This document shows, piece by piece, positions 1-29,516 of a stretch of DNA of 29,516 nt. Positions within the stretch are counted from its first letter, which is position 1. Each line of letters opens with the position of its first letter. The stretch is from a virus: positions 1 to 29,516 of IMG/VR virus record IMGVR_UViG_3300022752_000287. One strand, 5' to 3'. The position numbers and the translations under genes were made by a program. Under the pieces are notes generated by a model. It made no database searches. It was not told where the DNA came from and saw nothing but the letters and a program-made list of their open reading frames with translations.

Positions 1-2570
1 AGATCACCGAGGACATGACCGATGCGCAAAAGCTGGCTTACAAGCTGCTGGTCGATCTGCGCGATGGCACTGTCAAGCTCAACGAAAAGCAGACCGAGCA
101 GATTGCCAATTCGCTTGAGCTGATGCTGGCGACCGACAAGGTCAATCAAGAGCTCAAGAAGAACGAGGAATACATCAAAGCTGTCTCTAAGGCGACCATC
201 GATTTTCTTGAGACGCAGGACAAAAAGCTCGAATCGCTGCTTGAGGACATTGAAAAGCAGCGCGAAGCCAATCAAGAGATCGACCTTGGCAAGGAAGCGC
301 TTGAGCGCTTGCGCATTGAGAAGCTACGCGAGACGGCAGCAAGCCTGGATCGCAAAGCTGCACTGCTTGAGGAGCTTGGACTTGATGGCGAAATTGCGAA
401 AAGTTACCGAGATCAGGCCAAGGCTTTGCGTGACCTTGCAGCGCTTAAGGATGAGGGCGTTGCTGTTCAAGCGGCAAAAGATGCTGCAGACGAGTGGAAA
501 AAGACTAGCGATTCAATCAGCGAATCGCTGACCGATGCCTTGCTGCGCGGCTTTGAGTCGGGCAAGGACTTTGGCAAGAACCTGATGGACACGTTAAAAA
601 ACATGTTTCAGACCTTGGTGCTGCGGCCAATCATTCAGCCGGTGGCGCAAGGCATGGCCAACGTGGTGCTTGGTGCCTTTGGCATGGGCGCTGCGGGGCC
701 AGCATCAGCAGCAGGCAACGCAATGGGCACGTTCAACGTGATGTCAGGCTTGAAAAGCGCCTACGACATGATCACAGGCAGCTTCGCATCGCTTGGCAAC
801 TCGATCTCGTTTGCCGCGCAAGACATCGGCGCCTGGCTGGTAAGCAACACGACGGGCGTGATGAACAGCGCTGGCGCAAGCCTTATGACCAATGCGGGCG
901 CGATTGGCACTGGTGCAGGTTATGCAGCCGGTGGCTTGGCAGGGATTGGCATCGGTAACGTGATCTCTGGCGACTATTCGACGTTTGGCAACAAGAACGT
1001 CTCCACCACCGCAGGCGCTGTGATCGGCTCAGTGCTTGGTGGGCCGATTGGGGGCGCAATTGGCGGCGCGATCGGTGGTCTGGTCAATCGCGCTTTTGGC
1101 AGCAAACCGAAAGAAGCAACCGACACTGGCATCACCGGCACCTTAAGCGCCGCAGGCGCAAGCGTTCAATCGTTTACCGATTGGATCAAGGAAGGCGGCT
1201 GGTTTAAGTCAGACAAGACAGGCCGAGACATGGAGGCGCTTGGCACTGAGCTCAATGCGTTTCTCGATGGCTCGGTGAAGATGGTTGCTGCCGCGACCAA
1301 GGATTACGCAAAGATCATTGGCCTAAATGCCGACGCAATCGATGGCTTTAGCCAGCAAGTGACGATCAGCCTTAAAGGTCTAAGCGCCGCTGAACAAGAG
1401 CAGGCGATCGCCAAGGCGATTCAAGGCTTCCAAGACAACCTGGTCGCGCAAATCGGCGCATTGCTTGTGCCATTCCAGATGGCCGGTGAATCGTTGGCGC
1501 AGACGCTTGCACGCCTGGCGCAAATTCAGATCGTCAGCGAGCAGCTCAACGAGTTCGGAGGTGCCTTCAGCAACTTTGCCACTGCGTCGGTTACAGCACG
1601 CCAAAGCATCATTGAACTGGCTGGCGGCATTGAGCAGCTGGTCGCTAAAGCTCAGGGCTTTGTGGCCAACTTTTACACGCGCGAGGAGCAGGCAGCGATT
1701 ACGGCGCGTGGCGTTGTTACCGCGCTTGCGCAGTCAGGGTTCACTGAGTCGCAAATTGCGGCGCTTGAAACAAAGGCCGATTTCCGAACACTGCTTGAGA
1801 GCATCGATGTCAGCACCGAGATCGGTCAAAAGCAGTTTGTGACCTTACTTGATTTGTCGCAAAGCTATGCAGAGACGGTTCCCATCATGGAGGAACAAGG
1901 CCTTTCGTTGCTTGAGCTGATTAAAGACGCGCCAAACATTGAGATGCTGCAGAAGATCTTTGAGACCGATGCTCAATATCAAAGTCGCGTTCAAACAGCA
2001 GAGGAGCTTGCACAGTCAACCTTTGAAAGCATGGTCGCAAGCCTTGGAACGATCGACGTGTCCGTTAACAATTTGACGGTTGTTATTGGAAGAGGTTTAG
2101 ACAACATTGCCATGCAGACAGCGGCTGCGATCAGTTCTGCAAACATGGCGGCACAACAAGCGATCGCCGCAGCTCAAGCCTCAGCAGCGGTGGCTGCAGC
2201 AGCTCAAGCAGATGCCGATGCGGCCAATGCGCTTGCCGAATCCATTGCATCAAACATAGATATTGGTGGCGGCAATGCGATGGGTGGCTATATCGGTGGG
2301 CCGACGATTGTGGGCGAGCATGGGCCTGAGATCTTCAATCCGCAGACCAGGCAGATCTACACCGCACCAGCCACAGCCAACATGCTCGGCGGTGGCGAAG
2401 TTGCTGCCGAGATCAGAGCCTTGCGCGATGAGGTGTCGCTCATGCGCTCAGAGACGCGGGCAACGGCTGTGAACACTTCCAAGATGGTGCGCTTGCAAGA
2501 CAACTGGGACGTGCGCGGCTTGACGATCAAGACCGATGCTGACCAACCGATTAACACGGTGGCCGCATGA
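1..2570 (+). CDS. Tail tape measure protein, 5-prime truncated by window edge
   Basis: The frame is open from the first bases. The first ATG (position 15) is probably internal, so the start lies outside the window. The visible 851 residues have the tape-measure pattern: a charged, coiled-coil-like first 170 residues, a segment near 170-215 like the lambda-family tape measure C-terminal region (DALLRGFESGKDFGKNL), then long hydrophobic Gly/Ala-rich stretches (about 215-360). The C-terminus has GGYIGGPTIVGEHGPEIF, a motif I know from many siphophage tape measures. The family sets tail length inside the tail tube and helps DNA entry at the inner membrane. The next gene overlaps by ATGA. The family is clear; the true N-terminus cannot be seen. 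Confidence 0.9.
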   Translation, partial: ITEDMTDAQKLAYKLLVDLRDGTVKLNEKQTEQIANSLELMLATDKVNQELKKNEEYIKAVSKATIDFLETQDKKLESLLEDIEKQREANQEIDLGKEALERLRIEKLRETAASLDRKAALLEELGLDGEIAKSYRDQAKALRDLAALKDEGVAVQAAKDAADEWKKTSDSISESLTDALLRGFESGKDFGKNLMDTLKNMFQTLVLRPIIQPVAQGMANVVLGAFGMGAAGPASAAGNAMGTFNVMSGLKSAYDMITGSFASLGNSISFAAQDIGAWLVSNTTGVMNSAGASLMTNAGAIGTGAGYAAGGLAGIGIGNVISGDYSTFGNKNVSTTAGAVIGSVLGGPIGGAIGGAIGGLVNRAFGSKPKEATDTGITGTLSAAGASVQSFTDWIKEGGWFKSDKTGRDMEALGTELNAFLDGSVKMVAAATKDYAKIIGLNADAIDGFSQQVTISLKGLSAAEQEQAIAKAIQGFQDNLVAQIGALLVPFQMAGESLAQTLARLAQIQIVSEQLNEFGGAFSNFATASVTARQSIIELAGGIEQLVAKAQGFVANFYTREEQAAITARGVVTALAQSGFTESQIAALETKADFRTLLESIDVSTEIGQKQFVTLLDLSQSYAETVPIMEEQGLSLLELIKDAPNIEMLQKIFETDAQYQSRVQTAEELAQSTFESMVASLGTIDVSVNNLTVVIGRGLDNIAMQTAAAISSANMAAQQAIAAAQASAAVAAAAQADADAANALAESIASNIDIGGGNAMGGYIGGPTIVGEHGPEIFNPQTRQIYTAPATANMLGGGEVAAEIRALRDEVSLMRSETRATAVNTSKMVRLQDNWDVRGLTIKTDADQPINTVAA

Positions 2571-3481
2571 AAGTCATCAAGCCTCAGACTTTCAACTCTG
2601 CCACGACTTTAGTGTCAACGTCTGCGGTCGAGACCCTAAGCAACTGGGCTGCTGGAACTTATGCGCTAAATGCAAAAGTGCTGCACCCGCTCACAGTCAA
2701 CGGAGTCACGTTCAAGTATCAGTGGACAAGCCTTGTTGCAAACAACACCGCAACGCCTGGGACTGACGCCACAAAATGGCTGCAAGGCGATGTGGGAAAC
2801 AAAGACGCGATGTTTGATGGGCAAGTCAACGTGTCCACTACCGGCACGTCGCCGCTAACGGTCACCATTCGCGCACCGCTTGCTAACTCGGTTGGTTTTG
2901 TGGGGCTTGTCGGCTCGCAGCTGGTTGTGACCGTGAAGGACAACGGAGCTAATCCGGCGGTTTACACGCGCACGGTCAACTTAGATGGCTCCATCATTGT
3001 TGATTTTTACATGTACTTTTTCGAGCCTTTTGTGCAGCTCGGTGAAGTGGTGCTGACCGATTTGCCACCGTATTTGAACGGCCAAATTACAGCGACGCTG
3101 ACCAGTGGTAGTCCTGTTGAAATTGGCGAAATTGTGTGGGGTACGTCGTATGTGCTGAGTGACAAAGGAATTGAGCAGGGCGCCTCAGTCAGCATCATCG
3201 ATTACAGCCGCAAGGACACAGACGCCGACACTGGACGCACGACCTTTACGCGTCGCGCTTTCAGCAAGCGCATGTCGGGCCAGTTTATGGTTGCTAACGA
3301 CCGAATCAACAGCGTGCAGCGCATCTTGGCAGACCTTCGCGCGGTGCCCAGCGTGTACATCGGATCAGAAGATGCCCAGTACGCGCCACTTGTTGTTTAT
3401 GGCTTTTACCGAGACTTTTCAATCGACATTGCTTACCCGACCACAAGCCTGTGCCGCATCGAGGTCGAGGGACTGATCTAA
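2567..3481 (+). CDS. Distal tail-like protein with carbohydrate-binding-like N-terminal module
   Basis: This 304-residue protein starts at an ATG overlapping the tape measure stop (ATGA), the usual place for distal tail or baseplate-hub proteins. Residues about 28-70 show spaced aromatics and a W-x-x-G-T-Y ... V-x-x-x-G-x-x-x-x-x-Q-W ... P-G-x-D-x-x-x-W pattern like CBM5/12-type chitin-binding modules, which phages often attach to tail proteins. The rest is beta-rich and ends in a segment (about 205-304) that may form the tail-interacting domain. No catalytic motif is visible. The tail role rests on position; the carbohydrate-binding role rests on motif shape only. Confidence 0.6.
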   Translation: MKVIKPQTFNSATTLVSTSAVETLSNWAAGTYALNAKVLHPLTVNGVTFKYQWTSLVANNTATPGTDATKWLQGDVGNKDAMFDGQVNVSTTGTSPLTVTIRAPLANSVGFVGLVGSQLVVTVKDNGANPAVYTRTVNLDGSIIVDFYMYFFEPFVQLGEVVLTDLPPYLNGQITATLTSGSPVEIGEIVWGTSYVLSDKGIEQGASVSIIDYSRKDTDADTGRTTFTRRAFSKRMSGQFMVANDRINSVQRILADLRAVPSVYIGSEDAQYAPLVVYGFYRDFSIDIAYPTTSLCRIEVEGLI

Positions 3482-3493
3482 AGGACGAGCACA

Positions 3494-4402
3494 ATGCCCA
3501 TCACAGCACTGCCGACGCCACCAAGCAGAAACGACCCGACCAACTTTTCCACACGGGCTGACGCATTCCTGGCGGCGCTTCCGACGTTTGTCAGCGAAGC
3601 CAACGCGCTTCAAAGCGACGTCAACACCAAGCAGACCACAGCCTCCAACGCGGCTACAACCGCGACCACGCAGGCATCCAATGCTGCGACATCGGCAAGC
3701 GCTGCAGCTGGTTCCGCGTCGGCAGCCGCAACGTCGGCAGCGGGCATCAACCTGGGCGGCAAGCTCAACCTTGGTGCCAAAGCGTCAAACCCGACCGTTG
3801 ACAACGAGGGCGCTGCGTTGACAGCTGGTGCGATCTACTACAACACGACCGTCAATGAGACACGGCAATGGACCGGAACAATCTGGAAGCCAATCGGTAC
3901 ATCAATCAATGGCACTGCGCAGCGTCAGATCTTCACCGCAACAGCAGGCCAAACGACCTTCTCAATCGTCTATGACGTTGGCTACATCGACGTTTACCTG
4001 AACGGTGTTAAGCAAGTCGATGGCACTGACTTCACGGCCACCAACGGCACGACTGTCGTGTTTGCAAGCGCTCTTGCTGCAGGCGACGTGGTGGACATGG
4101 TTGCCTACGGATTGTTCTTGCTTGCATCGGACGCGCTAAACGTCCAGGTCATCAGCAGCAACACCAACGCGCTTGCTTATCGCGTTTATGTGCTGACCGC
4201 ATCGCTGACCTTGACGCTGCCCGCATCGCCATCGCCTGGGCAATACCTGCGCATCAGCAATGCAAGCGGCACGACGACCTGCGTGGTCGCTCGCAATGGC
4301 AGCAACATCATGAGCTTGGCCCAGGATCTGACGCTTAATGTCATCAACGCAGCGACCACGCTGATGTATGCCGATGCCACACGCGGCTGGGTCTTCATTT
4401 AG
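3494..4402 (+). CDS. Tail fibre protein
   Basis: 302 residues, preceded by an AAGGA ribosome site. The N-terminus (MPITALPTPPSRNDPTNF, then a short helix) resembles the anchor of many phage tail fibres. Residues about 45-85 are a low-complexity Ala/Ser/Thr coiled-coil-like repeat (NAATSASAAAGSASAAATSA), typical of trimeric fibre shafts. A YYNTT...RQWTG...WKPIG segment follows (about 115-135), then a beta-rich region with VYLNGVKQVDGTDFT (about 175-190), a motif frequent in fibre tips. It opens a run of fibre genes. It probably links tail tip to receptor-binding parts; receptor unknown. Confidence 0.75.
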   Translation: MPITALPTPPSRNDPTNFSTRADAFLAALPTFVSEANALQSDVNTKQTTASNAATTATTQASNAATSASAAAGSASAAATSAAGINLGGKLNLGAKASNPTVDNEGAALTAGAIYYNTTVNETRQWTGTIWKPIGTSINGTAQRQIFTATAGQTTFSIVYDVGYIDVYLNGVKQVDGTDFTATNGTTVVFASALAAGDVVDMVAYGLFLLASDALNVQVISSNTNALAYRVYVLTASLTLTLPASPSPGQYLRISNASGTTTCVVARNGSNIMSLAQDLTLNVINAATTLMYADATRGWVFI

Positions 4403-4411
4403 GGGTTATTG

Positions 4412-4616
4412 ATGAGCACATTTTCTCAATTCTTCAGCGGCGGTAAGAGTCAATCTGAGGTCTTTACGTCTGGCCCTGGCACCTGGACGGTCCCCGCAAA
4501 CGTCACAAGCGTGCGCGTGTTTCTTGTTGGCGGCGGCGGGGGGCGGCGGTGGTGCAGTCAACGCAGCGGGAGCTAACGGCGGCTCTGGCTACATCATGAT
4601 CACTTGGGTTGGTTAA
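4412..4616 (+). pseudogene. Short glycine-rich adhesin-like gene, frameshifted at a G6 tract
   Basis: An ATG at 4412, ten bases after the fibre stop, opens a frame whose product begins MSTFSQFFSGGKSQSEVF and continues into TWTVPANVTSVRVFLVGGGGG. That matches the start of the glycine-rich adhesin domain in the next gene (SGTWTVPAGVTKCKITVTGGGGG). At the run of six G (4538-4543) the frame shifts and hits TAA at 4574-4576, giving 54 residues. With one G fewer it reads on as GGGAVNAAGANGGSGYIMIT and ends at TAA 4614-4616, giving 67 residues with the normal end of this domain type. Either the G run carries a sequencing or real insertion, or the tract is a slippage switch or recoding site. Even repaired, the domain is very short. 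Confidence 0.6.
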
Positions 4617-4629
4617 TTAGAGGTCACTT

Positions 4630-5379
4630 ATGTCTAAAGCAAGAACCCTAGCAAACGTCGTCAGCACTGGAAACGTGCTGGCAGATGGCTCGGTCGCTGC
4701 GTCCGAATTGACCGGCACCTTGTCGGTTGCTCAAGGCGGAACCGGTGCTTCAACGCTAACCGCTAACAACGTCCTTCTTGGTAACGGGACATCTGCATTA
4801 CAGGTAGTCGCTCCCGGTTCAAGTGGAAATGTACTGACAAGTAACGGAACGACTTGGCAATCAACAGCGCCTGCTGGTGGTTTTACCAACTTGGCAGTTT
4901 TCACTTCATCTGGTACTTGGACGGTTCCTGCTGGCGTTACGAAGTGCAAGATCACTGTAACTGGAGGAGGTGGTGGTACTTATACCAATTATCCGACAAG
5001 CGGTGGCGCTGGTGGCACCGCAATTAAATATTTAACTCTTTCTGGCGGATCAATGACTATAACAGTCGGCGCTGGAGGGGCAATTGATACCAGCTCTCCT
5101 GGTGGCAGCTCTAGCGTGGTCTATGGGGCGACAACCGTTACTGGTGGTGGAGGTCAAAATTCAGCCGGTGGATCTGCCGGCCCCGGTGGTAATGGTAGTG
5201 GTGGTGATTTGAATATTTATGGTGGCGCCGGATTACGAACAGGCGCTGCTACTGCTGTGGGCGGTGTGTCGTTTTGGGGTGGCGATTATTCTTATGGGTC
5301 AGGCGGTTCGGTTTTGTATGCGTTTGGGGCTTTTTCTTTCAACGCTGGCAACGCAGGTGTCGTTGTTATTGAGTATTAA
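4630..5379 (+). CDS. Glycine-rich tail fibre / adhesin
   Basis: 249 residues; GAGG ribosome site seven bases upstream. Residues 1-85 contain the fibre repeat type GTLSVAQGGTGAST and NVLLGNGTSALQVV...NVLTSNGTTWQS, common in environmental phage fibres. From about 95 a glycine-rich domain begins (WTVPAGVTKCKITVTGGGGG), continues through GG-rich loops and closes with NAGVVVIEY. Poly-glycine strands like these can pack as polyglycine-II bundles in known phage adhesins (T4-like gp38 of S16), which expose variable loops to the receptor. This one may bind the host surface. Codon usage is somewhat AT-richer than in upstream structural genes. Confidence 0.75.
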   Translation: MSKARTLANVVSTGNVLADGSVAASELTGTLSVAQGGTGASTLTANNVLLGNGTSALQVVAPGSSGNVLTSNGTTWQSTAPAGGFTNLAVFTSSGTWTVPAGVTKCKITVTGGGGGTYTNYPTSGGAGGTAIKYLTLSGGSMTITVGAGGAIDTSSPGGSSSVVYGATTVTGGGGQNSAGGSAGPGGNGSGGDLNIYGGAGLRTGAATAVGGVSFWGGDYSYGSGGSVLYAFGAFSFNAGNAGVVVIEY

Positions 5380-5393
5380 GTTAGGGAGTTGTC

Positions 5394-5642
5394 ATGTCAA
5401 ATTACGCAGTCATTGAAAATGGTAAGGTCGTAAATATAGTTGTCTCAGAACCAGAATATGCAGCGCAGCAAGGTTGGGTGGCTTTGCCCAAAAATGCAGG
5501 TATTGGCTGGGATTATGTTGACGGGCAATTTGTTGACAACCGCCCAGCGCCCGAAGTGATAGCACCCCCTGCGTTAACCAAGGAGCAGTTGCTTGCTCAA
5601 CTTCAGGCTTTGCAGGCGCAGATCGAATCGCTTGAAGCGTAA
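5394..5642 (+). CDS. Small fibre-associated protein, possible fibre assembly factor
   Basis: 82 residues, following the adhesin by 14 bases with a GGGAG ribosome site. It begins MSNYAVIENGKVVNIVVSEP and contains GIGWDYVDGQFVDNRP, a pattern common in small proteins encoded directly after phage fibre genes. It ends with a Gln/Leu-rich amphipathic helix (TKEQLLAQLQALQAQIESLEA-like, about 62-82) suited to a coiled coil. Known tail-fibre chaperones have a similar place and size, so an assembly role is plausible but only inferred. Confidence 0.6.
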   Translation: MSNYAVIENGKVVNIVVSEPEYAAQQGWVALPKNAGIGWDYVDGQFVDNRPAPEVIAPPALTKEQLLAQLQALQAQIESLEA

Positions 5643-5653
5643 GGAGCAAGAAC

Positions 5654-5848
5654 GTGAGCACCACGCAACACGCCACCGAATCCACAGCCGCAATCGCAGC
5701 CAAAACAGCTCCTCCAGTGAGCGTGTCAATTGCCAGCGTAGCGGGCTACCAGGTCAGCGAGATTTTGCTGTGGGCGACGTTGGTCTACACGGTGCTCATG
5801 ATCGGACACAAGCTCTATCAGATCTTTAAGGAGTTTCGAGGTGAGTGA
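5654..5848 (+). CDS. Small membrane protein, holin-like
   Basis: 64 residues from a GTG start, chosen because AAGGAG sits eight bases upstream at 5641-5646. It has a polar Thr/Ala-rich N-terminus, one clear hydrophobic segment (about 37-53, SEILLWATLVYTVLMIGHKL) and a basic tail (KLYQIFKEFRGE). Size and single membrane span fit small phage holins, which form the inner-membrane lesion that triggers lysis. It lies about 4.5 kb before the endolysin, away from the lysis cassette. A SAR endolysin would need only a pinholin-type partner. Function inferred. Confidence 0.5.
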   Translation: MSTTQHATESTAAIAAKTAPPVSVSIASVAGYQVSEILLWATLVYTVLMIGHKLYQIFKEFRGE

Positions 5849-6158
5849 TCTTGCTTTCAAACGCGGCTCGACACTCAGCCTGGCGGGCATCTGCAAGCTG
5901 CCGCAAGGCACCTGGTCGGCAACATCAAAGATCAAGCTCATCAGCGGCACCAAGGTGAGCCTTGGCGTGGCTTTGGCTGCTCTTCAAGCGGTCGGACCCG
6001 ACGGTGAAACGCACAGCATTGCTTTGAGCAAAGCCGCTGCGGACACGGCGAGCTGGGCAGCTGGCACTGCGCGAATTGACATTGTTTTCACGGACACGGC
6101 AGGCAACTCGGTGCCGACCGAGACCTTTGAGCTCGTCATCGAGGAGACGATCACATGA
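5841..6158 (+). CDS. Putative minor structural (fibre-region) protein
   Basis: 105 residues from a GTG start overlapping the previous stop by eight bases, with AGGAG upstream. It begins MSDLAFKRGSTLSLAGICKL and is predicted all-beta, ending TETFELVIEETIT. The layout FxRGxTxxLxGxxxLP is like N-terminal beta-sandwich domains of small phage tail or baseplate proteins (BppU-N-like), though I cannot assign a family. It runs by ATGA overlap into the next gene, so it is made with fibre parts. No enzyme motif. Confidence 0.6.
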   Translation: MSDLAFKRGSTLSLAGICKLPQGTWSATSKIKLISGTKVSLGVALAALQAVGPDGETHSIALSKAAADTASWAAGTARIDIVFTDTAGNSVPTETFELVIEETIT

Positions 6159-6427
6159 CCGCGCTCGTCAACTTCGAGGTGCGTCTCACCAACTTCAATC
6201 AGCCAGGCGATGTGGGCGTCGATCCATCGACCAACCAGGTTGTGATCACGGCGCTGCAGACGGTGCTCAAGGGCGACACAGGGCCACAAGGGCCACCAGG
6301 CGCGGCAAGCGGAAGCCTGGACGATCTGACCGACGTCAATGTGACAGTCAAAGCAACAAACGAGTTTTTGGCCTGGAACGGAACAAACTGGGTCGCACAG
6401 CCGCTGGATGGCGGCACTTTTAACTGA
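6155..6427 (+). CDS. Short collagen-like fibre protein
   Basis: 90 residues, ATGA-coupled to the gene before. Residues about 1-37 form a beta-type head (MTALVNFEVRLTNFNQPGDV). A very short collagen-like triplet run follows (KGDTGPQGPPGAA, about 39-51), then LDDLTDVNVTVKATNEFLAWNGTNWVAQPL, a trimeric-fibre segment common downstream of collagen repeats in phage fibres. It is probably a small trimeric fibre or connector. The triplet run is only four Gly-X-Y units, much shorter than usual. Confidence 0.65.
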   Translation: MTALVNFEVRLTNFNQPGDVGVDPSTNQVVITALQTVLKGDTGPQGPPGAASGSLDDLTDVNVTVKATNEFLAWNGTNWVAQPLDGGTFN

Positions 6428-6438
6428 AGGGGTAAATC

Positions 6439-6894
6439 ATGGCTCGCATTCAACTTAAACGTGGCCTTAAGGCCAATCTGCCCTCATCGTCAATGTTGGC
6501 CGGTGAAGCTCATTTCACAACCGATCGCGGCACGCTGCACGTTGCCACGGGCGCATCAGTCTCGCTGCCGATCGTCCCAGCAGTCGATGATCTGACGACG
6601 CTTGCCAGCATTGACGGTGCTGCCGATCTGATTCTGGTTCACGACGCGTCGGAAGCTGCTGGTCAAAAAGAAAAGAAGATCACCTTTAACAACTTCAAGA
6701 CTGCGCTCAACATTCCGGCAGGCACGACCGATGAAAAGGTTGCTGTGGTTTCCGGCGGCACCGCAGGCTACATCTTTGGCACCGACGGCACCGATGGCAT
6801 CTTGCGAATGAATAGCTCGATGCTAATGACCAAGGACGCGTCCAATGGCTTTGTGACCTTGGCTGTCGGCACCGTGGACTGCGGGACGTTCTAA
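6439..6894 (+). CDS. Fibre protein with KRG (Mtd-N-like) module, copy 1
   Basis: 151 residues; AAGGGG ribosome site. The N-terminus reads MARIQLKRGLKANLP...LAGEAHFTTDRGTLHVATGAS, matching the plan I/LxLKRG ... LxxGE ... TDxxxLxVGTG found at the N-terminus of Bordetella phage Mtd-type fibres and many environmental ones. The centre includes a segment with ASIDGAADLILVHDASEAAG. The end (TKDASNGFVTLAVGTVDCGTF) is beta-like. The next gene starts in a TAATG overlap. The module probably attaches the protein to the tail or trimerises it; the tip function is unknown. Confidence 0.7.
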   Translation: MARIQLKRGLKANLPSSSMLAGEAHFTTDRGTLHVATGASVSLPIVPAVDDLTTLASIDGAADLILVHDASEAAGQKEKKITFNNFKTALNIPAGTTDEKVAVVSGGTAGYIFGTDGTDGILRMNSSMLMTKDASNGFVTLAVGTVDCGTF

Positions 6895-7157
6895 TGCCCA
6901 CGCTCAAGATCAAGCGCGGCACACGCGCTCAGATCACGACGGCTGCAGGCGCCAGCCAGCTTGCTGCAGGCGAGCCTTATCTGATCACCGATGAGGCGAG
7001 GATTGCCATTGGCACCTCGGCAACGAGCTTCATGGACTTTGCCAAGTTGAGCGAGGCGGGTGGAGGCGGTGGCGGCAGCTCAAACACGGCCATTGAGGGC
7101 GGCTTTCCAGACTCGTCCTATGCCGCGATCACACCGATTGATGGAGGTACTCCTTAA
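6894..7157 (+). CDS. Small fibre protein with KRG module, copy 2
   Basis: 87 residues, TAATG-overlapped on both sides. MPTLKIKRGTRAQITTAAG...LAAGEPYLITDEARIAIGTS repeats the N-terminal plan of the genes before and after. The rest is only a Gly linker (GGGGGGSS, about 62-70) and a short tail (NTAIEGGFPDSSYAAITPIDGG). It is nearly an isolated attachment module. It may be a truncated fibre, a linker protein or a decoy copy kept for recombination. Confidence 0.7.
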   Translation: MPTLKIKRGTRAQITTAAGASQLAAGEPYLITDEARIAIGTSATSFMDFAKLSEAGGGGGGSSNTAIEGGFPDSSYAAITPIDGGTP

Positions 7158-8716
7158 TGCCACAACAAATCCAACTGCGGCGCGGCACGACTGCGCAGTG
7201 GTCGTCCGCAAATCCGACGCTTGCCCAGGGTGAGGTCGGTGTCGAGACTGACACCAACAAGTTCAAAGTCGGCACCGGTTCGACTGCCTGGAACAGCCTG
7301 GCTTATGCAGGCGTCACGGGTGCTGCGTCTTCAACAGATGGTGCGCTTGTTGCGTTTGATGGCACGACCGGCAAGGTCATCAAAGCAAACGGCACCGTGA
7401 CGGCCGGCCAGGGTGGAACAGGTCAGACCAGCTTCACCAACGGCCAGCTCTTGATCGGTAACGCTTCCGGCGGCCTCAGCAAAGCAACGCTAACGGCTGG
7501 CAGTAACGTGACCATTACTAACGGCGATGGAGCGATCACGATCGCGGCAGCTGGAGGTGGAGGCGGCGGCGGGCTATCGTGGCAATCCGTCCAAACCACA
7601 GGCTTCACCGCAGTCGCAGGCAGAGCTTATCCCTGCAACACTACGAGCGCAGCCTTCACCGTCACGCTGCCTGCAAGCCCAGCGGCAGGGGATTTGGTCA
7701 CGCTGGTTGATTACGCTGCAACGTGGGATACCAACAACCTTACCGTCGACCCAAATGGAAACAAGTTAAACGGAGGGACAGGTAACGGGGTATTGTCTGC
7801 TGAAAGAGGCTCGGTCAATTTAGTTTATGTTGACTCAACGCAGGGCTGGATTTCTTACGCCTCCAACGGCACAACAACAATTGTTCAAGCTACCCCATCC
7901 GTTGAATATCTTGTCGTTGCTGGTGGTGGCGGTGGCAGCAAGAACGGAAATAGTAATGATGCTGGTGGTGCTGGAGGTGGTGCTGGCGGTTTTCGCACCG
8001 GTATAGATCTTTCAGTAACGGGTGGTACAACTTACACCGTAACCGTAGGCGCTGGCGGAGCAGCATCGACAACCGCAACTGCAAACGGATCAAGCGGCGG
8101 AAATTCTGTGTTTAGTACCATTACTTCTGCGGGTGGCGGTGGTGCTGGCGGTAACGCATCTAATGGCGTTGCCGGTGGATCGGGTGGTGCAGCCGGTACT
8201 TATGGCCTGGGAACTGGCGGTGCTGGTAATACGCCTAGCGTTGTCCCATCTCAAGGTAATAAAGGCGGGGATGGCAACGGTAATCGTGGTGGTGGAGGTG
8301 GAGGTGGTGCTAGTGCGATAGGCGCAAACCCGTCCGGTGTATCTGGAGGAAATGGGGGAAATGGCACAGCGTCCTCTATTTCAGGCTCTTCAACCACTTA
8401 TGCGGGTGGTGGCGGTGGTGGCGCAAGAAGCGATGGAACTGCGGGAACTGGTGGGAGTGGTGGCGGTGGCGCAGGGAGCAATTCTGGATCTGTCGCAGGA
8501 ACAAACGGCACAGCCAATTCGGGTGGTGGCGGCGGTGGCGGGGGTAATACTAGTGGCACCGCAAGTAACGGCGGCACAGGTGGCTCCGGTATTGTGATTA
8601 TCCGTTATGCGAGCACTTATCCAGCGGCGGCCTCAACTACTGGCTCGCCAAACATCACAGTGGCTGGCGGTTACCGTGTTTATCAATGGACCGGCAACGG
8701 CTCCATCACATTCTGA
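7157..8716 (+). CDS. Large glycine-rich tail fibre / adhesin with KRG module, copy 3
   Basis: 519 residues. Residues 1-52 hold the clearest Mtd-N-like module (QIQLRRGTTAQWSS...LAQGEVGVETDTNKFKVGTGS). Next comes the TVTAGQGGTGQTSF...LLIGNASGG fibre repeat (about 80-112), a Gly linker, and a middle beta domain (about 137-235; TTSAAFTVTLPASPAAGD). The glycine-rich domain (about 245-485) starts VEYLVVAGGGGG and ends GGSGIVIIRY, followed by a conserved-looking tip segment (GGYRVYQWTGNGSITF). It is the largest adhesin here and the best candidate main receptor-binding protein. Poly-Gly codons make this stretch prone to slippage and recombination. Confidence 0.8.
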   Translation: MPQQIQLRRGTTAQWSSANPTLAQGEVGVETDTNKFKVGTGSTAWNSLAYAGVTGAASSTDGALVAFDGTTGKVIKANGTVTAGQGGTGQTSFTNGQLLIGNASGGLSKATLTAGSNVTITNGDGAITIAAAGGGGGGGLSWQSVQTTGFTAVAGRAYPCNTTSAAFTVTLPASPAAGDLVTLVDYAATWDTNNLTVDPNGNKLNGGTGNGVLSAERGSVNLVYVDSTQGWISYASNGTTTIVQATPSVEYLVVAGGGGGSKNGNSNDAGGAGGGAGGFRTGIDLSVTGGTTYTVTVGAGGAASTTATANGSSGGNSVFSTITSAGGGGAGGNASNGVAGGSGGAAGTYGLGTGGAGNTPSVVPSQGNKGGDGNGNRGGGGGGGASAIGANPSGVSGGNGGNGTASSISGSSTTYAGGGGGGARSDGTAGTGGSGGGGAGSNSGSVAGTNGTANSGGGGGGGGNTSGTASNGGTGGSGIVIIRYASTYPAAASTTGSPNITVAGGYRVYQWTGNGSITF

Positions 8717-8724
8717 GGTTAACT

Positions 8725-9096
8725 ATGGCTCACTTTGCAAAGCTAGACAAAAACAATGTGGTGCTAGAGGTTCACGTTGTTCACAACAACGAGCTGCTTG
8801 ACGGCAATGGCCAAGAGCAAGAATGGAAAGGCGTGTGGTTTCTGCAAAACTGGTCTGGCGGTTATCCGTACTGGAAGCAGACAAGCTACAACGGTTCATT
8901 TCGCAAGAACTTTGCAGGCATCGGCTACACCTACGACCCTGACCGAGACGCTTTCATCCCGCCTAAGCCCTATCCCAGTTGGGTGCTGAATGAGCAGACA
9001 TGTCTCTGGGATGCTCCGGTAGCAATTCCCACAGACGGAAAGCGGTATCAGTGGGATGAGGCGACGACCAGCTGGGTCGAGATGGCTGCAGCCTAA
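8725..9096 (+). CDS. Conserved fibre-region protein of environmental phages
   Basis: 123 residues. I take the ATG at 8725 (MAHFAKLDKNNVVLEVHVV), which has a GAGG ribosome site, rather than an upstream in-frame start inside the adhesin gene. The text ...NNELLD...WSGGYPYWKQTSYNGSFRKNFAGIGYTYDPDRDAF... is a strongly patterned, aromatic-rich sequence that I recognise from many marine and freshwater phages, where it sits among fibre genes. The biochemical role is unknown; a fibre or host-contact role is inferred. It is the last gene before the strong terminator at 9116-9137. Confidence 0.7.
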   Translation: MAHFAKLDKNNVVLEVHVVHNNELLDGNGQEQEWKGVWFLQNWSGGYPYWKQTSYNGSFRKNFAGIGYTYDPDRDAFIPPKPYPSWVLNEQTCLWDAPVAIPTDGKRYQWDEATTSWVEMAAA

Positions 9097-9115
9097 TCAA
9101 CCAACCCAACCAACC

Positions 9116-9137
9116 AACCCGCTTCGGCGGGTTTTTT
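9116..9137 (+). terminator. Rho-independent terminator after the fibre block
   Basis: Seven-base-pair stem AACCCGC/GCGGGTT with a TTCG tetraloop, followed by six T. It lies 20 bases after the stop at 9096. TTCG-closed stems are exceptionally stable. It should end or strongly reduce late structural transcription before the lysis genes, unless an antiterminator reads through. Confidence 0.9.
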
Positions 9138-9171
9138 ATTTTCTGCAAATGACACATCTCAGAGATTTTCA

Positions 9172-9459
9172 ATGGCTTCACGAAAAAGCCGACCACTGGT
9201 GATGATCGTGTGGCTTGATGCCGCGCATGACACATTTGGGTGGGGCAAAGGCTTAGAGGCCGAGCAGGTGTTTGAGGTTCCGCTGGTGCAATCGGTTGGC
9301 TGGCTGATCGCTCGGAACAAGCAAGGGATCAAGATTGCGCAATCGCTTACCAGCGACAACATCGCGCAGACCTTGGTCGTACCGGCAAGGATGATTCAAA
9401 AGGTCATCAACTTGCCCAACCCACTAGGGCAAGCGCATGACAAAGAAAACCTGCAGTGA
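9172..9459 (+). CDS. Small protein of unknown function
   Basis: 95 residues, just after the terminator; the ribosome site is weak. Sequence MASRKSRPLVMIVWLDAAHDTFGWGKG... then VPLVQSVGWLIARNKQGIKIAQSLTSD suggests an alpha/beta fold with a short beta start. It has no membrane segment or known catalytic motif. The next gene begins inside it (23-base overlap), which supports translational coupling with the metallophosphoesterase. I do not recognise the family. Confidence 0.6.
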   Translation: MASRKSRPLVMIVWLDAAHDTFGWGKGLEAEQVFEVPLVQSVGWLIARNKQGIKIAQSLTSDNIAQTLVVPARMIQKVINLPNPLGQAHDKENLQ

Positions 9460-10393
9460 TGAAGAATTTATTGAGATCTGGAACAAATTAAATAGCCCAA
9501 GCCTGGTCGCGCAGCATCTTGGGATCAACGTTCGGAACGTTTTTGCGCGACGCGACAGGATCAGCAAAATATACAACGTTGAATTAAACACGTCGGCTGA
9601 TCAACGCATCAACTCCAATTCGCCAACATTGGCGATGCCAGCCGATAAGGTCAGAGCAATCGCCAACATCAGCGGCTATGTGATCGTGTTCAGCGATGCG
9701 CACTTTTTCCCAGGCGAAAAAAGCATCGGCTACCAGGCGCTGATCAAGCTGATCAAGCAGCTCAAGCCCAAGCTCATCATTGGTAATGGCGACTTGCTTG
9801 ATGGCGCGACCATCCACTCCCACGGACCTATGGGGTGGGAAAGCCCACCAACTTTGAAGCAGGAATTAGATGCAGTGCAAGACGCGATGTCAGGCATCGA
9901 GAAAGTTGCCAAGGGCGCGATTCTGCATCGGACGGTCGGCAATCACGACATCCGCTTTGATCGTCGCTTGGCTGGCCAGGTGCCCGAATACCGCGACATC
10001 GCAGGCACCACGCTCAAGGATCACCTGCCACTGTGGACCGTCTCTTGGTCGGTCATGGTCAACGGCAACACGATGATCAAGCACCGCATCAACGGGGGCT
10101 TGCACAGCGCATACATGAACACCCTCCGTGGCGGGGTCTCAACAGTCACAGGGCATACGCATTTGCTTGAGGTCAAGCCTTGGAGCGACTACACGGGCAG
10201 GCGCTGGGGCGTTAGCACCGGCATGCTGTCCGATCCCGAAGACGCTCAATTCAGATATGCCGAAGACAGCCCGCGTCCTTGGTGCCAGGGCTTTGCAGTT
10301 CTCAAGTACGACGACAACGGCATGCTGCTGCCACCGGAGCTCTGCGAGGTGGTGGGCGGCGTTGCTTACTTTCGCGGCGAGCCAGTGCTGTGA
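9437..10393 (+). CDS. Calcineurin-like metallophosphoesterase with N-terminal helix-turn-helix
   Basis: 318 residues. Residues about 7-45 look like a helix-turn-helix (EFIEIWNKLNSPSLVAQHLG then NVRNVFARRDRI). From about 80 a metallophosphoesterase follows with the expected motifs: SDAH (86-89), GNGDLLD (116-122), GNHD (168-171) and GHTH (239-242), together binding two metal ions. Such enzymes cleave phosphomono- or phosphodiesters, including nucleic acids and cyclic nucleotides. The DNA-binding-like front end suggests a nucleic-acid substrate or sequence-guided action, which is inference. It lies between fibre and lysis genes, where phages often carry accessory genes. The stop overlaps the endolysin start (TGATG). 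Confidence 0.85.
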   Translation: MTKKTCSDEEFIEIWNKLNSPSLVAQHLGINVRNVFARRDRISKIYNVELNTSADQRINSNSPTLAMPADKVRAIANISGYVIVFSDAHFFPGEKSIGYQALIKLIKQLKPKLIIGNGDLLDGATIHSHGPMGWESPPTLKQELDAVQDAMSGIEKVAKGAILHRTVGNHDIRFDRRLAGQVPEYRDIAGTTLKDHLPLWTVSWSVMVNGNTMIKHRINGGLHSAYMNTLRGGVSTVTGHTHLLEVKPWSDYTGRRWGVSTGMLSDPEDAQFRYAEDSPRPWCQGFAVLKYDDNGMLLPPELCEVVGGVAYFRGEPVL

Positions 10394-10857
10394 TGGACCG
10401 CAAACCTATTGCCGCGCTGGCGTTGAGCGCGGTGGCACTCATTGGCATTGCAACGCACGAAGGCTACTCAGACCGACCGATCGTGCCGGTCAAAGGCGAC
10501 AGACTCACTATTGGCTTTGGCGATGCCACTGGCGTCAAGCCAACCGACAAGACCGACCCAGTGCGGGCGCTGATCAGGCTTGGCGAGCACGTCTCGAATT
10601 TCGAGCGCGAGCTCAAGGCCTGCATTGGCGACGTGCCGATGTACCAGCACGAGTGGGATAGCTACATCTCATGGGCTTACAACGTAGGCACCAGCGCGGC
10701 CTGCAAATCAACCCTTGTAAGCAAACTGAAGGCTGGCGACTACGCGGGCGCGTGCGCCGAGCTGCTGCGCTGGGACAAGTTCCAAGGCAAAGCGCTGCCA
10801 GGGCTGACTAAGCGGCGCCAGGACGAATACCGCAAGTGCATCGGAGGCACGACATGA
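10393..10857 (+). CDS. SAR endolysin, glycoside hydrolase family 24 lysozyme type
   Basis: 154 residues from the ATG at 10393, which overlaps the previous stop; an upstream in-frame start is out of keeping with the coupling. Residues 4-20 are a weakly hydrophobic Ala/Gly-rich helix without a cleavage site (KPIAALALSAVALIGIA), as in signal-arrest-release endolysins. They are followed at once by the catalytic Glu23 (HEGYSD) and by GDRLTIGFGDATG (35-47). The C-terminal half has the lysozyme pattern QHEWDSYISWAYNVG (about 79-93) and GACAELLRWDKF. It would be exported by Sec in an inactive tethered form and cut murein glycan strands after holin action. Rz follows by ATGA. Confidence 0.9.
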   Translation: MDRKPIAALALSAVALIGIATHEGYSDRPIVPVKGDRLTIGFGDATGVKPTDKTDPVRALIRLGEHVSNFERELKACIGDVPMYQHEWDSYISWAYNVGTSAACKSTLVSKLKAGDYAGACAELLRWDKFQGKALPGLTKRRQDEYRKCIGGTT

Positions 10858-11342
10858 TCTTGCTCTACTTGCGGCTTGTTGCTGCCGCGCTCGTCGTTGT
10901 CATGCTGGCCGTGACGCACATCTGGACGTTCTACGAAGGCAAGGCATCAGGCAAGGCTGCGTTTGACCAGGCGCTGGCCGAGCAATCCAAAAAAACCATT
11001 GAGCTTGAGCGCCAGGCGAGAGCGAAAGAGCAGCAATTGATCAGCGAGAAACAGAAAGCGGAGACTCAATATGTCCAAGCCAAGCGCCAGGCGGCTGCTG
11101 CTGCCACTGATGCTCATTCTGAGCTTGACCGGCTGCGCCACGAGCTCGCTGCCCGCAGCGCCAGTGCAAGCGCCGCAGATCCCACCACCGGCACCAGAGC
11201 TGCTAGTCGAGCCGGACTTGAGTCAGAGCTACTCGGACATTGTGCGCAAGCTCTTACAGGAATGGCGGCAGAGGCTGACCGATTGGAAGCGCTCGTCGTA
11301 GGCCTGCAGGCCTATGTCAAAAACGTGTGCCTTGCGCGATGA
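10854..11342 (+). CDS. Rz: Rz-like i-spanin
   Basis: 162 residues from the ATG at 10854 (ATGA overlap with the endolysin). It has one N-terminal membrane anchor (about 2-25, LLYLRLVAAALVVVMLAVTH). A long Ala/Glu/Lys/Gln-rich periplasmic coiled coil follows (about 35-110), then a C-terminal globular end with Cys residues. This is the inner-membrane half of the spanin complex, which joins inner and outer membranes in the last lysis step of Gram-negative hosts. Its outer-membrane partner is encoded inside it in the +1 frame. Confidence 0.85.
   Translation: MILLYLRLVAAALVVVMLAVTHIWTFYEGKASGKAAFDQALAEQSKKTIELERQARAKEQQLISEKQKAETQYVQAKRQAAAAATDAHSELDRLRHELAARSASASAADPTTGTRAASRAGLESELLGHCAQALTGMAAEADRLEALVVGLQAYVKNVCLAR
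11071..11301 (+). CDS. Rz1: Rz1-like o-spanin lipoprotein, embedded in Rz
   Basis: 76 residues in the +1 frame, wholly inside Rz. The N-terminus MSKPSARRLLLPLMLILSL then TGC carries a lipobox (L19-T-G-C22), so signal peptidase II would leave a lipidated Cys. A proline-rich stretch follows (about 28-47, PAAPVQAPQIPPPAPELL), the hallmark of Rz1. The mature protein of about 55 residues is longer than lambda Rz1, with an extra amphipathic C-terminal helix (about 52-74). It sits in the outer membrane and pairs with Rz. Confidence 0.85.
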   Translation: MSKPSARRLLLPLMLILSLTGCATSSLPAAPVQAPQIPPPAPELLVEPDLSQSYSDIVRKLLQEWRQRLTDWKRSS

Positions 11343-11563
11343 TTCCAGGCGATCTCACCGACCAGGCGACGCTCCTAGAAGAAATTCACCGCGATAAGGC
11401 CGTTAAAGCTGTCCAAGCGGCGCTCAGGCGCGATCAAATTGCACCGACAGGCGAATGTCGCAACTGCGGTGAAATAGTCGCGCCAGAGGTACGATTTTGC
11501 AATGCTGACTGCCGCGACGACTATGAGCGTCAGGCTCGGATGCGCAGGCTCTCAGGCACCTAA
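11339..11563 (+). CDS. Small four-cysteine zinc-finger protein
   Basis: 74 residues from the ATG at 11339, which overlaps the Rz stop (ATGA); a GTG at 11327 would add four residues. A compact CxxC...C...C cluster lies at about 41-57 (CRNCGE...FCNADC) followed by a basic tail, RDDYERQARMRRLSG. This zinc-ribbon pattern occurs in small proteins near phage lysis genes. Role unknown; nucleic-acid or protein binding is possible. It is the last gene of the rightward block before the attP-like region. Confidence 0.7.
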   Translation: MIPGDLTDQATLLEEIHRDKAVKAVQAALRRDQIAPTGECRNCGEIVAPEVRFCNADCRDDYERQARMRRLSGT

Positions 11564-11799
11564 AATCGTTTTCCCAACCATGACTTGCTAACTAGTAAAA
11601 TCAAACACTTACAGCATGCAATTTTGCCAATGTTGAGAAAATGATTTGATGCTAAATGATTGATTTTATTGAATTAGTTGTCAGACTTGAAAACCGTTTC
11701 ACACCTCTATAAGTACCTGATTTATAAAGGTTTGTTTTAGAGAGTTTTCCCAACTTGGGAAAATCGTTTTCCCAACTAACCTAGTTGGGTAGCAGTTAT
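11562..11799. other. Candidate attP region (arm repeats, IHF sites, hairpins)
   Basis: A 236-base AT-rich gap between the lysis operon and tRNA-Ser/integrase. It has a 17-base direct repeat AAAATCGTTTTCCCAAC at 11562-11578 and 11760-11776, with a further GTTTTCCCAAC at 11744-11754. It has two matches to the IHF consensus WATCAANNNNTTR: 11599-11611 on plus, and 11653-11665 on minus. Repeated short arm motifs plus IHF bends next to an integrase gene are the architecture of lambda-type attP sites. The strand-exchange core is not identified; it may be in the adjoining tRNA. Confidence 0.55.
11745..11789. repeat. Stacked overlapping inverted repeats
   Basis: TTTTCCCAA (11745-11753) pairs with TTGGGAAAA (11755-11763). 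The latter can instead pair with TTTTCCCAA (11767-11775). In addition CCCAACTA (11771-11778) pairs with TAGTTGGG (11782-11789). The three hairpins share arms, so they are mutually exclusive. They lie 10-55 bases upstream of the tRNA. They could be integrase arm sites, a terminator pair or a regulatory switch. Confidence 0.75.
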
Positions 11800-11889
11800 G
11801 GAGGCTTGGGTGAGCGGTTTAAACCAGCAGTCTTGAAAACTGCCGAAGGGGTGACCCTTCCGTGAGTTCGAATCTCACAGCCTCCGCCA
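11800..11889 (+). tRNA. tRNA-Ser (UGA anticodon)
   Basis: Complete 90-base cloverleaf. Acceptor stem GGAGGCT (11800-11806) pairs with AGCCTCC (11879-11885); discriminator G; encoded CCA (11887-11889). Anticodon stem GCAGT/ACTGC with loop CTTGAAA puts anticodon TGA at 11834-11836. There is a long variable arm, as expected for serine, and a T arm GTGAG-TTCGAAT-CTCAC. It is the only bacterial-type gene in the window and sits 49 bases from the integrase stop, convergent to it, so it probably marks the integration target. An encoded CCA and a perfect acceptor stem suggest it is functional. Confidence 0.96.
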
Positions 11890-11895
11890 CAACGC

Positions 11896-11922
11896 AAAAC
11901 GGCCCCATTTGGGGCCGTTATT
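11896..11922. terminator. Terminator between tRNA-Ser and integrase
   Basis: Perfect nine-base-pair stem AACGGCCCC (11898-11906) and GGGGCCGTT (11911-11919) with loop ATTT. On minus, the stem is followed by TTTT, giving a good intrinsic terminator for the integrase transcript. On plus, the T run is broken (TTATTG), so it is weaker for the tRNA. It lies between two convergent genes and probably serves both. Confidence 0.8.
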
Positions 11923-11937
11923 GCTTGGCGGGGGCAA

Positions 11938-12966
11938 TTATTTAATGGGCTTAACAGTCTCACCAACGCGCCGATAGACCTTTTGCGTGATCTCGTGCTC
12001 GGTGTGACCAAGCAGCTTGCTAGCGTGCTCCAGGTCGGTCTCTGACGCAGCCTTGGGTCGAATATCTCGGAATTGGAAAGCCTGAATTCTGGAAGCCAGC
12101 GCCTCGTCTGCGACCTTTTGTGCTTTCAGGCGTGCATTGTCAAAGCGCACCCTCAAGGTGTGCTTTTTGAGTGGCACGCCGCTTGCCGTGGCAATCAGGT
12201 AAACGCTTGAGACCTTCCTTGCGCGGATGCGCTCAATCACGGCGCCGAGCTGCGTGCCAGCCAAGACAATGCGCAGCTTGCGCTTGGTTTTGTTTTGCTC
12301 GACTTCAAGCGCACCGTCCTTGATGTCAGAAAAGCGCATCTTCAGCACGTCAGCCGGACGTTGTCCGGACAGATAAGCCAAGTCCATCGCGTCGCGCAGC
12401 TCATCGCACGCGGCCTGGTAGACAGCGTTCCACACCGCATCGTCGGCGTAATAGTCGCGCGGCGTTTCGCGGTTCTTTCGCACACCGCGGCAAGGGTTCT
12501 CCTTGGCCGTGTATCCCCACTCTCTTGCCATGTTCCAAACGTGCGACAGCAGCGCGAGCTCGCGGTTGGCACGCACTGGAGCAGCTGCGCCGCGCTTGTC
12601 CCGATACTGCGCAACGTGCTGCGGTGTGATCGCATCGATGGGCGCTGCGTCAAAGACCTTGCGCAGCATGGCGAGCTCGGCCAGGTTATTGGCTTGTGTT
12701 TTGGGCGCTTTGTTGGGTATCACCTCGCGCTCATAGCGGCTGAAAATGGGTGACATAAAGCCAGTTTCTGGTGGTGCCTCGCGGCACTCCAACTCAGCCC
12801 ATTTACGCTTGGCTTCGTTCAAATCATTGCCAAGCGGGATCTTGACACGCTTGCCGTTGACGTAACCGTTGTAATAAAAAGATTGCCAAGTCTTGCCGCT
12901 CGCCAGCTGCTTGCGCACGCGGATCATTCGGGGCGGCAGATCTCGGTTGGTGCTCTTGGGTCGCAT
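11938..12966 (-). CDS. int: Tyrosine-type site-specific integrase
   Basis: 342 residues. An N-terminal arm-binding-type region (about 14-50, WQSFYYNGYVNGKRVKIPLG) precedes a core-binding helical domain (about 70-160). The catalytic domain shows Arg203 (SGQRPADVLKMR), a basic beta hairpin with Lys (KTKRKLRIVL), R300-D-I-R303, His321 (LLGHTEHEIT) and the nucleophile Tyr331. The usual HxxR is RDIR here, as in a known phage subgroup with FRDIRPKAAS-like text. It would catalyse attP-attB recombination with IHF and probably an excisionase. It is last in the leftward operon, reading towards the tRNA and attP-like region. Confidence 0.95.
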   Translation of the reverse strand: MRPKSTNRDLPPRMIRVRKQLASGKTWQSFYYNGYVNGKRVKIPLGNDLNEAKRKWAELECREAPPETGFMSPIFSRYEREVIPNKAPKTQANNLAELAMLRKVFDAAPIDAITPQHVAQYRDKRGAAAPVRANRELALLSHVWNMAREWGYTAKENPCRGVRKNRETPRDYYADDAVWNAVYQAACDELRDAMDLAYLSGQRPADVLKMRFSDIKDGALEVEQNKTKRKLRIVLAGTQLGAVIERIRARKVSSVYLIATASGVPLKKHTLRVRFDNARLKAQKVADEALASRIQAFQFRDIRPKAASETDLEHASKLLGHTEHEITQKVYRRVGETVKPIK

Positions 12967-12975
12967 AAGGCAACG

Positions 12976-13206
12976 TTACCCTAAAACAGAAAAATCAGGT
13001 GACCAGGCTGTCTCTGCACCGGTGGCCGTTGGCCGCACGCCTGCAAGCCTCATGCGAGCGTACCAACGGCCAACGATGGCACGACCGGCACCGTTGACGA
13101 CATAGACCCAGCCTTGCTTGTCGAGCCAATCGCGCTGCGAGCCAGTGTGCTTGTAGCCCGTCACCTCGATGAGCTCCTCTGGCGTCAGAAATTCCGAGTC
13201 AATCAT
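12976..13206 (-). CDS. DUF4224-type small protein next to integrase
   Basis: 76 residues, ending nine bases before the integrase start. MIDSEFLTPEELIEVTGYKHTGSQ followed by RDWLDKQGWVYVVNGAGRAIVGRWY matches the DUF4224 pattern (FLTxEELxxLTGxxxxxxQ...L...G...G.P.V). It looks like a small winged-helix or excisionase-like DNA-binding fold. Its position before int fits a directionality or regulatory factor, but that role is inferred. The C-terminal 20 residues vary from the family. It overlaps the resolvase gene by eight bases. Confidence 0.75.
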   Translation of the reverse strand: MIDSEFLTPEELIEVTGYKHTGSQRDWLDKQGWVYVVNGAGRAIVGRWYARMRLAGVRPTATGAETAWSPDFSVLG

Positions 13207-13678
13207 GGAGCTTTCTGTAGTGGGCCAGGAGCGCCGCTTCAGCGCGTCCGTCGTCCTTCAAGCGCTTGAATTCACCAGCCTGCGATGGCCACAGCTGCGC
13301 AGCCTTGGCCCTGGCTGCGTCCTTGCCGCTGTTGAGCTTGAGCGCCTTTTTCCAGCTCGCAGGCGTGACCGTGGTCGCGGGTATCGACAAGCCAGCCAGC
13401 ACGCCAAGGACAACACCGTAGGCCTGGCCAAAGGAGAACATTGAGGACACGCCTTGACCAGGCATGGCATTGACTTGCTCAACCACAGCGACCGTGTCAG
13501 CCACGTTGTAGAGGCGCAGCTCGGAGGCCAGCATCTCAGGGCTCATGCGGCGCTTGGCCTTGCCAGCGACGGTCACCTCGACCACCGGCATGTCAAACAC
13601 CTGCACCAGTGCGCCGCTGCGCTCCAGGATGGCGACCGCACCACCAGCGCCAGGATCGACTCCGATGATGAAGCTCAT
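13199..13678 (-). CDS. RuvC-like Holliday junction resolvase
   Basis: 159 residues. The RNase-H-fold motifs of RuvC are visible: Asp8 in GVDPGAGGAVA, Glu67 in VAVVEQVNAMPGQG, SMFSFGQAYG (79-88), and Asp142/143 with Glu147 in KDDGRAEAAL. The family cuts four-way DNA junctions symmetrically in the presence of Mg2+. In phages it resolves recombination or replication branches before packaging. The start overlaps the nuclease gene stop by ATGA. Length is close to cellular RuvC (about 170). Confidence 0.9.
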   Translation of the reverse strand: MSFIIGVDPGAGGAVAILERSGALVQVFDMPVVEVTVAGKAKRRMSPEMLASELRLYNVADTVAVVEQVNAMPGQGVSSMFSFGQAYGVVLGVLAGLSIPATTVTPASWKKALKLNSGKDAARAKAAQLWPSQAGEFKRLKDDGRAEAALLAHYRKLHD

Positions 13679-14844
13679 TGCGCCATCTGCTCAAGGTTGC
13701 GCAAGCTCTTTGCAATTTTGCTTCGTTGCGTGCGCTCCTTTTTGGTTTCAGGCTTTGAGTCTTTGTCTAGATCTTCTGGCGTGTTCCAAGCAATGCCACC
13801 GCTGATTACTTCAGCGCCAGGGAACTCTTCTTTGATCGCTGCGGCCTCTCCAAGCAAGACGCTAGGGCAACGCTGCAGCTCAGATGATGTGAAAGCTTGG
13901 CCGTAACCTTCAACCGTCTCATTGCCATTGACAAACGTTTGACCGGTTTGGCGGTGCTTGTAGGCAACCCAGCTTGGGCCTCCGTCGATCGCCTGCGCGT
14001 AGGGCGTTAAAGCAGGGATCAACAGATGATCACCGCAACCTTTTCGTTGCTTGGCTTCATCAAGTTTGTTGTTGTGATGACCGCAATGCCATGCGCCATT
14101 CACAATAGGCGAAGCATGACAACACGTTCGACAGTTTGCATCAGCGGCAATGCCGCCATGACAAACTTCGTGAAACGTACAGCCCTTGCATTGCCAGTTT
14201 GACGGGTCGTTTGAAATTGGCTCCGGCGGCGTTGGCATCGCAATTAAGCCTTGAGCGTAGTCAATCAGATTTTCAAAGTGATCTTTATCAAAATGAACCC
14301 ACTCAACGTACACGTCATCGGTGTCTTTGTTGACCGCGAGATAAAGCGCACGCTCAAGTTCCATCAAACCCATGTAGATCTGCAGCTGATCGAAGTGCTG
14401 CGGCTTGCTTCCAGCAACTTTTTTTGACAACAAATCGGCAAAGCTCTTGGCGTTGTGCGTCTTAAATTCAATCACCGCAGCTGTCTTTGGCGCTTCTGGC
14501 AAGCCTTTAGCAACACCGTCAAGGCTTCCACCAAAGTGCCCGTCACAGGCGCTCACGCGCCACTGCTCGCCAGTGTTGGGATCGGTGTCCCACACCTGGG
14601 CGCCGATGCCGCGCAGTTCTTCCAACAGACGCAGCTCTTCGCGTTTGCCCGTGTCAAACATGCGCAGCACGCGGCCTGAAAACTGAGCTTTTTTTACCCA
14701 ACGCCAGGTCAGCCACACGTACCGCGCGCACGGGTGGCCGATGATGCTGGCGCCCATGTGCGGCCGGTGCTCTTGCGGTTTTGATTCATACCAGCGCACG
14801 ATCGCGTGCGCCGTTGTGTGCTGGGTTTCAGGTAGCGCAGCCAT
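13675..14844 (-). CDS. PD-(D/E)XK (Cas4/RecB-like) nuclease with extra cysteine cluster
   Basis: 389 residues. The nuclease core has Glu69/70 in TGKREELRLLEEL, Asp109 in GGSLDGV, Glu126-x-Lys128 in AVIEFKTH and QLQIY (153-157, the QxxxY motif). Cys39 plus Cys219, Cys222 and Cys228 (WQCKGCTFHEVC) are placed like the four iron-sulphur cysteines of Cas4/AddB-type nucleases. A second cysteine/histidine group follows (about 238-270, CRTCCH...WHCGHH...GC) and the protein is about 150 residues longer than plain Cas4. It probably resects DNA ends to feed the adjacent annealing protein; substrate polarity is unknown. Confidence 0.85.
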   Translation of the reverse strand: MAALPETQHTTAHAIVRWYESKPQEHRPHMGASIIGHPCARYVWLTWRWVKKAQFSGRVLRMFDTGKREELRLLEELRGIGAQVWDTDPNTGEQWRVSACDGHFGGSLDGVAKGLPEAPKTAAVIEFKTHNAKSFADLLSKKVAGSKPQHFDQLQIYMGLMELERALYLAVNKDTDDVYVEWVHFDKDHFENLIDYAQGLIAMPTPPEPISNDPSNWQCKGCTFHEVCHGGIAADANCRTCCHASPIVNGAWHCGHHNNKLDEAKQRKGCGDHLLIPALTPYAQAIDGGPSWVAYKHRQTGQTFVNGNETVEGYGQAFTSSELQRCPSVLLGEAAAIKEEFPGAEVISGGIAWNTPEDLDKDSKPETKKERTQRSKIAKSLRNLEQMAQ

Positions 14845-14846
14845 GA

Positions 14847-15311
14847 CTAGCCCCAGGGGCGTTGAGATTTGGCCGGGGCTGTAGCTGCGGCGGGCTTGAC
14901 CTGAACCCGCGCCGCAGCGGTCGCAGCAGCTGGTTTGTAATCCCAGATCACGTTGCGCGTCGGGTCCTTCTTGTCGGTGCCAATCGTTGCGATAAAGGCC
15001 AAATCGTGCAACTCCTCGGAGTCTTCGATCTCATTCAAGCCCACGGCCATGCACAGGCGCGCCAGCTGCTCTTGCGCGATCTTGACGGTCTGCTGGCTTA
15101 AGTTGTCCAGGTTCAAACGCTCCCAGTGGCGGCGACCGGAAAACGTACCGCCGATGATCTGCATCTCAAGCTCAAGGTAGTGGCCATTGCCAGCCTTGGT
15201 CGGCTTGGTGTCTGACTTGATAATGATCATCTCGTAGTCACCCTCGGGCAACGCTTCGTAACTGCGCGGTGTGATTTCGACGTTGAATGCTTTGAAGTTC
15301 AGTTGTGCCAT
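14847..15311 (-). CDS. DUF669 family protein, possible ssDNA-binding partner
   Basis: 154 residues from the ATG at 15311, preceded by AAAGGAAA; the longer open frame upstream overlaps the ATPase gene and lacks a ribosome site. MAQLNFKAFNVEITPRSYEALPEGDYEMIIIKSDTK..., LELEMQIIGGTFSGR and the DNLSQQTVKIAQEQLARLC helix match DUF669. This OB-fold-like family is found with Sak4-type ATPases and thought to act in phage recombination. The C-terminus is a low-complexity Ala/Pro/Lys tail (AAATAAARVQVKPAAAT) ending KSQRPWG, reminiscent of SSB tails. Function inferred. Confidence 0.85.
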   Translation of the reverse strand: MAQLNFKAFNVEITPRSYEALPEGDYEMIIIKSDTKPTKAGNGHYLELEMQIIGGTFSGRRHWERLNLDNLSQQTVKIAQEQLARLCMAVGLNEIEDSEELHDLAFIATIGTDKKDPTRNVIWDYKPAAATAAARVQVKPAAATAPAKSQRPWG

Positions 15312-15312
15312 T

Positions 15313-16065
15313 TCAGTTTCCTTTCGAGGCCAAAGCCTCAGCAAATGAGCCCCAGGCAAGGGGCATGTTTTTAAGACCAAAGCGATTGCCACCCATGTGT
15401 GCAGGGTGAGGCTCGACGTGCAAGATCCGCTTGCCGGTTGTGCGGGCCTTGACTTCCTTGCTGCCGTAACCGGCATCTGACTCGACCGTCGTGATCTGAT
15501 AGTTGGCCCAGCCGATCACGTCAGCCCACTCCATCACTAGGGCGCTTGCCCGATCGTTGAGCTTCAAGACGTATTGGTCATAGCCGTCATGCAACGGGCT
15601 CTCAAAGCGCTTGATCTTGTCGTGCGCGATCAAGATCACGGCCATGTTGCGTTGCTGGCGCAGCGCTTCAAAGCCTGTCAACAAATTGCGCCATTCCTCG
15701 GCAGCGGCGACGTAACCCTTGCCATAGCCTGGCGCCTCGATCGATGCCCACTTGTTGACTTCGCAAACGTGCTGCTGCACCAGCGGCTCAAGCCAATCGA
15801 GCGAATCGAGAAACACGGTTTGAAAGTCGTGCTGCTCTCTGAGCAGTGTCTTCATGGCTTGGTAGACGTCTTGCAATGACGAAGCAAGCGGAAAGGCGTT
15901 CGCATCGACCGCGTCGGCGCCGTCTTCGGTCAGGATGCCGACAGCACGAGGCGCAGAGGCCGCAAAGGTTGTCTTGCCGATCTTGCCTGGGCCTGCGACG
16001 ACGATCTTGGGCGCACGCATGCGTTTGGTCTTGCAGATGGATGAGAGATCAAAGGCCATGCTCAT
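15313..16065 (-). CDS. Sak4-like RecA-fold ATPase / annealing protein
   Basis: 250 residues; AAGGAG sits just upstream of the first ATG. Walker A GPGKIGKTTF (25-34) and Walker B TVFLDSLDW (83-91, Asp87) define a minimal RecA core. The sensor-like LIAHDKIKRF (about 145-155) and a late GKRILHVEPHPAHMG segment follow the Sak4 pattern. Sak4 proteins promote single-strand annealing and low-fidelity strand exchange in temperate phages. It overlaps the upstream gene (ATGA) and is one base from the DUF669 gene. With the nuclease and resolvase they form a complete recombination set. Confidence 0.88.
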   Translation of the reverse strand: MSMAFDLSSICKTKRMRAPKIVVAGPGKIGKTTFAASAPRAVGILTEDGADAVDANAFPLASSLQDVYQAMKTLLREQHDFQTVFLDSLDWLEPLVQQHVCEVNKWASIEAPGYGKGYVAAAEEWRNLLTGFEALRQQRNMAVILIAHDKIKRFESPLHDGYDQYVLKLNDRASALVMEWADVIGWANYQITTVESDAGYGSKEVKARTTGKRILHVEPHPAHMGGNRFGLKNMPLAWGSFAEALASKGN

Positions 16066-16448
16066 TGCTCCTTAAATTCGATCGCCACGCCCGTCTTGGC
16101 GGGTTTGGTGGTGACGGCTGACGCAATCCTTGCCCACATGGTTGGCGACTCTTGCCGGATCGCCTTGAGCTTGGTTTCGTCAACTTCCATCTTCAGGCGC
16201 ACTGGGCGCACGTCTTCAGGCCAATCGATCGTCATCGTGTGCAGCGCGATTAAGTCGCACTTGTAAGTGAGCTTGCCGGTGAGCTTGATCTTGGTGCCCA
16301 GGTCGGTCTCGATGGTCGAGCTGCCTTCCTCACGCGCTGGATAGAGCGCCAGGATCTGCTCCTCGATGCCCACGCGCTCGTCGCGGGCCTCGAATTCACG
16401 CTGCTTGGCTTGCTGCCACTTCAAAGTCAGTTGGTCGATCAAATCCAT
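16062..16448 (-). CDS. Conserved protein of the Sak4 operon, unknown function
   Basis: 128 residues; GAGGAA ribosome site. Residues 1-35 are a charged helix or coiled coil (LTLKWQQAKQREFEARDERV). Then come a two-stranded segment with ETDLGTKIKLTGKLTYKCD and a middle acidic helix (DETKLKAIRQESPTMW). The end is VTTKPAKTGVAIEFKEQ, a pattern I associate with small proteins next to Sak4 genes. It may help recombination by contacting DNA or the ATPase; there is no catalytic motif. Tightly coupled to the ATPase by ATGA. Confidence 0.7.
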   Translation of the reverse strand: MDLIDQLTLKWQQAKQREFEARDERVGIEEQILALYPAREEGSSTIETDLGTKIKLTGKLTYKCDLIALHTMTIDWPEDVRPVRLKMEVDETKLKAIRQESPTMWARIASAVTTKPAKTGVAIEFKEQ

Positions 16449-16486
16449 GTTGTTTGTTCCTCAGTTGGTTGTGAATTTCGCAGCGC

Positions 16487-16714
16487 TTAGTTCGAAAGAT
16501 TGAGCCCGCGCGTCCAGTGCCTGGGCCAAAGCATCTGCATGTCCACCTTGGCTCCAAGCTCAATGAGCTCTGTCGTTGTCTTGATCGTGTGCATGCCGCG
16601 ACCAGGACTGACCCAAAGCTGACGCTTGGTGTAATGGGGCACAAAAGGCACTTTGCCCACCCACAGCATCGGTTGCAAATCCCGTTCGGCAATCGGGTTG
16701 TCTTCTTGTTTCAT
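16487..16714 (-). CDS. Small hypothetical early protein
   Basis: 75 residues, with AAAGGAA eight bases upstream of the ATG. MKQEDNPIAERDLQPMLWVGKV then PFVPHYTKRQLWVSPGRGMH and a C-terminal LWPRHWTRGLNL: many Trp/Pro/Arg, no membrane span. I do not recognise it. The gene upstream runs on out of frame through its first two thirds, so the two share DNA. Confidence 0.6.
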   Translation of the reverse strand: MKQEDNPIAERDLQPMLWVGKVPFVPHYTKRQLWVSPGRGMHTIKTTTELIELGAKVDMQMLWPRHWTRGLNLSN

Positions 16715-16919
16715 CGTCGGTTCCTTTCAGCAAGTTGAGGAAAAACTGGGCTTCAATGGCTCGCCTGCGGCTGTCCAGCATTTCAAGCTGAAAGTCGAGC
16801 CATTTCTTGATGTAGCGCGCATCGCGCGATGGGGGAATCCAGCCGGTGACGCGGTGCCAGGTGGCCATGACGTCAGCGCCGCTGATGTAGGGGCGCAGCT
16901 CTGGGGTGTTGTCGTTCAA
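16560..16919 (-). CDS. Small early protein with TTG start, long overlap into next gene
   Basis: 119 residues if started at TTG 16919-16917, which overlaps the previous stop (TTGA). Residues about 5-60 look genuine (ELRPYISGADVMATWHRVTG, then WIPPSRDARYIKKWLDF and a helix with LEMLDSRRRAIEAQFFLNLL). From about residue 70 on it is the +1-frame reading of the following gene and looks random (Cys/His/Arg-rich). Either the stop was lost by a small frame change and the natural protein ended near 16705, or the long overlap is real. A start further up at 17081 would read antisense-like text over two other genes and is not used. Confidence 0.5.
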   Translation of the reverse strand: MNDNTPELRPYISGADVMATWHRVTGWIPPSRDARYIKKWLDFQLEMLDSRRRAIEAQFFLNLLKGTDDETRRQPDCRTGFATDAVGGQSAFCAPLHQASALGQSWSRHAHDQDNDRAH

Positions 16920-16999
16920 AGCATTCCCCAGGCCAGTACGGCAAAGATGAAACCGAAAGCAGCGCCTCCAGCGATGAGTGTGAAGTTGCTGGACTTCAT
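16916..16999 (-). CDS. 27-residue membrane peptide
   Basis: The ATG at 16999 overlaps the previous stop (ATGA), with GAAGGGG upstream. The product is MKSSNFTLIAGGAAFGF then IFAVLAWGML: five polar residues then one continuous hydrophobic helix of about 20. The stop overlaps the TTG start of the next gene. Position within an unbroken chain of overlaps argues that it is translated. Similar one-helix peptides in phages include superinfection-exclusion and lysis-timing proteins; the role here is unknown. Confidence 0.55.
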   Translation of the reverse strand: MKSSNFTLIAGGAAFGFIFAVLAWGML

Positions 17000-17193
17000 G
17001 CTGCAGCCCCTTCGTACTTTGCAACCCGTTGATAGTGAGAAGCCAGGGCAAAGGCCTGGCCGAGATGTTGACGGCTGCCAACTACGCTGCCGTCTTTGTC
17101 GTCGGTGACGTAGTAGAGGTTTTTGCCTGCGTGCCAGACGCGAAAGCGGCCATCGGCAGCTTTGAATTTCCAAGTTTTGCGGTCATCGTTCAT
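16996..17193 (-). CDS. Small basic early protein, unknown function
   Basis: 65 residues; GAGGAA is nine bases upstream. MNDDRKTWKFKAADGRFRVWHAGKNLYYV then TDDKDGSVVGSRQHLGQAF and SHYQRVAKYEGAAA: a beta-meander followed by a helix, basic overall, like small DNA- or protein-modulating early proteins. First gene of the leftward operon after the repressor. No family recognised. Confidence 0.65.
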   Translation of the reverse strand: MNDDRKTWKFKAADGRFRVWHAGKNLYYVTDDKDGSVVGSRQHLGQAFALASHYQRVAKYEGAAA

Positions 17194-17227
17194 GTTCGGG
17201 TTCCTCGTTCAGTTCAATGTTGTGCAT

Positions 17228-17256
17228 TAAACAAAACATTGAGAAAATCGCATCAA
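17228..17256 (-). promoter_or_regulatory. Possible promoter of the leftward recombination operon
   Basis: On the minus strand TTGATG (17256-17251), a 17-base spacer and TGTTTA (17233-17228) fit a sigma-70 layout, 35 bases upstream of the 65-residue gene. Agreement with consensus is moderate. The repressor gene upstream has no obvious terminator, so read-through is an alternative. Confidence 0.3.
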
Positions 17257-17290
17257 TAAGTTGACAAAAATAGTCGGGAATTTGCATGAA

Positions 17291-17875
17291 TCAAACAGGC
17301 TTAATCCAAAGCACACGGCTGGCCCAAACCACCCTGACGTCAGACTTCAGCATATCCGCGCCGCTGCCGTTGATCAGGTTAAACGTACCAGCTCGATAAC
17401 CAGGCTTGAGCGTTGCGAGCAGCTGGTCACCGGTCTCAAGCGCCACCACACAAAACTGGTGCAAATGGGCCTTCGGATCATCTTCACTGCCGTTTACAAA
17501 ATATAACCATCCATCGAGGATGTCACCAAACGATTGGCGGCGCATTGCGTAGCCACCGAGCGGGCAATCAGCAGGGCCAACCACCGTGTCGTGGGTTCGC
17601 GGTGGGTAAAGCGTTACAACGTGATGCCTGTTGATGTACCCAATCACTTTGACGCGCACCACATCATCAGTGACCTGAACACCGGCGCGGCGAAGCACTT
17701 CCGTTGTAGCCACATTGAGGACCGTAGCAATCGCATGCGCCTCTTCGGTCGTGAGCTTGCGAAGCCCGCGCAACGTGAGCGAAAGCGCACCTGGATCTAG
17801 CTCCAGTAATTTGGCTAGACCTCGCTGGGATAGCTTGCGTTCTTTTAAGCGATCGCGGAACCAATCGGTGTCCAA
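17291..17875 (-). CDS. Phage repressor, XRE helix-turn-helix with S24-like C-terminal domain
   Basis: 194 residues from a TTG start; AGGTG lies seven bases upstream and no ATG or GTG is in frame. Residues 2-66 are an XRE helix-turn-helix (RLKERKLSQRGLAKLLELD, LSLTLRGLRKLT, HAIATVLNV). The C-terminal part (about 75-194) has the S24/CI fold pattern: AMRRQSFGDILDGWLYFVNG, HLHQFCVVALETGDQLLATL, then TFNLINGSGA...VVWASRVLWI. The GDSM motif is not kept; Ser in RRQSFGD and Lys in TLKPG could be the dyad, or self-cleavage may be lost. It should hold the early promoters silent, and sits divergent to the Cro-like gene. Confidence 0.85.
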   Translation of the reverse strand: MDTDWFRDRLKERKLSQRGLAKLLELDPGALSLTLRGLRKLTTEEAHAIATVLNVATTEVLRRAGVQVTDDVVRVKVIGYINRHHVVTLYPPRTHDTVVGPADCPLGGYAMRRQSFGDILDGWLYFVNGSEDDPKAHLHQFCVVALETGDQLLATLKPGYRAGTFNLINGSGADMLKSDVRVVWASRVLWIKPV

Positions 17876-17893
17876 AACTGCACCTAGTTGTCT

Positions 17894-17924
17894 TTTGTGA
17901 ATAGGTTGGTAACATTGTCACAAA
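17894..17924. promoter_or_regulatory. Candidate operator between repressor and Cro-like gene
   Basis: The 89-base gap between the divergent regulators carries TTTGTGA (17894-17900) and TCACAAA (17918-17924), a seven-base inverted repeat with centres 24 bases apart. Such a dyad in a switch region is a likely binding site for the repressor or the Cro-like protein. Convincing promoter boxes are not seen. Confidence 0.4.
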
Positions 17925-17964
17925 CTGGACGTTGAGTCAATCGCAACTTGGTGGAGATTTACAG

Positions 17965-18207
17965 ATGACCATTCCCACAGTTCACTTTCTTTCGCCCGCG
18001 TACCACGTCATTGAAAAACTGGGGGGCAAAACGCTGGTGTCAGATGAGCTTGGCTTAAATAAATCAGCTTTATCAAGGTGGTGCGCTCCAAGGCCGGAGG
18101 GCACGGGCGGCATGGTGCCACAGCGCTACTGGCCGCAGTTGATGGAGATGGCTCGTCGTAGGGGCGTTGTCATTACCCTGGAGGAATTGGCCGCTGTTGA
18201 GGTTTGA
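17965..18207 (+). CDS. Cro-like (YdaS-type) helix-turn-helix regulator
   Basis: 80 residues from the ATG at 17965, which has GGAG nine bases upstream; an upstream TTG is less likely. MTIPTVHFLSPAYHVIEKLGG then KTLVSDELGLNKSALSRW is a helix-turn-helix. WCAPRPEGTGGMVPQRYWPQLMEMARRRG is a pattern I know from small phage regulators opposite the repressor. It is first in the rightward operon and probably turns off the repressor side on induction. The replication gene follows. Confidence 0.8.
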   Translation: MTIPTVHFLSPAYHVIEKLGGKTLVSDELGLNKSALSRWCAPRPEGTGGMVPQRYWPQLMEMARRRGVVITLEELAAVEV

Positions 18208-18229
18208 GATGGTCATTGAGGAACAAGCA

Positions 18230-20278
18230 ATGACCAACTCCGACTTTTTGTCTGAAATTTATGGCCATCTAGACTCCGGTGTTTACGGCTGGGTGGCAAG
18301 TTTCCGCGAAAGCCCTGATGGTGCGCCACCATCCGTTTGGACGGGCAGGCCTTATCGAGGAGTGCCCGCGCACGCCCAGCTGATTGATCGCGCAGTTGAT
18401 GACAACACCTACTTTTGCACGTCGGTGCTCACCACAACCGCTGACGGCGAGCTCATCAGACGCAAGGAGACTTTTCATCGCCTCGCGGTGTTGGCGCTTG
18501 ATGACGTGCAGCTTGCTGACGTGGCCAATTTGTCCTACGCGATCCAGACGAGCCCAGGCAAGCACCAGGTTGGCATCTTGCTTGACCCTGATGATCCCGA
18601 TTGCAGCAACGCCGCACTGGTTGACCGCGTGATGATTTCGCTCTCAACACGAGGGCGAACAAACGATCGCTCAGGCAATGGCTGCGTGCGTTATGTGCGT
18701 TTACCGCGTGGCGCGAACACCAAGCAACGCGCTGCCGGTGTGTGGCGCGTACAGCTTGAGATCTGGAATCCCAGCGTGCGTTGGTCGCTTGATGACGCTT
18801 GCCAGGCAGTTGGCATTGATCTGGACGATCTGCGTCAAGAGCCTGTGCAGCCCAACAATCGCCAAGCCGCAAAGGGATCTCACGCGGGCGAAATGATCGC
18901 AGGCATTTCTGGACCCGTGGATCAGCGCTCATATCACGAAAACCTTACAAGGCTTGCAGCCTCATTGGTTGCTGGTGGCATGTTTGCGGGCGCTGCGGTT
19001 GAGTTTCTGTATAGCCTGATGGATCAGGTTAAGCCCGAAACTAGCCAGCTTGATGAGCTGCGCCGCTGGCAGGCTCGCCGTGCTGAGATCCCGCGTGCGG
19101 TGCGATCAGCAGAGCAGTTTGCGCCCTCGGTGCGACAGCCACCGTCGATCACGGTTAACTTAAACGCGGCCAACACAGCGCAAACTCAGCCAAACGACTT
19201 AGTCCCGATGGATTGGACGTCATTGGCGCACAGTGAGCCTGAGCCCACAGCCTGGCAGCTTCAAGGTTGGTTGCCTGAGCGAACTGTGACGCTGCTTGCG
19301 GCTAACGGCGGTGTTGGGAAGTCGAATCTGTCGCTGCAGATCAGTGTGGCGCTTGCTCTTGGAAAACCTTTCATGGGCATTGAAACCCAGCCCAGCCGCG
19401 TCTTGGTTTTATCGGGTGAAGATGAGGCAAGGACGGTTCACTTTCGCGTGGCCAACATCTGCGCCGATCAAAACGTGCCGATGCACGCGTTGCGTGAGAA
19501 CCTGGTGGTGTACGACTTGACACAATCTGATTGCGTGCTCTGGCGCAACGGCTATCCGACCGAGCGCATGCAGTGGCTTGCTGACACTGCGGTGCGCAGC
19601 AAAGCACAGACGATCGTGATTGATAACGCGTCGGACGTTTTTGCTGACAACGAAAACGACAGGACAGCGGTCAGGGGTTTTATGCGAGCCTTGAATCTGA
19701 TTGCGCACACCACCGGCGCTGCAGTCTTGTTGCTAGCGCACGTTGACAAGGCGTCGGTGCGTGTCGGGGCGGGCCTGGACAGCAACTCGACCTTCAGTGG
19801 ATCGACCGCGTGGAATAACTCAGCCCGCTCGCGCTGGGCGATGGTGCGAGATGGCAATGCGATCTATCTAAGGCACGAAAAGTGCAACCTTGGGGCGCTT
19901 CAAGAGCCCATCAACTTAGAGTTTGATGTCGTCAGTAAAACGTTTAAGCTCTTTGGAACTATTCCAGGCACTATTTTTGCGGCTCAAATGTTGCGAAAAG
20001 CACAATACAATGCGATTTTAGACATGGTTGCAGAGGCTAACGAAGAGGGTAGCAATCTTTCAATGCAGCCGAATGCACCAAACAACATTTACAAAAAACT
20101 CAAAACACACGAGCAGTTTCCATTACGCATGGACCGCAAGACATTTTTTAGTCGTTTGCAAGATCTCATTGGTGATGGATCGCTTGCTGGTGAGGAATAC
20201 GAAGGCAAAAACAGGGAAAGGCGCGAGCGCGTCGTCGTGACCGCTAAAGGCCACGAGCAAATGGAGAAGCAAGCATGA
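18230..20278 (+). CDS. Primase-helicase-like replication protein (RepA-type ATPase)
   Basis: 682 residues from the ATG at 18230 (GAGGAA seven bases upstream); an ATG at 18209 is also possible. The N-terminal part (to about 190) contains CVRYVRLPRGANTKQR near residue 155, a text typical of RepB-like primase domains. A linker follows, then a RecA/DnaB-like motor: Walker A LLAANGGVGKSNLSL (about 355-369), Walker B QTIVIDNASD (about 460-469) and a LLLAHVDK sensor (about 502-510). The C-terminal 100 residues look like a winged helix (KTHEQFPLRMDRKTFFSRLQ). It should load at the phage origin, prime and unwind DNA. It is the only replication enzyme in the window; the host supplies the polymerase. 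Confidence 0.82.
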   Translation: MTNSDFLSEIYGHLDSGVYGWVASFRESPDGAPPSVWTGRPYRGVPAHAQLIDRAVDDNTYFCTSVLTTTADGELIRRKETFHRLAVLALDDVQLADVANLSYAIQTSPGKHQVGILLDPDDPDCSNAALVDRVMISLSTRGRTNDRSGNGCVRYVRLPRGANTKQRAAGVWRVQLEIWNPSVRWSLDDACQAVGIDLDDLRQEPVQPNNRQAAKGSHAGEMIAGISGPVDQRSYHENLTRLAASLVAGGMFAGAAVEFLYSLMDQVKPETSQLDELRRWQARRAEIPRAVRSAEQFAPSVRQPPSITVNLNAANTAQTQPNDLVPMDWTSLAHSEPEPTAWQLQGWLPERTVTLLAANGGVGKSNLSLQISVALALGKPFMGIETQPSRVLVLSGEDEARTVHFRVANICADQNVPMHALRENLVVYDLTQSDCVLWRNGYPTERMQWLADTAVRSKAQTIVIDNASDVFADNENDRTAVRGFMRALNLIAHTTGAAVLLLAHVDKASVRVGAGLDSNSTFSGSTAWNNSARSRWAMVRDGNAIYLRHEKCNLGALQEPINLEFDVVSKTFKLFGTIPGTIFAAQMLRKAQYNAILDMVAEANEEGSNLSMQPNAPNNIYKKLKTHEQFPLRMDRKTFFSRLQDLIGDGSLAGEEYEGKNRERRERVVVTAKGHEQMEKQA

Positions 20279-20466
20279 AGTTCACACGCTTGCCGCGGTT
20301 TGAAGTTCACGACGATCAAGGCTTAGTGCGCCGCTTTGATAGCAAAGACGAGGCGCAAGGCTTTGTCCGCACTGACAAGTCACTGGTTCTTAAACGCACT
20401 CAGCAGCTTTCATACAAGCAGCAGCTGGACAACTTCTTAAGGAGTTTGCCCGATGCAACTTACTGA
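20275..20466 (+). CDS. Small basic hypothetical protein
   Basis: 63 residues, ATGA-coupled to the replication gene and overlapping the next gene by 14 bases. MKFTRLPRFEVHDDQGLVRR then FDSKDEAQGFVRTDKSLVL and a Gln/Lys-rich helix (QQLSYKQQLDNFLRSLPD). A small alpha/beta fold is likely. No family recognised. Confidence 0.6.
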   Translation: MKFTRLPRFEVHDDQGLVRRFDSKDEAQGFVRTDKSLVLKRTQQLSYKQQLDNFLRSLPDATY

Positions 20467-20752
20467 ACGACAGCAGCTTTATCTGAACTATTTGAAAAGG
20501 CGCAAGACGCCGATTGATGCTATTGGGCTTGGCGAGCACTTTGCACGCACGCCGAGGTCAATTGCGGGAGCGCTGATGCCGTTGATCGAGGCTGGCCTGG
20601 TGACCAGGCACAGGCAGGAGCGGCAGCGCTCGGTCGCCGTCAAACATGGGTTCGCGTACTACTACGAATCGGTTGAAAAGATTGAGCGTCGACCGAACAA
20701 TAAAACGCATAAGTTTCAACACTATAGACCGTTTTATTTATGTGCTTTGTGA
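20453..20752 (+). CDS. Small winged-helix DNA-binding protein
   Basis: 99 residues; AAGGAG lies nine bases upstream of the ATG. LTERQQLYLNYLKRRKTPID, GLGEHFARTPRSIAGALMPL and IEAGLVTRHRQERQRSVAV form the helix-turn-helix and wing of a MarR/ArsR-like fold. YYYESVEKIERRP follows. The last 25 residues (NNKTHKFQHYRPFYLCAL) are AT-rich and overlap a small membrane gene. It could be an early or middle transcription regulator. Confidence 0.65.
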   Translation: MQLTERQQLYLNYLKRRKTPIDAIGLGEHFARTPRSIAGALMPLIEAGLVTRHRQERQRSVAVKHGFAYYYESVEKIERRPNNKTHKFQHYRPFYLCAL

Positions 20753-20895
20753 AGCCATTTGAAAGCATTGGAAGGTTTTTAGACGGCGTTCTGGCCATGT
20801 GCCTGCTGCTGTTCTTAGCGCTGCCAGTGACGATTGTGTCTGCAATGGTCATGGCCTTAATCAATTTGTTTAGAAAAAAGGAGAGCAAGACGTGA
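20740..20895 (+). CDS. 51-residue membrane protein
   Basis: The ATG at 20740 overlaps the previous gene by 13 bases. MCFVKPFESIGRFLDGVLAM, then CLLLFLALPVTIVSAMVMAL and INLFRKKESKT: an amphipathic start, about 27 hydrophobic residues (one or two tight spans around Pro29) and a basic tail, so the C-terminus should be cytoplasmic. The ribosome site is weak. The stop region carries AAGGAG and overlaps the next GTG. A membrane role in exclusion or host takeover is possible but unsupported. Confidence 0.5.
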   Translation: MCFVKPFESIGRFLDGVLAMCLLLFLALPVTIVSAMVMALINLFRKKESKT

Positions 20896-21062
20896 GTGTC
20901 GAAGAAGCATGGCTGACTTATTGCAAAACGTATGGCATGGACAGCACCAATCGCCACATGTTTGCCATCTTCAAAGCGGGGTGGGACGGGGCAATCATGA
21001 AAGCACGCAGGACCGTTTATCAAGGCGAAGAATGGAAGCTGCTCGACAACGACATGGCTTAG
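20892..21062 (+). CDS. Small hypothetical protein
   Basis: 56 residues from a GTG (AAGGAG eight bases upstream; overlaps the previous stop as GTGA). MSVEEAWLTYCKTYGMDSTN, RHMFAIFKAGWDGAIMKAR, RTVYQGEEWKLLDNDMA: one helical unit with the FxxGWxAA-like text (FKAGWDGA) seen in many tiny phage proteins. Function unknown. The next gene starts 31 bases before its end in another frame. Confidence 0.6.
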   Translation: MSVEEAWLTYCKTYGMDSTNRHMFAIFKAGWDGAIMKARRTVYQGEEWKLLDNDMA

Positions 21063-21400
21063 AGCATGACCCTAATGGGCTCAATCAGCACGCACCAGGC
21101 GCCAAGCTCGATGCCGGAAAGATCAGGCCAACGCTGATCATCAACTCGATGCACCGAGCCATTCGCGCGGTGGTTGAAGTTAGCGAGTACGGCGCGACCA
21201 AGTACAGCGCAGACGGCTGGCAGTACGTTGAAGATGGGTTTAAGCGCTACACAGACGCGATGCACCGGCATTTACTGGCTGAGAACGACGCGCTGCACGA
21301 TCCGCAGACAGGACTCACACACGCAGCGCACGCGGCTTGGAACGCATTGGCACGCCTTGAGCTGCTGCTGCGGGAGATCGAGGAAAGGGGTGAGCCATGA
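21032..21400 (+). CDS. dATP/dGTP diphosphohydrolase-domain protein
   Basis: 122 residues from the ATG at 21032; a start at 20909 would add out-of-family text. GAKLDAGKIRPTLIINSMHR, VVEVSEYGATKYSADGWQYV, RYTDAMHRHLLAEND and GLTHAAHAAWNALARLELLL match the phage family annotated as dATP/dGTP diphosphohydrolase (DUF5664-like), an all-alpha MazG/HD-like fold. Family members act on or sense purine dNTPs. Acidic and His residues that could bind metal are present (E near 50, H75, H98, H101). It may tune nucleotide pools during replication. Confidence 0.75.
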   Translation: MEAARQRHGLEHDPNGLNQHAPGAKLDAGKIRPTLIINSMHRAIRAVVEVSEYGATKYSADGWQYVEDGFKRYTDAMHRHLLAENDALHDPQTGLTHAAHAAWNALARLELLLREIEERGEP

Positions 21401-21600
21401 TCACCAACTTACCCGCTCATCAATCAGCGCAGCTGCCTTCGGTCATTGAGATGCGCATGGAAATGCTTGCCCAACAGGCCGATGCCTTGACGCGCCAGGC
21501 GCAGCGCCTGCGCGAGCAGGCCGAGGCAAGCTACCGGCAAATTTGCTGTGGCGGTGCTTGCAACCAAGGCCATGAGTGCCCGCTTGAGGGTCTCAAATGA
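21397..21600 (+). CDS. Small coiled-coil protein with C-terminal cysteines
   Basis: 67 residues, ATGA-coupled. PSVIEMRMEMLAQQADALTR then QAQRLREQAEASYRQ is a clear amphipathic helix. ICCGGACNQGHECPLEGLK brings four Cys and one His in 13 residues, a possible metal knuckle. Last gene of the early rightward run; a repeat-rich non-coding block follows. Confidence 0.6.
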   Translation: MITNLPAHQSAQLPSVIEMRMEMLAQQADALTRQAQRLREQAEASYRQICCGGACNQGHECPLEGLK

Positions 21601-21601
21601 C

Positions 21602-21759
21602 TTGCACGCACTTAGCACGCAGTTCGCACGCACTAGTACGTGCAACCGCGTGCAAAAGCCAGCCCCCTGATGATGAGAGACCCCCTTTAAAGGGGTCTCA
21701 TCAGGGGGTTTTGCACTGCACGCACTTACTTAGTATAGGTGTGGAGTAAGTGCGTGCAG
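21602..21759. repeat. GCACGCACT iteron-like repeats and a 15-bp inverted repeat
   Basis: GCACGCACT occurs at 21604-21612, 21626-21634 and 21718-21726, shortened GCACGCA at 21615-21621, and in reverse as AGTGCGTGC at 21749-21757. TTGCACG (21602-21608) faces CGTGCAA (21639-21645 and 21649-21655). CTGCACGCACTTACT (21716-21730) and AGTAAGTGCGTGCAG (21745-21759) form a perfect 15-base-pair hairpin with a 14-base loop. The block lies in the longest non-coding gap after the replication genes. It could be a replication origin, an operator array or a packaging-related site. Confidence 0.7.
21663..21712 (+). terminator. Long imperfect hairpin terminator ending the early operon
   Basis: CCCCTTTAAAGGGG (21682-21695) is the tip of a roughly 20-base-pair stem with small bulges: GAGA pairs with TCTC, TGAT with ATCA, and CCCCC (21663-21667) with GGGGG (21704-21708). 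Four T follow. It lies 63 bases after the last early gene, inside the repeat block. It should stop rightward early transcription unless antiterminated. Confidence 0.75.
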
Positions 21760-21828
21760 ATTTTGGCCGGTGATGAGCTGGATTTTTTTCATCACTTTTT
21801 TTGTCTGCTTTGATGAGGAAAGCGCACG

Positions 21829-21888
21829 ATGATTGGAATGAATCAACGTTTAGTTGTAACAGGCGGTGGCGATGAGCGCGTTGATTGA
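21829..21888 (+). CDS. 19-residue leader peptide overlapping the Q-like gene
   Basis: An ATG with GAGGAA nine bases upstream opens MIGMNQRLVVTGGGDERVD and stops at TGA 21886-21888, 17 bases inside the following gene. The Q-like gene itself has only a modest ribosome site, so this peptide may serve translational coupling. Too short to assign by similarity. Confidence 0.4.
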   Translation: MIGMNQRLVVTGGGDERVD

Positions 21889-22447
21889 GCGCGTTGTCAC
21901 CGCGTTGGGGAGCGATGACTTGCGGCTGCGCGAGACCGCATGCGATCTGGACAAGGTGATCGCGTCGGGCTGGTCTGGCCGGTCACGCAGCCTGGGCGCG
22001 TTGGCCTTCCGGTCGCGCTACACGCTGGACGTCGAGCGCACCAGGCAGTTGCTGCGGTCAGTGTCCAGGCTGGCGCTGGCAAAAGCTCGCCAAAAAAAAA
22101 GGGGGGGCACCCGTGATGAAATTGAGCGGCTGGCCTGCTGCGTGTGCTTTTGGTGGCTGTCGGACAAGTGCAGGACATGCGCAGGGCGCGGCTGCATGGT
22201 CATTGGCCACCAGCAGCACGTCAGCAACATCGTCTGCCAAACATGCGGGGGTACCGGCATCACGCCCATGCCGACGGCCAAGGACGCAGAGCTTGAGTGG
22301 AGCGAGGACGAGTTCGATTACCGCTTCCGCGAGCTCGTTGAAACGCTGGACGCGGCCTTTGAAGATTTCAGTCGGGGCACTGCTCGCGCGTTGAGAACGG
22401 GGCAGGATGAAGACCTATTGCAAGGTGTTGAGAAAAGTGTGGCATAA
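21872..22447 (+). CDS. Zinc-finger late regulator, Q-antiterminator-like
   Basis: 191 residues from ATG 21872 (GTG 21866 would add two). A helical N-terminal half precedes a DnaJ-like zinc region: CRTCAGRG (100-107) and CQTCGGTG (122-129), the CxxCxGxG pair of lambdoid Q proteins of the phage 82/HK022 type. An acidic helix with EWSEDEFDYRFRELVETLD ends the protein. Position fits: the last regulator before HNH and terminase genes. Q proteins bind DNA at the late promoter and make RNA polymerase ignore terminators, of which this genome has several. Within the gene lies an A9G7 tract (22092-22107). RusA- or NinX-like alternatives are less likely. Confidence 0.6.
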   Translation: MSALIERVVTALGSDDLRLRETACDLDKVIASGWSGRSRSLGALAFRSRYTLDVERTRQLLRSVSRLALAKARQKKRGGTRDEIERLACCVCFWWLSDKCRTCAGRGCMVIGHQQHVSNIVCQTCGGTGITPMPTAKDAELEWSEDEFDYRFRELVETLDAAFEDFSRGTARALRTGQDEDLLQGVEKSVA

Positions 22448-22607
22448 TGCGGGCATAACAACGATAACCATCCTACCCATTGTTGGGAAAGGTGTGTCTA
22501 TCGTTTGTGCAAGTTTGTTTTTTGTTGTCGTGTTGTCGGTCTCCTCACTGGTTGGACTTTATGGGTCTGGTCGCAAGATCAGGCCCATTTTCTTTGGGGA
22601 AAGCTGA
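22407..22607 (+). CDS. Possible small membrane protein before HNH
   Basis: 66 residues; starts 41 bases inside the Q-like gene and ends in a TGATG overlap with the HNH gene. MKTYCKVLRKVWHNAGITTI, TILPIVGKGVSIVCASLFFV, VVLSVSSLVGLYGSG: one hydrophobic helix (about 30-53) after a basic start. Coupling to the HNH gene supports it. Its AT-rich composition and the lack of a known family leave open that this 160-base stretch is a non-coding late-promoter region. Confidence 0.35.
   Translation: MKTYCKVLRKVWHNAGITTITILPIVGKGVSIVCASLFFVVVLSVSSLVGLYGSGRKIRPIFFGES
22418..22448 (+). promoter_or_regulatory. Possible late promoter downstream of the Q-like gene
   Basis: TTGCAA (22418-22423) and CATAAT (22443-22448) with a 19-base spacer lie at the end of the Q-like gene. 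This is where lambdoid phages place the Q-dependent late promoter. The -10 box is good, the spacer long. Weak call, based mainly on position. Confidence 0.3.
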
Positions 22608-23011
22608 TGCCGACAAGACCCAAGACCATCTGCAACCATCCAGGTTGTGGACGACTGATCGATGGTGATCAAGCGTACTGCGCTGGACATAAGCGGGCTA
22701 GGGTGCAGGTGGAGCAGCAGGCTAGGACGCAGGCCGATGCGCGACGTGGGTCGTCGGCTGATCGTGGTTACGGATCGAAATGGCAAAAGGCTAGAGCGAC
22801 GTACCTGATGTCTCATCCTTTGTGCCGCGTCTGCGATGGCCAAGGCCGCGTGAAGCTGGCCAAGGTTGTCGATCACATCGTGCCGCACCTGGGCGATCAG
22901 AAGCTCTTCTGGGACTCTGGCAACTGGCAACCGTTGTGCGCTTCGTGCCATTCGACCAAGACAGCTGCCGAAGATGGTGGTTTTGGCAACCGACGGGTTG
23001 TGTCGCGTTGA
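22607..23011 (+). CDS. HNH endonuclease
   Basis: 134 residues from the ATG at 22607, with GGGGAAA upstream and overlap with the preceding stop. It has an N-terminal zinc-like group (CNHPGCGRLI...YCAGH, about 7-25), a basic middle (RRGSSADRGYGSKWQKARA) and the HNH core: CRVC (about 72-75), VVDHIVPHLGD (85-95), NWQPLCASCHSTKT (106-119). In HK97-type phages an HNH protein next to terminase genes stimulates cos cleavage by TerL. That role fits the cos-like DNA that follows. Confidence 0.9.
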   Translation: MPTRPKTICNHPGCGRLIDGDQAYCAGHKRARVQVEQQARTQADARRGSSADRGYGSKWQKARATYLMSHPLCRVCDGQGRVKLAKVVDHIVPHLGDQKLFWDSGNWQPLCASCHSTKTAAEDGGFGNRRVVSR

Positions 23012-23033
23012 AGCAACGAAATGAAAGCGTGCA

Positions 23034-23113
23034 AGGGGTAGGGGGTACCGGAAGGCTAGGGGTTTGTGGACCTAGACCGCGCGCCCGACCAAATTTTCGC
23101 GGGCGCAATTTGG
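23034..23113. other. Candidate cos / packaging site
   Basis: In the 119-base gap between the HNH and small terminase genes: a G-rich stretch (AAGGGGTAGGGGGTACC), CTAGG/CCTAG (23056-23060, 23071-23075), and two interleaved seven-base inverted repeats. GCGCCCG (23081-23087) pairs with CGGGCGC (23100-23106), and CCAAATT (23089-23095) pairs with AATTTGG (23107-23113). GC-rich dyads just before terS are typical of HK97-type cos sites. Nick positions cannot be read from one strand alone. Confidence 0.55.
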
Positions 23114-23130
23114 CAAAAGGGGATCAACAG

Positions 23131-23592
23131 ATGGCTGGACGAAAACCCAAGCCAACGCATTTGAAAATCGTGACAGGCAATCCAGGCAAGCGTCCTTTGA
23201 ATAAGCGTGAGCCTAAAGTATCAGGCGATCTGTCTGAGGCACCGGCGCACTTTACTGACGTTCAGCGCGAGATCTGGGACTACGCAATTGTCAATGCGCC
23301 AAAGGGTTTGCTCAAGCGACTCGATCGCTCGGTGCTTGAGACTTGGGTTGTGGCCTGCGTGTTTCACCGCGATGCGGTCAAGCAAGTGACTGAGAACGGC
23401 CAGGTGGTGGCATCGCCATCGGGCTATCCGATCGTCAATCCGTACTTGAGCAACGCCAACAAGCAGGCCTTGATCATGATGAAGGCCGCGTCTGAGATGG
23501 GTTTCACACCAAGCTCGCGTTCACGCATCGTCATGGCCGAGGAAACGATCAACGACGACCCTTGGGCAAAGCTAGCTGGTGACGAAGCGTGA
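23131..23592 (+). CDS. terS: Terminase small subunit, P27 family
   Basis: 153 residues from the ATG at 23131 (AAAAGGGG upstream). MAGRKPKPTHLKIVTGNPGK, RPLNKREPKVSGDL and APAHFTDVQREIWDYAI are the classic P27-family start. The middle helices and YPIVNPYLSNANKQALIMMK also match. It ends ...NDDPWAKLAGDEA. It recognises the packaging site and recruits the large subunit. A much longer frame to 22822 lacks family text upstream of this start and covers the cos-like site. Confidence 0.93.
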   Translation: MAGRKPKPTHLKIVTGNPGKRPLNKREPKVSGDLSEAPAHFTDVQREIWDYAIVNAPKGLLKRLDRSVLETWVVACVFHRDAVKQVTENGQVVASPSGYPIVNPYLSNANKQALIMMKAASEMGFTPSSRSRIVMAEETINDDPWAKLAGDEA

Positions 23593-25258
23593 CTATTGCT
23601 CAATTGCGGCGACGTATGCAAAGGATGTTGCGTCGGGTCGCATTGCGGCTTCTCGTTTCGTTGCGGCGGCTTGCAAGCGGCAGACAGACGATCTAAAGCG
23701 CTTCAAAGCCAAAAGCGCGGCGTTTCAGTTCGACAAGGCAAAGGCCAGCAAGGTCTGCCAGTTCATCGAGCTGCTGCCTCATATCAAAGGGCCAAAGGCT
23801 GGCCAGCTGATCACGCTGGAGCCTTGGCAGATCTTCATCCTGACGACCATCTTCGGATGGGTCAAGAAAGACGGCACACGGCGCTTCAGGCGCGTTTATA
23901 TCGAGGTGCCAAGGGGTAACGGCAAGTCGGCGCTGTCGTCGGGCGTAGGCCTTTACATGCTGGCTGCGGACAACGAGGGTGGCGCCGAGGTTTACAGCTT
24001 CGCCACGACCCGCGACCAGGCCAAGATCGTGTTTGGCGATGCGCAAAACATGGCCAGGCGCACGCCAGGCCTGAAGGCTCACTTTGGCGTGGACGTCAAT
24101 GCGCACAACATCAACGTGCTGCGCACCGCGAGCAAGTTTGAGGCGCTGTCAGCAGAAGGATCGACGCTCGATGGCTTGAATACGCACTTTGCTTGCGTGG
24201 ACGAGCTGCACGCGCACAAGACCCGCGCGGTCTACGACGTGGTGGAAACGTCCACCGGCAAGCGTGCGCAGTCGCTTTTGTGGGTCATCACGACCGCTGG
24301 CAGCAATCGAGCAGGGATCTGCTACGAGGTGCGCGGCTTTGTGGCCAAGGTGCTCAATGGCTCGGTCAAGGACGATTCGCAGTTCGGGATCATCTACGGG
24401 CTGGACGATGGCGATGATTGGACGACCGAGGATGCGCTGATCAAGGCGAATCCCAACTGGGGCATCTCGGTGATGCCCGAAGTGCTGCTGCCGCTGCAGG
24501 CCAAGGCGATGACGATGCCGTCTGCAGCGAACAACTTTAAGACCAAGCACTTAAACGAGTGGGTCAACGCTGACACCGCCTGGATGGATATGCGCGCCTG
24601 GGAGCGCTGCGCAGACCCAACGCTGGATGCCGAGCAGTTTGTTGGCGAGCCTGTCTGGATCGCGTTGGACTTAGCGAGCAAGGTGGACATCGCGGCCAAG
24701 ATGTCGCTTTTCACGCGCGAGGTCGATGGCAAGCAGCACTTTTATGTGTTTGGGCAGTACTACTTGCCGCGTGACACGGTGGATCGCGGCGAGAACAGCC
24801 AATACCAAGGCTGGGAGTCGATGGGTTTGCTCTCGGTGACTGATGGCGCGGTGATTGATTTCCAAGTGATTGAAGACGATTTGCTGGCCGATTGCTCGCG
24901 GTTTGAAGTGCGCGAGGTGCCTTACGACCCGTTTCAGGCAACGCAGATGGCCACAAGGATGATGGCTCAGTCGGTGCCGATGGTCGAAATGAGGCCAACG
25001 GTGCTGAATTTCAGCGAGCCCATGAAGCAGATTGAGGCACTGGTGCTGCAAGGGCGGCTGCACCACGACGGCAATCCAGTGCTGGCTTGGATGATGAGCA
25101 ACGTGGTGGCGCACACGGACGTCAAAGACAACATTTATCCGCGCAAGGAGCGGCCAGAGAACAAGATCGACGGCGTGGTCGCCTTGATCATGGCTTTGGG
25201 TCGAGCAATGTCAACTGAAAAACAGGAAGAGCTTAAACCTCAAATCATTATTTTATGA
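23579..25258 (+). CDS. terL: Terminase large subunit, HK97 type
   Basis: 559 residues from a GTG overlapping terS by 14 bases. ATPase: Walker A VPRGNGKSA (110-118), Walker B HFACVDELH with Asp208-Glu209, and coupling text WVITTAGSN (235-243). RNase-H nuclease: Asp364 (WIALDLASKVD), Asp370 and Asp450 (VPYDPFQA). It powers DNA into the prohead and cuts the genome at its packaging site. Length is normal for the family (about 550). The portal gene follows by ATGA. Confidence 0.95.
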   Translation: MTKRDYCSIAATYAKDVASGRIAASRFVAAACKRQTDDLKRFKAKSAAFQFDKAKASKVCQFIELLPHIKGPKAGQLITLEPWQIFILTTIFGWVKKDGTRRFRRVYIEVPRGNGKSALSSGVGLYMLAADNEGGAEVYSFATTRDQAKIVFGDAQNMARRTPGLKAHFGVDVNAHNINVLRTASKFEALSAEGSTLDGLNTHFACVDELHAHKTRAVYDVVETSTGKRAQSLLWVITTAGSNRAGICYEVRGFVAKVLNGSVKDDSQFGIIYGLDDGDDWTTEDALIKANPNWGISVMPEVLLPLQAKAMTMPSAANNFKTKHLNEWVNADTAWMDMRAWERCADPTLDAEQFVGEPVWIALDLASKVDIAAKMSLFTREVDGKQHFYVFGQYYLPRDTVDRGENSQYQGWESMGLLSVTDGAVIDFQVIEDDLLADCSRFEVREVPYDPFQATQMATRMMAQSVPMVEMRPTVLNFSEPMKQIEALVLQGRLHHDGNPVLAWMMSNVVAHTDVKDNIYPRKERPENKIDGVVALIMALGRAMSTEKQEELKPQIIIL

Positions 25259-26496
25259 AAAATTGGCTCAACCGTTTGGGGATGCGCATTGTGCAGGCTT
25301 CGGGCGGGATTCCTATCAGCGAGGGCATGCGCGGCAACGAGCTGTATGACTGGTTCACAGCCGGAGGCGGTGCAGCAGGCGTGTCGGTTAACGAACGCAC
25401 CGCCATGTCTGTTTCTGCTGTTCACGCTTGCGTGGAGTTGATTGGTGGGTCAATTGCCAGCTTGCCGCTGCATTTTTATCGTCGCAGTCAAGATCGCCGC
25501 GAACGCTACATGCCAGAGATCTGGTGGATGCTCAATGAGCGCCCTTGGCAAAACTGGCCTGCAGCGTCGTTTTGGATGTTTGTGACCGCATCCAAATTGC
25601 TGCACGGCGATGCGTTTGTTTTGATTCATCGGGCAAGCCCATTTTCACCGGTGATTATCGGTTTTGAACCTATTCACCCGCTGCGCGTTGAAGTCGATAA
25701 GCGCGACGATCGAATTGTGTACACGCTTTGGCGTGAACGAGACACAGACGGTGGTTTATATCCGACCGTGGTTGAATCTGATGATGTGCTGCACATTCCT
25801 GGCCCTGGGTTTGACGGGCTGCGTGGGCTTTCACAAATTAAACACGTCCTGCGCAACCCTGCAGGCATTGCCATTGCTGCCGATGAGCACAGCGCAAGGT
25901 TTTTTCAAAATGGAGCACGGCCTGATTTTGCGCTGGAAATTCCAGGCAATTTGAGTTTTGAGCAACAAGAGATGTATCGCCGCTCTTGGGCAGATCGGCA
26001 CCAGGGCGTTTATAAATCGAATCTGCCAGCACTTCTCACCGGCGGCGCAAAGATTCACGAAGTGACGCTTAACGCTGAAGATTCGCAGCTGCTCACAACA
26101 CGCGGTTTTCAAGTCGAGGACATCGCCCGTGTTTTCGGAGTGCCACCGCACATGATCGGCCACACCGAGAAAACAACCTCATGGGGCTCTGGCGTAGAGC
26201 AGATGTCTATTGGTTTTGTGAAATTCACGCTTCAAAGACATTTGGTTGCGTTTGAGCAAGAAATTAACGCAAAAGTATTCAAAACCTCTCGAAACTTTTG
26301 TGAATTTCAAACATCTGGTCTTGAACGAGGAGACATTAAGTCGCGTAACGAAAGCTACCGAATTGCTCTTGGTCGCGCCGGAGAACCTGGTTGGATGAGC
26401 GTGAACGAAGTTCGCAAACTTGAAAACATGCCACCGATTGAAGGTTTTGATGCAATTTCCAATGCGGGACAAATTACACAAGAGGCAACCCCATGA
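25255..26496 (+). CDS. Portal protein, HK97 family
   Basis: 413 residues, ATGA overlap with terL. Typical family text: TAMSVSAVHACVELIGGSIA, LPLHFYRR, LLHGDAFVLI, VLHIPGPGFDGLRGLSQIKH, FFQNGARPDFALE and VEDIARVFGVPPHMIGHTEK, STWGSG-like SWGSGVEQMSIGFVKFTL. Twelve copies form the ring through which DNA enters and leaves the capsid. AT content rises towards its 3-prime end and into the protease gene. The protease start overlaps the stop. Confidence 0.95.
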   Translation: MKNWLNRLGMRIVQASGGIPISEGMRGNELYDWFTAGGGAAGVSVNERTAMSVSAVHACVELIGGSIASLPLHFYRRSQDRRERYMPEIWWMLNERPWQNWPAASFWMFVTASKLLHGDAFVLIHRASPFSPVIIGFEPIHPLRVEVDKRDDRIVYTLWRERDTDGGLYPTVVESDDVLHIPGPGFDGLRGLSQIKHVLRNPAGIAIAADEHSARFFQNGARPDFALEIPGNLSFEQQEMYRRSWADRHQGVYKSNLPALLTGGAKIHEVTLNAEDSQLLTTRGFQVEDIARVFGVPPHMIGHTEKTTSWGSGVEQMSIGFVKFTLQRHLVAFEQEINAKVFKTSRNFCEFQTSGLERGDIKSRNESYRIALGRAGEPGWMSVNEVRKLENMPPIEGFDAISNAGQITQEATP

Positions 26497-27200
26497 AAGA
26501 TTGTTTTAAGTTACTGGTTGACAACAAAAAGTCTGGTTTTTTTCTTGCGGAATATTCGACAGATAAAAAAGAAGACGATCAGTCAACGATTTATTTATAC
26601 GATCAAATTGTTTCAAATGATTTAGCTGCTGAATATTTTGGCGGCGTATCGCCACAGTTGTTTGTGCAGACGCTTGCGCAAATAAATACCAAGGTCATTG
26701 CGCTGCGCATTAACTCGCCTGGGGGCGACGTTTTTGCCGCGCGAGCCATGGAGCAGGCTTTGCGTGAGCATCCCGCCAAGATCGTTGCTCACATTGATGG
26801 CTATGCAGCAAGCGCTGCGGGCGTTGTGGCTATGGCTGCCGATGAAATTGTGATGAACGAGGGCGGGTTTTTCATGATTCATAAGGCTTGGACTATGGGC
26901 CTTGGAAATTCTGATGACTTTATGAATACGGCAGCGTTGCTTGAGCAAATCGATGCCTCACTTGTGATGACCTACGCAAAGCGCACAGGGCAAAGCTCCG
27001 AGCAAATTGCTCAGTGGATGCGCGACGAAACCTGGATGACTGCTCAAGACTCAGTGAATCGCGGATTTGCCGATCGTATTGAGTTGGGCGCTAAAGCGCA
27101 GGGCGCTTGGAACATGAGCGCTTATGCAAAAGCACCCGTTGTCAAATCGAATGTCGATCAGTTGCGCAGAAAGCTGCAGCTGGTGACCAAAGCTGCCTAG
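26493..27200 (+). CDS. ClpP-like prohead protease
   Basis: 235 residues, ATGA overlap with portal. The fold markers of the S14/ClpP type are visible: LRINSPGGDVFAA (71-83, oxyanion region), catalytic Ser107 in DGYAASAAG, His130 in GFFMIHKAW and probable Asp154 in LLEQIDAS. An extra hydrophilic N-terminus (1-35) is AT-rich. It cuts the scaffold-like delta region from the capsid protein during head maturation. No separate scaffold gene follows, so the capsid delta domain should do that job. Confidence 0.93.
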   Translation: MKDCFKLLVDNKKSGFFLAEYSTDKKEDDQSTIYLYDQIVSNDLAAEYFGGVSPQLFVQTLAQINTKVIALRINSPGGDVFAARAMEQALREHPAKIVAHIDGYAASAAGVVAMAADEIVMNEGGFFMIHKAWTMGLGNSDDFMNTAALLEQIDASLVMTYAKRTGQSSEQIAQWMRDETWMTAQDSVNRGFADRIELGAKAQGAWNMSAYAKAPVVKSNVDQLRRKLQLVTKAA

Positions 27201-27219
27201 CTCCCGCTAGCAGATTAGG

Positions 27220-27243
27220 CCGTCGTGTTTAGACGGTTTTTTT
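27220..27243 (+). terminator. Terminator between protease and capsid genes
   Basis: CCGTC (27220-27224) and GACGG (27232-27236) form a five-base-pair stem with loop GTGTTTA, followed by seven T. It is short, so partial termination is likely. It lies inside the late operon, just before the capsid ribosome site. Confidence 0.7.
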
Positions 27244-27266
27244 CTTAAACCACCGAAAGGAAAGTG

Positions 27267-28481
27267 ATGAAAAGCATCCAAAACCTGCGGGAGCGCCGCA
27301 ACACTCTCGCAAAATCAGCTCACGATTATCTTGACGCAAACAACGAAAAGTGGACTGTTGAAAATACAGCTAAGTACGACGGTTTGCTCGCAGAAATTGA
27401 TGACGTTGACGCACAAATTAAGCGCATCAATGATGCCAACGAGCGGCTTGCCAAAGAAGCACTTGATGCACAAGTCAATGACGCTGCAGCTCGCGTTCAG
27501 CGCGACAAGGGCGAAGTTGGCGCCGTGTTTTCCAAGTGGCTCCGTGGCGGCGACAACGCAGTCACCGCGCACGAATGGTCTGCGATTCGCGCAACCATGA
27601 GCACCACCACGAATAGTGAAGGCGGTTTTACCGTTCAAAAAGACGTGGCGCGATTGATTACCGAGGCGCTTAAATCCACAGGCGGCGTGCGTACGGTTGC
27701 CACAGTGATTACCACCGAAATGGGCAACCCGATTGACTACCCAACCTCGGATGGCACGTCTGAAGAGGGTGAGATTCTTGCAGAAAACGCATCTTCAACC
27801 AACGTAGATCCTTCGTTTGGTGTTGTGCCTTTGGTCACCTACAAATACTCCTCGAAGGACGTTGCGGTGCCCATCGAGTTGCTGCAAGACTCGGCTGTGG
27901 ACATTGAAGCCTTTGTTCGCAATCGTCTGGTTACGCGCATTGCACGCATCACCAACAAGCACTTCACCACCGGCACGGGCTCAGGCCAGCCCAAAGGTGT
28001 TGTGGTTGCTGCCTCATCGGGCAAGGTTGGCGCAGCGGGTCAAACAACCAGCGTGACCTACGACGATCTGATTGATTTGCAGCACAGTGTTGATCGTTTG
28101 TACCGCGCTCGCAGCGCAGCTTTCATGATGGCTGATAGCACGGTTAAAGCGATTCGCAAGATCAAAGATCAGAGCAATCGTCCGATCTTTGTGCCAGGCT
28201 ACGAAGTCGGTGTGCCTGGCGGTGTGCCCGATACGCTGCTGGGCGATCGCCTGATTATCAATGACGATGTGGCAGCGATGGCAGCTTCTGCAAAGTCAAT
28301 CGTTTACGGCGATTTCACACCCTACATCATCCGTGATGTGATGGCATTCACGCTGTTTCGCATGACTGACAGTGCTTACGCTAAAAAAGGCCAGGTTGGC
28401 TTTTTGATGCTTTCGCGTCATGCAGGCAATTACACGGACGTTGGCGGTGGTTTGAAGTTTTATCAAAACCCAGCCGTTTAA
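27267..28481 (+). CDS. Major capsid protein, HK97 fold
   Basis: 404 residues from ATG 27267 (AAAGGAAA upstream; a GTG at 27264 is possible). Residues 1-80 form the coiled-coil delta domain (LRERRNTLAKSAHDYLDAN...LLAEIDDVDAQIKRINDANE). Cleavage is expected near 105-115 (RATMSTTTNSEGGF), where the mature N-arm starts. Family texts follow: GGFTVQKDVARLITEALK, TSDGTSEEGEILAENA, ITNKHFTTGTGSGQPKG, LYRARSAAFMMADSTVKAIR, LLGDRLIINDDVAAM, YIIRDVMAFTLFRM. It builds the icosahedral shell. Bounded by terminators on both sides. Confidence 0.97.
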   Translation: MKSIQNLRERRNTLAKSAHDYLDANNEKWTVENTAKYDGLLAEIDDVDAQIKRINDANERLAKEALDAQVNDAAARVQRDKGEVGAVFSKWLRGGDNAVTAHEWSAIRATMSTTTNSEGGFTVQKDVARLITEALKSTGGVRTVATVITTEMGNPIDYPTSDGTSEEGEILAENASSTNVDPSFGVVPLVTYKYSSKDVAVPIELLQDSAVDIEAFVRNRLVTRIARITNKHFTTGTGSGQPKGVVVAASSGKVGAAGQTTSVTYDDLIDLQHSVDRLYRARSAAFMMADSTVKAIRKIKDQSNRPIFVPGYEVGVPGGVPDTLLGDRLIINDDVAAMAASAKSIVYGDFTPYIIRDVMAFTLFRMTDSAYAKKGQVGFLMLSRHAGNYTDVGGGLKFYQNPAV

Positions 28482-28495
28482 TTAGCAGTAAGACG

Positions 28496-28538
28496 AAAGC
28501 GCTCTGCGGCATGGCTGCGGGGCGTTTTCTTTTTTTTT
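28496..28538 (+). terminator. Terminator after the capsid gene
   Basis: AAAGCGCTCTGC (28496-28507) pairs over 12 positions, with three G-U pairs, to GCGGGGCGTTTT (28517-28528) around a nine-base loop. A T-rich tract follows to 28538 (TTTTC then nine T). It should end many capsid transcripts or require antitermination for the connector genes. Confidence 0.85.
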
Positions 28539-28547
28539 GAGGCTGAC

Positions 28548-29108
28548 ATGTGGGTAAGGTCTGAGCTGGTTACAGGGCCAACGGACGAGCAGATCACGCT
28601 TGCAGAGGCCAAAGCACACCTGCGCGTTGATTCTAACGACGAAGATGCCTACATCTACGCGCTGATCAGTGTGGCGCGTGACGCTGCAGAGTCAGCTTGC
28701 GCTCGACGTTTTGGGGCGCAGTCGTGGAAACTTTACTTTGATGATTTTGAGCGCATCAAGCTGCATGGCTGCGGCCAGGTGAGCTCGGCCACGCTTTACT
28801 GGCGTGATCAAAACGGCGCCTGGCAGGCCTTGACAGCAACGCAATACGAAATTGTCAAGTCGTTGCCTGCTTCTGTGTTTTTGAACAATACGTTCAGCAC
28901 GCCAACCACGGGCAACTATGCCGAGATCGTGCGTGTTGATGTTACATGCGGTGAGACTGCACCGCGTGGTGTCAAGCAGTGGATGTTGCTGCGCATTGCC
29001 TCGCTGTATGAACAGCGCGAGGATATGGTGGTTGGCGCTGGCATTACATCGAATGCGACGCTTTTTGTGCCGCAGCTGCTTGAGCCCCACCGCGTGATTG
29101 ATTTTTGA
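28548..29108 (+). CDS. Head-tail connector, gp6-like
   Basis: 186 residues; GAGG ribosome site. GPTDEQITLAEAKAHLRVD, NDEDAYIYALISVARDAAES and RRFGAQSWKLYFDDF match the phage connector family (HK97 gp6-like); WMLLRIASLYEQRED is the typical C-terminal helix. It forms a ring under the portal. Overlap with the next gene is TGATG. Confidence 0.92.
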   Translation: MWVRSELVTGPTDEQITLAEAKAHLRVDSNDEDAYIYALISVARDAAESACARRFGAQSWKLYFDDFERIKLHGCGQVSSATLYWRDQNGAWQALTATQYEIVKSLPASVFLNNTFSTPTTGNYAEIVRVDVTCGETAPRGVKQWMLLRIASLYEQREDMVVGAGITSNATLFVPQLLEPHRVIDF

Positions 29109-29446
29109 TGGACGCAGGCAAGCTCGATCGCCGCATCACCATCCAACGGCGCGTGACAACGCTGGACAGCTATGGCCAGCAATCGACAGGATGGACAAAC
29201 ATCGCCACCGTCTGGGCCAATGTGAAGCCCGTTGGTGGCCAGGAGCGCATGCGATCAGGCGCTTTGGAATCGACGCTGACGCACACGATCATGGTCCGCT
29301 ACCAGCTGGACCTGATGCCAGCGATCGAAGCGGACGCCTGGCGCATTCTTTACGGCTCGCGGGTGATGCAGATCACCGCAGCCAGAGACCTGCAGGACGC
29401 TCGGCGCTGGATTGTTTTTGAGTGCATTGAAACGGGGGCTGAGTGA
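29108..29446 (+). CDS. Head closure / head-tail joining protein
   Basis: 112 residues from the ATG at 29108, overlapping the previous stop. MDAGKLDRRITIQRRVTTLD, SYGQQSTGWTNIATVWANVK, RSGALESTLTHTIMVRY and the final beta strands match the SPP1 gp16-like joining family. It seals the connector after packaging and receives the tail. Confidence 0.92.
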   Translation: MDAGKLDRRITIQRRVTTLDSYGQQSTGWTNIATVWANVKPVGGQERMRSGALESTLTHTIMVRYQLDLMPAIEADAWRILYGSRVMQITAARDLQDARRWIVFECIETGAE

Positions 29447-29516
29447 TGGCTGAGATTGCAGTCAGCGGCCTGGCCGAGCTCAAGAAGGCGCTGGATCAGC
29501 TACCGGCAAAAGTTGA
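29446..29516 (+). CDS. HK97 gp10-like tail/neck protein, 3-prime truncated by window edge
   Basis: Only the first 23 residues are visible (MAEIAVSGLAELKKALDQLP then AKV). The ATG overlaps the previous stop (TGATG). The text VxGLAELxxALxxLP is the usual start of the HK97 gp10 family, and the order connector, closure, gp10 is standard. The rest lies outside the window. Confidence 0.75.
   Translation, partial: MAEIAVSGLAELKKALDQLPAKV

Follow-up and report, generated by a model that had tools for sequence, protein, structure and literature searches.

An intergenic block at positions 21602-21760 of a temperate phage genome, an IMG/VR viral contig analyzed here over its full 29,516 bp (the window), carries direct repeats, inverted repeats and two hairpins between a 67-aa open reading frame (21397-21600) and the gene for a 193-aa Q-like protein (21866-22447). 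The arrangement raises the question of what this DNA does for the phage, and an initial annotation had proposed a candidate origin or a switch. Comparison with about 150 relatives indicates that the block is probably the phage's replication origin (ori). Below, we discuss its architecture, its association with the replicase gene, the protein domain predicted to read it and the alternative roles.

Architecture of the block and its surroundings

Iterons come first in the block, as three 11-bp copies in tandem; they are followed by H1, a long hairpin with a bulge, and then by H2, a perfect hairpin of 15 bp. All of the repeats and hairpins listed in the initial annotation were found where it had placed them. 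Iteron 1 (GCACGCACTTA, 21604-21614), iteron 2 (GCACGCAGTTC, 21615-21625) and iteron 3 (GCACGCACTAG, 21626-21636) lie on the plus strand as a head-to-tail array with an 11-bp period, an arrangement kept in relatives. Direct copies of GCACGCAC(T) start at 21604, 21615 (with one mismatch, GCACGCAGT), 21626 and 21718, and an inverted copy lies at 21749, which confirms the reported four direct copies and one inverted copy; the TTGCACG/CGTGCAA pairs are likewise present, at 21602 versus 21639 and 21649. Two further elements lie on the minus strand, an inverted degenerate iteron (AGTACGTGCAA, 21635-21645) that is 91% complementary to 21602-21612 and an additional partial inverted copy (CGCGTGCAA, 21647-21655). 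Beyond the block, a single GCACGCACT copy occurs, at 12569. Taken by itself within the window, the iteron array is weak and unexceptional: it scores 18 of 22 matches at lag 11, other window sites also reach 18 matches at other lags, and shuffles reach 17. The significance of the array comes instead from its conservation in relatives.

H1 (21662-21709) folds as DNA into 12 + 6 pairs with a 7-nt loop and a 5'-arm bulge of 5 nt (TGAGA), at an energy of about -17.8 kcal/mol for 21660-21712 (DNA parameters), and in the window it is followed by TTTT. The bulged hairpin described earlier is therefore present, with 18 pairs instead of the 20 assigned to it. H2 (21716-21759, plus strand) pairs 21716-21730 with 21745-21759 around a 14-nt loop, exactly as the perfect 15-bp hairpin had been described. 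Its 5' arm carries the iteron GCACGCACTTA (21718-21728) and its 3' arm the inverted copy; the copy of iteron 1 in the 5' arm is exact, with 12 identical nucleotides (21603-21614 and 21717-21728). H2 is the only hairpin in the window with perfect arms of at least 12 bp, and 15-bp arms arose in 0 of 40 dinucleotide shuffles of the whole window, so that within the window alone it is the sole element clearly above chance. The H2 apex (TAGTATAGGTGTGG, 21731-21744, plus strand) is the window's form of a conserved ...AGGGGTGTGGGG box and a putative primase start site; it holds AGGTGTGGA alone, short of the full GGGGTRTGGGG.

Just 3' of the block and ahead of the Q-like gene, a 7-bp hairpin (GTGATGA/TCATCAC) with a 12-nt loop is followed by T7 (21770-21802, plus strand). 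It could be an intrinsic terminator or an AT-rich unwinding stretch, and its place as an origin component is not established. An Rfam scan returned a chance miRNA match alone, far under the cut-off, and blastn of the block against phage records gave zero matches.

Several neighboring features describe the phage itself. An intact tRNA-Ser (TGA anticodon, 11800-11889) stands beside a tyrosine integrase (11938-12966, minus strand) and marks a probable attachment site; judging from the order of the genes, the temperate phage genome would be excised or circularly permuted. A recombination cassette (13199-16065, minus strand) comprising a RuvC-like resolvase, a Cas4-domain exonuclease, an SSB-like protein and a Sak4-like annealing ATPase is divergent from the replicase operon. 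At 17932-18207 lies the gene for a 91-aa HTH-like protein of Cro/YdaS-like appearance without a library match, which nearly all relatives also have immediately ahead of the replicase. The Q-like protein encoded downstream of the block is an antiterminator candidate with a DnaJ-type zinc finger and a weak match to PHROG 127 (9e-4).

The replicase and conservation of the block beside it

The replicase gene (18230-20278, plus strand) starts at a conserved Met at 18230, within a longest open reading frame of 703 aa that opens at 18167. Its product combines an archaeo-eukaryotic primase (AEP), a helix bundle, a RepA-type helicase and a C-terminal winged helix (about residues 600-703 of the long reading frame). 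In an AlphaFold2 model (mean pLDDT 73, pTM 0.41), residues 24-225 form an alpha/beta N-terminal domain, residues 240-318 the helix bundle and residues 366-600 a RecA-type core, with a winged-helix-like unit at the C-terminus (600-703). The helicase region matches PF13481 (AAA_25) at 3.1e-35, and RSF1010 RepA (1g8y) is both its best PDB sequence match (6e-8) and a fold match (TM 0.74). The primase assignment draws on a Pfam profile, invariant residues and a sequence motif. With E <= 1 as the limit, Pfam RepB_primase is matched by 25 of 32 relatives (best 2e-4); the window's replicase reaches E 0.035 against PF16793, below the cut-off. An acidic triad of motifs I and III (D112, D113 and D167) is invariant in 32 sequences, and its counterparts in RepB', by a correspondence drawn by eye, are D77, D78 and D134 (PMC4434180). 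Motif II carries Q in place of H (SPGK[HF]Q, with S129, P130 and Q134 invariant) and was aligned with SPKNYQ of RepB' by hhalign at a low overall probability; the hhalign match between the replicase N-terminus and RepB' is weak, and a model of the N-terminus alone was too poor in quality for searching. In sum, the replicase resembles the RepB' primase and RepA helicase of RSF1010 joined with a winged helix in one chain. Full-length relatives were absent from the searched cultured-phage and plasmid records, in which the helicase part alone was matched, with coverage of 29-44% among the matches listed.

Viral relatives were collected with a replicase search (68 loci) and a profile search (at least 80 loci, overlapping in part with the 68), which yielded 71 unique downstream regions, each 350 nt or longer. 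A strict detector, which required three 11-bp iterons and then a hairpin whose arms are iterons, found the block in 34 of these 71 regions and in 0 of 30 shuffles; the H2 apex criterion adds 12 relatives, so that at least 46 of 71 hold parts of the block, and several of the remainder (L182, L186, L170, L006 and L171) show variants by eye. The block lies 3' of the replicase, either immediately or past up to about 2.6 kb of inserted genes. Iteron sequences vary among phages (for instance TGCACGCGCTA, TGCGGTCGCAC, TGCACCGAACC and GTGCGCTTGCT) while the 11-bp period stays constant, and an iteron serves as the H2 arm in all 34 strictly detected relatives. GC-rich hairpins occur at the position of H1, and part of their 5' arm is often unpaired. 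The initial annotation had held that a lack of the repeats in related phages would count against its proposal; the repeats are conserved.

The apex of H2 is asymmetric, strand-specific and, unlike the iterons, the best-conserved part of the block. An alignment of 25 H2 elements is nearly gap-free around CTnnG-WWAGGGGTGTGGGG, with GGT.TGG invariant. The pattern GGGGTRTGGGG, which was picked after inspection of the viral loci, occurs 31 times within 3 kb 3' of the replicase and 0 times in the other 473 kb of these loci; looser patterns are poorly enriched (33 inside versus 49 outside). The apex differs in about one-third of relatives (L061, L030 and L067, for example), and the G-box is thus not universal. 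In three relatives whose H2 lacks it (L061, L168 and L015), GGGGTGTGGGG lies on the opposite strand inside H1, about 145 nt after the replicase, and the priming box has possibly moved to the other hairpin and strand. In L056, an extra hairpin with a second GGGGTGTGGGG apex (10180-10225) precedes the usual H2.

Because the apex pattern was chosen post hoc, an independent set was needed as a check, and 76-80 loci from bacterial genomes (Comamonas, Stutzerimonas, Rhizobiales and Rhodobacteraceae) were examined, whose replicases are 28-40% identical in the helicase part. Near-identical loci occur within this set, which makes the following counts partly non-independent. GGGGTRTGGGG occurs, on either strand, 18 times within -100 to +600 nt of the replicase stop and twice in 865 kb elsewhere, with one of these two outlying copies at -116. 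In 32 of 76 loci, the first 150 nt past the replicase stop are filled with tandem 10-12-bp repeats, compared with 0.66% of control windows.

For the stem of H2, RNAalifold on a MAFFT alignment produced a G-U-rich inner helix that describes H2 poorly, and pairing was therefore assessed by flank swapping; the stem register differs from relative to relative. Across 21 relatives, H2 arm pairing averages 9.7 within a genome versus 6.2 with swapped flanks (0 of 401 permutations). As the H2 arms are iteron copies, this result shows that their inverted arrangement is kept; a hairpin in single-stranded DNA and a dyad of binding sites in the duplex are both compatible with it. A perfect DnaA box (TTATCCACA) lies shortly 3' of H2 on the same strand in L056, L173, L177, L178 and L039. 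No TTATCCACA box was found elsewhere in the searched downstream regions of relatives, and none occurs near the window's block.

Iteron recognition, origin model and alternative roles

The domain likely to read the iterons emerged from a comparison of iteron distance with protein-domain distance across 27 distinct loci. With helicase divergence controlled, the iterons co-vary with the winged helix (partial r 0.63, p 0.001, under a label permutation that accounts for shared ancestry incompletely), and across the same 27 loci they show no independent co-variation with the primase. The association with the winged helix also holds given the candidate terminase small subunit (TerS) of the relatives (partial r 0.76, p 0.001), whereas candidate TerS given the winged helix yields a partial r of -0.20 (p 1.0). 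Such co-variation could be inflated by linkage of the iterons to the gene's 3' end; the winged-helix value remains at 0.47 (p 0.001) for iterons that lie 700 nt or more away from that end, which lessens the worry of joint exchange without removing it. The winged helix is thus a good candidate for the iteron-binding domain, and we regard binding by it as likely. Two binders had been suggested at the outset, and this pattern favors the one encoded at 18230, the replicase. The other, the Cro-like protein encoded upstream of the replicase, carries little independent signal (partial r 0.21, p 0.011 overall, with non-significant values of 0.12 and 0.24 in two subsets), and the co-variation speaks against this 91-aa HTH-like protein as the iteron reader.

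The earlier proposal of a candidate origin gains support from the linkage of block and replicase, the conserved apex and iterons, the DnaA boxes of five relatives and the winged-helix co-variation; GC skew over the window, one of the checks suggested with that proposal, shows no origin signal. In the mechanism that we envisage, the C-terminal winged helix of the replicase would bind the array of three 11-bp iterons as well as the copies within the H2 arms. The RepA-type domain would then load as a hexameric helicase and open the DNA, as its domain content suggests, with host DnaA possibly assisting at the adjacent TTATCCACA box in some relatives. Once unwound, H1 and H2 would fold as single strands, and the archaeo-eukaryotic-type primase at the N-terminus would begin a primer on or close to the GTG in the H2 apex, as the analogous RSF1010 RepB' and pRN1 ORF904 suggest; a host polymerase would extend the primer. 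RepB' recognizes a hairpin and a nearby GTG (PMC4434180), and ORF904 starts at GTG, with GTG mutations in its stem-loop tolerated and replication kept (PMC4234260). On these analogies, we give priming at the H2 apex about an even chance.

An origin could also operate with H1 and H2 unread by the phage primase, H2 being an iteron dyad or cruciform, or its apex a host-factor site or single-strand promoter, while host DnaA, DnaB and DnaG prime. The inverted iterons of the H2 arms could by themselves explain the palindrome, and the variable apex of some relatives, the mutable GTG motifs of the pRN1 stem-loop and the perfect DnaA boxes 3' of H2 in five relatives all fit such an arrangement. The window and most relatives are without a DnaA box, however, and the apex is asymmetric, strand-specific and better conserved than the iterons; we consider this arrangement unlikely. 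Chance repeats without function are a negligible prospect: the window's array barely exceeds the shuffle maximum, but the conservation of order, iterons and apex across relatives refutes this reading.

A transcription switch or terminator between early and late genes would explain why H1 is strong and followed by TTTT, why a second hairpin with T7 comes next and why the adjacent gene is Q-like. Yet H1 in relatives is mostly without a T-run (L001, L005, L030 and L067), and TTTT 3' of H1 occurs only in the window; judged as an intrinsic terminator, a conserved GC-rich hairpin with a direct T-run, H1 fails, and 21770-21802 with its T7 fits better, albeit with a long loop. A terminator also needs neither iterons nor a conserved apex. 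The downstream late module consists of the Q-like gene and HNH/Terminase_4 packaging genes in the window and of another protein upstream of TerL in relatives; the window's Q-like gene is found in one relative only, from which we conclude that the late-control module has been exchanged. The block stays by the replicase while this module varies, and the switch proposed in the initial annotation is accordingly very improbable. A cos/pac site for packaging, recognized by the small subunit of the terminase, was considered because a candidate TerS gene, identified by position alone and with no Pfam match, lies within 190-550 nt downstream in many relatives. Repeats are typical of cos/pac sites, and the block does stand upstream of candidate TerS/TerL genes in relatives, but the iterons track the winged helix rather than candidate TerS, and the window's unrelated packaging module accompanies the same block, leaving this role barely credible. 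None of the three, late-gene switch, terminator or packaging site, is supported as the main role of the block; local termination may be a side role.

If the block is the origin, it and the replicase would be a single portable cassette, kept intact as late and packaging modules are swapped. Phages and prophages of Burkholderiales, Stutzerimonas and Alphaproteobacteria may share such self-contained replicons as a widespread class, in which one primase-helicase-winged-helix protein is paired with a downstream origin of 10-12-bp iterons and an inverted-iteron hairpin presenting a near-constant GGGGTRTGGGG priming box. Iterons and winged helix would co-diversify and create many mutually non-recognizing origin types, with the priming box fixed, a generalization toward which we lean neither way. 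Few phage origins are mapped outside the classical models, and the DNA sites matching primase-helicase fusion replicases are usually unknown. The signature of GGGGTRTGGGG near the replicase stop together with 10-12-bp iterons would locate the origin in many uncultivated phages and prophages, and the comparison directly predicts the protein domain that reads it. A literature search for the apex motif returned mitochondrial, G-quadruplex and other unrelated contexts, with no mention of a phage origin among the matches listed.

Comparison with known replication systems

Lambdoid origins carry tandem iterons within gene O and are served by the dedicated initiator O/P. The present block shares the tandem iterons and the dedicated initiator, but it is intergenic and 3' of the replicase, the O/P pair is absent, and the initiator brings its own helicase and primase. 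In layout and motif II, the replicase agrees with the PrimQH family of the PrimPol-PV1 supergroup, which combines an AEP domain, a PriCT-like helix bundle, a RepA-type ATPase and a winged helix with Q in motif II (Kazlauskas et al. 2018, PMC5862659). In its passages on these proteins, that study infers origin recognition by the winged helix and describes no DNA element of this kind (PMC5862659).

Replicons of the pRN1 type likewise use a multidomain protein (ORF904) with AEP primase, helicase and C-terminal winged helix, a GTG-starting primase and an origin with a stem-loop just 3' of the replicase's own gene (PMC4234260). The stem-loop of pRN1-type replicons is an essential one; downstream of the phage replicase gene a conserved stem-loop is present. 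The pRN1 helicase belongs to SF3, whereas that of the phage is RecA/RepA-type and thus places it outside the pRN1 group, and the pRN1 origin is without the tandem iterons of the phage.

The oriV of IncQ plasmids (RSF1010; RepA, RepB' and RepC) resembles the block in combining iterons with adjacent primase-recognition hairpins and a G-rich/GTGTG element (PMC6925257, PMC4434180), and in its RepA-type helicase and RepB'-type primase. The activities that IncQ divides among separate RepA, RepB' and RepC proteins reside in one 703-aa protein in the phage; no separate RepC-like gene was identified adjoining the replicase, and the iteron binding performed by RepC is predicted for the C-terminal winged helix. 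The phage has three iteron copies of 11 bp instead of the 3.5 copies of 22 bp in an RSF1010-type plasmid, its H2 arms are iteron copies, and some of its relatives carry a DnaA box. IncQ origins hold a pair of ssi hairpins, one on each strand and each with a GTG 3' of it, whereas the phage has one GTGTGG hairpin, on the plus strand, with the GTG within the apex. Lacking both an ssi pair with 3' GTG and separate Rep proteins, the block is not a member of the IncQ oriV group. The comparison nonetheless links IncQ plasmid, pRN1 and phage replication, and makes one-protein, three-domain initiation testable with small DNA fragments. By analogy, the block may be viewed as an IncQ origin condensed to one protein, or as a pRN1 origin with iterons and a RepA-type helicase.
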